Below the pieces are notes generated by a model. The model was not told the origin of the DNA. It saw only the letters and a list, made by a program, of their open reading frames with translations, and did no database searches. Below, in pieces: positions 1 to 57,800 of a DNA stretch of 57,800 nucleotides. The stretch covers positions 1 through 57,800 of the forward strand of contig CAJXZZ010000006.1 in NCBI GenBank assembly GCA_913065105.1. The letters run 5' to 3'. Numbering within the stretch: the first letter of the stretch is position 1; each line of letters opens with the position of its first letter. The DNA comes from an uncultured Gammaproteobacteria bacterium. Lineage in GTDB: Bacteria > Pseudomonadota > Gammaproteobacteria > SZUA-229. The position numbers and the translations under genes were made by a program.

Positions 1-604
1 TGGTCTGTTTCAAAATATTAAAATTCAGCGCTGAGAAAAAATCACTGTAAACATCACGCATGTACGCCTGAAACAGACTGTGCTGGCCACCGTCAGTAAG
101 ATTGGGATTATCCCTGTCAGCGAATTCCGCGTCACGCAAGGTCTGTTTATTAAATACGATAAAGTGGTTATGCAACATGCGTATACTGGGCACGCCGGGA
201 GAGGTTAATGGCCAGGTGGCATCCAGACTGGCTTCACCCGCCAGTATCAAAGCTTCTTCGGGATCCGGATACTTTTCGACCATATATTCGATCATGATCT
301 GATTCATGCGATTCCAGACTTTTTTAGTACTCTCAGGCACCTGAGTACGCCGTACCGGCCGGCCTAATGGATCTAGTATCGAATTAGACGTGTTGTATAT
401 GATAGAGGCATCAAACTCATTGCTGTGACCTAACGCTTTTCGATACAGCAGCAGATCTTCTGGATTTTTTAACAGGCCATTATTGTTCGCCAGATCATTC
501 AAGTTTTCTGTACTGTTAAAAAACTCGTTGTTCGCCATGCCCTCGGGAATATCGAGCGGTATCGGCCGAAATGGGGTGACAATTTCTCTTGGTCCAGACT
601 GCAT
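1..604 (-). CDS. Unrecognised protein, cut by the window's left edge
   Basis: An open frame runs leftward from an ATG at 604 to the window edge with no stop, giving at least 201 residues; the C-terminus lies outside. A good ribosome site, GAGGA, sits six bases before the ATG. The protein starts MQSGPREIVTPF, shows no signal peptide and no membrane segment in the visible part, and contains a motif HNHFIVF near residue 150 in an acidic, soluble-looking protein. I do not recognise the family. The uninterrupted frame over 600 bases and the clear ribosome site make it a real gene. It is divergent from the DUF1513 gene to its right, with about 200 bp between them. Confidence 0.7.
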   Translation of the reverse strand, partial: MQSGPREIVTPFRPIPLDIPEGMANNEFFNSTENLNDLANNNGLLKNPEDLLLYRKALGHSNEFDASIIYNTSNSILDPLGRPVRRTQVPESTKKVWNRMNQIMIEYMVEKYPDPEEALILAGEASLDATWPLTSPGVPSIRMLHNHFIVFNKQTLRDAEFADRDNPNLTDGGQHSLFQAYMRDVYSDFFSALNFNILKQT

Positions 605-812
605 TACAAATCCTCAAAAACAATAAAAATATAAAATAAAATACTCCGTCACTCGGAGCTCGAAGCTTTATAAGATGTAGTTTTACCTTAAAGCGAGCCA
701 ACATCCACTACTAAAAAAACAATGACGGCATCAGTAAATTCGATCAGCAGCACATCGTTAATTTTTGTAAGCTAAGCCCTGCCAGAAAATAACTATCTCC
801 ATGTGTTGAATT

Positions 813-1961
813 ATGCCTTTAAATCGCCGTCACTTTCTAAAAGCCATCTCTGCCAGTTTAATAGGCAGCAACCTTTTAGCCTGCACACATAAGAAGTTTT
901 TTAACCCAGATGAAGACATTTTACTCTCTGGTGGTCGACTTGAAGATGAAAACAAACAACAAAACCTGCTGGCCATCATCAATTTAACACAAAGAGAAAA
1001 AAGACTTATCGAGACCCCCTTCCTGCCACACGGTATCTACATCCATCCAGGCAACAAATACCGGGTTTTCTGTTTCGAAAAAAATGGCAACAATGCCTGT
1101 GAGATTGATCTGCAGACGCAGCGAGTAGTCCGCTCTTTACAGGCAGAACAAGGTCAGGTGTTCTCCGGCCATGCCAGCTTTAGCCTTGATGGTAAAAACA
1201 TTTACTGCATAGAGAGCCACACAGCCAATTTACAGGGCAGCATAACTATCCGTGATACAGAAACATTTGATATCAGCCAGCAACTTCCAACACTCGGCCT
1301 GTCACCACATGACTGCCAGCTGAGCAAAGACAATATATTAACCGTAAGCAATACCGGACAATCGGAATCGGGTTTTCATATACCTTCACTTGTCCGCATA
1401 GACATCGCTACAGAAAAATTAACTGAACGAATCAAACTTGATACTGACGATTCAGTTCACGCCAACCTGAACTGCGGACATTTTAAAGTGACTCAGGATA
1501 ACGATCTGGTGATCGCTTCTGCTCCAAATAATACGGAGGACAAAAACCTTTTAGGCGGCGTCAGCATTCGCAGACAAAATGAAAGCATAAGTACAATGCA
1601 AGAACCTGAGGTAGTGATCAAACGTATGACAGGTGAAGCCCTCAGCATCGAAATCAATCAACAGCAGTCTATTGCTGCAATCACACATCCGCAAGCTAAT
1701 CTATTAACCTTCTGGTCAATTAAAGACAAAAAGATTATCAAAGCTTATGGTTTCGAGAATCCACGCGGTCTCAGCCAGACACTGGACAAAAAGTATTTTA
1801 TCGTCAGTTACGGAAAACAACCGGCGATGACAAAAATCTCTAGCAAAGATTTAGAGCCACAGGCTGACTCCATCTTGCAACCAACTCTCGCCTCTGGTGA
1901 ACATATTATTAACTGGTCGAAAACCATACGAGAAATAATGCCAACGCGCATTTATGATTAA
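813..1961 (+). CDS. DUF1513-type beta-propeller lipoprotein, Tat-exported
   Basis: A 382-residue protein with a twin-arginine signal (NRRHFLKA, residues 4-11) followed by a lipobox ending at Cys24 (LLAC), so it is probably a Tat-exported lipoprotein. The body has repeated beta-propeller-like segments (VFSGHASFSLDGKNIY, LSPHDCQLSKDNILTVSN) that fit the DUF1513 family. The molecular role of that family is unknown; in other genomes members often sit with imelysin-type iron-uptake proteins and di-heme oxidoreductases. None of those partners is in view. The start is the first ATG giving the complete Tat motif; its ribosome site is weak. The family call is moderate and the export call is strong. 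Confidence 0.7.
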   Translation: MPLNRRHFLKAISASLIGSNLLACTHKKFFNPDEDILLSGGRLEDENKQQNLLAIINLTQREKRLIETPFLPHGIYIHPGNKYRVFCFEKNGNNACEIDLQTQRVVRSLQAEQGQVFSGHASFSLDGKNIYCIESHTANLQGSITIRDTETFDISQQLPTLGLSPHDCQLSKDNILTVSNTGQSESGFHIPSLVRIDIATEKLTERIKLDTDDSVHANLNCGHFKVTQDNDLVIASAPNNTEDKNLLGGVSIRRQNESISTMQEPEVVIKRMTGEALSIEINQQQSIAAITHPQANLLTFWSIKDKKIIKAYGFENPRGLSQTLDKKYFIVSYGKQPAMTKISSKDLEPQADSILQPTLASGEHIINWSKTIREIMPTRIYD

Positions 1962-1981
1962 TAACGAAAGGACAAACTTAA

Positions 1982-2068
1982 GGGGACAGATCTTTTTTAG
2001 CTTTTCAAAATAGATATTCTCCCCTCTTCTTTAATACAGCAGTTGCAGATTAATCGTGGTCTGTCCCC
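1982..2068. repeat. Inverted pair of GGGGACAGA motifs
   Basis: GGGGACAGATC at 1982-1992 faces GGTCTGTCCCC at 2058-2068. The arms match at 10 of 11 positions and are separated by 65 bases, in the gap between two convergent genes. A third GGGGACAGA lies at 3603-3611. Motifs of this kind recur in many gammaproteobacterial genomes near REP-associated (Y1/IS200-like) transposase genes; no such transposase is present here. There is no T-run, so it is not an obvious terminator. Confidence 0.55.
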
Positions 2069-2096
2069 GATCATACATAATGATATTTATCTGATA

Positions 2097-3407
2097 TTAA
2101 AAAGCCGCATCAAATCCGACCAGTACATAATTCTCACCTGTAAGGTGCCCTGTCCAGTACGCACCTGTTTTATCGACCGAATCGAGTAGATCCAGATTTA
2201 CTTCTATTACACCTTTCACATTCCGCATAAAGTAGTAGGAGGTTGATAGTGTTAGCGAATTGATATCGATGCCTTCATAAACAGTATCAGTGTTTTTCAT
2301 ATCGTTAGCATCTGCATAATTGTATAAAACTGAGTATACCCAGTGATCGCTATGGATGTAATCAAGACCAACAAAACTGCCGAACCAGCTGTACTTGGTG
2401 TTGACATCAATAAACTCATCCCACTCGTTTTGCAGCAATTGTGCAAACCAGTAGGTTTTATAGCCAGCTTTACCAGACAGGTCGACACCGTAAGAAATTT
2501 TGTCCGTGTCACGATCACCGCTCTCAGTGCCGGCAACTCCAGTGGCATTTTTCTGCGTGCCGGAATAACCGAATAAACCAAGATTCACGCCGGCAATATC
2601 ACCACCAATTCGACCGAATACTGCTTTGCCGCTGTTATTGTCAAACATGTGATCAGGGCGTTTATAACCGGGACTGTTAATCGTGTGATTTTCTGAGATA
2701 CCGTTACCGTTAACAAGGCCTAGCGATAGATCTACAGGGCCTGCAGTGTAACCAAAAATTGTTCCGCGATCATAGGTTAGACCGGCCATGCGATAAACCA
2801 TAAAATCCTGAAAAGTTAGTCGTGTTTCGCGCGGGAACATCAGATCTGAAACCTGGAACTGGCCAAGCATCAAGCTGATATCGGAGCCGAAGATATCATC
2901 ATGAGAGAACCAGGCATCTTCTACAATTACCGAACCATTATCACCTTTCTCTGCAAAGATGGCATAAAAATAGTAACTGATGTGATCGGATAAAGGTGCA
3001 CTTGATAGCAGTTTGATCAAGTAGGGTGACTGAAAATCGGTATCTGCAGAAATAGTGTCTCCGGTATCAACATCGATTGTCTCGGCTTCTCTGGCCTGCA
3101 CAAATGCCTGGGTGCGAAGTGCCAGGGGAACACTGTCTGGTAGAGCAAGCATATCATCGCCTGTATCCACCGTTGTATCTTTCCAGTTGGGTAAGCGGTA
3201 GTTATCACTAACGAATTGCTCACCAAATTCATTAAGCCTGGGGAAAGCAGCATGGCAGGCGACACAGCTCATATTGTATTTGCGAGCAAATACAGGCATG
3301 GCTTCGCTTTTAGTGGGTATTATCAAAACTGAAAAGATCAGTAAAAAGAAAAAAATAAATAAAATAACCAGACCGTTCTTACTGGCCTTAGAGGTTTGTG
3401 CATTCAT
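2097..3407 (-). CDS. Outer-membrane monoheme cytochrome-porin fusion (Cyc2-like architecture)
   Basis: A 436-residue protein with an N-terminal signal segment (hydrophobic 12-31, likely cleavage after SEA, residue 36) and one c-type heme site CVACH (48-52), followed by FPRLNEFGEQF. The remainder of about 370 residues alternates polar and aromatic residues like a transmembrane beta-barrel and ends in Phe (GFDAAF), the usual outer-membrane protein terminal signal. One heme plugged into a porin is the architecture of Cyc2-type iron oxidases and related porin-cytochromes, which move electrons across the outer membrane. The start ATG has AGGAG upstream. The gene stands alone behind an FNR-type box. 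Fe(II) oxidation or other extracellular electron transfer is inference; the heme site and barrel-like C-terminus are seen. Confidence 0.72.
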   Translation of the reverse strand: MNAQTSKASKNGLVILFIFFFLLIFSVLIIPTKSEAMPVFARKYNMSCVACHAAFPRLNEFGEQFVSDNYRLPNWKDTTVDTGDDMLALPDSVPLALRTQAFVQAREAETIDVDTGDTISADTDFQSPYLIKLLSSAPLSDHISYYFYAIFAEKGDNGSVIVEDAWFSHDDIFGSDISLMLGQFQVSDLMFPRETRLTFQDFMVYRMAGLTYDRGTIFGYTAGPVDLSLGLVNGNGISENHTINSPGYKRPDHMFDNNSGKAVFGRIGGDIAGVNLGLFGYSGTQKNATGVAGTESGDRDTDKISYGVDLSGKAGYKTYWFAQLLQNEWDEFIDVNTKYSWFGSFVGLDYIHSDHWVYSVLYNYADANDMKNTDTVYEGIDINSLTLSTSYYFMRNVKGVIEVNLDLLDSVDKTGAYWTGHLTGENYVLVGFDAAF

Positions 3408-3452
3408 AACTCTCTCCTGAATTAAACAGAAGTTACGGAATCGTTATTTGCA

Positions 3453-3493
3453 ACTATAATGACAAGCCTTCAGTGATGCTTGATATGGATCAA
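3453..3493 (-). promoter_or_regulatory. FNR/Anr-type promoter of the cytochrome-porin gene
   Basis: TTGATATGGATCAA at 3480-3493 is a perfect FNR consensus palindrome (TTGAT-N4-ATCAA). On the minus strand a TATAGT -10-like hexamer follows at 3458-3453. Its centre is 31 bp from the box centre, which matches a class II FNR-activated promoter (box centred near -41.5). The start codon of the cytochrome-porin lies about 80 bp downstream of the box. This suggests activation when oxygen is low. Confidence 0.7.
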
Positions 3494-3599
3494 TAAAATA
3501 TTGGTTTCGCGTTGTGCTAAAAATTCACTGCGCTAACTGTAGGCTTTTGGCGGCGATTGCAATCATTCACAATCCCCGCTAACTTTCTACGCCAGAAAT

Positions 3600-3622
3600 A
3601 AAGGGGACAGAGTGTCTCCTTT
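3600..3622 (-). terminator. Hairpin carrying GGGGACAGA, possible terminator
   Basis: AAAGGGGACA (3600-3609) and TGTCTCCTTT (3613-3622) form a 10-position stem with one G-T-type mismatch and a 3-base loop. It begins ten bases past the stop codon of the DUF6172 gene on the minus strand. On that strand the right arm runs into TTTATTT, a weak U-rich tail. The same bases carry the GGGGACAGA motif seen at 1982, so this may be a repeat serving as a terminator. Confidence 0.45.
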
Positions 3623-3631
3623 GACATTAAT

Positions 3632-3928
3632 CTACTCAGTCTCTGGCGTTTTATTTCGACGACGAGGTTTAGCCATGATTTCTAAATAAAAGCTTTCCAG
3701 CTGTTCTGACTCGGCCCAGCTAATAGATTTATTGATCTCGGCCATATGTATAACCTCACTGCTCGCCTCGTCGACGCCGAACCGGCAGTCAAAATCCCAA
3801 AAATCAGCATCGTCAGGTAATTCCCGCCTACGCTCTCTTTTTATATACTTTTTGACTTCATGTTTAATAGAATCAACAAGTCTCGGGAGCTTGATCTTTT
3901 CGTGGCTTAATTTAAAGGTTTTTTTCAT
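3632..3928 (-). CDS. DUF6172 family protein
   Basis: A 98-residue basic protein starting MKKTFKLSHEKIKLPRLVD, with KHEVKKYIKRERRRELPDDADFW in the middle region and a positively charged tail (KPRRRNK). This pattern matches the small conserved proteobacterial family DUF6172, whose function is unknown. There is no signal peptide or membrane segment, so it is probably cytoplasmic. The length is normal for the family. It is monocistronic between the cytochrome-porin and the DUF4126 gene on the same strand. Confidence 0.75.
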   Translation of the reverse strand: MKKTFKLSHEKIKLPRLVDSIKHEVKKYIKRERRRELPDDADFWDFDCRFGVDEASSEVIHMAEINKSISWAESEQLESFYLEIMAKPRRRNKTPETE

Positions 3929-4063
3929 AATAATCTCAAAGCGGCAACGGGCATCATTGTAAAGGAAAACAGATAACAGAAAGTCATTGTTTATATTAAT
4001 AAAGAATATTGTTCACTGACTCAGGTTTTCCAGGTCATCGCTAGATAACCTGTTCAAGTATTT

Positions 4064-4744
4064 TCACTCAATTTTCTTAGACTTTGCCTCAATCAGATTC
4101 TCTATAATATTAATCTCTGAATCATCAATTCCAACATCATCCGTTTTCTTACCAAACCAGCCACGCAGTGTTGCAACAATGTCTTTTATCGCACGCCATA
4201 ATTTAGGCAATAACCAGATAGCAAACAGCACGAATACGATGATAAATGCAACGAATGCCAACGGGTAATTCAATGCCGCCCAAAGTCCACCGACAACGGC
4301 CAGGTCCTCTACGATTGAAGCTGTCGCGTTAGTTATTGGTTCCGGTGATGTATTGAGTACCAGTCGTGTGCTGGATTTGGTTAAATGCGAAGTGGCTGCA
4401 AGGCTGCCACCGAGTAAAGCTGCTGCCAGTTCAGCGGCCTGGTTAATCTCCAGCCCCTGCGCCGCACCCACTGCCAGCATAGCGCCTGCTGGTATACGGA
4501 TGAAGGTATGAATCGCGTCCCAGCCTGAGTCGACGCCGGGGATTTTGTCAGCAAAAAATTCGACAAAGTACATCACCCCAGCGGCCATCAATACCAGGGG
4601 ATCCTGTAATACGGTTAATGATTCTGGCAGTTCTGTATAACCACCCGCGCCCATCAGACCCAGTACTAAAATTGCTGCGTATAAGTTGATGCCAGACGCC
4701 CAGGCAACACCCAGCGTTAATGCGATTACGTCAATTGTTTCCAT
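4064..4744 (-). CDS. DUF4126 integral membrane protein
   Basis: A 226-residue hydrophobic protein with about five membrane segments: residues 5-32, 48-64, a Gly/Ala-rich central pair around 85-120, and a strongly hydrophobic segment FVAFIIVFVLFAIWLL near 164-179. A short charged cytoplasmic tail ends KSKKIE. The start METIDVIALTLGVAWASGINLYA and the segment ADKIPGVDSGWDAIHTFIRIPAGA are typical of DUF4126. The function is unknown; a transport or membrane-scaffold role would be a guess. The ATG at 4744 gives the family's usual N-terminus. Confidence 0.85.
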   Translation of the reverse strand: METIDVIALTLGVAWASGINLYAAILVLGLMGAGGYTELPESLTVLQDPLVLMAAGVMYFVEFFADKIPGVDSGWDAIHTFIRIPAGAMLAVGAAQGLEINQAAELAAALLGGSLAATSHLTKSSTRLVLNTSPEPITNATASIVEDLAVVGGLWAALNYPLAFVAFIIVFVLFAIWLLPKLWRAIKDIVATLRGWFGKKTDDVGIDDSEINIIENLIEAKSKKIE

Positions 4745-4834
4745 AAGCTATTCGTTTAATTAGATTCGAGTAAAGTTAAGTTACGCAACATAACGAGTAA
4801 AATCGTGCCAGAGGTGTCATATCTACAATTATTT

Positions 4835-4862
4835 TTCACTATTCGTTATTCACTTTTCACTG
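4835..4862. repeat. Degenerate heptamer tandem repeat, four units
   Basis: Four 7-bp units lie in a row: TTCACTA, TTCGTTA, TTCACTT, TTCACTG. The stop codon of the yajD-like gene (4850-4852) falls inside the array, so its last codons and stop are repeat-derived. A second four-unit array of the same family lies at 14968-14995, beside the prfB stop. Confidence 0.7.
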
Positions 4863-5251
4863 TCTTGACCACTGTCTTTATCGCCCATCATACTCTTCAA
4901 ATCAGCAAACGGATTAAAGGTGGCTCCGGGGGCTTTTGCACCATCGAGTGCTATGCCTTTGTTAAGTAGCTCTTCGGTATGGCGCTGGTGTTCGTTATCA
5001 TGACAATAAATACATAATAGCTCCCAGTTACTGCCATCTGACGGATTGTAGTCATGATCGTGGTTTTTATGATGCACGGTTAATTCCTGCAGATTACTAT
5101 TAACAAACTCTCTTGCGCATCGACCGCATATCCAGGGATACATTTTTAAAGCCTGGCCACGATAACTATGACCACGTTCTTCGATATCGCGTTTGGCTTT
5201 AGCAACGATGCCATCTAACCGTTGCTGTGATTGTGCTTTTTTATCCGTCAT
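4850..5251 (-). CDS. yajD: YajD-like HNH nuclease
   Basis: A 133-residue protein with a Cys pair CGRC (around 43-46), the HNH core HHKNHDHDYNPSDGSNW, and a second Cys pair CIYC followed by HDNEH. This is the zinc-stabilised beta-beta-alpha metal fold of the HNH endonuclease superfamily, and the protein matches YajD along its length. The substrate of YajD in the cell is not established. The C-terminus (SGQDSEK) is encoded within the heptamer repeat, so the tail length may vary between strains. The start ATG is followed by MTDKKAQSQQRLDGIVAKAKRD, as in relatives. Confidence 0.88.
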   Translation of the reverse strand: MTDKKAQSQQRLDGIVAKAKRDIEERGHSYRGQALKMYPWICGRCAREFVNSNLQELTVHHKNHDHDYNPSDGSNWELLCIYCHDNEHQRHTEELLNKGIALDGAKAPGATFNPFADLKSMMGDKDSGQDSEK

Positions 5252-5403
5252 TGATTCACCAAATTATTGATTGATTCTGTTTTTTCATATCTATTGCCTA
5301 AACAACTGAACACATGCAATACATACAAAAACACTTATAATAGGGGGGAAACATTACCTTTTTTCAGCCATAGTTTCCACATTTATAAGGTCTGCTACCA
5401 GTT

Positions 5404-5901
5404 ATGAAATCATTAATTAAAATAGTCGTATTATTCATGTCCATAAACTTCTCTTCATCGCTTTATGCTGCTGACAGCCTGATGGTTAAAACCATAGGAT
5501 TAGAGTTAGCCAGAGATATCGCCAGCGAAAGCGTCAAAGCTTGCCGCAAACTGGGCTATCAGGTAAGCGCCGTGGTGGTTGACCGTAACGGGCTATTACA
5601 GGCTGCGCTACGCGATGACCTGGCGACACGTTTTACATTGCAGATAGCTGAAGAGAAAGCTAACAGCGTTATTCTGTCCGGTATTAATTCTGGTGAATTT
5701 CGTAAAGCACGCGACGATATCCGTCCCGAATTAAACCATATGAGAGGCATTATTATCATGCAAGGGGGGCTACCTATAGAAATAGCAGGTTCTAAAATTG
5801 GTGCTATTGGCGTCAGTGGCGCACCCGGTGGTCATCTTGACGAACGCTGTGCGCAGCAGGCCCTGGATACTTTAAGTGATCGGATTGATTTTGCAGAGTA
5901 A
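5404..5901 (+). CDS. Exported GlcG/HbpS-like (DUF336) protein
   Basis: A 165-residue protein with a signal peptide (MKSLIKIVVLFMSINFSSSLYA, cleavage near residue 23), so periplasmic. The mature part covers one GlcG/HbpS (DUF336) domain: ARDIASESVKACRKLGYQVSAVVVDRNG, then a helix EEKANSV, then the glycine-rich GAIGVSGAPGGHLDERCAQQAL. Relatives include heme-binding HbpS and GlcG of unclear role; heme binding here is inferred from the family only. It is followed six bases later by a DUF4124 gene on the same strand, probably co-transcribed. Confidence 0.85.
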   Translation: MKSLIKIVVLFMSINFSSSLYAADSLMVKTIGLELARDIASESVKACRKLGYQVSAVVVDRNGLLQAALRDDLATRFTLQIAEEKANSVILSGINSGEFRKARDDIRPELNHMRGIIIMQGGLPIEIAGSKIGAIGVSGAPGGHLDERCAQQALDTLSDRIDFAE

Positions 5902-5907
5902 GTAAAA

Positions 5908-6318
5908 ATGATACCACTTATTAAATTTTTGGCATTGCTGCTGGCATTCATGCCTGCACTTCATGCCGAGCCCATCTATAAAGTCATCGATGAAAACGGA
6001 AATGTGTCTTATTCATCAACACCGCCACAAAAAAACCAGGACGCAACAGAAATCGATATCAGCGCGCCGCCAACTGAAAGTCAACGGCAAGCAGCGCAGC
6101 AACGACATGAAAAAAACGTAAAAGCTGCCGATGAACTTGGTGAAGACAGAAAAAAACAGACAGCACAAAAAAATAATTCACAACGTGAAAAACAGCCGGA
6201 ATCATCCAGTGATGATCAATATTACGGCTATCCGTATAACAGGCCGCGTCCTCGTGCCATAAAAAATCGACCTGCCAAAAACACACCTACCCAAAGACCA
6301 GTCAGTCCCAGGCGTTAA
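5908..6318 (+). CDS. DUF4124 exported protein
   Basis: A 136-residue protein with a signal peptide (MIPLIKFLALLLAFMPALHA) and directly after it the DUF4124 signature YKVIDENGNVSYSSTPP (about residues 24-40). The rest is low-complexity, rich in Gln, Lys, Arg and Pro, probably unstructured, ending in a basic Pro-rich tail. DUF4124 proteins are periplasmic or envelope-associated in proteobacteria, and their role is unknown. The gene follows the DUF336 gene closely and ends just before a strong bidirectional hairpin. Confidence 0.82.
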   Translation: MIPLIKFLALLLAFMPALHAEPIYKVIDENGNVSYSSTPPQKNQDATEIDISAPPTESQRQAAQQRHEKNVKAADELGEDRKKQTAQKNNSQREKQPESSSDDQYYGYPYNRPRPRAIKNRPAKNTPTQRPVSPRR

Positions 6319-6344
6319 CTGTTATTATTTTCAATTGATAGAAA

Positions 6345-6373
6345 TTAAAGAGGACGTTGATCGTCCTCTTTAA
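6345..6373. terminator. Bidirectional terminator between convergent genes
   Basis: TTAAAGAGGACG (6345-6356) pairs perfectly with CGTCCTCTTTAA (6362-6373) around a 5-base loop, giving a 12-bp stem. It lies between the convergent DUF4124 gene (ends 6318) and the barrel gene (ends 6403). A/T-rich flanks on both sides give modest U-tails in either direction. Confidence 0.8.
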
Positions 6374-6402
6374 CAATTAATACTATTTCAAATAACCTTT
6401 TA

Positions 6403-6948
6403 TCAAAATCTATAAGAAAGAAGCAAAGAACTTGTGACCGCAGTTGCTGAGAAGTCGGTTGCAATTGTGCTATTAACAAAATCTTCATAATCGCTCGGAT
6501 CACGAATACCTAACACCAGGTCCAGAGAGACAGACTCCCAGTTATATCCAAGGCCACCATTTAACTGAAGACCATCAAAAGTTTCACTGAAGGAACCTAC
6601 CTCCCATTTGTCTTTGAAAAGACCGCCGCCTATATAAGCCTTAAAACCTTCTGATGCTAAACCGGTTCCAAAATAAGCCAGTAAATCTATACCAGTGCTT
6701 TCTAGATCTGAGAAATCATCATGTTCCAATGAAAAATAGGTTCCTCTAAAAGCAACATTGTCAGAAAGCGCATAACCAAAAGTAAAGGCAAGACCAGACA
6801 ACTCATCATCTTCATAAGATGAATTATCAGTAGCAATGACACTGCGGTATGTGCCAATACCTAAACTAAATGGCTTTTCCACATTGCCGGAATCGGCAAA
6901 TGCATTGAATGATATTGCTAGTATTAAAAATGAAAATAAGTGTTTCAC
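6403..6948 (-). CDS. Small outer-membrane beta-barrel protein
   Basis: A 181-residue protein with a signal peptide (MKHLFSFLILAISFNAFA) and a mature part of amphipathic strands rich in Gly, Tyr and Phe (LAFTFGYALSDNVAFRGTYF, YIGGGLF, LQLNGGLGYNW), ending SLLLSYRF with a terminal Phe. This fits an 8-stranded OmpA/OmpX-type barrel that inserts through the BAM complex. The substrate or partner is unknown. The start is GTG at 6948, chosen because AAGGAG lies seven bases upstream and the signal peptide begins there. Confidence 0.8.
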   Translation of the reverse strand: MKHLFSFLILAISFNAFADSGNVEKPFSLGIGTYRSVIATDNSSYEDDELSGLAFTFGYALSDNVAFRGTYFSLEHDDFSDLESTGIDLLAYFGTGLASEGFKAYIGGGLFKDKWEVGSFSETFDGLQLNGGLGYNWESVSLDLVLGIRDPSDYEDFVNSTIATDFSATAVTSSLLLSYRF

Positions 6949-7032
6949 TGAACAGCTCCTTGATAAAATGATTAGATAGAATCCAATTTTTGGATTTAAT
7001 AACAGAGAAATAATATCACATAATAAAGATAA

Positions 7033-7992
7033 TTAGATTTTAACTGTTAAAAATTCTGTTATCTTTAGCTCGCACCATGAGTACGTAACGAAGGGATTAC
7101 TACCTGAAACAAATCCAACATGTCCTCCATGACGTGATGTTAAAAAATCGATATTATCATTTAATTCGTCTTCATTCGGCACAGTAGTATGAAACATAAA
7201 TGGATCATCATAAGAATGAATGATCCGTGTAGGTATCTGAATGTTTTTTAAAAACGGCCTACTGCTGCAGCTATCGTAATAATCCTGCGCGCCATCAAAT
7301 CCATGTAATGGTGCAGTAACTTTATCGTCATAGTCCCAGAAACTTTTTAAACTATTTACATCCACAGCTAGTGGTGAATCAATGTGTTTAAATTTTTTAA
7401 TATATGTGTTTTTTAATGAACGTAATAAATAATCACGATAAATTTTTGAGACACCTATTTCAAGACGTTTTGCTGCATCATGTAATATAAAAGGAACAGA
7501 AACAGCCACCGCTTTTCTGACAGGATTTAAATTTCCCGTTTCGCCTAGCCATTTTAATAAAACATTAGCGCCTAATGAAAATCCAATTACAGCATACGGA
7601 TAAAAACTGGTTTTATTTTTGATATGTTCAACGATAGCGGAAAGATCACCGGTCTCACCAGAATGATACGCCCTGGCCAATCGATTAAACCGGCCACTAC
7701 AACCGCGGAAATACATAAACACTGGTTTATAACCTGACTGTTCTAACTGGTACATAATGCCATTCGCATAATGCGAATCTATTGAGCCTTCCAGACCATG
7801 CAGTACCAGTACGATTTTATCAGAAGATTTTTTGCTCCAGCATAAATCGATAAAGTCGCCATCATCCAGCTCAACCTGCTCGACAAACAAATCAAGTTTA
7901 TGTCGTTTTTTAAAAAATACAGGCCACAGGGTCTGTAGATGCGGCGAACGTAACCACCAGGCAGGTTTAAAATCTGATGTTTTTACTGCCAT
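7033..7992 (-). CDS. yheT: YheT-family alpha/beta hydrolase
   Basis: A 319-residue hydrolase starting MAVKTSDFKPAWWLRSPHLQTLWP, the usual YheT opening. It shows the oxyanion region VLHGLEGS, the nucleophile elbow GFSLGAN (Ser), the acid in YDDPF (Asp) and the catalytic His in RHGGHVGF, so the triad looks complete. Relatives hydrolyse short esters; the natural substrate is not known. The gene begins five bases after the sdhE stop on the same strand, so it is probably the last gene of the sdh transcript, although YheT has no known link to succinate dehydrogenase. Confidence 0.9.
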   Translation of the reverse strand: MAVKTSDFKPAWWLRSPHLQTLWPVFFKKRHKLDLFVEQVELDDGDFIDLCWSKKSSDKIVLVLHGLEGSIDSHYANGIMYQLEQSGYKPVFMYFRGCSGRFNRLARAYHSGETGDLSAIVEHIKNKTSFYPYAVIGFSLGANVLLKWLGETGNLNPVRKAVAVSVPFILHDAAKRLEIGVSKIYRDYLLRSLKNTYIKKFKHIDSPLAVDVNSLKSFWDYDDKVTAPLHGFDGAQDYYDSCSSRPFLKNIQIPTRIIHSYDDPFMFHTTVPNEDELNDNIDFLTSRHGGHVGFVSGSNPFVTYSWCELKITEFLTVKI

Positions 7993-7997
7993 AGTGG

Positions 7998-8249
7998 CTA
8001 ATCAAATGGCGTTGATCGAATCTTCTGAACGATAGTGGCTATCAACGGATCACTTGCAACAGAGTTGCCAAGTAGCAGGTCAAGTAATGTTTGGTCAGGA
8101 TAGGAAAGTAATAGATCAAAATATTCTGTCTGCTGTGATGTTAAATTATCAACGTCTTTATTGACAAAGTTATTCAATAATAGATCCAGCTCAAGCATTC
8201 CACGGCGGCATTGCCAGCTATAGTTTATTTTCGTCTCACTTTTCATCAT
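7998..8249 (-). CDS. sdhE: Succinate dehydrogenase flavinylation factor SdhE
   Basis: An 83-residue all-helical protein carrying the family motif CRRGMLELD (about residues 14-22), the RGxxE site that contacts SdhA while FAD is attached covalently. The length is normal. It lies 45 bp after sdhB in the same direction, which agrees with a role in maturing the SdhA encoded in this operon. Two ATG codons stand in tandem at the start; either could be used. Confidence 0.93.
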   Translation of the reverse strand: MMKSETKINYSWQCRRGMLELDLLLNNFVNKDVDNLTSQQTEYFDLLLSYPDQTLLDLLLGNSVASDPLIATIVQKIRSTPFD

Positions 8250-8294
8250 TTATCCACATGGATGGAGCAATTACCGCTGAACGATTCCAGTACG

Positions 8295-8993
8295 CTATAG
8301 CGAGCGTGTAACCATTTTGTGTTTGATTCGACCAATCGCTTTTGTTGGATTCAAACCTTTAGGACAGACGTTGACACAATTCATTATGGTATGACAACGG
8401 AATAGCTTGAACGGCCCTTCCAGATCTTCAAGGCGCTTTTCAACAGCCTGATCACGGCTGTCTTCAATAAAACGTGATGCCTGTAACAGTGCCGCTGGCC
8501 CTAAAAACTTATCCGGGTTCCACCAGAAAGACGGACACGATGTCGAACAACAGGCACATAGAACACATTCATACAAACCATCAAGATTTTCGCGCTGTTC
8601 AGGCGTCTGAGAAAGTTCAACCTCTGGCATCGGATCATTGACGATCAAATAGGGTTTTACCGCTCGGTATTGTTTATAGAACTGATCCATATCGATAATC
8701 AGGTCACGTATCACCGGCAGACCGGGTAATGGTTTAATCTGTATCGGCTGTTTTAAACTGGCTACTGAAGTAATACAGGCAAGACCGTTAACACCATTAA
8801 TGTTCATGCCGTCCGAACCACAGACACCTTCACCGCATGAACGTCTAAAACTTAAAGTCTCGTCCTGCTCATCTTTAATTCGTAATAAAGCGGTAAGCAA
8901 CATAGCGCCGGGGTCGACGTTCTCAAGTTCGTAACTTTGCACATAAGGTTTTGCGTCTTGCTCTGGATTGTAACGATATATTTTAAATTTCAT
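8295..8993 (-). CDS. sdhB: Succinate dehydrogenase iron-sulfur subunit
   Basis: A 232-residue iron-sulfur subunit that passes electrons from SdhA flavin to quinone at the inner membrane. The [2Fe-2S] ligands are visible as C53, C58, D61 and C73 (CGEGVCGSD ... GLAC), with Asp in the position seen in E. coli. The [4Fe-4S] and [3Fe-4S] sites are in CVLCACCSTSCPS and CHTIMNCVNVCPKG. I start at ATG 8993 (MKFKIYRYNPEQD) rather than an in-frame TTG nine bases earlier, since this matches the family N-terminus and has GGTTGGA just upstream. It sits 14 bp after sdhA. Confidence 0.96.
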   Translation of the reverse strand: MKFKIYRYNPEQDAKPYVQSYELENVDPGAMLLTALLRIKDEQDETLSFRRSCGEGVCGSDGMNINGVNGLACITSVASLKQPIQIKPLPGLPVIRDLIIDMDQFYKQYRAVKPYLIVNDPMPEVELSQTPEQRENLDGLYECVLCACCSTSCPSFWWNPDKFLGPAALLQASRFIEDSRDQAVEKRLEDLEGPFKLFRCHTIMNCVNVCPKGLNPTKAIGRIKHKMVTRSL

Positions 8994-9007
8994 TGTATCC
9001 AACCGTT

Positions 9008-10801
9008 TTAGTAAACGCGTGGTTTAGGTGGAAAACTTTCAACAGATATGGGTTTTGTTCTTACCGGTTTGTAATCCAGACCATTTTCGAAGGAATACAG
9101 ACTATGCCGCATCCATGACTTATCATCACGCTCTGGAAAATCTACCCGTGAATGCGCACCGCGGCTTTCTTCTCTGGCATGAGCCGAATGGATTGTCGCC
9201 AGTGCTACGGCCATTAGATTATCCAGTTCAAACGCTTCGACTTTTGCGGTATTAAAAGTAAAACTTTGGTCTTCAATTTTTACATTCTTCATACGTTTAA
9301 TAAGCTGTTCTACTTTTTCCACACCCTGTTTTAAAATATCTTTATCTCTAAATACACCGCAATGATCTTCCATTGCCTGTTTTAATTCATTACGTAAATC
9401 TACCACTGTCTCAGCACCTGTACTACTAGTCTCCCCCTGCTGATCAAACCGTTTTACTTTATCAACAACTCGGTTAATAATTTCTTCATCGAGTGCTTTG
9501 TGATATTTATTTTCTTTCAGGTAGTCAATAATATGCTTTGCTGCCGCTCGGCCAAACACCAGAATATCCAACAACGAATTACCGCCTAAACGGTTGCCGC
9601 CATGTACTGATACACAGGCGCACTCACCTGCAGCATATAAACCTTGCACGGGTTCTTCCGGGGTATCTTTGACTGGTATAACGACCTGTCCAAAACGATT
9701 AGTTGGAATACCCCCCATGGTGTAATGTGCAGTCGGGTATACCGGGATAGGTGATTCAGCAGGATCAATACCCAGAAAAGTAATGCAGGTTTGACGAATA
9801 CCGGGCAGACGTTTTTGTATGACTTCTTCACCCAGATGATCCAGTTTTAACAGTACATGATCTTTTTTCGGTCCACAGCCGCGCCCTTCTTTCACTTCGA
9901 TGTATATTGCGCGACTAACCACGTCTCGGCTGGCTAAATCTTTTGCTTTAGGCGCATAACGCTCCATCAGGCGTTCGCCATCGCCATTCACCAGGTAACC
10001 ACCTTCTCCGCGCGCGCCTTCGGTGATCAACATGCCTCTGCCGGCAATGCCTGTGGGATGAAACTGGAAGAACTCCATATCCTGTAATGGAATACCCGCG
10101 CGCATCGCCATGCCCATACCATCACCGGTATTGATCAGCGCATTAGTGGTGGTTTTAAATAACTGCCCGGCACCACCGGTTGCCAGCAAGGTAGTTTTGG
10201 CTTCGATGACAACTATCTGGCCATCCTGAATATTGAATACCACTGCGCCCAGCACATGACCGCTGTCATCTTTTAATAGGTCCACAGCAAAGTATTCATC
10301 AAAAAAATGGGTTTTTGCGCGTATGTTCTGCTGATACAAACTGTGCAAAATCGCATGGCCGGTACGGTCAGCCGCCGCACAGGTTCGAGCCGCCTGGGCA
10401 CCACCAAAATTCTGACTTTGACCTCCAAAGGCTCGCTGGTAGATCTTACCGTTATCTAAACGCGAAAATGGCACACCGAAATGTTCAAGCTCGTAAACTG
10501 CTTTGGGTGCAGCGCGGCACATATATTCGATAGCATCCTGATCACCCAGGTAATCACCGCCTTTGACGGTATCAAACATATGCCAGTGCCAGTTATCATC
10601 TAATACATTCGCCAGTGCAGCGTTCATGCCACCTTGTGCCGCAACTGTATGCGAACGCGTAGGAAATACTTTCGAAACCACGGCAACACTTAGATCGGCT
10701 TCTGCCAGTTGTAACGAAGCACGCAGACCACCACCACCGGCACCGATAATCAGGGTATCGAATTGTCGTCTTTCTATGGGCTTTCTTTCTATTGAACTCA
10801 T
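9008..10801 (-). CDS. sdhA: Succinate dehydrogenase flavoprotein subunit
   Basis: A 597-residue flavoprotein that oxidises succinate to fumarate. It has the FAD-binding GAGGGGLRASL (20-30), the flavinylated His in RSHTVAAQGGMNAAL (His51), the substrate segment FHPTGIAGRGMLITEGARGEGG and YTMGGIPTN, and the C-terminal HSAHAREESRGAHSRVDFPERDD. Length and ends are standard. Its ATG overlaps the sdhD stop by one base (TAATG), indicating translational coupling. SdhE, encoded downstream, would attach the FAD. Confidence 0.97.
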   Translation of the reverse strand: MSSIERKPIERRQFDTLIIGAGGGGLRASLQLAEADLSVAVVSKVFPTRSHTVAAQGGMNAALANVLDDNWHWHMFDTVKGGDYLGDQDAIEYMCRAAPKAVYELEHFGVPFSRLDNGKIYQRAFGGQSQNFGGAQAARTCAAADRTGHAILHSLYQQNIRAKTHFFDEYFAVDLLKDDSGHVLGAVVFNIQDGQIVVIEAKTTLLATGGAGQLFKTTTNALINTGDGMGMAMRAGIPLQDMEFFQFHPTGIAGRGMLITEGARGEGGYLVNGDGERLMERYAPKAKDLASRDVVSRAIYIEVKEGRGCGPKKDHVLLKLDHLGEEVIQKRLPGIRQTCITFLGIDPAESPIPVYPTAHYTMGGIPTNRFGQVVIPVKDTPEEPVQGLYAAGECACVSVHGGNRLGGNSLLDILVFGRAAAKHIIDYLKENKYHKALDEEIINRVVDKVKRFDQQGETSSTGAETVVDLRNELKQAMEDHCGVFRDKDILKQGVEKVEQLIKRMKNVKIEDQSFTFNTAKVEAFELDNLMAVALATIHSAHAREESRGAHSRVDFPERDDKSWMRHSLYSFENGLDYKPVRTKPISVESFPPKPRVY

Positions 10802-11145
10802 TAACCAACCGCCGACAATAAAAGGATTCTAAATACCCACAGACCGCTACCTATCAAAGCACCAAGTAACATAGCAAGTATAAAAATTCGCAACATGATG
10901 TTATGCACATAATCTAACACCACATCACGCATACCAATCCATGCATGGAACAATAATGCGATAACAAATATGCCTACAACGGTGGTATTGAATGGATTAT
11001 AAAGCCAGTTTTTCCAGGATTCATAAGCAATGGTATCTGCGCTATAAAAACAGAATACCGCATATAAGATAAACACTACGATATATACCGCACTAACCCG
11101 CTGAATCACCCAGGGCCTGAGGCCTTCTAAAACATATAGGCTCAT
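10801..11145 (-). CDS. sdhD: Succinate dehydrogenase membrane anchor SdhD
   Basis: A 114-residue membrane anchor with three hydrophobic segments (about 13-34, 55-74 and 86-109). The heme/quinone-side His is in FHAWIGMRDVVLDYVH, and the N-terminal LRPWVIQRVSAVYI motif is typical of SdhD. I begin at ATG 11145 (MSLYVLEGL), which overlaps the sdhC stop as ATGA, rather than at a TTG six bases upstream. Together with SdhC it holds heme b and the quinone site. Confidence 0.93.
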   Translation of the reverse strand: MSLYVLEGLRPWVIQRVSAVYIVVFILYAVFCFYSADTIAYESWKNWLYNPFNTTVVGIFVIALLFHAWIGMRDVVLDYVHNIMLRIFILAMLLGALIGSGLWVFRILLLSAVG

Positions 11146-11519
11146 AGACAAACCCTGGCGATAATAACAATCACTGTTATAAGTCCGGCAAGAAATACCA
11201 GCCAGGCACCAAATCGAGCCTGAGATTTATCTACGCCAATTTCAGCATCAATAAGTAAAAATCGAATACCCGCAAAAAAATGGTGCGCTAGCGACCATAA
11301 CAATAAAATCTGCGCGATTAAAATAATTGGCTGATTAAGAATTTGCTGCATCTTTACAAATGATTCTGCTGATTCAAGGGATAAGTCGAGTAGATAAACA
11401 GCAAAAGGTAGAGCAAGAAAAAGAAGCACACCAGTGCCACGGTGAGCAAGAGAAACCATACCTGCAAGAGGTAATCGAATTTTTATCAAATTTAGATAAA
11501 CAGGCCGATGATCAATCAT
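11142..11519 (-). CDS. sdhC: Succinate dehydrogenase cytochrome b556 subunit
   Basis: A 125-residue membrane subunit with three helices. The family motifs are RPVYLNLIKIRLPLAGMVSLAHRGTGV at the N-terminus (signature SxxHRxTG) and LAHHFFAGIRFLLID, which holds the likely heme-ligating His. I chose ATG 11519 (MIDHRPVYLNL) because AAAGGTGG lies just upstream and the family starts there; a longer frame to ATG 11558 adds 13 residues with no ribosome site. It is the first gene of the operon sdhCDAB-sdhE-yheT. Confidence 0.92.
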   Translation of the reverse strand: MIDHRPVYLNLIKIRLPLAGMVSLAHRGTGVLLFLALPFAVYLLDLSLESAESFVKMQQILNQPIILIAQILLLWSLAHHFFAGIRFLLIDAEIGVDKSQARFGAWLVFLAGLITVIVIIARVCL

Positions 11520-11654
11520 TAATCCACCTTTTATCGTGGACCCTGTTCTGCCTTCCATAGAACGTAAACATATGCCTCAGCCTGTAGCTATTCTTTTATT
11601 ATTGATGCTGATGTAGGGAAAAGGTTCAACTGACGCAGACCTAATCTAACGACT

Positions 11655-11683
11655 AAGATGAAGCAAAATAGCAACGATGTCAA
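11655..11683 (-). promoter_or_regulatory. Candidate sigma70 promoter for the sdh operon
   Basis: On the minus strand a perfect TTGACA (11683-11678) is followed after 17 bases by CATCTT (11660-11655), a poor -10. It lies about 140 bp upstream of the sdhC start. The -35 and spacing are good and the -10 is weak, so an activator may be needed. No FNR or ArcA box is evident. Confidence 0.4.
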
Positions 11684-11733
11684 GAACGCATGAAGCGCAA
11701 TAACAATAAAGCGTAAGGACTTAGGTAGCGCGT

Positions 11734-12012
11734 TTAATAGATACTACCGATCATGATCACCAGACGTTTTTTCACAGCGTCTTTATCATCATAGACAACA
11801 CCATTTCGTGCAAACTCGGTACGCACACAATGATTATCAGTCGCCGAACATAACTGTTCACTATAAATTTTTTCCAGGACATCTGACATACGGATAGCAT
11901 ATTCCGACACTTCCATATCCGTCATATGATCAACCGCTGGTGATGCCATCACGTGCATTGAGGACAATAATAAACCTGAAATGAATAGTACCACTTGAAT
12001 AAAACGAACCAT
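11734..12012 (-). CDS. Small exported protein, unrecognised
   Basis: A 92-residue protein with a signal peptide (MVRFIQVVLFISGLLLSSMHVMA, cleavage near 23) and a mature part of about 69 residues with two Cys (in EQLCSATDNHCVRTEF), spaced to form a disulfide. The ribosome site is strong (AAGGAGG nine bases before the ATG). I do not recognise the family. It is on the same strand as sdhC but separated from it by the candidate sdh promoter, so probably transcribed alone. Confidence 0.72.
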   Translation of the reverse strand: MVRFIQVVLFISGLLLSSMHVMASPAVDHMTDMEVSEYAIRMSDVLEKIYSEQLCSATDNHCVRTEFARNGVVYDDKDAVKKRLVIMIGSIY

Positions 12013-12274
12013 CTTTGACTACCTCCTTGATTTATATTTGTGTCAAAACAAGTCTAGAGTCTATGAGCAAGTCCGCTTGACAAGTCACGCCATAAAATGG
12101 GCATTACACGACAAAAATATCACCTGTAACCAGCTGATTTGATAGTCGAAAAACAAAAACGCACAACACTGCCGCTAATAACCACACTAAAATAGATAAT
12201 GATAAATTAGTGGGTATTGTCTAATATCTGTTTACTAGTAGAGTCACCTTAAATTATTGAATAACGGTAAACAG

Positions 12275-13318
12275 ATGAACAACGACTGGAAAGAATTTTT
12301 ACTCACAAAGGGTGCACACCAGGACGATAATGGATTGTTCCATTTTGACGATGAGCGTGCTGATAATCTGAAAGCTGAGAATACAGATATTATTTGTGAT
12401 CTCTCACATTTCAGCACGCTGGTCATCGCCGGTGACGATGCCCAGAAATTTATGCAGGGTCAATTCACCAACGATGTAAAACAGATAGATGAGAGTAGCA
12501 GTCAGCTCAGTGCTTTTTGCAATAACAAGGGACGTATGATTGCGAATTTTCGATTATTCGAACACAAGAATAATTATTTTCTGACACTGAAAAGCGACCT
12601 GGTCGATCTAAGTATTAAACATTTACAAAACTACATACTGCGATCTCATGTCGTCATACAGGATGTCAGCGAACAACTAATCCATTTAGGGTTAAGCGGC
12701 AGCAAGGCAACAGAATTGCTGTCATATTTTATTGAAAGCATTAATGAAGAAGTAGACAGTGTTTCGTTTAACGAAAATTATGTTGCTATCCGCATAGCCG
12801 GCTCGATACCACGTTACGAAGTCTTCTGCTCTTACGAACACGCTAAAGTTCTCTGGGAAAAAATAACGCAACAGGCAGAAGCTATCAATTCTTCAGCCTG
12901 GGACTATTTGAATATACAGGCAGGTATCCCAACCATCGACGCCAATACCAGTGAAGAATTTGTACCGCAGATGGCGAACATGGAATTAATTAATGGCGTG
13001 AGTTTTACCAAGGGCTGCTTCACGGGTCAGGAGATTGTTGCCCGCATGCACTATCTTGGCAAACTTAAAAAACGTTGTTACAAAGTACACATCGATACTG
13101 AGATAAAACCAGCGACAGGTGATAAATTATTTGCAGAGAATGCAAGAGCCGGACAAAACACTGGATCTATTATTCAGGCAGAAAAAAAACCTGAATCCGG
13201 TTATGACGCTCTGGCCGTTATTCAGATTGCAGACACCGAGTCCAGCCTGTTTCTGAATGATGCAGATGGGCCGAAAGTAACCGTTAAAGACTTACCTTAC
13301 TCTTTTGACACTGAGTAA
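12275..13318 (+). CDS. ygfZ: YgfZ folate-dependent Fe-S maintenance protein
   Basis: A 347-residue GcvT-like protein with the YgfZ signature KGCFTGQEIVARMHYLG near residue 250, including the essential Cys. YgfZ uses tetrahydrofolate and supports certain Fe-S enzymes, such as the radical SAM methylthiotransferase MiaB and succinate dehydrogenase in E. coli; this is family knowledge. I start at ATG 12275 (MNNDWKEFLLTKGA) rather than at an in-frame TTG six codons earlier, which has no better ribosome site. It is convergent with lysS, 53 bp away. Confidence 0.9.
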   Translation: MNNDWKEFLLTKGAHQDDNGLFHFDDERADNLKAENTDIICDLSHFSTLVIAGDDAQKFMQGQFTNDVKQIDESSSQLSAFCNNKGRMIANFRLFEHKNNYFLTLKSDLVDLSIKHLQNYILRSHVVIQDVSEQLIHLGLSGSKATELLSYFIESINEEVDSVSFNENYVAIRIAGSIPRYEVFCSYEHAKVLWEKITQQAEAINSSAWDYLNIQAGIPTIDANTSEEFVPQMANMELINGVSFTKGCFTGQEIVARMHYLGKLKKRCYKVHIDTEIKPATGDKLFAENARAGQNTGSIIQAEKKPESGYDALAVIQIADTESSLFLNDADGPKVTVKDLPYSFDTE

Positions 13319-13371
13319 AACGTAAAAATTTTGATGCTTCGCCGCTGCAGAAACATCTACACACAAAAAGA

Positions 13372-14907
13372 TTACTCTGAAGTTTCTGCTTCCTGACGCA
13401 TATGCGGGAATAAGATCACATCGCGAATAGAAGGTGCGTCGGTGAGCAACATGACCAGTCGGTCTATACCTATGCCCTCACCTGCAGTCGGCGGCAAGCC
13501 AAATTCCAGCGCACGAATATAATCCGCATCAAAGTGCATAGCTTCATCATCGCCGGCATCTTTTTCAGAAACCTGGTGTTGAAAACGTTCAGCCTGATCT
13601 TCTGCATCATTTAACTCTGAGAAACCATTGGCTATTTCTCGACCGCCAACAAAAAACTCGAAGCGGTCGGTAACAAAATGATTATCATCATTACGTCGTG
13701 CTAATGGTGAGACTTCTGTTGGGTATTCAGTTATGAAGGTGGGATCCATCAAACGATGTTCAACCGTTTTTTCAAAAATTTCTATCTGCACCTTACCCAG
13801 ACCATAACTATCTTTTAATTTAACGCCAAGTCTACTGGCAAGTTCGCGCGCGCTATCCAGGTCAGATAAAACCTCAGCGGTAATCTCAGGATTAAAATGT
13901 AAGATCGAATCAAATACACTCAGACGGGTGAAAGGCATTGCAAAGTCGTAAGTATTACCTTCACTTGTCACCTGTGTGGTACCGAGCAGGTCTGTCGTCA
14001 GCTGACGTAATAAATCTTCAGTAATATCCATCAGATCTTTATAATCAGCGTACGCCTGATAAAATTCCAGCATAGTAAATTCTGGGTTATGACGCGTAGA
14101 GACACCTTCATTTCTGAAGTTACGATTGATCTCATAAACCCGTTCAAAACCACCAACGACCAGACGTTTTAGATATAACTCTGGTGCGATGCGAAGGTAC
14201 ATAGGCAGGTTGAGTGCGTTATGAAAGGTCTCGAATGGACGCGCCGTAGCGCCGCCTGGAATTATCTGCATCATCGGCGTTTCGACTTCGACAAAACCAT
14301 TGGTGTCAAAATAGTTTCTGATATATTTTATGATCGCTGTGCGCAGATAAAAACCTTTTTTGACGTCCTCATTCATTATCAGATCGACATAACGCTGGCG
14401 ATAACGTATTTCGGTATCTGATAAACCATGAAACTTATCTGGCAACGGGCGCAGTGATTTTGTTAACAGCTGAATATCATCTACTTTAACTGACAGTTCA
14501 TCTGTTTTAGTTTTGAATAAAACCCCGCCAGCACCGATGATATCGCCAACATCCCATTTTTTAAAACCGTCGTTATAAACCCCTTCAGGCAGGCTATCAC
14601 GTTGCAAAAATAACTGAATACGTCCTGACATGTCCTGCAGTTGTGAGAAACTGGCTTTACCCATGACTCGCTTAGCCATCATACGACCAGCAACAGCAAC
14701 ACGTATATTTAACTCTTCCAGTTCTTCTTTGGTTTTATCCTGATAATGGGTAAGCAGGTCACCCGACAGAGAATCACGACGAAAAGAATTTGGAAAAGCA
14801 TTTCCTTTTTCACGTAATGCAGATAACTTTTCACGGCGCTGCGCGATTAATTTGTTTTCATCTTCTGCAGTGACAGGACTTTTTTCAGTTTTATTATCAG
14901 TGTTCAT
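13372..14907 (-). CDS. lysS: Lysyl-tRNA synthetase, class II
   Basis: A 511-residue class II lysyl-tRNA synthetase with an N-terminal OB-fold anticodon domain (about 60-170, containing [24 protein letters not shown]) and the catalytic domain with motif 2 ([26 protein letters not shown]) and motif 3 ([21 protein letters not shown]). Length matches E. coli LysS. It follows prfB on the same strand with a 91-bp gap, the conserved prfB-lysS order. It charges tRNA-Lys in the cytoplasm. Confidence 0.97.
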
Positions 14908-14967
14908 ATTTTTTTGCTTTATATCTATTTAAATAAAATCCGTCATAGCGACGATGTTTTTTTATTA

Positions 14968-14995
14968 TTAACTTTTCACTTTTCGTTATTCACTG
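14968..14995. repeat. Degenerate heptamer tandem repeat, four units
   Basis: Units TTAACTT, TTCACTT, TTCGTTA and TTCACTG run in tandem, ending four bases before the prfB stop codon position (14999). It is the same heptamer family and the same length (28 bp) as the array at 4835-4862, and three of the four units are identical between the two, in different order. Confidence 0.7.
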
Positions 14996-14998
14996 CGG

Positions 14999-16097
14999 CT
15001 AAAGCCCACTCTTCAGGCTTGCTTCAATGAACTGGTCCAGGTCACCATCTAATACCGCCTGGGTATTACCTGTTTCAACATTGGTTCTTAAATCTTTTAT
15101 CCGTGACTGGTCTAATACGTATGAACGTATCTGACTACCCCAGCCAATATCAGATTTTGTTTCTTCTAACGCCTGCTGATCTGCATTGCGTATCTGCACT
15201 TCACGTTCATACAATTTAGCTTTTAATTGCTTCATCGCTGATTCTTTATTTTTATGCTGCGAACGGCCGCTCTGACACTGCACAACAACATTGGTCGGTA
15301 AATGGGTGATACGCACCGCTGACTCGGTTTTATTTACATGCTGACCACCGGCGCCACTGGCGCGATATACATCAATACGCAAATCTGCCGGGTTAATATC
15401 TATTTCGATATCATCATCAATTTCGGGTGAAACAAAAACGGCAGCAAAAGAGGTATGTCGACGATTACCTGAATCAAATGGCGATTTGCGTACCAGGCGA
15501 TGCACACCTGTTTCCGTACGGAGCCGGCCAAAAACATAATCACCCGAAATGCTGATGGTCGCACTCTTGATGCCGGCGACATCACCCGGTGAGACTTCCA
15601 TCAACTCGGTTTTAAAACCGTGTGCCTCACCCCAGCGTAAGTACATGCGCAGTAACATTTCTGCCCAGTCCTGTGCTTCTGTACCACCGGAACCTGACTG
15701 GATATCAACAAACGCATTACAGGCATCCATTTCGCCAGAAAACATACGACGGAACTCCAGCTCAACGACGTTATTTTCAAGTATTTTTAAATCGTCAACA
15801 ATGCTGCTTATGCTGTCTTCATCACCTTCTTCAACAGACATTTCCAGCAATTCTTCTGCATCATTTAAACTCGTGTCGAGCTCTTCGATGATGATTACAA
15901 TTTTTTCCAGTCTCGAACGTTCCTGACCCAACTTTTGGGCATTTTCGGGATCATCCCAGATGCCTGGCTGTTCCAGCTCTCGGTTAACCTCTTCTAACTC
16001 TTCCTTACGTCGATCAAAGTCAAAGATACCCCCTAAGTGAATCAGTGCGTTCACGCAGGTCATTGATCTGGTTGGTTATCGGGTTAATCTCTATCAT
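14999..16097 (-). CDS. prfB: Peptide chain release factor 2, programmed +1 frameshift
   Basis: Release factor 2 ends translation at UGA and UAA. The gene begins at ATG 16097 ([19 protein letters not shown]) and runs 25 codons to CTT (16025-16023). It meets an in-frame TGA (16022-16020), then continues in the +1 frame from GAC at 16021 to the stop at 14999. The joined protein has 365 residues, the length of E. coli RF2. It carries the tripeptide anticodon SPF (RKSPFDSGN) and the GGQ loop ([14 protein letters not shown]). A frame track that ignores the shift sees only the downstream part. It precedes lysS. Confidence 0.96.
16019..16034 (-). promoter_or_regulatory. prfB programmed frameshift signal
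   Basis: On the minus strand the site reads AGGGGG-TAT-CTT-TGA-C. The AGGGGG (16034-16029) is an internal Shine-Dalgarno-like element three bases before the slippery CTT, followed by TGA then C, a poor termination context. This is the classical autoregulatory +1 shift: when RF2 is scarce the ribosome slips at CTT-T and makes more RF2. Confidence 0.96.
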
Positions 16098-16174
16098 ACG
16101 AATCACAGGCTATTTGTTAGCACGCATGATACCGGAGAAAGCGTCTGGATTCACTCAAAATTCAGTGTTTAAGT

Positions 16175-16879
16175 TTATAAAACTACCGGTTTTGGTTTCT
16201 TCGCGACATCATTACGCAGATAAACCGGAATTGCCTTTGCAGCAGTAACCGTATTACCCGCGTTGAATTCATCTACCGCCAGCTTGGCTATTACCTCTGC
16301 ACTGGGAAAACAATCTGGAAGGATCGTTGATAGTTGGCAGTTAAGCGTTAGCAGTAACCGATCATTGTAACTTGCCCAACCGGTGCCAGCACCTGCCCAG
16401 GGTTCGTCCGATCGGCTTAACATCTCTGGCAGATGAATTTTATCCGGTGAAACCACGCATTCTTCAGCCTGCAAACACCATTGCTGTTCCTGCAGATAAT
16501 AAGCCGCCCAGTAGACCTCATCCATGCGTGCATCGATTGCCACTAAAATACGGGGGATATCTGTTTCTTCGTAAGCACGCTGAGCGATAGCTTTTAGCGT
16601 TGATATCGGGATGACAGGAATATCATGGGCGAAAGATATACCCTGTACAACACCCGCCGCAATCCTCAGCCCCATGAATGAGCCCGGCCCCCGACCAAAG
16701 GCGATAGCATCCAGACTCTTTACCGTCAGGTCTGCGGCCAGTAGCAGATCATCGATCATCTTTAGAATCAGACGGCTGTGTTCACGTGGAGCAAGCTGGT
16801 AGTTTGAGCTTAGTTCGCCATCGATATATAAAGCCGCAGAACAGGCCTCGGTAGCAGTATCAATAGCAAGAATTTTCAT
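16175..16879 (-). CDS. tsaB: tRNA t6A biosynthesis protein TsaB
   Basis: A 234-residue ASKHA-fold protein with MKILAIDTATEACSAALY at the N-terminus and FGRGPGSFMGLRIAAGVVQGI around 61-81, both typical of TsaB. TsaB is the scaffold that partners TsaD and TsaE for threonylcarbamoylation of A37 in ANN-decoding tRNAs. Its ATG overlaps the stop of the upstream yoaA gene as ATGA, so the two are translationally coupled. The C-terminal RNDVAKKPK is normal for the family. Confidence 0.94.
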   Translation of the reverse strand: MKILAIDTATEACSAALYIDGELSSNYQLAPREHSRLILKMIDDLLLAADLTVKSLDAIAFGRGPGSFMGLRIAAGVVQGISFAHDIPVIPISTLKAIAQRAYEETDIPRILVAIDARMDEVYWAAYYLQEQQWCLQAEECVVSPDKIHLPEMLSRSDEPWAGAGTGWASYNDRLLLTLNCQLSTILPDCFPSAEVIAKLAVDEFNAGNTVTAAKAIPVYLRNDVAKKPKPVVL

Positions 16880-18855
16880 ACGGCCTGTGCGATGTTCTGG
16901 TCTGCTCTATCTGCATCGCTAAGTTTCTGGAAAAACATTTCAACGTCCTTAACATCGGATGTTTGCGGCATTGAAGGTAAGCTGTTTAAAAATATCCGAC
17001 CATACGATTTTTGTTTCAGACGCGGGTCACCGATCATCACCACGCCAGAATCGTTTACATCACGTATCAGACGACCGACACCCTGTTTTAATGCGATCAC
17101 CGCCTGCGGTACCTGAAATTCCATAAATGGCTGACCACCATTTCGTTTGATGGTGTCAATGCGCGCCTGCATTACCGGGTCACCGGGAGAAGCAAAAGGT
17201 AATTTATCGATAATCACGCAGGATAAACTTCTGCCGCGTACGTCAACACCTTCCCAGAAACTTGAGGTACCCAGTAATACCGCATTATCTGTCTGACGAA
17301 ATTTTTCCAGTAACTGGTGCTTTGGCAGATCGCCCTGCACTAGCAGTTCATAAGGTAGCACCTGTTTCAGATAGTCGCGCGCCTTATACATAGCAGAATA
17401 ACTGGTAAATAAAACAAACGCCCTGCCCTGACTGGCGTGCAGTACTGGAACGGCCGCCTTCATTAATTCAGTGGTGTAAGAAAAATCTGCAGGCTGCGGT
17501 AAATTATCAGGTAGATACAACAGGCTCTGTTTTTCATAATCAAAAGGACTATCCCAGACGCCACTCTGATAATCGACAAGACCAATATTATTAGCGAAGT
17601 GATTAAACTGCTTATTGACCTGCAATGTCGCCGAAGTAAATAACCAGCTAGCTGAAAAATTATCGGTATGTTGTTGAAATATCTCTGCGACATCGATCGG
17701 TGTGACATGTAACATAAAACTTTTAGTATAAGTTTCATACCACAACACAGAGTTATCCTGTTGCTCGTCTGCATGACCCGCAGTCATCGTATTATTGTTT
17801 TGAAAAAACTTCAGTCGAGAAAAAATAACTTGCGCTCGTTCTAAACACTGCTCTAATCCACGGCTACGTTCAGCGGCTGTTTTCAATACCAGAATTAAAT
17901 CATCTAACGCTGTTGCCAGGTTTTCTAATGATTGCTTGACTGAAGATTTATTTTGTATATTCAGCCACGCATCACGCAGACCCGCTTCTCCGAGCGTTAA
18001 CCTAAAATCCTGCCCCGCTTTTTCTAATTGCTCGGCATAATCTCGTAGTTCAACCATATCCGAAGCATCATTCACCTGCTCAGCGATGGTATCTCTCGCC
18101 AATGAGATAAGTTGACGACTACTCACCGTATCACCAAAAAAACGTGCGGCCACATCATAGAGCTGGTGCGCCTCATCAATAACAAAAGCATCCGCAGCGG
18201 GCAATAATTCAGCGAACCCTTCGTTTTTCAGGGTCATGTCAGCCAACAATAAATGATGATTAATCACTACGACGTCGGCAGCCTGGGCTTCCTTACGCGC
18301 ATTAACAATAAAACATTTTTCCCACGATTCACACTCACCGCCTAAACAGTTATCGGCTGTTGATGTCACCATGGGCCAGACGTAAGAATCTTCCGCGATA
18401 CTGGTAAGCTCTGAAATGTCACCGGATTGCGTCAATTTAGACCATTCATTCACTTCGCTGAGAATACTGCGGGTTTCGCGATTGATGAAACCTAACTCTG
18501 GCGCCAACTTAAGTCGGTGCAAACAAAGGTAATTGCTACGGCCTTTTAACAGGGCAGAAGTCGACTGCACCGATAACGCTTTGGTTACACGGGGTAAATC
18601 GGTATGAAACAATTGATCCTGCAGATGCCGCGTGCCGGTCGATATGATAACTTTTTTACCCGACAGTAATGCGGGCACCAGGTAAGCAAACGTTTTACCG
18701 ATGCCGGTGCCAGCTTCTGCTGCGAGGATTTTTCCAGATGCTATAGCATCATCGATGGCATCACACAAAGCCAGCTGACTATCACGAACCTGATAGCCGC
18801 TAACCTGTTTAAAAAATGGACCCTGTGGCCCTAAAAAGTCAGACGAACGTTGCAT
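16876..18855 (-). CDS. yoaA: YoaA/DinG-like Fe-S DNA helicase
   Basis: A 659-residue superfamily 2 helicase of the XPD/DinG group. Walker A is AEAGTGIGKTFAYLVPA (about 47-63) and the DEAH box is VIDEAHQLYD. Between them are four Cys (CLHRLK, then DNCLGGECESWEKC) that should hold a [4Fe-4S] cluster. Motif VI appears as QGVGRLIRD. Length and Cys layout favour YoaA over the longer DinG. YoaA acts in DNA damage tolerance with the polymerase III chi subunit in E. coli. It is coupled to tsaB downstream. Confidence 0.88.
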   Translation of the reverse strand: MQRSSDFLGPQGPFFKQVSGYQVRDSQLALCDAIDDAIASGKILAAEAGTGIGKTFAYLVPALLSGKKVIISTGTRHLQDQLFHTDLPRVTKALSVQSTSALLKGRSNYLCLHRLKLAPELGFINRETRSILSEVNEWSKLTQSGDISELTSIAEDSYVWPMVTSTADNCLGGECESWEKCFIVNARKEAQAADVVVINHHLLLADMTLKNEGFAELLPAADAFVIDEAHQLYDVAARFFGDTVSSRQLISLARDTIAEQVNDASDMVELRDYAEQLEKAGQDFRLTLGEAGLRDAWLNIQNKSSVKQSLENLATALDDLILVLKTAAERSRGLEQCLERAQVIFSRLKFFQNNNTMTAGHADEQQDNSVLWYETYTKSFMLHVTPIDVAEIFQQHTDNFSASWLFTSATLQVNKQFNHFANNIGLVDYQSGVWDSPFDYEKQSLLYLPDNLPQPADFSYTTELMKAAVPVLHASQGRAFVLFTSYSAMYKARDYLKQVLPYELLVQGDLPKHQLLEKFRQTDNAVLLGTSSFWEGVDVRGRSLSCVIIDKLPFASPGDPVMQARIDTIKRNGGQPFMEFQVPQAVIALKQGVGRLIRDVNDSGVVMIGDPRLKQKSYGRIFLNSLPSMPQTSDVKDVEMFFQKLSDADRADQNIAQAV

Positions 18856-18874
18856 GTGATTTACTTGATGGCCG

Positions 18875-19360
18875 TTAAATGGTTAATGCGTTGATTTTCT
18901 GGTTAGCGCGCTGATAGGTCGCATCATCATTCAGGGCTTTACTTGCAGCACGTATAAACGACCAGTTCAAAAGCTGTAATTGCACATTACTCTGTGCAAA
19001 ACTGTTACTGCGTTTAGCCATATCTACCGATCGTTTGGGCGAGTCCGTCTGCAGTGCGATCCATGATAATCGGCTCCAGGCAGGCGCATAGTCGGCTCTA
19101 ATACGAAGCACACGTTCTAACTTATCCGTCGCTGCATCAAAACTGCTGTTTTCGATCAGCGCATCAACTTCATTTAATAAAACATTAATGGCTTCGAACT
19201 CCGTTGCATCTGTTAACCGCCAGGCTTTATATTTATAACCGGCGGGTTTATCGGCAAGGCTGTCATAAACTTCATGTTTTTCTGTCGACGCACAGGAAAC
19301 CAGCAATATTGAAAAAATAAGATAACTTGAAATCCGTAAAAGGTAAAACATAAAAACCAT
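18875..19360 (-). CDS. TPR-like lipoprotein next to PBP1b (LpoP-like candidate)
   Basis: A 161-residue protein with a lipoprotein signal ending at Cys23 (LLVSC) and a helical body resembling about two TPR units (VLLNEVDALIENSSFDAATDKLERVLRI, YAPAWSRLSWIALQ). Its start lies three bases past the PBP1b stop, on the same strand, so the two are almost certainly co-translated. In Pseudomonas a TPR lipoprotein, LpoP, activates PBP1b and is encoded beside it. The position and fold suggest the same job here, but the sequence alone does not prove it. Confidence 0.68.
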   Translation of the reverse strand: MVFMFYLLRISSYLIFSILLVSCASTEKHEVYDSLADKPAGYKYKAWRLTDATEFEAINVLLNEVDALIENSSFDAATDKLERVLRIRADYAPAWSRLSWIALQTDSPKRSVDMAKRSNSFAQSNVQLQLLNWSFIRAASKALNDDATYQRANQKINALTI

Positions 19361-19362
19361 TT

Positions 19363-21729
19363 TTACTCGAATAAATCAAAAAACCAGTTAGAACGTCCCG
19401 TTGTTTCACAGTCGCTCATCTGATTCGGCTGGGTGCCTTTAATAAAGCTCAATTCTACCGCATTTTCACAGCCCTGCTCAGCCAGTAATCCATTTTTTGT
19501 ATCAATCCAGTATGTTTCCAGATCCGTCCTTTCAGGCAACTGATAGGGTTTATAAGCAACCTCTTTGATCAGATTCGACCAGATTTTCATGGCACCTGAT
19601 GAACCCGTCAACGTTGTTGGTAGATTATCATCAAACCCTGTCCAGACCACTGCTACCACATCGCCTGAAAAACCTGCAAACCAGCTATCTCTCAGATCAT
19701 CCGATGTCCCTGTTTTGCCTGCTACCTGCAAATTCAAATTTTTAGACAGGTGTTTCGCGGTGCCGTATTTAGTCACATCGATAAGTGCCGAATTAATCAG
19801 AACCACGGCTTCAGGTTTCACCTGAATCGCGACATCAAGCGAATAACGCTCTAGAGGTTTACGCGTTTTATCGAGCACCGCTGTCACGCTCCTCAACGGA
19901 CTGTGAAAGCCATTGGCTGAAAAGCTTTGATAGATGGAAGCGACTTCCATCGGAGACATATTTACCGCACCAAGTGTCAGCGATGGGTAGGCAGGCACCT
20001 CTTTACCACCTAATGCAAAAAGTGTTTTTGTGACATTGTCTAAACCAACATCAAGGCCGGTTCTAACCGCGGGAACGTTATATGAATTAAGCAATGATTC
20101 ATACAAGGTGACATCACCATGGAATTTTTTATCATAGTTTTCTGGTTTCCAGTCGGACTGATTTGAATCCTGGTAGATAAATTCAGAATCATCGAGTAGC
20201 GTGGCCAGGGTATATTTTTCTTCATCTTCTAAAGCGGTTAAATAAACCACAGGTTTAATTAATGACCCTATCTGTCTTTCTGCATTCAATGCACGATTAA
20301 ACCCCTTGAAGGACGGGTTTCTATCACCAACAACCGCTAATACATCACCATTTAGTGGCGACACGACAACGGCAGCAGACTGTAACTTTTCATCTTTCGA
20401 TAATAGAGGTAAAGTATTCTTTATTGCCTGTTCAGTTTTAAACTGGATATACGGGTCAAGCGTCGTAAAGACACGCAAACCTTCAGAACTTAGATCATCA
20501 GACTGATAATCCTGTTGCAGCTGCAGTTTCACCACATCGATAAAAGCTGGATATCTACCTGAGCTTGCATGTCTCACGGTATCTACAGGTTTAACTGATA
20601 ATAGCTCTAACTGACGTGACGTTATAAGATCAGCTTGCGCCATGGCAGACAAAACAACATTGCGTCGTTCGCGTGCATGATCAGGATTTCTTTTAGGGTT
20701 GTAGTAAGACGCACCTTTGACCATACCAACCAGTAATGCCATCTCATCGATAGACAGGTGTTTTAATGACTTACCGAAATAGAATTCACTGGCAAGTCCA
20801 AAACCATGGATAGCACGGCGTCCATCCTGACCTAGATAGATTTCATTTATATAGGTTTCTAAAATTAACTTTTTATCGTAGTGATACTCAAGTAACAATG
20901 ACATGAATGCTTCATTGATCTTCCTGGATATTTTTTTCTCCTGACTGAGAAATAAATTCTTAACCAGTTGTTGTGTCAGCGTGCTACCTCCCTGTACAGT
21001 CTGGCCCGAATAAAGATTAACAACCAGAGCCCTGGCGATAGAGCGTGGGTCAACGCCCCAGTGAGAAAAATAGCGGCGATCTTCGATCAATAACAACATC
21101 TTAATAAAGATATCAGGTACTTCATCAATCTTGAGCAACACCCTGTCCTGAGAATGCGAGGGAAATATTCCGGTTAAGTAACCTGCATCAAATCGCACCA
21201 GATCAGCATTACTATTCGAATAGATATTGATCAGCTCTACCACTTTATTGTTTTCTATATTTACGCGGATCGTATGTGCAGGTTCGTTACCATCCCAAAA
21301 TATAAAATCACGGGTTTTAATCTCAAAGATATTCTGCCGATGACGATACTGCGCAAACTTCTGCGGAAGTTGTTCGACGTTCTGATAATTCAGATAATTT
21401 AATTCAAAGTCTAATTGTTCAGCCGAGATTGATTTGCCGACATAGAGCTCTAGTGGTCGGGCATAAACATGTGCTGGTAATTGCCAGATGCGACCTTCGA
21501 ATCGCTGGGTAATACGCTGATCCTGAATAAAAAGATAAAACAGAAAAACGAGTAGTGAGAGCGGTAGGAGAATAAAGACAACAGCGCGTTTAAAAGATAT
21601 TTTTTTTCTTGTGGCCGGTATCTTAGACGTTCGCCGTCTATGTGATTGCTGTTTTTTTGCTACCGTTTTCTTCGGATTTTTAGCCTTATGTTTATCAGCT
21701 GAAGAGGATTTTTTTTTATTTGACGGCAT
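19363..21729 (-). CDS. mrcB: Bifunctional penicillin-binding protein 1b
   Basis: A 788-residue class A PBP that polymerises and cross-links peptidoglycan. It has a long basic cytoplasmic tail (1-48), one membrane helix (49-68), and a UB2H-like segment (about 80-165). In the GT51 domain the catalytic Glu216 is in LLIEDRRYFSHWGVD and the second motif is QGGSTLTQQLVKN. The transpeptidase has SLIK (Ser489-Lys492), SYN and KTGT. All catalytic motifs are intact. A TPR lipoprotein follows three bases downstream, and an LpoB-like protein is encoded at 46574. Confidence 0.96.
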   Translation of the reverse strand: MPSNKKKSSSADKHKAKNPKKTVAKKQQSHRRRTSKIPATRKKISFKRAVVFILLPLSLLVFLFYLFIQDQRITQRFEGRIWQLPAHVYARPLELYVGKSISAEQLDFELNYLNYQNVEQLPQKFAQYRHRQNIFEIKTRDFIFWDGNEPAHTIRVNIENNKVVELINIYSNSNADLVRFDAGYLTGIFPSHSQDRVLLKIDEVPDIFIKMLLLIEDRRYFSHWGVDPRSIARALVVNLYSGQTVQGGSTLTQQLVKNLFLSQEKKISRKINEAFMSLLLEYHYDKKLILETYINEIYLGQDGRRAIHGFGLASEFYFGKSLKHLSIDEMALLVGMVKGASYYNPKRNPDHARERRNVVLSAMAQADLITSRQLELLSVKPVDTVRHASSGRYPAFIDVVKLQLQQDYQSDDLSSEGLRVFTTLDPYIQFKTEQAIKNTLPLLSKDEKLQSAAVVVSPLNGDVLAVVGDRNPSFKGFNRALNAERQIGSLIKPVVYLTALEDEEKYTLATLLDDSEFIYQDSNQSDWKPENYDKKFHGDVTLYESLLNSYNVPAVRTGLDVGLDNVTKTLFALGGKEVPAYPSLTLGAVNMSPMEVASIYQSFSANGFHSPLRSVTAVLDKTRKPLERYSLDVAIQVKPEAVVLINSALIDVTKYGTAKHLSKNLNLQVAGKTGTSDDLRDSWFAGFSGDVVAVVWTGFDDNLPTTLTGSSGAMKIWSNLIKEVAYKPYQLPERTDLETYWIDTKNGLLAEQGCENAVELSFIKGTQPNQMSDCETTGRSNWFFDLFE

Positions 21730-21790
21730 TAAGAACTAGCGCAACATGATGAAAAGTTTAATCATACTCATACTTTCTTTTGAAGAACAG

Positions 21791-23266
21791 CTACCTGTAG
21801 ACTTTTTTCTTTGTACTATTTTTGTATGGATTATTGTCTTCACTGCCCTTAAATTCAATACTTATTGGCGTGCCGACAGAGTGCAGCTCTTTCCTGAAAA
21901 AATTAGTTAGATAACGTTTGTAGACGGCAGGCACTTTACTTATCTGGTTACCATGCACAATGATCCTCGGCGGATTCATTCCGCCCTGATGTGCATAGCG
22001 TAATTTTATTCTACGCCCGTTTATCATGGGTGGTTGATGCGACTGCACTGCTTTCTCTAATAGTCGAGTTAGATCTGACGTTGAATATTTTTGTATTGCT
22101 GAGGCATAGGCACGATCGATTGCCTCATACAGTTTACCCACACCCGAGCCATGCAATGCGGAGATAAAAAATGTTTCTGCAAAACGCACGAAGGGTAATT
22201 GCTTATCGAGCCCCTTATGGATCAACTCTTTTTGGTAATCATCCATGCCGTCCCATTTATTGATAACCAGGACTAGCGCGCGCCCGGCTTCCAGTGCATA
22301 ACCGATAAGATGCAGATCTTGATCCGCGATCTCAGTTCTGGCGTCGATCATCATAATAACTACGTTACTACGTTCGATTGCCTGCATGGATTTAATGATA
22401 CTGAATTTTTCGATGACTTCATGAACAGCGCGTTTTCGGCGGATGCCGGCCGTGTCTATGAAGGTATACTTTTTGCCATCTCGCTCAAAGGGAATAAACA
22501 CGCTGTCACGCGTTGTGCCCGGCATATCAAATACGACCACACGTTCTTCGCCAAGAAAGCGATTGACCAGGGTTGATTTGCCGACATTTGGCCGACCGAT
22601 AATGGCAACTTTTACCCTGTTTTCCTCAATATCCTCATCCAGATTTTCATCTATGTCTGCTGATAAAGTTTCATCAACTTCATCAGCGTCGTTGTGGAGA
22701 TCAAGATCGGTAGCAGCGTGGTCAGTGTCTTCTGCATTACTTAAAGCGAACGTATGCAACACGTTCGACAGCATGGACTGAATACCACGGTTTTGTGAAG
22801 CAGCGATAGACAGTGGCTCGCCCAAACCCAGTGAAAAGAACTCACCGGCTACGGTTCGCGCATCCAGACCATCTATTTTATTTAAAACCAGCTTAACGAG
22901 TTTGCCTGTGCGTCTTAGTGATTCTGCAATAACTTGATCGGCAGGTGTTAGACCATCACGTGCGTCCACCATAAAAAGAATAATATCGCTTTCCTCAACC
23001 GCGAGCAGCGTCTGCCTTGCCATGTGCGTATCGAGTTCTTCGCTTTCCCCGCTCAGACCACCGGTATCAACAACGATAAAATCTGCAGACATGGTGTCTG
23101 ATGCTTCAAATTGAACGCGACCATATTTCCGATCACGGGTCAGGCCGGGGTAATCGGCAACTAACGCATCGCGTGATTTTGTTAATACGTTGAACAGGGT
23201 TGATTTACCGACATTAGGCCGGCCAACCAGTGCGATGACAACTTCGAGTTTAGCGATTGATGACAT
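21791..23266 (-). CDS. der: Ribosome assembly GTPase Der (EngA)
   Basis: A 491-residue protein with two tandem G domains, each with its own P-loop (GRPNVGKSTLFN near 16 and GRPNVGKSTLVN near 227) and NKxD motif (NKIDG, NKWDG), then a C-terminal KH-like domain ending in a Lys-rich tail. Der acts in assembly of the 50S subunit. The acidic linker between the G domains (Asp/Glu-rich, around 180-215) is typical. It follows bamB by five bases, the standard gammaproteobacterial order. Confidence 0.97.
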   Translation of the reverse strand: MSSIAKLEVVIALVGRPNVGKSTLFNVLTKSRDALVADYPGLTRDRKYGRVQFEASDTMSADFIVVDTGGLSGESEELDTHMARQTLLAVEESDIILFMVDARDGLTPADQVIAESLRRTGKLVKLVLNKIDGLDARTVAGEFFSLGLGEPLSIAASQNRGIQSMLSNVLHTFALSNAEDTDHAATDLDLHNDADEVDETLSADIDENLDEDIEENRVKVAIIGRPNVGKSTLVNRFLGEERVVVFDMPGTTRDSVFIPFERDGKKYTFIDTAGIRRKRAVHEVIEKFSIIKSMQAIERSNVVIMMIDARTEIADQDLHLIGYALEAGRALVLVINKWDGMDDYQKELIHKGLDKQLPFVRFAETFFISALHGSGVGKLYEAIDRAYASAIQKYSTSDLTRLLEKAVQSHQPPMINGRRIKLRYAHQGGMNPPRIIVHGNQISKVPAVYKRYLTNFFRKELHSVGTPISIEFKGSEDNNPYKNSTKKKVYR

Positions 23267-23271
23267 ATAGA

Positions 23272-24477
23272 CTAGAAGTCGACGTCACGTTCATGCAGTG
23301 CAAGTGAGTACACAATGCCACCACGGGTAACAACCACAAGGCGATCCTTTCCTTTTACGATTGGCGGAACAATAATACCTGTACCGAGTTCCCAGCCCAG
23401 ATCATCGTATTGGCCAAGCTGATAGCGTGCAATAAAGTGACCGTCATATCGCGATAACACGTGTACGAAACCTTCAAAATCGCCCACTGCCAGGTAATCA
23501 CCAATAATGGTGGGACGGGTTAATTTTCTATAGGCAAGTTTTTCCTGTTTCCAGAGGGTGGCACCGTTTAATCTGTTCAGTGCCCAGATATGACCATTTT
23601 CGTCACTGCTGTATAAGGTATCTTTATCCAGCACCACGCCCGTGTGGGTTGAAAAATCGCGTGCCCATAAAAACTGTCCGCGATCAACATCGATTGCGGC
23701 CACTCGACCCTGAAAGCTGGCTGCGTATAACACTCTGCCATATAGTTCAGTGTCTCCATCGATATCAACCAGTCGTTGAATCTCAGAACGACCCGCAGGT
23801 ACAGCCAGGGCAACATCCCAGATGACCTCACCATCATCTGGTGATAAAGCGATTAAGCGGCCATCGGCCAATCCCGCAAAAATTTTGTCACGCGCAATAA
23901 CCGGTTCACTGGTTCCACGCAAGGTCAGATCAGGAATAACTCGCTGATACTGCCAGCGAATATCACCACTATCAATATTTAGACTGAGGATTTTTCCATC
24001 AACCGTTCTAACGATAACGCTATCTTTATAAATGACCGGTTTTGCCAGCACTTCACTCGGTACACGCGTACGCCAACGTTCAGATCTACTGCGTGCATCG
24101 ACAGCAATCACATGAGCATCACGGGTGGCGACCAGCCAGACCTCTTCATTACCACCAACGCCAGCGCTAACAATAGAATCGAGTTCTATGTCATTTTCAA
24201 AGTCGCCTGTTTTTAGACTGATGATATTTAATACACCATCACGACTCGTTGTTACTGCGATCTCTCTCAATATTAACGGTAGTAAGAACACATACTGATT
24301 TTCTGCGCCCTCACCGGTAGATGCATGCCAGGCAACATCAATATAATGTTTACTATAAAAAGGAACGAGCTCAGTCGGAGCGTCAAGGTTGTCATCATCG
24401 GCACAGGCACCGAGTAACGACGCAGCGACAAGCAATAATAAATAACGAGAAAAACAGATAATGGTGTTTTTATTCAC
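23272..24477 (-). CDS. bamB: Outer-membrane assembly lipoprotein BamB
   Basis: A 401-residue lipoprotein (lipobox LLGAC, Cys25) with PQQ-like beta-propeller repeats such as VIAVDARSRSERWRTRVPSEV, ILSLNIDSGDIRWQY, LIALSPDDGEVIWDV and IWALNRLNGATLWKQ, matching the eight-bladed BamB. BamB helps BamA fold outer-membrane barrels, which would include the barrel proteins encoded at 2097 and 6403. It lies between yfgM and der as in E. coli and Pseudomonas. No defect is seen. Confidence 0.94.
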   Translation of the reverse strand: MNKNTIICFSRYLLLLVAASLLGACADDDNLDAPTELVPFYSKHYIDVAWHASTGEGAENQYVFLLPLILREIAVTTSRDGVLNIISLKTGDFENDIELDSIVSAGVGGNEEVWLVATRDAHVIAVDARSRSERWRTRVPSEVLAKPVIYKDSVIVRTVDGKILSLNIDSGDIRWQYQRVIPDLTLRGTSEPVIARDKIFAGLADGRLIALSPDDGEVIWDVALAVPAGRSEIQRLVDIDGDTELYGRVLYAASFQGRVAAIDVDRGQFLWARDFSTHTGVVLDKDTLYSSDENGHIWALNRLNGATLWKQEKLAYRKLTRPTIIGDYLAVGDFEGFVHVLSRYDGHFIARYQLGQYDDLGWELGTGIIVPPIVKGKDRLVVVTRGGIVYSLALHERDVDF

Positions 24478-24554
24478 AGGGATTTTAGATAAAAGTTTTA
24501 GTAAATGATTTGGTAGATATTGTCTATGTATGATGTAATGACAAAGGTTTCACA

Positions 24555-25223
24555 TCACACACTTGCAGTAGCATTAACCAGGCCCGTTTCGCGTAATGTG
24601 GCGCCGAGGTTCTGTCTTTTTAATTTTAACCATCTACTGGCAGCAGCACCTTGTAAGCCTATGGCTTTATCATAAGATGCACGTGCCAGGGCTACATCAC
24701 CTTTCGCCATGTACAGATCGCCTTTAAGTTCTTCATATTGTGCGTCATAGGTAGCAGCATGCGACAGGTTTAATAAAGCCAAAGCTTCAGTATATTTACT
24801 TTGTTCGATATAAACTTTTGCCAGGCGTAAATTTGCAATCTGCTTTATGACATCATCACTGGCATGTTTCACGGCCAGTTCAAGTTGTGCAACTGCAGCA
24901 TCAACATTATCTCTCTCATATTCTGATTTAGCCAAAGCCAGTGACGACAGCGCAGCGTAAGGCGTGTCTGCATATTCATTGATAAGCATATTATTAATAT
25001 CAATGATTTTATCGTCCACCGTATTTAATGCAGCACTTTGCATTACCTGCATATATAAATCGCTTGCCTGCACAGCATGAAAATTATTTTGATCCACATA
25101 GTAACGCCAGCCGAATAGACCAGAGACACCTAAAAACAAACCAACAAATATTGAAGTGCTGTTTTCTTTCCACCATCTTTTCAAGGCTTCAACTTGTTGC
25201 TCTTCTGTTTCGTATTCGTTCAT
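24555..25223 (-). CDS. yfgM: YfgM-type membrane-anchored TPR protein
   Basis: A 222-residue inner-membrane protein: a short cytoplasmic N-terminus rich in Glu (MNEYETEEQQVEALKRWWKEN), one membrane helix (about 24-40), then periplasmic TPR-like helices. This is the YfgM architecture; in E. coli YfgM associates with SecYEG and PpiD and helps periplasmic chaperone handover. It sits between hisS and bamB, the conserved place. The tail ends with a normal stop, 77 bp before the bamB start. Confidence 0.92.
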   Translation of the reverse strand: MNEYETEEQQVEALKRWWKENSTSIFVGLFLGVSGLFGWRYYVDQNNFHAVQASDLYMQVMQSAALNTVDDKIIDINNMLINEYADTPYAALSSLALAKSEYERDNVDAAVAQLELAVKHASDDVIKQIANLRLAKVYIEQSKYTEALALLNLSHAATYDAQYEELKGDLYMAKGDVALARASYDKAIGLQGAAASRWLKLKRQNLGATLRETGLVNATASV

Positions 25224-25294
25224 CGACCTATCTCAACCTTTTCATTCTTTATATTTATAGTAATGTTGCCGGCCAGGTGGAACACCTGTCAGCG

Positions 25295-26566
25295 CTAGGA
25301 AATTTTTAGCGAGCCAATAAATTCACTCAAATTATCAAAACTGACCGCTATTTGTTCTTTCTTCTCGCGTAAATATTTTACTGTAACCTGCTTATTTTCT
25401 AATTCTGTTTCCGCGAGTATGATAGCTATTTCTGCACCGCTCTTATCTGCCTTTTTCATCTGGCTTTTAATCGAACCACCGCCACAATGTGCGATCATCT
25501 TCAGAGTTGGTGCCTGCTCCCTGATCTCTTCAGCTAGTTGCAAACCTTTAATCTCACTGGATTCGCCTAGTAAGACCATATATACGTCAATAGTTTCAGC
25601 CTGCTGTTGCTGCTGTGATTCCAGCAATGCCAGGATACGCTCCATGCCCAGCGCAAAACCAACCGCAGGGGTAGCTTTACCGCCTAACTGCTCTACCAGC
25701 CCATCATAACGACCACCAGCGCATATTGTACCCTGTGCGCCCAGTTCATCGGTAACCCATTCGAATACTGTTTTACAGTAGTAATCCAGTCCACGAACCA
25801 GTCGCGGATTAATCGTGTACTCGATGCCGGCAGCATCGAGTGAGGCGATCAGTTTAGCAAATTGCTGACGTGATTCGTCATCTAGATGATCCATCAATGC
25901 AGGCGCGTCATCCAGCATCTGTTTCATGGCCGGATTTTTGCTATCTAGAATACGTAACGGGTTACTTTTCAGTCGGCGTAAACTGTCTTCGTCAAGCACG
26001 TCTCGGTGTTGATCTAAGTAATCAACCAGCACCTGTTTATACTCAGTTCTCGCCTGATTGGATCCCAGGGTATTAAGTTCCAGCCGAATACCTTGCAAGC
26101 CAAGCTGTTTCCATAATCTGGCACCAATCAGGATCAGCTCAGCGTCAATATCTGGCGTATCTATACCATAAACTTCAACACCGAATTGATGAAACTGGCG
26201 GTAACGGCCTTTTTGTGGACGCTCATGTCTAAACATGGGACCGCTGTACCATAATCGCTGAATCTGATTATGCAACAGACCATTCTGTATGCCTGCACGG
26301 ACACAACTGGCCGTACCTTCAGGGCGCAGCGTTAGTTTATCGCCATTGCGGTCGTCGAAGGTATACATTTCCTTTTCAACAATATCGGTAACTTCACCGA
26401 TAGAACGACAGAACAGGTCCGTTGATTCGACCAGTGGCATGCGTATCTCTCGATAGCCATAACTTGCCATCAGCTGACGAATAACCGCTTCAAAGGATTG
26501 CCAACGATGACTGTCATCAGGCAATACATCGTGCATACCGCGAATGGATTTAATAAATTTAGACAT
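25295..26566 (-). CDS. hisS: Histidyl-tRNA synthetase
   Basis: A 423-residue class II synthetase with the N-terminal [14 protein letters not shown], motif 2 ([16 protein letters not shown] and [20 protein letters not shown]), the histidine motif [15 protein letters not shown] and a C-terminal anticodon-binding domain from about 330. It charges tRNA-His. The length is typical. In most gammaproteobacteria ispG sits between rodZ and hisS; here only 93 bp separate them and there is no ispG. Confidence 0.97.
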
Positions 26567-26659
26567 GGATTAGTTAGACTTTTTTTGTATCAAGTTTCTT
26601 ATTACGGACTTACAGTGGCCGGATTCATATGGATTAGAAAGCTATTTTTTACTACACCA

Positions 26660-27592
26660 TCAGTAGAAAATGATGTCATCGCCTTCGTTGGAAACAGTAA
26701 AACTTGCTGTATTATTCGAACGAATATAATCTGTCATGTCTATTTCAATATCATTGATAGTCACTCGAGTTGATCTTGCATTGCCCATTGATATACGAAA
26801 AGGTCCTTTCCCCCGCAAAACCTTACTACCCCCACTAGGTACCATATTATAGAGCAGACGAGCACTAGAGGCATCCCTTACTTCCATCCATGAACCTTTT
26901 TCAGCAAAAATTTCGATGACATCATCTTGCATCGTTTGCTGATTCTCTTCTGTTACCGCGTCAGCATCGGAATATGGCGTGATTTTTTCTGGTTGAACTT
27001 GCCTGACAGACTTCTGCGTGGTCATGGGCTCAAACGAATCTGAATTCTCAGCAATCAATTCATCATTCTCATTCAAGCCAGTGTTCTGTTTGATATTTAG
27101 ACGCTTCGTACCTGGAGAATCCAGTGAATTACCCGTAAAACTTCGTTGCTTTGACTCCAGTTCGTTTTCCATAACATCAGCTTTTTCCTGATAATACTGA
27201 AAACTACCATATAGCACCGCAGCAATACATCCAGCAATGAGTAACATTGTTACTGCTTTTACTACAGGTGACTGACTACTTGCCTCATCAGGTAAACTGG
27301 ATCTCGGCTTTAATGTAGATAGCTGATCTTGAGGAACAACCTGGTTATACATTTCCAGCAAATTCTCTTCTGATAGTTCCAGAAATTTTGCGTAAGCACG
27401 TATATAACCCTGAGTGAATGTAGGTGCGGGTAACGCTTCTACATCATTAGCTTCAATCGCTGAGATGACATGTTTTGGAATCTTAATATGTTCACAAATA
27501 TCAGCGATAGAATAATTTTGGGCTTTACGTGCTTCTGCCAGCACAAATCCAAAATTATTATTGTTTTCTGTATTACTGTCTGAATCGCTCAT
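26660..27592 (-). CDS. rodZ: Cell-shape protein RodZ
   Basis: A 310-residue bitopic protein with an N-terminal helix-turn-helix that binds MreB (about 15-85: FVLAEARKAQNYSIADICEHIKIP ... YIRAYAKFLEL), one membrane helix (about 110-130, VTMLLIAGCIAAVLYGSFQY) and a periplasmic beta domain (DUF4115) at the end (EIFAEKGSWMEVRDASSARLLYN). It links MreB filaments to the elongation machinery. Its start overlaps the end of the pilF gene by 20 bp, so they are coupled. Confidence 0.94.
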   Translation of the reverse strand: MSDSDSNTENNNNFGFVLAEARKAQNYSIADICEHIKIPKHVISAIEANDVEALPAPTFTQGYIRAYAKFLELSEENLLEMYNQVVPQDQLSTLKPRSSLPDEASSQSPVVKAVTMLLIAGCIAAVLYGSFQYYQEKADVMENELESKQRSFTGNSLDSPGTKRLNIKQNTGLNENDELIAENSDSFEPMTTQKSVRQVQPEKITPYSDADAVTEENQQTMQDDVIEIFAEKGSWMEVRDASSARLLYNMVPSGGSKVLRGKGPFRISMGNARSTRVTINDIEIDMTDYIRSNNTASFTVSNEGDDIIFY

Positions 27593-28367
27593 TACGCGCC
27601 TCTGCCTCTACCCAGCCAGCCTCATCGGAATCGGGGAAATCTCTAATTAACTGCCGCGCATACTTCATGTAATGATCCTCTGAACCCAGGGCTTTTTCCG
27701 CCTGTATCTGTATCCATAGACTATCTGCACTTGGCGCTCTAACAGCATGGTATCGTTGTATGTAAGCACGCGCCATCAGGTACCTTTCTGTTTTAACGCC
27801 CACATCTGCCATTGATATTAATGAACCGGGTAATGACGGCTGTATTCTTAGCGATTTCCTTAACAATTCTTCGGCTTTTTTATAATCGCCCTGTTTTATA
27901 TAACAACTTCCGGCATTGCTCAGCGCAAGGTAAGCCGATTCATAAAATGGGTTGTTATAAGCTTTTTCAAACTGTTTTTGGGCTTCTTCAAGTTTGCCAT
28001 TACTACATAAAAATGTGCCATAACTGTTTAATAAATCGTTATCCCTGTCATTTAAATTTAACGCTTGCTCATATTTTATTTCAGCCTCGTCAGCAAGACC
28101 AAGCAAGGCATACAGATAAGCCAGTGTCTTATAAGCATCTATATTAGAGTCATCTTGAATAATAGCTTTTTCAAGCTTATCCCTTGCAGCTTTGTATTGT
28201 TGCTCTTGTATGTATCCAATCGCCAGTTCAGTATTTAACTCTGAAGCATCTTTCAGGTTAGCTTTACTGGTTGATTTTACTGGCCTTTGCTTTTCAGCTG
28301 TTGAACAGGCCGCTAAAAAAAAGATAATGAACGCTGCTGTTAGTATTTTTATTATTCTATTACGCAT
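27573..28367 (-). CDS. pilF: Type IV pilus stability lipoprotein PilF/PilW
   Basis: A 264-residue lipoprotein (lipobox LAAC, Cys21) with about six TPR units (for example YKTLAYLYALLGLADEAEIKYEQALNL, YGTFLCSNGKLEEAQKQFEKAY). In Pseudomonas and Neisseria this pilotin helps the secretin PilQ assemble in the outer membrane. It sits between rlmN and rodZ, the conserved spot. No other pilus gene is in the window. It begins three bases after rlmN ends. Confidence 0.92.
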   Translation of the reverse strand: MRNRIIKILTAAFIIFFLAACSTAEKQRPVKSTSKANLKDASELNTELAIGYIQEQQYKAARDKLEKAIIQDDSNIDAYKTLAYLYALLGLADEAEIKYEQALNLNDRDNDLLNSYGTFLCSNGKLEEAQKQFEKAYNNPFYESAYLALSNAGSCYIKQGDYKKAEELLRKSLRIQPSLPGSLISMADVGVKTERYLMARAYIQRYHAVRAPSADSLWIQIQAEKALGSEDHYMKYARQLIRDFPDSDEAGWVEAEARNERFRQ

Positions 28368-28370
28368 TTA

Positions 28371-29525
28371 TTATTCCATTCCAAATCTAGGCTCAACGAA
28401 ACGACGATGTCGACGGCTTTTATCTTCAATCTTTCCTGCCAGCTGACCACAGGCAGCATCGATATCATCACCACGGGTTTTACGCACAACGGTAGTCATA
28501 CCTGCATTATGCAATATCTCACTAAAACGTGACACTGCCTGTTTAGATGAGGTGGTATATCCCGAACCTTCAAACGGATTAAAGGGAATGAGGTTCATCA
28601 ACGTCGGGATACCTTTCAACAATTTGATAAGCTCACGTGCATGTTCAGGTTTGTCATTGACACCATCTAACAATACATATTCAAAGGTTATTCTAGAACG
28701 TGAATTCTGTTTATCAATAAAACGACGGCAAGCAGCCATTAATTCTTCCAATGGATACTTTTTATTAACCGGTACTAATTCATTGCGTAACTCGTCATTG
28801 CCCGCGTGCAATGAAACGGCTAGACGCATATCCAGGGTATCACCTAAACGATCCATCGCCGGCACGACCCCTGCTGTGCTCACAGTTACACGGCGTTTAC
28901 TTAAGCCATAGGCAAAGTCGTCCATCATGATGCGGACTGCACGAACCACGTTATCAAAATTCAACAGCGGTTCTCCCATACCCATCATTACTACATTAGT
29001 GATTTTGCGATCGGGTTTTTTCTCTTCTTCCAGCAAGTGTGCAGCCAGCCAGACCTGAGAGATGATTTCTGCGGTAGTGAGGTTACGATTAAAGCCCTGA
29101 CGGCCAGTAGAGCAAAAGCTGCAATCGAGAGCACAACCTACCTGAGATGAGACACACAGGGTACCACGGTCGTTTTCCGGGATGAACACCGCTTCGATAT
29201 GGTTACCGTCGGGTAATTCCAATAACCACTTACGCGTACCATCTGTTGAAATTTGGTCTTCGGCTACCTGAAGATTTTGTATACAGCTGATTTCACTTAG
29301 TTTATTGCGCAACTCTTTTGAAAGATTATTCATCTGCTGAAAATCTGTCACTCCCAGCTGATGAATCCACTTCATCACCTGCGTGGCGCGGAATTTTTTA
29401 TCACCATTAGCAATAAAAAACGCTTCAAGCCCTGCTCTATCAAGACCTAGCAAGTTTGTAAGCGTAACATCGGCCCTGAGCTGTCCGGCTGACTTTATTT
29501 CAAATTGTGGCTGCACTTCACTCAT
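28371..29525 (-). CDS. rlmN: Dual-specificity RNA methyltransferase RlmN
   Basis: A 384-residue radical SAM enzyme that methylates C2 of A2503 in 23S rRNA and A37 in certain tRNAs. The cluster motif is C131-ALD-C135-SF-C138. The C-terminal methyl-carrying Cys is at 359 ([11 protein letters not shown]). [10 protein letters not shown] and [14 protein letters not shown] are typical of the family. It is first in the rlmN-pilF-rodZ-hisS-yfgM-bamB-der run, behind a 99-bp gap that should contain a promoter. Confidence 0.97.
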
Positions 29526-29624
29526 TCGCGGAAAAAACTCATAAATATTGTTTATATGGGAAATGATACCTGAATTCTATCGATAGAGCCCATTAAAACC
29601 CCATAAATCAACGCGAATAACTGA

Positions 29625-29828
29625 TCAATCTTCTTTTTCTTCTATCCAGGCCAGTTGAATTGCTTCTAAAATTCGTTCGCCGGAGTGTTCCGGGTCATCA
29701 TCAAAATCTTCCAGATCAACCACCCACTGACGAAGATCGACAAAGTTTACATATTTTGGATCAACATCCGGATGAGTTTCATCAAGCTCAAGCGCAATTT
29801 CCAGACTATCTACCCATTTCAAAATCAT
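29625..29828 (-). CDS. iscX: Fe-S assembly modulator IscX
   Basis: A 67-residue acidic protein (MILKWVDSLEIALELDETHPDVDPKYVNF) with the acidic C-terminal helix WIEEKED. IscX binds IscS and iron and modulates the rate of cluster assembly. It is the last gene of the isc operon, 23 bp after fdx, which is its standard place. The length is normal. Confidence 0.96.
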   Translation of the reverse strand: MILKWVDSLEIALELDETHPDVDPKYVNFVDLRQWVVDLEDFDDDPEHSGERILEAIQLAWIEEKED

Positions 29829-29851
29829 ATGCTTTCTCCAATACCTTATTA

Positions 29852-30190
29852 TTAATGATTTTCAGAAACCATATTGATAGTATATTTTGGAATCTCGACA
29901 ACCAGGTCTTCATCACCGATGATGGTCTGACAGCTTAAACGCGAATCAGGATCAAGGCCCCAGGCTTTATCCAGCATGTCATCTTCGTCTTCGGTATTCT
30001 CATTTAATGATTCCATACCTTCGCGGATATAGACGTGGCAGGTAGTACACGCACAGGATTTCTCACAGGCGTGTTCTATTTCGACATGATTTTGTAATGC
30101 CACGTCACAGATCGTCTGACCTGGTTCTGCTTCGACAACCATGCCATCTGGACATAATTCTTCATGAGGTAAAATAATAATTTGTGGCAC
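29852..30190 (-). CDS. fdx: ISC system [2Fe-2S] ferredoxin, GTG start
   Basis: A 112-residue ferredoxin that supplies electrons for cluster assembly. Counting from the chosen start, the ligands fall at C42, C48, C51 and C87 (ACEKSCACTTCH and SRLSCQ), exactly the E. coli Fdx positions. The start is GTG at 30190 (PQIIILPHEELCPDG follows), with GGAG seven bases upstream. A longer frame reaching 30253 would run back into hscA and has no homology. It begins one base after the hscA stop region. Confidence 0.95.
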   Translation of the reverse strand: MPQIIILPHEELCPDGMVVEAEPGQTICDVALQNHVEIEHACEKSCACTTCHVYIREGMESLNENTEDEDDMLDKAWGLDPDSRLSCQTIIGDEDLVVEIPKYTINMVSENH

Positions 30191-30191
30191 T

Positions 30192-32084
30192 TTAAGACTC
30201 CTCTGCTTCAGAGTCTGAAGCGTATTCTTCAATTGAATGCCCTTGCATGGCATTTTTAATATTGGAATTCATGCGACGTGCAACGTATTCGTCACACACC
30301 ACCTCTAATTGTTTTATGCTCTGTTTAATCTGTTCTTTGTCATTCTGATCTTTAACATCAACCAGGGCCTGACGTGCAACCATGATGTTTGACCTTTCTT
30401 CTTGCGATAACAATTGCTCAGCATCAACCGCAAGGGCAGCATCTAATGCTTCGATCACACGTTCAGCATCAACCTGCTGTTCGCGTAAACTTCTCAAATG
30501 CATATCATCTTCTGCAAAATCGATGGATTCACGCAACATGCTTTCGATCTCTGCATCGCTCAGGCCGTAAGACGGCTTAACATCGATACTGGCTTCAACA
30601 CCGCTATTTTCTTCGCGCGCGCTAACGATCAACAGTCCGTCAGCATCGACCTGGAAGGTTACTCGGATACGTGCAGCACCGGCGACCTGCGGTGGAAAAC
30701 CACGTAACTCAAAGCGTGCCAGTGATCGACTATCGCTAACCAGTTCACGCTCACCCTGCAACACATGTACTGCCATCGCAGTCTGACCATCTTTGTAAGT
30801 AGTAAAGTCCTGTGCTTTGGCTACCGGGATAGCGGTATTACGATAAATGATTTTTTCAACCAGCCCGCCCATGGTCTCGATACCTAATGACAATGGAATG
30901 ACATCGAGTAATAACATCTCATCATCGGGTTTATTACCGGCCAGCACATCTGCCTGCAGGGCAGCACCTGTAGCAACGACTTTGTCCGGATCAATACTCG
31001 TCAGGAGCTCGCATTCAAAAAATTCAGCGACCATTTCTCTGACCAGCAATGTTCGTGTTGAACCACCTACCATGACAACTTCTTTAATGTCTGCTTTATC
31101 GATATCGGCATCTCGTAGTGCACGACGACACGACATCAATGTTCTTTTCACCAGCGGCGTTAACAATTCTTTTAACACAGAACGATCCAGCACACCCTGC
31201 CATTGACCGCCTTCGACATCGATATTGATTTCAATACTTTCTGCTTCAGCCAGCGCTTCCTTAGCAATGCGAGCCTGCTGCATGATCGAACGCTTGGTTG
31301 CAGCAGTGTCTGTATTAGATATATTGGCCTGAGCGATTATCCACTGCGCGATCTCGTAATCGAAATCATCACCGCCCAGTGAACTGTCACCGCCGGTGGC
31401 AAGCACTTCAAAAACACCTTTATTCAAACGCAATATCGATATATCAAAGGTACCGCCACCAAGATCATAAACGGCGATAACACCTTCGTTACCGGTATCC
31501 AGACCATAAGCAACGGCGGCAGCTGTCGGTTCGTTTAATAAACGCAGTACTTTTATATCAGCAAGTTTTGCTGCATCTTTCGTCGCCTGTCGCTGGGCAT
31601 CATCAAAATAAGCCGGCACCGTAATTACCGCGCCGTTTAATTCATCACCTAATGTTTCTACCGCACGGCGTTTAAGTGTTTTTAAAATCTCTGCAGAAAC
31701 CTCGATCGCACTGACATCGCCGGTACGGGTTTTAATCCTGGGCACTGTACTCTCAGTTTCAGCAAAATCGTATGAGTAATGTGCGTCTTTGCTAGCGATA
31801 TCTTCAATACCACGCCCCATGAAACGTTTTACAGAAACGATTGTGTTCAATGGGTCAGTGATACTAAATTGTTGCGCCTTCGCACCGACTGCCACACCAT
31901 CTTCGCCATAGTGAACGACAGACGGCAATAGATGCTGGCCATCAGGATCAGGTAGTGTGTTGACATCACCACTACGTACACTGGCAACCAGTGAATTAGT
32001 TGTACCTAAATCAATACCGACCGCAAGCCGATGTTGATGCGCGGTGGTTGACTCTCCAGGTTCTGCTATTTGTATAAGTGCCAT
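30192..32084 (-). CDS. hscA: Fe-S cluster transfer Hsp70 chaperone HscA
   Basis: A 630-residue Hsp70 homologue with the ATPase signatures [26 protein letters not shown] and [17 protein letters not shown], then a substrate-binding domain and helical lid. HscA binds the LPPVK motif of IscU (present in the IscU encoded here) and drives cluster transfer together with HscB. It follows hscB by 18 bp. The length is slightly above the E. coli protein, from the N-terminal extension [19 protein letters not shown]. Confidence 0.97.
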
Positions 32085-32102
32085 AGAAATTGATAAATTT
32101 GC

Positions 32103-32651
32103 TTAACGCATTAATTCGTCTTCGATATCAGCCATGAGTGTATTTACTTCACTTTTGGCCTTTTTCAAAAACTGTAATTTTCGAATCCACTCACGAGCAT
32201 CATCAAACTTCTCTGTCTGATAAGAGTCAGCAAAACCCTGCATCATCTCATCAGTCGTATTTTTTATTTCTTTTGCCATTAAGTCGAGAGCCGTAAGCGG
32301 GTCATCCTGCTCTTTTACATGTTGCATCTTTTCGCGCATTTCGAGCTGCGACATTAAAAAAACCGCATCCATGGTAGTCTCATTTTCCAGGCTGAAATCC
32401 ATGCCTTTTAATTTCAGCAGATAACTTGCTCTTAACACTGAGTCTTTTAAGGTTGCCTGTGCTTCATTGATCCACGAAGTTTGTTGCATAGACAGGCGTT
32501 TTTCCTGATCAGACCCATTAGCAAACTTGTCCGGATGAACCTGCTTTTGTAGCTCCATATATTGCTGCTGGATCTTAGTTAAATCCACATCATATGAAAC
32601 TGGAAGATCAAACAACTCGAAAAAGTTGCTAGTAAGAATATCTTTTGCCAC
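32103..32651 (-). CDS. hscB: Fe-S co-chaperone HscB
   Basis: A 182-residue J-type co-chaperone. The N-terminal J domain (about 10-75) has the HPD motif in QVHPDKFANGS. The C-terminal three-helix domain (about 95-180) binds IscU. It stimulates HscA ATPase. The gene lies between iscA and hscA as in other isc operons, with 17 bp before the start. Confidence 0.95.
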   Translation of the reverse strand: MAKDILTSNFFELFDLPVSYDVDLTKIQQQYMELQKQVHPDKFANGSDQEKRLSMQQTSWINEAQATLKDSVLRASYLLKLKGMDFSLENETTMDAVFLMSQLEMREKMQHVKEQDDPLTALDLMAKEIKNTTDEMMQGFADSYQTEKFDDAREWIRKLQFLKKAKSEVNTLMADIEDELMR

Positions 32652-32668
32652 GGGCTGATCAGTTACGA

Positions 32669-32992
32669 TTAAACGGTGAAACTTTCACCACAACCACATG
32701 CGGCTTTTTCTTTTGGGTTATTAAACTGAAAACCTTCGTTTAACCCATCTCTAGTATAATCAAGTTCGGTGCCGTCAAGATAGACCAGGCTTTTTTTATC
32801 AACAATAATCTTCACATCAGAATCTTCAAAAACTTCATCTTCAGGATTTATTTCATCGACAAATTCAAGCACGTAAGACATACCAGAACAGCCCATAGTT
32901 TTTACACCCAGACGCAAACCTACACCTTTGCCACGATTAGCAAGGAAAGACTTAACACGTTCAGCTGCTGGTTGAGTTAATGTAATAGCCAT
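32669..32992 (-). CDS. iscA: A-type Fe-S carrier IscA
   Basis: A 107-residue carrier with the three conserved Cys at 35 (MGCSG), 99 and 101 (ACGCGESF). I start at ATG 32992 ([13 protein letters not shown]), the family N-terminus; a longer in-frame extension back to 33070 overlaps iscU and has no homology. It receives or donates Fe-S clusters after IscU. Confidence 0.95.
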
Positions 32993-33023
32993 AATCAGTA
33001 TCTCTGTGAATATCTTATATTGA

Positions 33024-33401
33024 TTAATTATTTTTCTTTTTATAGTCTGCAACAGCTGCATTGATCGCATCTTCAGCTAATACAGAACAATGAATTTTAA
33101 CCGGAGGTAAAGCCAGTTCTTCAGCAATATCTGTATTTTTGATTGCCTGAGCTTCATCCAGCGTTTTACCTTTAACCCATTCGGTCAACAATGAACTTGA
33201 TGCTATCGCACTGCCGCAACCATAGGTTTTGAATACTGCATCTTCGATAACGCCTGCATCATTCACTTTTATCTGCAGCTTCATTACATCACCACAAGCG
33301 GGCGCCCCTACCATGCCGGTGCCTACGGCATCAGTATTTTCAAAACTACCCACGTTACGTGGATTTTCATAATGATCTAAAACTTTTTCACCGTATGCCA
33401 T
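33024..33401 (-). CDS. iscU: Fe-S scaffold protein IscU
   Basis: A 125-residue scaffold on which clusters are built. The ligands C36 (APACGD), C62 (YGCGSA), C105 (KIHCSV) and Asp38 are all present, and the HscA-recognition motif LPPVK is at 98-102. The start is [18 protein letters not shown], as in all IscU. It lies 36 bp after iscS. Confidence 0.97.
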
Positions 33402-33437
33402 GTTCTTTACCTTTAAGTGCCTAACTATAAACTGCTA

Positions 33438-34664
33438 CTAATGTGCTGCCCACACGATACTTTCCAGATCGATACCATCTTTATACATATCCCAGAGAGG
33501 TGACAATTCGCGTAATTTCTCTACCGCTTTACGTACAGCTTTAATAGTACGATCAATTTCTTCTTCTGTCGTATAACGGCCCATGGTAAAACGAATTGAG
33601 CTATGCGCTAACTCATCATTACGGCCTAATGCCCGCAGTACATAACTCGGTTCCAGGCTGGCGGAAGTGCAGGCGCTACCACTTGAAATAGCCAGTTCAC
33701 TTAATGCCATTAACAGACTTTCACCTTCCACATAGTTAAAGCTAATATTAATATTACCGGCAATGCGCTGATCTATATCGCCATTAACATACACTTCTTC
33801 CATGTCTTTAACGCCGTCATATAATCTGTTTCTCAATTTTAACAGACGTATGTTTTCTTCGACCATTTCTTCTTTGGCGATTCTAAATGCTTCGCCCATG
33901 CCAACGATCTGATGGGTCGCTAAAGTGCCAGAACGCATACCACGCTCATGTCCGCCGCCATGCATCTGCGCCTCTAGACGCACACGAGGTTTTCTTTGTA
34001 CGTATAAAGCACCGATACCTTTAGGGCCATAAATTTTATGCGCTGAGAAACTCATCAGATCAACAGGTAATTCTTCAAGGTTAATATCGACTTTGCCTGC
34101 ACTTTGGGCTGCATCCACATGGAAAATAATTTTTCTTTCACGACAGATCTTGCCGATTGCTGCGATATCCTGTATCACGCCAATCTCATTATTAACGTGC
34201 ATGATAGAAACCAGTGTCGTGTCATCACGTAGTGCATCTTCAAATACTTTCAGATCAATTAAACCATTTGGCATTGGGTCAAGATAAGTAACCTCGTAGC
34301 CTTCACGCTCTAACTGACGACAGCTATCCAGCACGGCTTTATGTTCTGTTTTACAGGTAACAATATGTTTGCCGCGTTTTTTATTAAAATGAGCAACACC
34401 TTTAATTGCCAGGTTGTCCGATTCAGTCGCGCCGGAAGTAAAGACAATCTCTTTAGGATTAGCACCCACCAGATCAGCGACTTGTTTACGCGCTTTTTCA
34501 ACAGCAGCTTCTGCCGCCCAACCAAAACTATGGCTACGTGAGGCAGGATTACCAAAACTGCTTTCTGGCCCCATATATTTAAGCATTTCAGTAACAACGC
34601 GCTCATCCATCGGTGTGGTTGCTGAGTAGTCTAAATAGATTGGTTTCATTGTTTGATCAGTCAC
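33438..34664 (-). CDS. iscS: Cysteine desulfurase IscS
   Basis: A PLP enzyme of about 408 residues that takes sulfur from cysteine for IscU and tRNA thiolation. Core motifs are [15 protein letters not shown], the PLP Lys in [17 protein letters not shown] and the active-site Cys loop [15 protein letters not shown] chose GTG 34664 ([14 protein letters not shown] follows) because AAGG lies eight bases upstream; a GTG at 34673 or the ATG at 34640 are alternatives. It directly follows a second desulfurase gene. Confidence 0.95.
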
Positions 34665-34681
34665 TCTCTTCACCTTACAAG

Positions 34682-35842
34682 TTAAACAGTCGCAGCCATC
34701 ATCACTGTCGATTGTCGATTTATTTCAATAATGTCAGCCAATGCCGTTAACAAAGCATCAACATCTGACATCGTATTATTTTTTCCAAAGCTTACTCGTA
34801 CTGCAGAGCTTGCTAGTTTATCTGCGACATTCATGGCTTTTAACACATGACTCGGCTCAGCTTTACCACTGGTACAGGCTGAACCACTGGACACCGCAAT
34901 CGCTTTTCTATCTAACTGCATCAGTAAGGTTTCACCATCAAAACCGGCGACACCAAACTGTACAGTATTCGGTAAACGTTCCGCATTTTCAGCGAAAATA
35001 GTTACCGCGCTAAACTCTTTTAATCTTTTCTCAAACGCATCTCTAAGAGAACGTACATGCAAACTTCTGGCTGATAAATGAGTAAGCGCTAACTCTGCCG
35101 CCTTACCAAAACCAACAATTGCCGGTACATTTTCAGTACCTGCTCGTAAATTTTTTTCCTGCGAACCACCAAACTGCGTCTTTGATATCGGTAAACGCTT
35201 ATCTATGACTAATGCGCCAACACCCACGGGGCCATATAATTTGTGCGCTGAAACTGTCATCGCATGCAAACCAGACTCAATAAAATTCAACGCTATCTTG
35301 CCTGCGGCCTGTGACGCATCACTATGAAAAAAACAATTATGTTCAGTTGCAAAATCAATTAACGGTGATAAATTTTGTATTACACCTGTTTCATTATTCG
35401 CCATCATCACCGATATTAAGGATGTCTGTTCAGTCAACACCTGCTCTAGAGCATGTAGATTAATGCAGCCGTTTTCATCAACGGCTATTTTATCTACCTC
35501 AAATGGTAGATGTTGCGCTGGCTCTAACAGTGACATATGTTCAATAGCGCTTATCGCAATACGACTATCACTGTTCTTATTAGTAGAGCCGTTTTTACTA
35601 AATCCATTTAATAATAAATTATTTGATTCCGTACCGCCGCTGGTAAAAACTACTTGCTCAGCCCTGGCACCAACCAGCTGTGCAACTGATTCACGCGCTT
35701 GCTCAATGGCATCTTTCTGTAACCGTCCAAATCGATGCACACTGGATGGGTTACCTGTTATCTGCCCCATATATGGCAACATGGCCTCTAAAACTTTTTC
35801 ATCTAGAGCCGTGGTTGCATTATTGTCCAGGTACACAGCCAT
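34682..35842 (-). CDS. Second cysteine desulfurase, NifS/IscS family
   Basis: A 386-residue group I cysteine desulfurase starting [22 protein letters not shown]. It has the PLP Lys in [15 protein letters not shown] and the active Cys in [15 protein letters not shown]. All catalytic parts look intact, so it is not a decaying copy. It is clearly diverged from the IscS next door and lies between iscR and iscS, an arrangement seen in several other gammaproteobacteria. Whether it feeds IscU or a different acceptor cannot be told from sequence. Confidence 0.93.
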
Positions 35843-35880
35843 GGGATTGTTCTAATTCGATACGCCTGTAATAACTAACG

Positions 35881-36327
35881 TTATCGGATAGTTAATTCAT
35901 CCTGACGTAGTTGTACGTCATTAACTGTCCCCTGCGACATAATTTCCGATATCGTAATACCATCAAGGAAGGAACGAATTTCGTTACTAAGTTCCTGCCA
36001 CAGATCATGAGTCAAACATTGATATTCACCATGACAACCACCGCTATCTCCACAATCAACCACCTTACAACTTTCATCAACCGCCAAAATAATGTCTGAT
36101 ACGCTAACATCATCAACACTGTTTTTAAGAGTGTACCCACCGCCTGGACCGCGTGTGCTACGGACGATTTCATTACGTCGTAACTTGGCAAAAAGTTGTT
36201 CAAGATAAGACAGTGAGATTTGTTGCCGCTCGGAGATTGCCGCCAATGAAACTGGCCCCTTGTCCTGGTGTAACGCCAGATCAAGCACCGCAGTTACTGC
36301 ATAACGACCCTTTGTAGTTAAGCGCAT
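35881..36327 (-). CDS. iscR: Fe-S-sensing regulator IscR
   Basis: A 148-residue Rrf2-family regulator with an N-terminal winged helix (MRLTTKGRYAVTAVLDLALH) and the cluster ligands C92, C98, C104 and H107 in the exact E. coli positions. Holo-IscR represses isc transcription and so matches supply to demand. Two IscR sites lie just upstream. It is the first gene of the isc operon, 38 bp before the nearer desulfurase. Confidence 0.97.
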   Translation of the reverse strand: MRLTTKGRYAVTAVLDLALHQDKGPVSLAAISERQQISLSYLEQLFAKLRRNEIVRSTRGPGGGYTLKNSVDDVSVSDIILAVDESCKVVDCGDSGGCHGEYQCLTHDLWQELSNEIRSFLDGITISEIMSQGTVNDVQLRQDELTIR

Positions 36328-36355
36328 ATCAAATACCTATATAAGTAAGTAATGA

Positions 36356-36385
36356 ATTTTACTTAATTCCGACTAATTTAGTCAA
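36356..36385 (-). promoter_or_regulatory. sigma70 promoter of the isc operon
   Basis: On the minus strand TTGACT (36385-36380) is followed after 18 bases by TAAAAT (36361-36356). The -35 shares bases with the first IscR site, so bound IscR would block RNA polymerase. The predicted start of transcription is about 22 bp upstream of the iscR start codon. Confidence 0.72.
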
Positions 36386-36414
36386 GTATAAAACCAAGTA
36401 ATTTAGTCAGGTAT
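36365..36414. promoter_or_regulatory. Two abutting IscR type-1 binding sites
   Basis: Site 1 (36365-36389) has the core GACTAATTTAGTC and flank AAGTAT; by my alignment it agrees with the 25-base type-1 consensus at 22 positions. Site 2 (36390-36414) starts on the next base, has AAGTAATTTAGTC and AGGTAT, and agrees at about 21. Type-1 sites bind only the [2Fe-2S] form of IscR, giving feedback repression. Confidence 0.75.
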
Positions 36415-36485
36415 TACCTAAGTGATAGTTGTTTTGATATAACTTATTGATTTATTTGATTTTGTTAATTAGAAATAAACAGAAA

Positions 36486-37268
36486 TTAATTAGTTTCAAT
36501 TTTTTCCACATCGTCTTTATCGTCATTTTCAGTGGTTGATATAGCACAGGAACCCAGATCAGGCAGATTGCTTACATCTATTTCCGCACCGAATTGCTTC
36601 AATGCACCACACATGGTTTCCATCTTTTCATCCATGGCATGAATGTGGTCGAGCATCTTGTTAATTGCCGTTGCGACCGGGTCGGGAGCATCACGGGTCG
36701 CACCATAAGCATCAAAACCCAGTTTTTGCGCTATTGCATCTCGTTTTGTTTGAGTTTCATCATGATGGTGGATCACGCGCCCCGGTACACCAACTACCGT
36801 TGAGTCTTGTGCAACATCTTTTGTCACCACTGCATTCGAGCCAACACGTACACCTTCCGCCAGTGTAATAGGCCCCAAAACCTTAGCACCAGCGCCAACC
36901 ACAACATTATTTTTCAATGTAGGATGACGTTTCCCAGCATTCCAGCTAGTTCCGCCCAGTGTGACTCCATGATACAGAGTACAGTCATCGCCTATATCCG
37001 CAGTCTCACCGATTACCACGCCCATACCATGGTCAATAAAAAACCGATGCCCAATGGTTGCACCTGGGTGAATTTCGATACCTGTCATCCAGCGTGAAAA
37101 ATGTGAAAGCCACCGTGCCAGCCATTTAAAACCGAGATTCCATAAAAAATGATTAAAACGGTGCAGTATCACCGCATGAAGACCGGGGTAACATGTCAGC
37201 ACTTCCCAGGTATTCCTTGCTGCCGGGTCACGATCAAATACACACTTTATGTCGTCTCGAATACTGAT
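36486..37268 (-). CDS. cysE: Serine O-acetyltransferase CysE, unusual start
   Basis: A left-handed beta-helix acetyltransferase making O-acetylserine for cysteine synthesis, the sulfur source for the desulfurases downstream. Hexapeptide repeats and active-site motifs are clear ([35 protein letters not shown]). A GTG at 37202 would cut off a conserved N-terminal segment. In the same frame the DNA upstream encodes [15 protein letters not shown] and AARNTWEV, which fits the family's usual start, but there is no ATG, GTG or TTG before an in-frame stop. I place the start at ATC 37268, seven bases after GAGGA; ATT 37262 is the other option. With this start the protein has about 260 residues. Confidence 0.85.
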
Positions 37269-37275
37269 AAGTTTT

Positions 37276-37280
37276 TCCTC
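37276..37280 (-). promoter_or_regulatory. cysE: Ribosome site pointing to a non-canonical cysE start
   Basis: GAGGA on the minus strand lies seven bases before ATC (37268) and thirteen before ATT (37262), with no ATG, GTG or TTG nearby in the cysE frame. It is the only good ribosome site in the region and supports translation from this point. Confidence 0.55.
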
Positions 37281-37327
37281 AAAATAAAGAAGCTTTCATT
37301 AAAACAATGTTTACCATAGAAACAGCG

Positions 37328-37361
37328 AACTATTAATTATTTGCACGTAACATTAATAGTT
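37328..37361. repeat. AT-rich inverted repeat between DUF2797 and cysE
   Basis: AACTATTAAT (37328-37337) and ATTAATAGTT (37352-37361) are perfect 10-base arms around a 14-base spacer. It lies downstream of the DUF2797 gene and upstream of cysE on the minus strand. There is no T-run. It could be an operator for cysE or a weak hairpin. Confidence 0.45.
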
Positions 37362-37413
37362 ACAACCAGACTTCCTCTGTGGTACAGAAAAGCAATTATA
37401 AAACGCTGGTATA

Positions 37414-38244
37414 TTATATGAAATCTACCTGTATGTTATACCCTGTAAATTTACGGATATTTAACACACCGGTGTCCAGAATCAGATACTGCCCTTTAAT
37501 ACCCTGCAGCGTGCCCTCTATTTCTGGCTGTTTATCGAAATTAAGGGATTTAACTTTTTCAGGATATTCGGCTACAGGGTAATAAATTTCAACCACCTGT
37601 TCATCAAGTTCCTGTATCGCATCGTTACCCTGCTCGTCTTTAATAGTAGCAATCTCAGCAGAGCATTGATCGATCAAATCATCACGTATGACTTTCAGGT
37701 CCAGTGGTTCTGCATCTGACTTAAGCATTTTCCGCCAGTCAGTACGATCAGACACGTGTTGTTTTATAGTTATTTCTAACAAACCTGACTGCAATCGATT
37801 GCTAACCTGAAAAATAGGCAATGCCTGTGCCGCCCCCTGATCCATCCAGCGCGTAGGTATCTGGGTGCCCCGCGTAATACCCACTTTGATTCCTGATGAA
37901 TTAGCCAGATAGACATAATGTGGAATAAAACAATTTATTTCACCCCACTGTGGTTCACGACAAGTGCCTGCTGCGTAATGACAGGTCTCGGGCTTCATAA
38001 TGCACATGTCACAGGATGCCAAAGCACGAAAACATGGGTAACAGTGTCCCTGTGCAAAGCTCTTTTTGGTTTTACGCCCACAGGCAACACAATGAATTTC
38101 GTTTTGATAACTTAATTTTATAGTTTGACCAATACGTTCGTTCATCGGCAACAGATCACCCCCAATCGGAAGCTGATACTGCACTGGCTGATTTTTTGAT
38201 GCATCACCCAGTGTGGTCTGCATTTTTAATATATTTCCAATCAT
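37414..38244 (-). CDS. DUF2797 protein, Cys-rich
   Basis: A 276-residue protein with an N-terminal zinc-ribbon-like cluster (CVACGRK, CYPCF, CDMCIMKPETCHYA, TCREPQW, about 52-97) and then the segment HYVYLANSSGIKVGITRGTQIPTRWMDQGA, which resembles a GIY-YIG-type fold. Both are diagnostic of DUF2797, whose function is unknown; nucleic-acid binding is an inference from the fold. A start at ATG 38223 (residue 8) is also possible. It lies six bases after an aminotransferase gene. Confidence 0.85.
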   Translation of the reverse strand: MIGNILKMQTTLGDASKNQPVQYQLPIGGDLLPMNERIGQTIKLSYQNEIHCVACGRKTKKSFAQGHCYPCFRALASCDMCIMKPETCHYAAGTCREPQWGEINCFIPHYVYLANSSGIKVGITRGTQIPTRWMDQGAAQALPIFQVSNRLQSGLLEITIKQHVSDRTDWRKMLKSDAEPLDLKVIRDDLIDQCSAEIATIKDEQGNDAIQELDEQVVEIYYPVAEYPEKVKSLNFDKQPEIEGTLQGIKGQYLILDTGVLNIRKFTGYNIQVDFI

Positions 38245-38250
38245 TATTTA

Positions 38251-39414
38251 TTATCGCTTAATAAAGGCGTCAATCTTATCAACTGCCTGTTCTAATTGTT
38301 GGAGGCATTGCGTGTAAGCGAAGCGACAGTGTTTATCCGCCAGGTACTCACCAAAATCTATGCCTGGTGTTAAGGCCACACCTTGTTCATTTAATAATTG
38401 TTTTACCCAGGTAAAGCTATCATCAGTAAAACGTTCACAGTTAGCATAAATATAAAAAGCACCTTGTGGCTTCACTGCAATATCAAAACCTAATTGTTCT
38501 AAAGCTGGTAACAAAAAATCACGACGCTGCTTAAATTCATCTCTGCGTCTATCAAGTTCGATTTGAGTCTCTGCTTTTAACGCAGTAAGTGCGGCATATT
38601 GCGAAACAGTCGGTGCTGCTAAAAAAATATTCTGGGCGATACGATCGATTGTATCGACATAACCTTCTGGCACAACCATCCAGCCTAATCGCCAGCCTGT
38701 CATACCAAAGTATTTTGAAAAACTGTTTATAACAAAACAGTCATCAGAAAATTCAAGTATTGTATGATCTTCAACATCATAAACCAGTCCCTGATATATC
38801 TCATCGACTATCAAACGTCCCTGCTTTTTCTTTATTAACTGACAGAGTTCTATCAACTGATCTGCCGGCAACAGGGTACCGGTTGGGTTCGATGGTGTCG
38901 CTACCATAACTGCCCTGGTTTTTTCGTTCCAGTGTTTTGCAACCAGATCCGCATTTAATTGATAATTACTTTCTGCGCCTACAGGAATAGCAATTGTTTC
39001 TGCTGCTAACACCTGTGCAATATTTCTATTACATGGATAACCAGGATCTGCTAATAAAATATTTTCCCCGGCATCTAACAGACATGTCATTGCCAACTGT
39101 ATCGCGCCGGAGGCACCTGGGGTAATAATTATTCGACTTGGATCAATTGTGACCGAAAATTTTCTATCATAATACTCAGCTACTGCGTTTCGCAATTCTG
39201 GCAGACCCAGCGCCGGTGTATAATGTGTTTTACCTTGCTTAAGAGCATCGATGCCCGCATTGACAATACATTCTGAGGTAGGAAAATCGGGCTCACCAAC
39301 CTCCATATGATAAATCGTTTTTCCCTGCTGACTCAACGCTTTTGCCTGCGCTAAAATATCCATCACATGAAATGGGCTTAATGTGCTCGAACGTTTTGAT
39401 AATGGTAATGTCAT
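38251..39414 (-). CDS. PLP-dependent aminotransferase, class I
   Basis: A 387-residue fold-type I aminotransferase with YHMEVGEPDFPTSE, the PLP site INSFSKYFGMTGWRLGW (Lys), ATPSNPTGTLL and GAFYIYANCERF. It belongs to the aspartate/alanine-type aminotransferase group and the substrate is not settled by sequence. It is the first gene of a two-gene unit with DUF2797. The start ATG is followed by MTLPLSKRSSTLSPFHVMDI, a usual opening for this subgroup. Confidence 0.9.
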   Translation of the reverse strand: MTLPLSKRSSTLSPFHVMDILAQAKALSQQGKTIYHMEVGEPDFPTSECIVNAGIDALKQGKTHYTPALGLPELRNAVAEYYDRKFSVTIDPSRIIITPGASGAIQLAMTCLLDAGENILLADPGYPCNRNIAQVLAAETIAIPVGAESNYQLNADLVAKHWNEKTRAVMVATPSNPTGTLLPADQLIELCQLIKKKQGRLIVDEIYQGLVYDVEDHTILEFSDDCFVINSFSKYFGMTGWRLGWMVVPEGYVDTIDRIAQNIFLAAPTVSQYAALTALKAETQIELDRRRDEFKQRRDFLLPALEQLGFDIAVKPQGAFYIYANCERFTDDSFTWVKQLLNEQGVALTPGIDFGEYLADKHCRFAYTQCLQQLEQAVDKIDAFIKR

Positions 39415-39547
39415 TAAATTACAGATTAGCTTCTACGATAATTACTTCTAAAAAATAATATGGGCATTGCTTTCCTTGGATGCACATTTTACACTGAGAA
39501 CCAAACGTAACAGTGATTAATTTATCTTAACTTATAAAAAATATTCC

Positions 39548-40432
39548 ATGTTTAACATTCCTACTCCATTAACTAGAAGCATTATATTTAGTGCAATTCT
39601 TTTAAGCAGCTTTTCTGCCTTTGCACAGCCTCAACAAGCGTTGGTACCCGGTGGTATAGCACTACTAGAACTACCAGATTACACACGAGATACAAAAGTA
39701 TATTTTAAAAATAAACGTGTCGCGGTCTTCCCCCATGAAAACATCTGGATTGCGATGGCAGGTATCGGTTTATCGACAAAACCTGGTGATTACGATTTTT
39801 CTGTTAAACAGCCTGATGGTAAAAGCTTAAATAGCAAAGTCACTGTTCAATTTAAAAAATATGATGAGCAACACCTCACCATAAAAAACAAACGTAAAGT
39901 TAATCCCAATGAAGAAGATAACACGCGCATAATCTCAGAAAGCACGAGAAAGAAAAAAGCTAAAAAGCAATTTACCGAAACAACACCTAATGTTGACTTT
40001 ATCTGGCCGGTGACTGGACGAATCAGCAGCATCTTCGGCTTACGGCGTTTTTTTAATGAACAGGAGCGTCGACCACATAGCGGTCTCGATATCGCCGGAG
40101 ACGAAGGCACACCGATTAAAGCGGCCGCAAATGGTACCGTAATCGATGCTGGCGATTTCTTCTTCAGCGGCAATATGATCTATCTTGACCACGGCCAGGG
40201 AATTGTCAGTCTATATGCACACTTGAGTAAAATCTCTGTAAAACCTGGAGATCTTGTCAAACAGGGAGATATTATTGGTAACCTCGGTCAGACTGGTCGG
40301 GTTACCGGCCCTCACCTGCATTTCGCCATCATAACCAACCAGACACTCATCGACCCTGTGTTTATGTTACCGAAAGACGGCAATACGTATTACCAGCAAA
40401 CGAGCCAAACAGGAGAAAAAACGGCTAAATAG
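39548..40432 (+). CDS. M23-family peptidoglycan endopeptidase
   Basis: A 294-residue exported protein: signal peptide (cleavage after AFA, about residue 26), an N-terminal beta region (about 30-105), a Lys-rich linker and a C-terminal M23 (LytM) domain (about 155-275). The zinc ligands are visible in RPHSGLDIAGD (His, Asp) and PHLHFAI (His), so the enzyme is probably active on peptide cross-links in the periplasm. It is monocistronic, 145 bp before infA. Confidence 0.93.
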   Translation: MFNIPTPLTRSIIFSAILLSSFSAFAQPQQALVPGGIALLELPDYTRDTKVYFKNKRVAVFPHENIWIAMAGIGLSTKPGDYDFSVKQPDGKSLNSKVTVQFKKYDEQHLTIKNKRKVNPNEEDNTRIISESTRKKKAKKQFTETTPNVDFIWPVTGRISSIFGLRRFFNEQERRPHSGLDIAGDEGTPIKAAANGTVIDAGDFFFSGNMIYLDHGQGIVSLYAHLSKISVKPGDLVKQGDIIGNLGQTGRVTGPHLHFAIITNQTLIDPVFMLPKDGNTYYQQTSQTGEKTAK

Positions 40433-40577
40433 TCGATTATTGGATAAAAAAGCTTGCGATTCATGTCAAAACAACGATAATTGCGCATCTTTAAAACAAG
40501 TCAGCGGCGAACTTAATACATATCGCGTTTCTTCTGACTTATTTATCCTTTCATTCAAACTAGATTAGTATTTACAT

Positions 40578-40796
40578 ATGGCTAAAGAAGAAGCAATACA
40601 GATGGAAGGCACGGTCACAGAAACCCTGCCTAATACCATGTTCCGCGTGGAACTAGAAAATGGACATACTGTCATCGCGCATATTTCTGGAAAAATGCGT
40701 AAACATTATATTCGTATAATGACAGGTGATGCAGTTACTGTTGAGCTGACCCCTTACGATCTGGAAAAAGGTCGAATCGTTTACCGCGCTAAATAA
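40578..40796 (+). CDS. infA: Translation initiation factor IF-1
   Basis: A 72-residue OB-fold protein, [22 protein letters not shown] to [11 protein letters not shown], the standard length and sequence of IF-1. It binds the A site of the 30S subunit during initiation. It is alone and followed by a strong terminator. The clpA-clpS pair converges on it, as in many gammaproteobacteria. Confidence 0.98.
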
Positions 40797-40810
40797 TCTC
40801 TCATTTAATA

Positions 40811-40846
40811 AAAAAGGCTGCTGATTAATAATCAGCAGCCTTTTTT
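40811..40846. terminator. Bidirectional rho-independent terminator, infA/clpA
   Basis: GGCTGCTGATT (40816-40826) pairs perfectly with AATCAGCAGCC (40830-40840) around a 3-base loop. It is flanked by an A-run on the left and a T-run on the right, so it should stop transcription of infA and of convergent clpA. Confidence 0.93.
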
Positions 40847-40886
40847 ATTACAGACATTATTTCCCGTATAACCCAGGTTTCTTCAA

Positions 40887-43148
40887 TCAGGCTTTTACTG
40901 TTTCTGATTCAACCTCAATAGAAATATCGTTGTCTGCAGTGACCGAAACATTAACATGCCCGCCCTTGATTAATTCGCCAAACAGCAGCTCATTGGCCAA
41001 TGGTTTTTTCAGATGCTCCTGTATAACACGCGCCATTGGTCTCGCCCCCATTTTAGGGTCATAACCTTTTTCAGCTAACCAGCGACGCGCTTCCTGATCC
41101 ACATTAATCGTTACTTTCTTTTCATTCAGTTGCAATTCAAAGGCAACAAGGAACTTATCGACCACATTTGACAATGTATGCGCATCGAGCGATCCGAAAT
41201 GAACGATCGAATCCAGTCTATTCCTGAACTCTGGGGTAAACATTTTCTTGATTTCTTCCATACCATCAAGTTCGTTCTGCTGTTCAGTGAAGCCCATAGA
41301 ACGACGTGACATTAACTGCGCACCCGCATTACTTGTCATCACCAAAATCACATTTCTAAAATCAGTCTTACGACCATTACTGTCGGTTAAGGTGCCGTGA
41401 TCCATCACCTGCAGTAAGATATTAAATACTTCCGGATGGGCTTTTTCGACTTCATCGAGTAACAGGACACAATGCGGTTGTTTATTCACTGCTTCAGTTA
41501 ACAGGCCGCCATCATCAAAACCAACATAGCCAGGAGGTGCTCCTATCAAACGCGATACGGTATGACGTTCCATATATTCAGACATATCAAAACGTAATAA
41601 CTCAACGCCCAATATACTCGCGAGCTGTTTACTCACTTCGGTTTTACCGACACCGGTAGGTCCCGCAAACAGGAAAGAACCAATCGGTTTTTCAGGATCA
41701 CCCAGACCTGAGCGCGCCATGCGTATGGCAGCGACTAAGGTGCTAATTGCGTCATCCTGCCCAAACACCACCATTTTCAGATCGCGTTCAAGGTTCTTCA
41801 ACGCATCAGTATCTGAGGTACTGACCGTTTTTGCAGGAATGCGCACAATTTTGGCAATGATATTTTCTATATCATGCACACTGATCGATTTTTTATTGGT
41901 TTTCCCAGCTTGAGCATGCAGCTGCCTGTTAGCACCCGCTTCATCAATGACATCGATAGCTTTGTCTGGCAAAAAACGATCCATAATATAACGTTGTGAA
42001 AGCTCAACAGCCGCACGTAATGCGTTATTGCTGTATTTCACATCATGATGTTCTTCAAAACGTGTTTTTAAACCTTTTAATATTTCAACGGTTTCATCGA
42101 TACTTGGCTCTTCGATATCTATTTTCTGGAAACGACGCGCCAGCGCATGATCTTTTTCAAATACACTTCTAAATTCGGCGTAAGTAGTTGAACCAATGCA
42201 TTTAAGCTCACCATTCGACAACATTGGTTTGAGCAGGTTTGATGCATCCATCACCCCGCCAGAAGCTGAACCAGCACCAATGATGGTATGGATTTCATCG
42301 ATAAATAAAATCGAACCTGGGTGCTGATTTAACTGCTTCAACACACCTTTTAAACGTTTTTCGAAATCGCCACGGTATTTTGTGCCCGCTACTAACGAGC
42401 CTAGATCCAACGAAAAGATGGTGCTATCTAATAAAACTTCTGGTACTTCTTTATCTACAATGCGTTTTGCCAGACCTTCTGCCAACGCGGTTTTACCTAC
42501 ACCTGCTTCGCCGACCAGTAATGGATTATTTTTACGGCGACGACATAAGATCTGTACGGTTCTTTCTACTTCATCATCACGACCGATCAGTGGATCGACC
42601 AGACCTTTCATCGCACGTTGATTTAAATTAGTTGTGTAGTTTTCAAGCGGCTGAGATTCGGCATCCTGTGAAGCTGACTGATCAGAATGATCTTCAAGTT
42701 TCTCTGTTTCGTTAGACACTTTGGTAATGCCATGAGAGATATAATTAACCACATCGAGGCGGTTAACATTTTGTTGATTCAATAGATACACAGCCTGTGA
42801 TTCCTGTTCACCGAACATCGCCACCAGAACGTTGGCGCCGACCACTTCTTTTTTACCAGACGATTGAACATGGAAAACAGCGCGCTGTAGTACACGTTGA
42901 AAACCGAGTGTTGGCTGAACCTCGCCACCCACTATGTCACCAAATACCGGGGTATTATTATTAAGATATTCTTTTAGCTCTATGGTCAGCAAACTTATAT
43001 CAGTTCCACAGGCCTGTAGCACCACGTTCGCACTGTTATTATCTAACAATGAGAGCAAAAGATGCTCTACTGTGATGTATTCATGTCGCTTTTCTCTAGC
43101 ATCGTTAAACGCTTTATTTAATGATGCTTCAAGTTCTTTACTTAACAT
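40887..43148 (-). CDS. clpA: ClpA ATPase subunit of ClpAP
   Basis: A 753-residue AAA+ unfoldase with the N-domain (about 1-140), D1 with GEAGVGKTALAEGLAKR, D2 with GPTGVGKTEVSKQLA, and the sensor and D2-small regions at the C-terminus. It unfolds substrates for ClpP. A ClpP-binding loop of the IGF/L type is not confirmed by eye. It follows clpS by 62 bp, the standard pairing. clpP is not in the window. Confidence 0.96.
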   Translation of the reverse strand: MLSKELEASLNKAFNDAREKRHEYITVEHLLLSLLDNNSANVVLQACGTDISLLTIELKEYLNNNTPVFGDIVGGEVQPTLGFQRVLQRAVFHVQSSGKKEVVGANVLVAMFGEQESQAVYLLNQQNVNRLDVVNYISHGITKVSNETEKLEDHSDQSASQDAESQPLENYTTNLNQRAMKGLVDPLIGRDDEVERTVQILCRRRKNNPLLVGEAGVGKTALAEGLAKRIVDKEVPEVLLDSTIFSLDLGSLVAGTKYRGDFEKRLKGVLKQLNQHPGSILFIDEIHTIIGAGSASGGVMDASNLLKPMLSNGELKCIGSTTYAEFRSVFEKDHALARRFQKIDIEEPSIDETVEILKGLKTRFEEHHDVKYSNNALRAAVELSQRYIMDRFLPDKAIDVIDEAGANRQLHAQAGKTNKKSISVHDIENIIAKIVRIPAKTVSTSDTDALKNLERDLKMVVFGQDDAISTLVAAIRMARSGLGDPEKPIGSFLFAGPTGVGKTEVSKQLASILGVELLRFDMSEYMERHTVSRLIGAPPGYVGFDDGGLLTEAVNKQPHCVLLLDEVEKAHPEVFNILLQVMDHGTLTDSNGRKTDFRNVILVMTSNAGAQLMSRRSMGFTEQQNELDGMEEIKKMFTPEFRNRLDSIVHFGSLDAHTLSNVVDKFLVAFELQLNEKKVTINVDQEARRWLAEKGYDPKMGARPMARVIQEHLKKPLANELLFGELIKGGHVNVSVTADNDISIEVESETVKA

Positions 43149-43210
43149 GGCGCTACCTTTATTTAATCCACAAAACTAAATTGAACTGTTCTCGGACTGT
43201 CTTCCGGTTA

Positions 43211-43591
43211 TCAGGCTTCTTCCATGGTACACATTAGTGGATGCTGGTTCATTCGTGAAAATTCATTCACCTGATCCACTTTGGTTTCAGCAATTTCGTG
43301 ACTAAAAATGCCACAAATACCTTTACCTTTAGTATGCACTGCCATCATCACTCTCGTTGCCTTTGCATCATCCATTGCAAAAAACATCGTCAACACCTGC
43401 ACAACAAATTCCATTGGTGTAAAGTCATCATTAATCACGATCACTTTATATTGCTTGGGTGGTTTTAACTTCGGTTTATCTACTTCAACCGCAAGACCAC
43501 CGTCGTAATCATTATCCCAGTCATCATCGTTGCTATTATTGATACCAGCACCGGAGATAACGGGGTGACCACTCATATTGTGATTACTCAT
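43211..43591 (-). CDS. clpS: ClpS N-end rule adaptor
   Basis: A 126-residue adaptor with an acidic, flexible N-terminal extension (about 1-38, rich in Asp and Asn) and the core [28 protein letters not shown], with the ClpA-contacting [24 protein letters not shown]. It hands N-degron substrates to ClpA, encoded next. AAGGTGAA lies just before the ATG. The N-terminus is longer than in E. coli. Confidence 0.95.
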
Positions 43592-44036
43592 GCTTCACCT
43601 TCAGTGTAGGACATACTCACTAATTTTACTAAATCACTAATCATTTCTATCAATATATATTTTACTTAGATTTTATTTACAAAGTTGAAAAAATCTTCTA
43701 CGCACAAGTCTGGATAGTCAACAATATATTAGCAATATAGTGCCACTAAACTCAAAAACCAAGAGTAACGAAAGTTTTTTTACTGAATCAGGATGAGCGT
43801 CCCCGTGTGTATGTCTCACTTCGACATACAACAATTCGCGCTGTTCCATCTGTTGATTAATATAAACCAAAACTGCCCGATAAATACGCAGCCGCTACAT
43901 CATCAATAACACCTAAATAGTTAAGTTATTGATAAATCTTAGAGTACGAAACGATCAATGTGGTGATTTTACCTTAAAAGAGATGAAGATATCACTTACA
44001 TAAAATACGACAAATTTACCCTGTAGATATGTCGTT
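43592..44036. other. Intergenic stretch of 445 bp, no supported gene
   Basis: The stretch holds the clpS promoter region on its left and the 3' side of the lipoprotein operon on its right. A 38-codon frame at 43793-43909 has a poor ribosome site and no recognisable product. A 7-bp-stem hairpin (GTATGTC/GACATAC, 43809-43829) and a 6-bp one (44007-44035), which may end the lipoprotein operon, are the only structures I see. cspD, often found next to clpS, is absent. Confidence 0.6.
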
Positions 44037-45053
44037 TTATTGTGCAAACGTAAGAACGCTATTCAGCAGCTCCTGTTTTAATTTTTTATCAGCCGCTTTA
44101 ATCATGCGGGCTTGCAACTGTGATGGATTAGCTGCCGATACTTTAAGCGGCCAGGATTGATAGCCAATAACTGTAACACCATCTTGAGCAACCAATTCAA
44201 TTTTAAGTGTCGCTCTGAGCCAGTACCAGTCATCCTGTTTAACCGGTTGCTGCGCTTTCAAGCTGGCAGCCAACTGATATCCGGCACTGCCTACAGTAAA
44301 TCCTGCATTCGATGCTGCAGCCTGTAAAATATTACTCAAGCCGCCGACATCATCCACTCTAACGACGGTCTGCAATGGCAACGACCTTAACACCCGCTGC
44401 AATTGCTCATCTAATTCAGCCAGGTTCCACTGTGCCGTAACACCTTTACCTTTAACATCAATAATTTTAAGCGTCTTCTGCAATATCGCTCGGTCCTGTT
44501 GCAATTCACTGGCTTTATATAGATCTGATATTTTCAGCAGCACGTCACTACGCTTTTGTTGTTGATCCAATGAAAACTGCGTCTCTTCATCGAGACGATT
44601 CATTTCACCACGAATATTATTTCCCGCATGAGCTCGATCTAAAACAGCCAACGCATGATAAGTGAGGTCTTCACTGTTTTGCCATTGTTCTGCAATGCGC
44701 GCCCCCTGTACCATCTTGTCTGTTTTTAAGTTTACGACGCTGGCTATTCGTGCGCTTGATTCTACTGTTTCAACGCCTTCTGTTTTACTGGTTTGAATAT
44801 CCTGCGATGTAGTCGAAACTTCTCTAATTTGCACTTCAAATATTTTCGCCAGATTTGATAATGCGCGTGCTTTTGCCTGTTCTGCCTTTGATGCCGAGCC
44901 AGTAGCGGACAGGTATTTAAAGTTTGGATACATAGCAGGTTCACTTTGAAGCCACTCTGGTGTTTCACTGGTACCCATCACTGCTGCTGATTGCATACAG
45001 GCAGTCATTAGCAAGGTAATCATTAAAACATTAAATTTATATATTAACTTCAT
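44037..45053 (-). CDS. LPP20-family lipoprotein
   Basis: A 338-residue lipoprotein (signal MKLIYKFNVLMITLLMTAC, Cys19) with an LPP20-type domain in its first half (WLQSEPAMYPNFKYLSATGSASKAEQAKARALSNLAKIFEVQI), then a coiled region and a second alpha/beta part. I begin at ATG 45053, with GGA six bases upstream, not at a GTG seven codons earlier. The function is unknown; LPP20 proteins are envelope lipoproteins. It is the last gene of a three-lipoprotein run with COG3014 and LpoB-like genes. Confidence 0.85.
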   Translation of the reverse strand: MKLIYKFNVLMITLLMTACMQSAAVMGTSETPEWLQSEPAMYPNFKYLSATGSASKAEQAKARALSNLAKIFEVQIREVSTTSQDIQTSKTEGVETVESSARIASVVNLKTDKMVQGARIAEQWQNSEDLTYHALAVLDRAHAGNNIRGEMNRLDEETQFSLDQQQKRSDVLLKISDLYKASELQQDRAILQKTLKIIDVKGKGVTAQWNLAELDEQLQRVLRSLPLQTVVRVDDVGGLSNILQAAASNAGFTVGSAGYQLAASLKAQQPVKQDDWYWLRATLKIELVAQDGVTVIGYQSWPLKVSAANPSQLQARMIKAADKKLKQELLNSVLTFAQ

Positions 45054-45087
45054 AGTATTTCCAGTGGTTTTCACCAGTAACTAGTTT

Positions 45088-46452
45088 TCAGTTTTTATTT
45101 GCTGCCTGTTTATCAGCGATTATTTTGATTTTTTTTGGCACAGGCGCATTCCAGTGTTTTATAACAAAACTGGGCTGTTGTGACTTAATCACCACTTTTT
45201 CATCCATGATATCGACCACATTGCCGGCCACATTTAACATTTTAATTTGCAGCTGATGCTCACCAACAGGAAGCAATATTCTTTTTAACTGTATTTCCTG
45301 CGGTAAGGTAGTCCAGCTTCTGGTATCAGCCCGCTCAGTGATCAGATTCGTTACCGTCATCAACAGACCGGCTATTGAGCTATTTTCCTGTGCAGTATGC
45401 TGTGTATTGTATTTAACAACAGCACGCGCAGTGGCTCTTAGCATAATACCCGGCATGGCCTGCTCAAGAGAATAACGCGCCAATGCATCCACATCCTCAA
45501 CCGTTTCCAGCGAATATTGTTTTTGATTGACTGTAACTTGCGGGCTAAACAAGTTTTGTTTTGGATACTTGTATATAGGGAAAGCCACACGCAAATTTTG
45601 TTGCACTTCAGAAGAAAAAATAGGAATCGCGGTTTCACTTCTTATCGGTGCCAGCCCATTATTCAAAATGACAACCAATTCACCAAAGTCCTTGTTTTGT
45701 TTAACTGGCGAGTAATCCGCCATGCCAAATTCTTTTTTGTAAGATTTATATTCACTCTGTAAACCCTGCCAGGCAAGCAGACGTAATAGATCTTTTTTTA
45801 AGGCCACCGGTGCAGGCGGATATTGATTACCACCTTTCTCTTTATAAACGATATAGGCCTTACGATAAGAAATGAGCGCGGAATCAAATTCACCAAGACT
45901 CTCATAAATTATGCCTTCCAGATAGCGAAGAAAAGCATCTTCTTCGGGTTCCTCACCCCACTCCATCATCTTGACATTGGCCTGTAACATTTCAACTCGG
46001 GCGCCATCAATCTGACCTAACTGGATATAATTCATCGCCATATAAGCATGTAATAACAGCTGCTCATAAGGATCACCTTCATAACCACGCAAGGTTTCAT
46101 TGATGGTTACAGAGGCCAGGTTTTCAGTAATGCTGACACCGTGCAGTGCCTCGATTTCATGCTTGGCCACTTCCAGGATCTGGTTACTGCCGGAATAATC
46201 ATTTGTTATACGGCGCAACATACCCTTATCAAGCGATGATATTACTTCTTTTTGCTGCTTATCTTTTTCTTCTGCGATGGCTAGCGAAGCTTCAGCATGC
46301 CCTGCAAGTAGACCGCCTCGCATCGAGGTTGCATGACTACCGTATGATGCACACGATTGAACTAAACTGCCGACACAAACAATCAACGCTATTTTCAGCG
46401 TTTGATTGTTATACCAATGTTTTTTTATAAGAGAAGTTGGTTTATTTAACAT
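45088..46452 (-). CDS. COG3014-family lipoprotein
   Basis: A 454-residue lipoprotein (lipobox LVQSC, Cys34) with TPR-like helices in the middle (EQLLLHAYMAMNYIQLGQIDGARVEM, AFLRYLEGIIYESLGEFDSALISYRKAY) and a beta-rich C-terminal third. It matches the uncharacterised COG3014 group. Its position between LpoB-like and LPP20 genes recurs in other gammaproteobacteria and suggests a joint role at the envelope, possibly with peptidoglycan synthesis; this is inference. Confidence 0.85.
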   Translation of the reverse strand: MLNKPTSLIKKHWYNNQTLKIALIVCVGSLVQSCASYGSHATSMRGGLLAGHAEASLAIAEEKDKQQKEVISSLDKGMLRRITNDYSGSNQILEVAKHEIEALHGVSITENLASVTINETLRGYEGDPYEQLLLHAYMAMNYIQLGQIDGARVEMLQANVKMMEWGEEPEEDAFLRYLEGIIYESLGEFDSALISYRKAYIVYKEKGGNQYPPAPVALKKDLLRLLAWQGLQSEYKSYKKEFGMADYSPVKQNKDFGELVVILNNGLAPIRSETAIPIFSSEVQQNLRVAFPIYKYPKQNLFSPQVTVNQKQYSLETVEDVDALARYSLEQAMPGIMLRATARAVVKYNTQHTAQENSSIAGLLMTVTNLITERADTRSWTTLPQEIQLKRILLPVGEHQLQIKMLNVAGNVVDIMDEKVVIKSQQPSFVIKHWNAPVPKKIKIIADKQAANKN

Positions 46453-46573
46453 TAAACACTCATCAGGAAGACCATCTGTAAATAAGGCGTTTATACCTTA
46501 CTATGGTCAATTAACGTCCATGTCTGCCCTGTTACCTTAAACCTCAACAAGGAAGCCGAAAATAAACACGAGC

Positions 46574-47185
46574 CTATAAGCGGAATCCGCCTTTTTCGAC
46601 TGTCTTCTTAATCTTCTTCTGGCCTAGCCAAACTTTACGATTAGTTCCCAGTTCAATTAAGGTTAAATCAATCTGATAGAAACGCGCCTGTTCACCACTT
46701 ACAGCGTCAACGATACTGTTGATAGAACCCTGCAACATAAAGTCAGCACCTACTTCATTACCCATTGCTTTACGTGTCTCTTCAGATGCGTGTAGATCCT
46801 GTTCTTTAACTTCACTGCGAACTTCTTTGCGATCATCTGCTGATGCTACAAATTCAACTTCACCAGAGTTAATAAGTTCACGCTCCATATCTGCTACAAA
46901 TGTACGTGTATTGATGTGCTCATGGCTAAGGTTACGTACCGTACCAACGATCACTGTTGGTGCTTTGCCCTGATCTCGGTTAAATTTGCTCAACCAACTT
47001 CTCGAAAGTACATCCTGTATCATCTCCTGAGCAACCAGACGAGAATCTGTGTCATTCCAGTTTCCACTCAGGTCTGTAACAGAGTCAGTTTCCACTCGCG
47101 TAACCGTCGGATTACAGCCTGATATCAAAAACAATAAACCAAGTGTAATAACTAACTGGCTTGCTCTTAATGTATACGATTTCAT
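46574..47185 (-). CDS. lpoB: LpoB-like penicillin-binding protein activator
   Basis: A 203-residue lipoprotein (lipobox LISGC, Cys24) with an alpha/beta domain containing VIVGTVRNLSHEHINTRTFVADMERELINSG and ADFMLQGSINSIVDAVSGEQARFYQIDLTL. These match the LpoB/YcfM family, whose E. coli member reaches through the periplasm to the UB2H domain of PBP1b. The PBP1b here has a UB2H-like segment. AAGGAG lies six bases before the ATG. First gene of the lipoprotein operon. Confidence 0.88.
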   Translation of the reverse strand: MKSYTLRASQLVITLGLLFLISGCNPTVTRVETDSVTDLSGNWNDTDSRLVAQEMIQDVLSRSWLSKFNRDQGKAPTVIVGTVRNLSHEHINTRTFVADMERELINSGEVEFVASADDRKEVRSEVKEQDLHASEETRKAMGNEVGADFMLQGSINSIVDAVSGEQARFYQIDLTLIELGTNRKVWLGQKKIKKTVEKGGFRL

Positions 47186-47499
47186 CTTATGCTCCTTGAT
47201 TGCCTACTAAGTTTTTAGGCTTCAGTTTTCTTTTGATTTTAGTTTATAAATACCGTGTATGACCACATGGTTTTAGTAATGGGAGTTTATAACACTAAGT
47301 CGCCTGAGTTGACTAGTTAATCTACAGGATATATTAAAAAAAATGATACTTTTCACAAAAAACAATTAACCTTTAGACCGTATTATTTAGAGACCGATAA
47401 AGTAGTCATGTCTTGCTAAACGAATAGTTAATTACTAATTCTCCAGGTAAAGTTATTACAAAAGTTGCACTCATCTTGCGCAACAGGTATCGTCGCGCC
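47186..47499. other. Divergent promoter region, 314 bp, no gene
   Basis: This lies between the divergent lpoB-like and mtaD-like genes. I see no coding frame or RNA gene. A possible rightward sigma70 promoter is given separately (47309-47337). The A/T content is high, as expected for a divergent promoter region. Confidence 0.6.
47309..47337 (+). promoter_or_regulatory. Candidate sigma70 promoter for mtaD-ubiG-mupP
   Basis: TTGACT (47309-47314) is followed after 17 bases by TATTAA (47332-47337) in the divergent lpoB/mtaD gap. The predicted leader is about 155 bases before the mtaD start. The call rests on hexamer match and spacing only. Confidence 0.4.
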
Positions 47500-48828
47500 A
47501 TGAAAGACGGTTCCCTAAAACACATTGATACTTTGCTTCATGCCAGGTGGGTTATTCCGGTTGATAACAAACATCGTTATCTAGATCACCACGCCATTGC
47601 CATTCATGAAGATAAAATTATTGATATTCTGCCCAGTGAACAGGCGAATAATAAATATAGTGCTGATGCAAATCGCCGTTATGAGCAGCACGCATTGATC
47701 CCCGGCCTGATAAACAGTCACACCCACGCAGCCATGAATCTGTTTCGTGGTCTGGCCGATGATCTTAGCCTGATGGACTGGCTGGAAAATCACATCTGGC
47801 CAGCAGAAGCAGAACACGTTAATGAGGCTTTTGTGCATACCGGTACTGAACTGGCTATCGCAGAAATGATTCGCAGCGGCACCACCTGCTTTAACGATAT
47901 GTATTTTTTCCCTGACGTTACTGCCCGCGTTGCCGCTGATGTCGGCATCCGCGCCTCTGTGGGACTCATACTAATCGACTTCCCCACCGTCTGGGCTAAT
48001 AACAGTGAAGAATACATCGACAAGGGCCTGGCTGTTTTTGATCATTACAAAGGCCACAAATTAATCAAAACCGCGTTTGCTCCGCACGCCCCCTACACTG
48101 TATCGGATGAACCCTTAAAACATATTCGCACGCTGGCCGATGAACTCGACCTGGGTGTGCATATGCATATTCATGAAACAGCCTATGAGGTAAGCGAAGC
48201 AGAAAAGAATAGCGGCCAACGACCATTAGCACGATTGAATGATCTGGGTTTACTAACACCTTCGCTGCAGGCTGTGCATATGACACAGCTGCTGGATGAA
48301 GAAATCGACTTACTCGCCGCCAGCGGTAGCCACGTCGTTCACTGCCCGAAATCCAACATGAAACTCGCCAGCGGTATCTGCCCTGTTGACCGGCTATTGA
48401 AGGCAGGCATTAATGTTGCCCTTGGCACCGATAGCAGTTCGAGCAACAATAATCTTGATATGTTCGGTGAAATGCACATGACCGCACTACTGGCAAAAGT
48501 GGGCGCTATGGATGCTACGGTAGTACCTGCTGAGCAGGTGCTGCAAATGGCAACCATCAATGGTGCACGTGCCCTGGGTATGGAAGATATTACCGGCTCA
48601 CTCGAGGTTGGAAAATTTGCTGATATCGTGGCGGTAAATTTCGATACAATAGAGACCATCCCTGTTTATGATCCAGTTTCACATCTGGTTTACTGTAGCT
48701 CTCGTGATCATGTAACCGATGTCTGGATAGCCGGTAAACAACGTTTAACCGACAAGGTGCTCAACACCATCGACGAGAACAGACTAAAGCAGGATTGCAT
48801 CAAAATAAGCGAGACGATTAACAATTAA
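47500..48828 (+). CDS. mtaD: Amidohydrolase, MTA/SAH deaminase type (TRZ/ATZ family)
   Basis: A 442-residue metal-dependent deaminase with the ligands HTHAAMNLFRG, HMHIHET, VHMTQ and GTDSSSSNNNLDMFGE. This set is typical of 5'-methylthioadenosine/S-adenosylhomocysteine deaminases, so it may recycle the product of SAM-dependent methylation. I start at ATG 47500 (MKDGSLKHIDTLLHARW) rather than at a TTG eight codons upstream. It is followed by ubiG and mupP, the same order as in Pseudomonas. The exact substrate (MTA, SAH or a related nucleoside) is not fixed by sequence. Confidence 0.9.
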   Translation: MKDGSLKHIDTLLHARWVIPVDNKHRYLDHHAIAIHEDKIIDILPSEQANNKYSADANRRYEQHALIPGLINSHTHAAMNLFRGLADDLSLMDWLENHIWPAEAEHVNEAFVHTGTELAIAEMIRSGTTCFNDMYFFPDVTARVAADVGIRASVGLILIDFPTVWANNSEEYIDKGLAVFDHYKGHKLIKTAFAPHAPYTVSDEPLKHIRTLADELDLGVHMHIHETAYEVSEAEKNSGQRPLARLNDLGLLTPSLQAVHMTQLLDEEIDLLAASGSHVVHCPKSNMKLASGICPVDRLLKAGINVALGTDSSSSNNNLDMFGEMHMTALLAKVGAMDATVVPAEQVLQMATINGARALGMEDITGSLEVGKFADIVAVNFDTIETIPVYDPVSHLVYCSSRDHVTDVWIAGKQRLTDKVLNTIDENRLKQDCIKISETINN

Positions 48829-48897
48829 AACAGTAGCTTACAATTTAAACTTAAAGTTATTAATTACCATATAAATATATATTAAACGCGAATAATC

Positions 48898-49605
48898 ATG
48901 ACACAAACAGCCAATATCGACCCCGCAGAAATTAAAAAATTTGAAGACCTGGCCTCACGTTGGTGGGACAAACACGGCGAATTTAAACCCCTGCATGAGA
49001 TGAACCCGTTACGCCTGAACTTCATCAATACCGGTTCACCCCTGGATGGCCAGGTGGTATGTGACATTGGCTGCGGCGGCGGCATACTCACTGAAAGCAT
49101 GGCTAAATGTGGTGCGACGACTACAGGCATCGACATGGGCAAAGCCCCGCTATCGGTTGCCCGTCTGCACGCTATGGAAAGTGAACTTGAGATAGATTAC
49201 CAACAGATCACTGCAGAAGAGATGGCTGAGTTACATCCGGCAGCGTTTGATGTTGTCACCTGTATGGAAATGCTTGAACATGTACCTGATCCTGCTTCTG
49301 TCATAGCCGCCTGCTTTACATTAGTCAAACCCGGCGGTTCGGTTTATTTCTCTACCATTAACCGTAACCCGAAAGCCTATGCTTTTGCTATTGTTGGTGC
49401 TGAATACCTGATGAAGATGCTACCTCGTGGCACCCACGATTACTCGAAATTCATCAAACCCTCAGAGTTGGATCAATGGGCGAGAACCTCTGGCCTTAAG
49501 CTGACCAATTTAAAAGGGATTAGCTATAACCCCTTCACTGGTTTATTTAGTCAGTCACAAAATGTCGACGTTAATTACATGGTGCATTACACTCGACCAG
49601 TTTAA
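48898..49605 (+). CDS. ubiG: Ubiquinone biosynthesis O-methyltransferase UbiG
   Basis: A 235-residue SAM-dependent methyltransferase with [16 protein letters not shown] (motif I), the UbiG N-terminus [33 protein letters not shown] and [11 protein letters not shown]. It makes two O-methylations in ubiquinone synthesis; the quinone is the electron acceptor of the succinate dehydrogenase encoded at 8295-11519. SAH made here could be handled by the deaminase upstream. The length is normal. Confidence 0.96.
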
Positions 49606-49654
49606 CGTTGAAACCAATAAAAATAATAGCCATAAAATAGAGTATTCATCTGTT

Positions 49655-50326
49655 GTGACGCCTGTAAAAAATAGCCTAAAAATCACTACCGTACTATTTG
49701 ATCTCGATGGTACCTTGATCGATACCGCGCCAGATATGGCTGCGGCTCTAGATATTTTATGTGATGAAGAACAGCATCCACGTCTGCCTTTTAACCAGGT
49801 GCGACCCGTGGTATCCAATGGCAGCGTCGCCCTGGTTACCTTAGCATTTGGTGACGATCTGGCAACAGAAAAACTCGAACGTCTTAAAACTCGATATCTA
49901 GAAATTTATCAAAATAATCTGGCTGTGCATTCACAGTTATTTGATGAAATGGAAAACCTGCTGCTGCAGCTTGAACAGAAAAATATTAAATGGGGCGTAG
50001 TAACCAATAAACCCGGCTGGTTAACTGAGCCTTTGATGGAATCACTCGGTTTACATCAACGCGCAACCTGTATCGTCAGCTCTGATTCCACAAAAAACCG
50101 TAAGCCACACCCTGAACCCATGTATCACGCCTGCAAACTGGCTAATTCTCAACCCGACGAATGTGTCTATGTTGGTGACGCACGACGTGATATTGAAGCC
50201 GGTCAAAATGCTGGCATGAAAACCATTATTGCTGAATATGGTTACATCGGAGACTGGGAAAATACGGATGACTGGCATGCTGATCACAGCATCCAGACGC
50301 CTTCTCAATTACTTGCGTTACTCTGA
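49655..50326 (+). CDS. mupP: HAD phosphatase, MupP/Gph type
   Basis: A HAD-superfamily phosphatase of about 223 residues with FDLDGTLIDTAPDM (motif I), VVTNKPGWL (motif II), and KPHPEPMYHACKLAN with GDARRDIEAGQNAGM (motifs III and IV). By sequence it could be phosphoglycolate phosphatase; its place directly after ubiG, as in Pseudomonas, favours MupP, the N-acetylmuramic acid 6-phosphate phosphatase of cell-wall recycling. I use GTG 49655; a longer frame from 49562 runs inside ubiG and adds a non-conserved tail. The ribosome site is weak. Confidence 0.85.
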   Translation: MTPVKNSLKITTVLFDLDGTLIDTAPDMAAALDILCDEEQHPRLPFNQVRPVVSNGSVALVTLAFGDDLATEKLERLKTRYLEIYQNNLAVHSQLFDEMENLLLQLEQKNIKWGVVTNKPGWLTEPLMESLGLHQRATCIVSSDSTKNRKPHPEPMYHACKLANSQPDECVYVGDARRDIEAGQNAGMKTIIAEYGYIGDWENTDDWHADHSIQTPSQLLALL

Positions 50327-50679
50327 ATATTCAATCAATCACAAGCTGTTTTTATTTGATCTGGCTGCTGGCAAAAAACCATACACATTAAGCAGTTAGG
50401 AAAATTTACCTCGACAGAAACCCCACTACTGATGTAGAATTCGCACGCCTTGGCGCAACCGCTTTAGCATTTTATTAAATTCTAAAGAATGGCTTGAGAC
50501 ATTCTATTAAGCTGTACAGAATATAGTCACCGCACCTTAAGCATTAGCATTTACTCTTAAAGCCAGGCAGTGCAATTAAAACCGTATCATTCAAAATTGT
50601 CTCAATGGTGATTGATTTTTTAATCAAGATCAGCTTGAAACAGTTAAACCTCTGCATTGGAACTTTAATAGAAAGAACG
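50327..50679. other. Intergenic stretch of 353 bp before nhaD, no gene seen
   Basis: There is no coding frame I can support and no clear terminator after mupP. I looked for a recognisable Na+ or pH riboswitch ahead of nhaD and could not identify one by eye. An in-frame ATG at 50605 would extend nhaD by 25 residues, but they precede the signal-like hydrophobic start. Confidence 0.5.
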
Positions 50680-52104
50680 ATGATTAACTTAAAAACACTA
50701 AGCATTTTCATGCTAGCGCTGATAACCCCCTCTTTTGCACTAGCTACGACAGAAATGGTTCACGAACCGATAGACCTAACCAACTCTGGCATTGGCTTTG
50801 CTGCCATCGCTATCTTTGTTTTTGCCTACCTGCTAGTTATGGGCGAAGAATTTATGCACCTGCGTAAATCAAAACCCGTCATCATCGCAGCAGGTCTTAT
50901 CTGGGGCATGATAGGCTGGTATTACACACAACACGGTATGCCAGAACTGGCCGAGGCAGCAGTGCGTCACAACCTGCTTGAATACGCAGAGTTAATGTTG
51001 TTCCTGTTAGTTGCCATGACTTATGTTAATGCCATGGAAGAACGCCGTGTATTCGATGCTTTACGCTCCTGGTTAGTCAACAAAGGTTTTGGCTTTCGCG
51101 CCTTATTCTGGTTAACCGGCATACTGGCATTCTTCATCTCACCTGTCGCAGATAACCTAACTACTGCCCTACTAATGTGCGCTGTGGTACTGGCTGTAGG
51201 TGGTGACAATACAAAATTCGTGACTCTAGCCTGTATTAATATTGTTGTCGCAGCTAACGCCGGCGGCGCATTCTCACCCTTCGGTGATATCACAACGCTG
51301 ATGGTCTGGCAGAAAGGCATTGTTGATTTCTGGCAATTCTTTGCGCTCTTCATACCTTCCGTAGTGAATTTTGTCGTACCGGGTCTGATCATGCATTTCG
51401 CTATTCCTAATGAAAAACCAGAGGCATCAGACGAATCTGTAAGTATGTATCGTGGTGCAAAACGTATCATTGTATTATTTTTACTTACCATCGCTACCGC
51501 CGTCAGCTTCCACAATTTCCTCGGACTACCACCGGTAATAGGCATGTTAACCGGTTTAGGTTATCTGAAATTCATGGGCTTTTATTTGAAAAAAACACAC
51601 TACAAATTCCTGCCGGAAAATACAGGTAACGTCGAAAATGCTGAAAACGTAGGTAGCATTGTACCTTTTGATATTTTCGCTCGTGTTGCCCATGCCGAGT
51701 GGGATACTCTTTTCTTCTTCTATGGCGTCGTGCTTTGTGTGGGCGGTTTAGGTTTCCTTGGTTATTTGTCGATGATCTCTGACATCATGTATTCAGACTG
51801 GGGTGCAACCAATGCCAACATCGTCGTTGGCCTGCTTTCTGCTATCGTGGATAACATTCCGGTGATGTTTGCTGTTTTAACGATGAACCCTGATATGTCA
51901 ACGGGACAATGGCTGTTAGTCACTTTAACCGCCGGTGTTGGTGGTTCGATGCTGTCAATTGGATCAGCCGCAGGTGTGGCGTTGATGGGTCAGGCACGCG
52001 GCAAATACACATTCTTTGGCCACCTGAAATGGGCACCGGCTATAGCCGTAGGTTATGCGGCAAGTATCGCCACCCACATGTGGTTGAATGCAAGTTACTT
52101 TTAA
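50680..52104 (+). CDS. nhaD: Na+/H+ antiporter NhaD
   Basis: A 474-residue inner-membrane antiporter with an N-terminal signal-like segment (MINLKTLSIFMLALITPSFALA) and about twelve further helices. It contains LVMGEEFMHLRKSKPVIIAAGLIWGMIG, ISPVADNLTTALLMCAV, AANAGGAFSPFGDITTLMVW, AIVDNIPVMFAVLTM and GGSMLSIGSAAGVALMG, which match the NhaD/ion transporter superfamily. It expels Na+ or Li+ in exchange for protons, useful in salty, alkaline settings. I start at ATG 50680, after AGAAAG, since this gives a proper signal; ATG 50605 is the longer alternative. Confidence 0.93.
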   Translation: MINLKTLSIFMLALITPSFALATTEMVHEPIDLTNSGIGFAAIAIFVFAYLLVMGEEFMHLRKSKPVIIAAGLIWGMIGWYYTQHGMPELAEAAVRHNLLEYAELMLFLLVAMTYVNAMEERRVFDALRSWLVNKGFGFRALFWLTGILAFFISPVADNLTTALLMCAVVLAVGGDNTKFVTLACINIVVAANAGGAFSPFGDITTLMVWQKGIVDFWQFFALFIPSVVNFVVPGLIMHFAIPNEKPEASDESVSMYRGAKRIIVLFLLTIATAVSFHNFLGLPPVIGMLTGLGYLKFMGFYLKKTHYKFLPENTGNVENAENVGSIVPFDIFARVAHAEWDTLFFFYGVVLCVGGLGFLGYLSMISDIMYSDWGATNANIVVGLLSAIVDNIPVMFAVLTMNPDMSTGQWLLVTLTAGVGGSMLSIGSAAGVALMGQARGKYTFFGHLKWAPAIAVGYAASIATHMWLNASYF

Positions 52105-52117
52105 GACCTGCAGGTTA

Positions 52118-52161
52118 AATTAATTCAGTGGAAACTAAATGTCCTTCACTGGATTAATTTT
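52118..52161. terminator. Candidate terminator after nhaD
   Basis: AATTAATTCAGTG (52118-52130) pairs with CACTGGATTAATT (52147-52159), with one G-T position and a 16-base loop, followed by T residues. It lies between the convergent nhaD (ends 52104) and the glycosyltransferase gene (stop at 52154), overlapping the end of the latter. Confidence 0.5.
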
Positions 52162-52774
52162 TCGACATCGCTAAATAACGCTGATAGTCTTCTAACCTGT
52201 CCACATCCCAACAGGTAGCGAGTTCCTTGTATAAGACATTGTTTTTATCGAGCTGGCTTCTTGATTGCTGCATCACCTTCGCACTGCCCCAGCTGATATC
52301 CTGAAACAAAAAATCAAAAGCTTGTTGCGTACCAACTAAGACATAACCGCCATCTTCTGCAGGCACAAAAACGACATCCATGCCCTGCCGTAATGTATCA
52401 ATCGCCTGTTGAATAATAACTTCATCTAATGCAGGTGCATCAGTACCTATGACGATACAAAACTTATACTGACGCAGCGCATCCTGTATCGCGTTATACA
52501 TGCGCTCACCCAGATCGTTTCCGGACTGCTCAAATAAACTTATCGGGTATTGTTGCTCGCACTTCAAAAAACATTCATGCTGACTATCCGGGGCACACAT
52601 CAGACGCACATCGCATAAATCAGCCTTAGTTAACGTCGAAAGTCGATCATGGATTAAATCGTATTGCAGTTTTGTCGCTGCCTGCACACCAATATCAGCG
52701 ATCAATCGGGTATTAACTTTTCCCTCAACCGGTGCTTTTGCGAACAACAGGATAACACTATCGTGATACAACAT
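52154..52774 (-). CDS. TIGR04282-type glycosyltransferase of arsenosugar clusters
   Basis: A 206-residue protein resembling a nucleotidyltransferase-like sugar transferase (VILLFAKAPVEGKVNTRLI, IGTDAPALDEVIIQQAI, FVPAEDGGYVLVGTQQAF, the last two being the core motif of the family). Members of TIGR04282 sit in arsenosugar-biosynthesis neighbourhoods. It is the last gene of the operon, one base after the preceding gene. The chemical role is assigned from context only. Confidence 0.85.
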   Translation of the reverse strand: MLYHDSVILLFAKAPVEGKVNTRLIADIGVQAATKLQYDLIHDRLSTLTKADLCDVRLMCAPDSQHECFLKCEQQYPISLFEQSGNDLGERMYNAIQDALRQYKFCIVIGTDAPALDEVIIQQAIDTLRQGMDVVFVPAEDGGYVLVGTQQAFDFLFQDISWGSAKVMQQSRSQLDKNNVLYKELATCWDVDRLEDYQRYLAMSKN

Positions 52775-52775
52775 A

Positions 52776-53444
52776 TCAATACAGCTGTTTTAACTTATCT
52801 GGAGACATGCCGAAAAAATAATACAATCGTAACTTCCACATCAATAGAACTGTTGAGACAACTCCCTTCGTCTCCCAGCGTCGACTTGAAGTGATTACCT
52901 TCTGTTTTAGACAAACGGGTTTAACTATTTTTTTAAGCTGTTTGCTGATTGCAACATCTTCCATTAAAGCAATCTCAGGAAACCTGCCAACACGATCAAA
53001 TAGATTTCTCTCAATGAAAATGGCCTGGTCGCCTGTCGCAATTGAGGTGAGACAAGAGCGTAAATTCATCAGACGTTCGATTAATCGATAGATGTTTTTA
53101 TTGCTAGATAAACGAACATTAAAACGCCCCCAGTAATTTTTTTTCTGAAATAAATCGATAATAGTTTGCAGAGCATTATCTGGCAACAGTGTATCAGCAT
53201 GTAAAAACAGTAACACTTCACCGGAAGCAATATCCGCACCGCTGTTCATCTGCAGAGCACGTCCTGCTTTAGAGACAACGACCTTATCCGTTATTTCATA
53301 AGCGATTACCAGCGAGTTATCCACACTGCCACCATCAACAATAATAATCTCATGCCCCTGCTGACGAATAAGCTGTAAGTGACTACTAATTTGAGACAGG
53401 TTTATTTCTTCATTTAATACAGGAATGATTATCGATATTTTCAC
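52776..53444 (-). CDS. TIGR04283-type glycosyltransferase of arsenosugar clusters
   Basis: A 222-residue family 2 glycosyltransferase (KISIIIPVLNEEINLSQI, IIVDGGSVDNSL, HADTLLPDNALQTI with the DxD-like HADT). The family lies beside TIGR04282 in arsenosugar-type gene sets. The start is GTG at 53444. It is followed by the TIGR04282 gene with one base between. The substrate sugar is unknown. Confidence 0.85.
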   Translation of the reverse strand: MKISIIIPVLNEEINLSQISSHLQLIRQQGHEIIIVDGGSVDNSLVIAYEITDKVVVSKAGRALQMNSGADIASGEVLLFLHADTLLPDNALQTIIDLFQKKNYWGRFNVRLSSNKNIYRLIERLMNLRSCLTSIATGDQAIFIERNLFDRVGRFPEIALMEDVAISKQLKKIVKPVCLKQKVITSSRRWETKGVVSTVLLMWKLRLYYFFGMSPDKLKQLY

Positions 53445-53548
53445 AGACGTTCTATATAAACTAAGAGTTTTGAATGATGTATATTTTTCGATATGACAAG
53501 CATTAACGCAACCATAGCGGAAAACATGCTTCAGGCAATGTTCTCATA

Positions 53549-54511
53549 CTATATCAGCGCACCACCACAACTACTTCCCTGACCAGCGGTACAGCCATAA
53601 CAGTGATCCATAATAGCAATGTCGCTACCGGTTAAGTCGCTCTGCACAAGATCATTAATATGCATTTTGGTCGCAGAGGTCGCCAGTCCTGCAGGTAGCT
53701 CTAGCATCTGATTAAAATCACAATCATAGACATAACCTAACCAGTCAACGCTCAAAGTTGTACGACACATGACACCGGGAAGATTCTCTTTACTGTAAGA
53801 GCTTTTTAATAATTGCATATACTCATCAAACAAACCTTTTGATAACAGGGTGCTGCCAAAACGTTTGATCGGCATATTGGTAATCGTGTATAAGTTATTA
53901 AAAGAAATATCAAAGCGCTGCTTCAATTCTTTTTTATACGCCGGTTCCAGACTATTTTGTGCTGGCGGCAAGTTGATACCTTGCGGATTATAGACAAGGT
54001 TAAGCTGCAACTGCTGATCAATACCATAGCCGTATCGATTTAATAACTTCAGACCTTCGATACTCTGGTCAAACACACCTTTACCGCGCTGCGCATCGAC
54101 ATTCTCTTCCAGATAACATGGCATTGAGGCAACAACCTCCACCTTGTTTTCAGCTAAAAAAGCGGCGGTTCCCTCATAACCTTTTTCCAGCAGCACGGTT
54201 AGATTACAGCGATCAATAACATGCACACCCATATCAGTTGCCTGTTTAACCAGTGAAAAGAATTCGGGATTCATCTCAGGCGCACCACCGGTTAAGTCCA
54301 GTGTTTTAATGTTTTTTTGTTTTAAAAAATTAAGCACATCAGCAACCGTTTCTGCGGTCATTATTTCTTTACGTCGCGGACTAGCATCAACATGACAATG
54401 CAAACATTGTTGATTACATAAATAACCAAGATTGACCTGCAATGTTTCCAGATGTGCACGTTTTATCTGAGGGAAATCAGTCTTTACCAATAAATCAAAA
54501 GTATTTTTCAT
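53549..54511 (-). CDS. arsS: Radical SAM protein ArsS (arsenosugar biosynthesis)
   Basis: A 320-residue radical SAM enzyme with C32xxxC36xxC39 (LCNQQCLHCHVDASP) and the C-terminal Cys-rich region CYGCTAGQGSSCGGA, typical of the ArsS family. ArsS is proposed to transfer a 5-deoxyadenosyl or ribosyl group to dimethylarsenite in arsenosugar synthesis. It has DLTGGAPEMNPEF early in the barrel. It is second in the operon, after the flavoprotein. Without arsM in view, arsenic chemistry is inference from family. Confidence 0.87.
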   Translation of the reverse strand: MKNTFDLLVKTDFPQIKRAHLETLQVNLGYLCNQQCLHCHVDASPRRKEIMTAETVADVLNFLKQKNIKTLDLTGGAPEMNPEFFSLVKQATDMGVHVIDRCNLTVLLEKGYEGTAAFLAENKVEVVASMPCYLEENVDAQRGKGVFDQSIEGLKLLNRYGYGIDQQLQLNLVYNPQGINLPPAQNSLEPAYKKELKQRFDISFNNLYTITNMPIKRFGSTLLSKGLFDEYMQLLKSSYSKENLPGVMCRTTLSVDWLGYVYDCDFNQMLELPAGLATSATKMHINDLVQSDLTGSDIAIMDHCYGCTAGQGSSCGGALI

Positions 54512-54568
54512 AGTATTAAATAATAATGTGTAGCGTTGACGATAAAAATAAGCGCTTAAAATAAACGA

Positions 54569-55978
54569 TTAAGATAACCTGTTAAATAAGGCGACCATCT
54601 TTTTTGTAAAAGGACTAAATAGCCGGTCTTTATAATACTGGCCGGCAAGCCGTTTGTTAAGTTGCGAATAACTGGGGTAGGCATGGACCAGAGAGGTCAA
54701 CTTCGAGACTTTCATTTTTTCCTGCACCGCCAGCGCCAGCTCATGAATTAATTCACCCGCATGCGGTGCGATAATATGCGCCCCCACAACCCTGCCCTTG
54801 TCTGTCAAAATTTTTGCAATACCGGTTTTATCATTATCTGTTACAGCTCGGTCAAGTTGCGAAATCTCAAATTGATGCACTTCACCTTTTTTCAATTTTT
54901 TACATTGCTCGACGCTGACACCAACCTGGGCCACTTCCGGATCGGTGTAAACCACCGACGGTATTACTTCATAGTTGACTTTTTTGGGCATTTTAAAAAG
55001 TATATTTGCTATAACTATACCGGCCTGTAATTCAGCCACATGGGTTAAGGGCATTTCTCCGGTGACATCTCCGCAGGCATAGATTTTTTTATTGCTGGTC
55101 TGCATTTTTCTGTTGACCTTAATGCCGCTTGCGGCATAACTAACATCTGCTTTTTCCAGTTGCAGTGAATCGACCACAGGGCGACGCCCGATTGCCACCA
55201 GCAACGCTTCTGCCTGCAGACGAGTACCGTCTTTCAGAATAATCTGCTTTACGTTTTCCTGTTCTGTAACTTCAACGACTTCATTATCTAACACAATGGA
55301 TACGCCTTCAGAGGATAATGCGTCTGCCAAAATGTTCGATGAATCTACATCCATTCGCGACAATAAACGTGGCGCGAGCTCGATGATAGTTACTCGCGTT
55401 CCCAGACGTGAATATGCTTGCGCCATTTCAACACCGATGGGGCCACCACCTAAAATAACCATACTTTTCGGCAAAGCAGGCAGGCTGAACATATCCTCAT
55501 TGGTTAAAAACTCGACCTGATCCAGACCTTTGATGGGCGGAATCCATGCTGATGAGCCAGTCGCTATAACAATGCGTTTGGCATCAATTTTTCTGTCCGC
55601 CACCTGAACTTGAGCGGCTGAAGTAAAATAGGCTTCACCGGTTATAACCTCACAACCCAAAGCTTCAAAACGTTCACGGCTATCATGTACCTGAATGCTG
55701 TCTATTGCATCTTTAATCGCCTGATTAACTGCTTTTATAACCACTGAGGGGCTTTCCGGTGTCACGCCCCACCGATCCGCGTGACGCATTACATGAGCTA
55801 CTGAAGCACTTTTCAATAAGGCCTTACTGGGCACGCAACCATAATGCAGACAATCGCCGCCCATGGCTTCTTCTTTATTGATTAAAACCACATCCAGCCC
55901 AAGTTGTGCGGCAACACTGGCAACCACCAGCCCACCTGCGCCTCCACCTATAACGACCAGATCACGTTTTTTTATCAT
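54569..55978 (-). CDS. Mercuric-reductase-like FAD disulfide oxidoreductase
   Basis: A 469-residue flavoprotein with FAD site VVIGGGAGGLVVA (8-20), redox pair C43xxxxC48 (GGDCLHYGCVPSKALL), NAD(P)-binding VILGGGPIGVEMAQAYSRLG and dimer-interface His in HAYPSYSQL. It belongs to the MerA/dihydrolipoamide dehydrogenase family but has no NmerA domain and no C-terminal Cys pair (it ends VALFNRLS), so it should not be a classical mercuric reductase. It heads the arsenosugar-type operon. Its partner protein is unknown. Confidence 0.88.
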   Translation of the reverse strand: MIKKRDLVVIGGGAGGLVVASVAAQLGLDVVLINKEEAMGGDCLHYGCVPSKALLKSASVAHVMRHADRWGVTPESPSVVIKAVNQAIKDAIDSIQVHDSRERFEALGCEVITGEAYFTSAAQVQVADRKIDAKRIVIATGSSAWIPPIKGLDQVEFLTNEDMFSLPALPKSMVILGGGPIGVEMAQAYSRLGTRVTIIELAPRLLSRMDVDSSNILADALSSEGVSIVLDNEVVEVTEQENVKQIILKDGTRLQAEALLVAIGRRPVVDSLQLEKADVSYAASGIKVNRKMQTSNKKIYACGDVTGEMPLTHVAELQAGIVIANILFKMPKKVNYEVIPSVVYTDPEVAQVGVSVEQCKKLKKGEVHQFEISQLDRAVTDNDKTGIAKILTDKGRVVGAHIIAPHAGELIHELALAVQEKMKVSKLTSLVHAYPSYSQLNKRLAGQYYKDRLFSPFTKKMVALFNRLS

Positions 55979-56063
55979 TTATCCCTACGCCTGTAATTGC
56001 TACTAAACACTGTACCGACAACAAATAAAAACTATTGTTCATAAAGCGCTTTATTATGTGCAT

Positions 56064-56096
56064 AAAAAAAGGCTGGTGACATACCAGCCTTTTTTA
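56064..56096. terminator. Rho-independent terminator after the SCP2 gene
   Basis: GGCTGGT (56071-56077) and ACCAGCC (56083-56089) form a perfect 7-bp stem with a 5-base loop between A-run and T-run. It lies 20 bases past the stop of the SCP2 gene on the minus strand and should insulate the arsenosugar-type operon. Confidence 0.9.
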
Positions 56097-56115
56097 TCAT
56101 GAAACACAATCGATA

Positions 56116-56514
56116 TCAGAGAACTTTTCCCATCAGAGCAAATGATTTTACGAATGCTTCCGCCAGAATAGGGTCTTTTATCATTGTGGAGTAATCGCCC
56201 TTGATAAAACGCAGTTTTCGCGATGTATAAGCTATACCCAATTTCATTAAACCAGGTGGTTTCACAACAAGAGACAACCAGTCGTCTTTGGTTGCACGGA
56301 TGTCCCAGTCAACATCGTCTAGAGGCGCAGTGTTTACAGAAGAAACTAGACCATTTTTAATGCTCATGATAAATGCTGGCGCATCAGTTTCAACTAGACC
56401 AAAAGCAACTACAGAGCTAAAACCTGCACTATGAAGTGACGCTGTAATATCTTTATCCGCATTCCACGCATCCTTAAAAGCCTGCGACCATTCACTTGAG
56501 AACATATCTGCCAT
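56116..56514 (-). CDS. SCP2 sterol-binding-domain protein
   Basis: A 132-residue protein covering an SCP2-like lipid-binding fold (DWDIRATKDDWLSLV, KPPGLMKLGIAYTSRKLRFIKGDYSTMIKDP). There is no signal peptide. Bacterial SCP2 proteins bind lipids or act in ubiquinone synthesis (UbiJ-like) but the role here is unknown. I start at ATG 56514, with GGGA eight bases upstream, not at a TTG seven codons earlier. It ends just before a strong terminator. Confidence 0.8.
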   Translation of the reverse strand: MADMFSSEWSQAFKDAWNADKDITASLHSAGFSSVVAFGLVETDAPAFIMSIKNGLVSSVNTAPLDDVDWDIRATKDDWLSLVVKPPGLMKLGIAYTSRKLRFIKGDYSTMIKDPILAEAFVKSFALMGKVL

Positions 56515-56674
56515 TGAGTAAATCCCGTTTTGCAATATTTTGAGAAAGACCCAGCAGTTTCTATGAAAAAAATGATTTTGTCAAAAAATTCAGTAACTTC
56601 CAACCATCTTTATACACACGTTCTAAATCAGATAAGCCGAATAACTCGAGTAAAATCGATAAAAAATAAAACCT

Positions 56675-57109
56675 TTATATATTACTTTTAACCCAGGATT
56701 GAATATCTGCCGCACTCATCGCACCAGCCTGCCTGGCAACTTCCTTGCCATTTTTAAACATTACCAGGGTAGGAATACTACGAATATTCAGCTTTGCACC
56801 GATGCTCTGTTCATCCTCAGTATTTAATTTTGCCAGTCGTACGTACGGCTCAAGTTGCGCCGCAGCCTGCTCAAATGCAGGCGCCATCATCTTGCAGGGG
56901 CCACACCAGGGCGCCCAGAAGTCAACAACCACTGGAACATCATTACGATTTATATGTTTCTGAAAATTGTCCGAATGCAAAGTCACAGGACGTTGATTAA
57001 ACAAAGGTTTGCGGCACTTGCCACACGCTGGTCTCGCCGCTATTTTTGCCGTTGGAATCCGGTTAGTTGCATTACAGGAAGGACAAACTATATGTTTTAT
57101 ATCGCTCAT
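56675..57109 (-). CDS. trxC: Thioredoxin 2 (TrxC)
   Basis: A 144-residue thioredoxin with an N-terminal zinc finger (C9xxC12, C29xxC32) and the active site W68-C69-G70-P71-C72. This is the thioredoxin-2 form, induced by oxidative stress in E. coli and able to reduce protein disulfides. Length and domain order are standard. It stands alone, 161 bp from the SCP2 gene. Confidence 0.96.
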   Translation of the reverse strand: MSDIKHIVCPSCNATNRIPTAKIAARPACGKCRKPLFNQRPVTLHSDNFQKHINRNDVPVVVDFWAPWCGPCKMMAPAFEQAAAQLEPYVRLAKLNTEDEQSIGAKLNIRSIPTLVMFKNGKEVARQAGAMSAADIQSWVKSNI

Positions 57110-57146
57110 AATTATTTCATTTAAATCAGTTAATTACAGAGAACAT

Positions 57147-57293
57147 ATGGATAAATACCCATTTTTCAAGCGTCGAAAAAATATTAATTTAGACATTGAA
57201 TTGTCAATCGATTGGCGTAACTCGTCAATTCAAGCATCCGATATCCCATTATCCTATCTACAAACGATAATGGAAGGGGAGCAGAATGATTAG
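57147..57293 (+). CDS. Small unrecognised gene, coupled to the next
   Basis: A 48-residue frame starting MDKYPFFKRRKNINLDIELS and ending EGEQND. Its end overlaps the start of the next gene by eight bases. No family is recognised and there is no membrane segment. The overlap with the next gene, and the AGGGGAG inside its last codons that serves as that gene's ribosome site, argue that it is translated. A longer frame back to 57009 overlaps trxC in antisense and is not credible. Confidence 0.55.
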   Translation: MDKYPFFKRRKNINLDIELSIDWRNSSIQASDIPLSYLQTIMEGEQND

Positions 57294-57627
57294 TCCATAT
57301 AAAAAACAAAGTGACGTTTTAGAAAAGTTTAGAATACATGCACATCTTCGGAGTTATGTTAAGGAGCCAATTATTATTGATGAGACGCTATTGCAGGAAG
57401 CCGTAGCAAAGTTAAAGAAACTTCCTTACGAATACAAAGATCCAACAGACTCTGTTGCTACCGAGCTGGTATTAGACGCATATCGTTTAGGCTACTTCAA
57501 ATACAAAGATTTAACCGATACTGGTTACAAACTGGTGAGGCATGGTAAACATCGTCGTCAACCAGCTAGCAATAAAATATATAAAACTCAAATGCCACGG
57601 TATCGGCTCACATTAAAAGCAACATGA
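57286..57627 (+). CDS. Unrecognised basic protein before tRNA-Ser
   Basis: A 113-residue protein, MISPYKKQSDVLEKFRIH, with a basic C-terminal third (GKHRRQPASNKIYKTQ) and no signal or membrane segment. AGGGGAG stands seven bases before the ATG. I do not recognise the family. With the previous frame it forms a two-gene unit ending at a terminator. The position next to a tRNA gene is a common site for mobile DNA, but no integrase is in view. Confidence 0.65.
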   Translation: MISPYKKQSDVLEKFRIHAHLRSYVKEPIIIDETLLQEAVAKLKKLPYEYKDPTDSVATELVLDAYRLGYFKYKDLTDTGYKLVRHGKHRRQPASNKIYKTQMPRYRLTLKAT

Positions 57628-57642
57628 TTAATGTCATTAAAT

Positions 57643-57672
57643 AAAAAAGGCTCCAAAATTGGAGCCTTTTTT
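57643..57672. terminator. Bidirectional terminator between orphan pair and tRNA-Ser
   Basis: GGCTCCAA (57649-57656) and TTGGAGCC (57659-57666) pair perfectly around a 2-base spacer, with A-run and T-run flanks. It ends both the rightward orphan genes and the leftward tRNA-Ser transcript, whose 3' end is six bases away. Confidence 0.92.
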
Positions 57673-57677
57673 ATATT

Positions 57678-57768
57678 TGGCGGAAGAGGTGGGATTTGAA
57701 CCCACGAAGGGCTATAAACCCTTGCCAGTTTTCAAGACTGGTGCTTTCAACCGCTCAGCCACCCTTCC
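57678..57768 (-). tRNA. tRNA-Ser (anticodon UGA), CCA encoded
   Basis: On the minus strand GGAAGGG pairs with CTCTTCC as the acceptor stem, followed by discriminator G and genome-encoded CCA (57680-57678). The anticodon stem-loop reads CCAGTCTTGAAAACTGG with anticodon TGA. A long variable arm (GGGTTTATAGCCC) is present, as required in class II tRNA-Ser, and the T-loop is TTCAAAT. It reads UCN codons. Confidence 0.97.
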
Positions 57769-57800
57769 AAGTTCTCAGTTCACTGAGAAGCGCGTATATT

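Follow-up and report, generated by a model that had tools for sequence, protein, structure and literature searches.

We found that the gammaproteobacterial DNA analysed here (a stretch of 57,800 nucleotides, hereafter the window) encodes a Cyc2-like porin-cytochrome that, judged by its sequence, sits in a distinct clade, set apart from the other Cyc2-like proteins that we sampled. Its carriers are for the most part bacteria that oxidize sulfur and fix carbon. Our preferred reading, to which we give a probability of about one half, is that this is a Cyc2-type porin-cytochrome of a distinct, usually solitary clade that acts as an electron inlet. In favour of this reading are the Cyc2 signature, the porin fold, an invariant heme site, the constraint on the barrel, the solitude of the gene, its link with RuBisCO and the acceptors present in the organism's own genome.

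The gene and its product

The window begins at a contig end, and the gene and its parts are placed in it as follows.

2097..3407, minus strand: coding sequence of the Cyc2-like porin-cytochrome, 436 aa (open reading frame and translation, 36 related loci, dN/dS)
3303..3407, minus strand: N-terminal segment, likely a signal, residues 1-35 (modelled hydrophobic helix; mean column conservation 0.34)
3183..3302, minus strand: cytochrome domain, residues 36-75, with the motifs AMPVFARKY and PRL (match to the Cyc2 consensus; alignment A1)
3252..3266, minus strand: heme-binding CVACH, residues 48-52 (sequence; invariance in alignment A1)
2100..3119, minus strand: predicted 16-strand porin barrel, residues 97-436 (AlphaFold2 model; matches to OmpC, OprO and OprP)
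2772..2855, minus strand: constriction-loop (L3) segment, residues 185-212 (highest conservation of any long segment; loop assigned by strand order)

The open reading frame starts with ATG, and its product has a single CXXCH (CVACH, residues 48-52) and a C-terminal Phe. The first structure model, made with the signal peptide included, shows a hydrophobic helix at residues 10-28, within the variable residues 1-35, and a signal peptide is likely on this model. The lone heme site and terminal Phe named in the initial annotation were thus recovered, and its signal segment is likely. The frame is real, and chance is excluded, because a search of genome_contigs retrieved 36 loci with relatives at 50-90% identity (best segment), the dN/dS between the window protein and three relatives is 0.06-0.09, i.e. 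the whole protein is under strong purifying selection, and the heme residues are invariant. The initial annotation had also proposed a profile search against Cyc2 and porin-cytochrome models. In Pfam, NCBIfam and the PDB sequences, the window protein has no match at E up to 10. The search of plasmids with the same protein gave matches that cover residues 32-74 only, in two Caballeronia records, and the named full-length relatives were therefore drawn from genome_contigs.

A Cyc2 heme domain on a porin-like barrel

Cyc2 proteins are described as having at least 365 aa and a CXXCH that is preceded by AxPxFAR[Q/K][T/Y], a motif termed unique to the family, and followed by PxL; their porin has 16 strands and resembles OprO/OprP (PMC8406198; this and the other papers are cited from excerpts). 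The window protein has 436 aa, and its heme site reads AMPVFARKY-NMS-CVACH-AAF-PRL, with AMPVFARKY just upstream of CVACH and PRL at residues 56-58; its 16-strand OprO/OprP-like porin is a prediction. We regard it as a variant within the Cyc2 family, relative to a sample outside which the named Cluster references lie. PxL is present in 44 of 44 clade proteins, none of which has a second CXXCH, and the strict upstream motif in 32 of the 44. The remaining 12 (L003, L005, L007, L008, L009, L017, L020, L027, L028, L136, L139 and L147) deviate mostly at its last two places, with forms such as FARTY, FSRKY and FARRY. Hence, Cyc2 surveys filtered by the strict motif would lose 12 of the 44 proteins. 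This set was selected by a pattern that demanded CXXCH and the preceding Arg and cannot test those residues; alignment A1, with rows chosen by homology and ignoring the motif, can, and C48, C51 and H52 are invariant in its 29 rows.

The AlphaFold2 model of the mature protein (pLDDT 75.8, pTM 0.77) has 16 strands of at least 8 residues and one of 3; the model with the signal peptide is weaker (pLDDT 68.8). The best matches in structure comparison are 16-strand porins: OmpC (Z 23.5), OprO (Z 23.0) and OprP (Z 22.7). The suggestion of a barrel-like remainder is thus borne out by prediction, and the motif, the single heme and the predicted 16-strand barrel together support the Cyc2-type architecture that had been proposed. 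The protein resembles the phosphate and diphosphate porins OprP and OprO in its predicted fold, but shares only 14-15% identity with them and has no Pfam porin match at E up to 10. OprP and OprO, moreover, are not known to have a heme domain.

Within the clade, mean conservation is 0.90 in segment 185-212 and 0.78 in the heme domain. The L3 residues M190, R193, E194, R196, D201 and R206 are invariant in 44 of 44 clade proteins, H421 in all 42 that have a letter there, and H169 is found in 41 of 44. Invariant basic residues include R98, R106, K132, R193, R196, R206 and R214; many acidic residues are invariant too. M190, H421 or H169 may, as a conjecture, serve as second heme ligand, and such proposals are weak because the heme domain is poorly modelled (pLDDT 42-51).

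A distinct clade

A quick maximum-likelihood tree of 79 rows placed the 40 clade rows on one side of a branch (SH-aLRT 99) and the 39 other Cyc2-like rows on the far side, with a clade stem of 1.78 substitutions per column. A second tree, with two further named plasmid proteins added, gave the same split, and none of the three named Cyc2-like proteins from plasmids grouped with the clade. As the program warned that long stems may meet falsely, we read no sister group of the clade from the tree. Its sample contains neither the Cyc2 of A. ferrooxidans, that of Mariprofundus PV-1 or Leptospirillum Cyt572, nor any proven iron oxidase, and for this reason Fe(II) oxidation or extracellular electron transfer by the clade is something that we infer.

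Clade membership required at least 49% BLAST identity to the window protein over more than 250 residues, which favours similar barrels. The other Cyc2 types match this protein far more weakly, the longest matches being at 23-24%; they are represented by 40 chosen regions, mostly the best-scoring of a profile list, and one plasmid. A few loci were treated apart. L035, a clade fragment of 228 aa, was grouped with the others by length and is outside the pair counts, the tree and the flank counts. The motif pattern missed L162, L165 and L191, which are in no count, and L133 and L134, which are only in the second tree. L188 was in the first tree and was dropped from the second as a long branch, and L036, which has an in-frame stop, was excluded from alignments.

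The hosts of the 36 loci include uncultivated Gammaproteobacteria, Chromatiales, Thiogranum, Thiohalobacter, Thiobacillus, Haliea and two Microbulbifer. At an identity of at least 57%, the gene is in 10 of 18 genomes of the same genus and in 7 of 31 of the same family beyond the genus, where many genomes are incomplete and some matches are fragments. Two near-complete congeners (G004 and G017) lack it, which counts against the inlet. In a class-level sample of 370 genomes, 74 have some Cyc2-like match and 17, including the window's own genome, have the clade gene (16 by identity and one, G220, by profile score only, with fragments in G209 and G086 uncounted). In a phylum-level sample of 397 genomes, a search with the clade profile (E no higher than 1e-20) retrieved two, the window's own and G428, which belongs to another class. 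The G428 relative has 52% identity over 376 residues. G428 thus carries a clade gene and, at a contig end, a second fragment (L197, G428:C103; L198, G428:C106), which points to transfer between classes.

The barrel of the clade is unusually constrained

We compared barrels at similar divergence of the heme domain. For pairs with a heme-domain identity of 0.7-0.8, mean barrel identity is 0.65 in the clade (359 pairs) and 0.41 in other types (67 pairs). The gap persists in the 50-60% and 60-70% heme-domain bands. With almost all clade rows drawn from the class survey, the clade mean is 0.62 (47 pairs). Against an artefact of the identity-based clade definition stand the weak matches of other types, the long gap in the tree and this repeat, which left the result. 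In sequence comparisons, where heme domains have diverged to the same degree, the barrel is thus better conserved in the clade than in other Cyc2 types, most of all in L3, unlike the low porin conservation reported for Cyc2 in the excerpts of PMC8406198.

Tentatively, we may be dealing with a functionally separate Cyc2 branch in which the pore, and not the heme domain, is specialised. Its members would then be stand-alone inlets with a selectivity for one reduced solute, which might be something other than free Fe(II), and would deliver electrons to the periplasmic cytochromes in general use in sulfur-oxidizing lithoautotrophs. We consider this possible, and the odds are against it.

The gene is solitary

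The initial annotation described a lone cytochrome, and this holds for the window, where no other open reading frame is a cytochrome gene. The remaining frames with a CXXCH encode an HNH endonuclease (4850-5251), a 2Fe-2S ferredoxin (29852-30253) and, by eye, a radical-SAM-like protein (53549-54511). Among the near neighbours of the gene, Pfam matches were obtained for DUF1513 (convergent), DUF6172, DUF4126, HNH, HbpS-like and DUF4124 proteins and an alpha/beta hydrolase.

Solitude extends to the clade. Of 25 clade loci, none has a CXXCH gene within 300 bp of the gene, as compared with 12 of 32 loci of other types (Fisher exact test, p 0.0005); within 3 kb, the counts are 2 of 25 and 13 of 32. 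They cover only loci with 3 kb available on either side of the gene and score neighbours by CXXCH, whether or not these are cytochromes. Of the 12 neighbours in other types, 11 share the strand of the gene. Other Cyc2-like proteins with an adjoining cytochrome (Ideonella, Caballeronia and A. ferrooxidans plasmids; L156, L161, L166, L168, L183 and L184) have a similar heme-domain signature and porin length. They differ in that a cytochrome or CXXCH gene lies within 100 bp, and within 60 bp in Ideonella (L134) and Caballeronia (L135); on the A. ferrooxidans plasmid (L133) the cytochrome starts about 500 bp downstream. Yet, solitude is consistent in the clade without being unique to it, since 20 of 32 loci of other types likewise have no such neighbour within 300 bp, and Acidithiobacillus is described as having cyc2 genes that stand alone (PMC10654088).

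Among full-flank clade loci, L139 is the only one with CXXCH frames within 1.5 kb; these are up to 1.3 kb away on the opposite strand (204 aa with two CXXCH, 101 aa with one). We considered a conserved neighbourhood and dropped the idea: clustering of the open reading frames of the 36 loci and the window gave no family in more than four loci apart from the gene itself. The four-locus cluster consists of antisense frames over the porin-cytochrome gene, and the three-locus clusters are, by eye, a P-type ATPase, an RND transporter and a protein without assignment. A response regulator and sensor kinase (by eye) adjoin the gene at L004:3918-5926 (same strand) and L022:3512-5591 (opposite strand). 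We set them aside as a clade-wide link, as they occur in these two loci only, and a regulatory role in part of the clade is possible.

The host genome and its other electron-transfer genes

The window's genome is 99.7% complete with 3.3% contamination. It encodes SoxB, SoxX, SoxA and two RuBisCO large subunits and, on this gene content, is that of a sulfur-oxidizing autotroph. It also encodes a cbb3 oxidase (CcoO and CcoP), a cytochrome-D1 protein and c-type cytochrome domains in 17 distinct open frames, and a profile of several Cyc2 types retrieved a single Cyc2-like gene in it. The genome search for cytochromes that had been suggested was thus productive: the periplasmic partner said to be encoded elsewhere has 17 possible candidates in these frames. 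Near the end of contig G000:C15, moreover, a DmsE-family decaheme cytochrome (L196:7762-8808) is directly followed by MtrB/PioB (L196:8849-11011), and an octaheme cytochrome of the tetrathionate-reductase family adjoins the pair. The genome thus has a further electron conduit of the outer membrane that is independent of the porin-cytochrome. An outer cytochrome next to MtrB is also possible, as the contig ends about 350 bases after MtrB. The view that redox life would not be obvious from the organism's other genes has to be abandoned, given SoxB, SoxXA, two RuBisCO, cbb3 and the decaheme with MtrB/PioB outside the window.

The MtrB/PioB of this genome is a different gene from that of the window. 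MtrAB, MtoAB and PioAB would resemble the window protein, by analogy, in carrying electrons across the outer membrane, and are described as a 26-strand barrel that houses a multiheme cytochrome as a protein of its own (PMC8406198). In contrast, the window protein is a single polypeptide with one heme and 16 predicted strands. Such complexes are recognized by an MtrB/PioB barrel (PF11854) with a separate decaheme partner; the window protein has no Pfam family, one CXXCH and no adjacent cytochrome in the window, and is not of this type.

The gene accompanies lithoautotrophy without depending on it

In the class sample, RuBisCO is encoded by all 17 clade genomes against 185 of 370 sample-wide (Fisher exact test, p 1e-5; the 17 genomes span 12 families, and this value ignores kinship and overstates their independence). 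Where another Cyc2 type is present, 46 of 57 genomes have RuBisCO, and where none is, 122 of 296 do. The clade does not clearly differ from the other Cyc2 types (Fisher exact test, p 0.06), so the RuBisCO link is not specific to it, which speaks against the inlet. So do carriers without RuBisCO: among the 12 genomes behind named loci, chosen to include likely heterotrophs, 9 encode RuBisCO, and those with the gene and no RuBisCO are both Microbulbifer and one Haliea. SoxB is over the cut-off in 13 of 15 class-level carriers scanned. Genomes of the same family that lack the gene are alike in both respects (RuBisCO in 11 of 11, SoxB over the cut-off in 10 of 11), a further point against our reading. 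The RuBisCO of the carriers, the genomes with RuBisCO and no gene and the RuBisCO-free Microbulbifer and Haliea indicate that the gene accompanies lithoautotrophy without depending on it.

These distributions bear on two other explanations. The first is that the heme is a structural plug or a redox gate of an uptake porin, with no respiratory electron flow. Microbulbifer and Haliea are known as genera of aerobic heterotrophs, and the gene in RuBisCO-free members fits this idea, as do the 25 testable clade loci without a co-encoded partner and a barrel under more constraint than in other Cyc2 types. However, the heme site is invariant, the whole protein is under strong purifying selection and c-type acceptors abound in the genome, and we find a plug or gate improbable.

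The second is that the conduit runs in reverse, as an overflow valve that passes electrons to outside acceptors or soluble shuttles when a sulfur oxidizer runs out of O2 or nitrate. The RuBisCO-free carriers are compatible with such a valve, and so is the DmsE/MtrA-type decaheme with MtrB/PioB in the window's genome, a type that serves electron release in Shewanella. RuBisCO in 17 of 17 class-sample carriers nevertheless fits electron uptake better, and iron oxidation is the activity of the three Cyc2 proteins that have been characterised (PMC8406198). We regard outward flow as unlikely.

How an electron inlet would work

According to the preferred reading, the protein would, after export, form a 16-strand barrel in the outer membrane, its mono-heme domain of about 40 residues lying at the periplasmic mouth. 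The barrel fold is a prediction of this work, and for the orientation we follow the porin convention, for which PMC8406198 gives the argument. The pore would then admit a small reduced solute, dissolved Fe(II) being the likeliest, to be positioned by the conserved L3. The electron of this solute would go to the c-heme, the second axial ligand of which could be M190 of L3 or else H421. The heme would pass the electron to shared soluble periplasmic cytochromes, with no dedicated co-encoded partner. Onward flow would reach the cbb3 oxidase or nitrite reduction, and RuBisCO would use the energy for carbon fixation.

By analogy, the donor is probably dissolved Fe(II) and the direction inward. Fe(II) is favoured because three Cyc2 proteins, from three clusters, oxidize it (PMC8406198) and a sulfur-oxidizing Sulfuriferula with a cyc2 gene, of this or another clade, grew on it (PMC12285272). 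The Cyc2 homologue of Ca. Tenderia, a biocathode gammaproteobacterium, likewise of this or another clade, shows higher expression at a less favourable electrode potential (PMC5371394). The same literature cautions that Cyc2 function is less certain away from characterised proteins (PMC8406198).

Invariant Arg and Lys do not obviously suit a cation, which tells against dissolved Fe(II), though many acidic residues are invariant too. The conserved pore might instead admit a donor with a negative charge, such as a sulfur oxyanion or iron complexed by an organic acid, from which the heme would collect the electron. The likeness to the anion porins OprP and OprO, the basic residues of the barrel and L3 and the SoxB of 13 in 15 scanned class-level carriers would suit this. 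But SoxB is equally common in same-family genomes without the gene, the invariant acidic residues apply here too, and one-electron chemistry on sulfur oxyanions is unusual. Canonical Cyc2, furthermore, shares the OprO/OprP resemblance (PMC8406198). An anionic donor thus seems doubtful to us.

A published mutant study of Thiobacillus denitrificans (PMC3753534) was considered as a knock-out test of an orthologue and rejected as evidence either way. In the excerpts of that study, most CXXCH mutants had near wild-type Fe(II) oxidation with nitrate, and its BLASTP gave no cyc2 homologue in the genome. The 34 primers of that study that we compared with the Thiobacillus locus L027 all had at least 4 mismatches and did not bracket the gene (a comparison made without a shuffle control).

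Relation to known Cyc2 and implications

Like the Cyc2 of A. ferrooxidans and Mariprofundus PV-1 and Leptospirillum Cyt572, the window protein has a single CXXCH, both motifs, more than 365 aa and a predicted 16-strand OprO/OprP-like porin. It differs in belonging to a clade with its own stem of 1.78, in a sample without those three proteins, and in being encoded by a solitary gene, unlike A. ferrooxidans cyc2, which is in the rus operon. Published work already describes Cyc2-like genes in sulfur-oxidizing Gammaproteobacteria and takes those of Clusters 2 and 3 as a sign of iron oxidation (PMC11427306, PMC12383625). For gammaproteobacterial lucinid symbionts, Cyc2 iron oxidation is said to lack experimental demonstration, and the overlap of iron and sulfur oxidizers is described as unexplained (PMC12442345). 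In the literature consulted, we found no description of a solitary clade with a conserved pore, and its members may well be in supplementary Cyc2 trees.

The gene cyc2 is a marker for iron oxidation in metagenomes. If a separate branch selects another solute, much of what is annotated as 'cyc2' in sulfur-oxidizing lithoautotrophs would be no sign of iron oxidation. The clade is clearly bounded and conserved, and named strains of Microbulbifer (such as the cultured Microbulbifer sp. YPW16) and Haliea carry it, so that the question can be tested directly.

Other observations

Three proteins of the window's genome (L068, L074 and L077) have a cytochrome c motif followed by a propeller-like remainder; L074 has the Pfam cytochrome D1 domain, and L068 and L077 are alike by eye. 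In the window, GGGGACAG and its reverse complement CTGTCCCC form an inverted pair between two convergent genes (1982-1989 and 2061-2068). GGGGACAG occurs again about 200 bases upstream of the cytochrome gene (3603-3610), and these copies are possibly a small repeat element.
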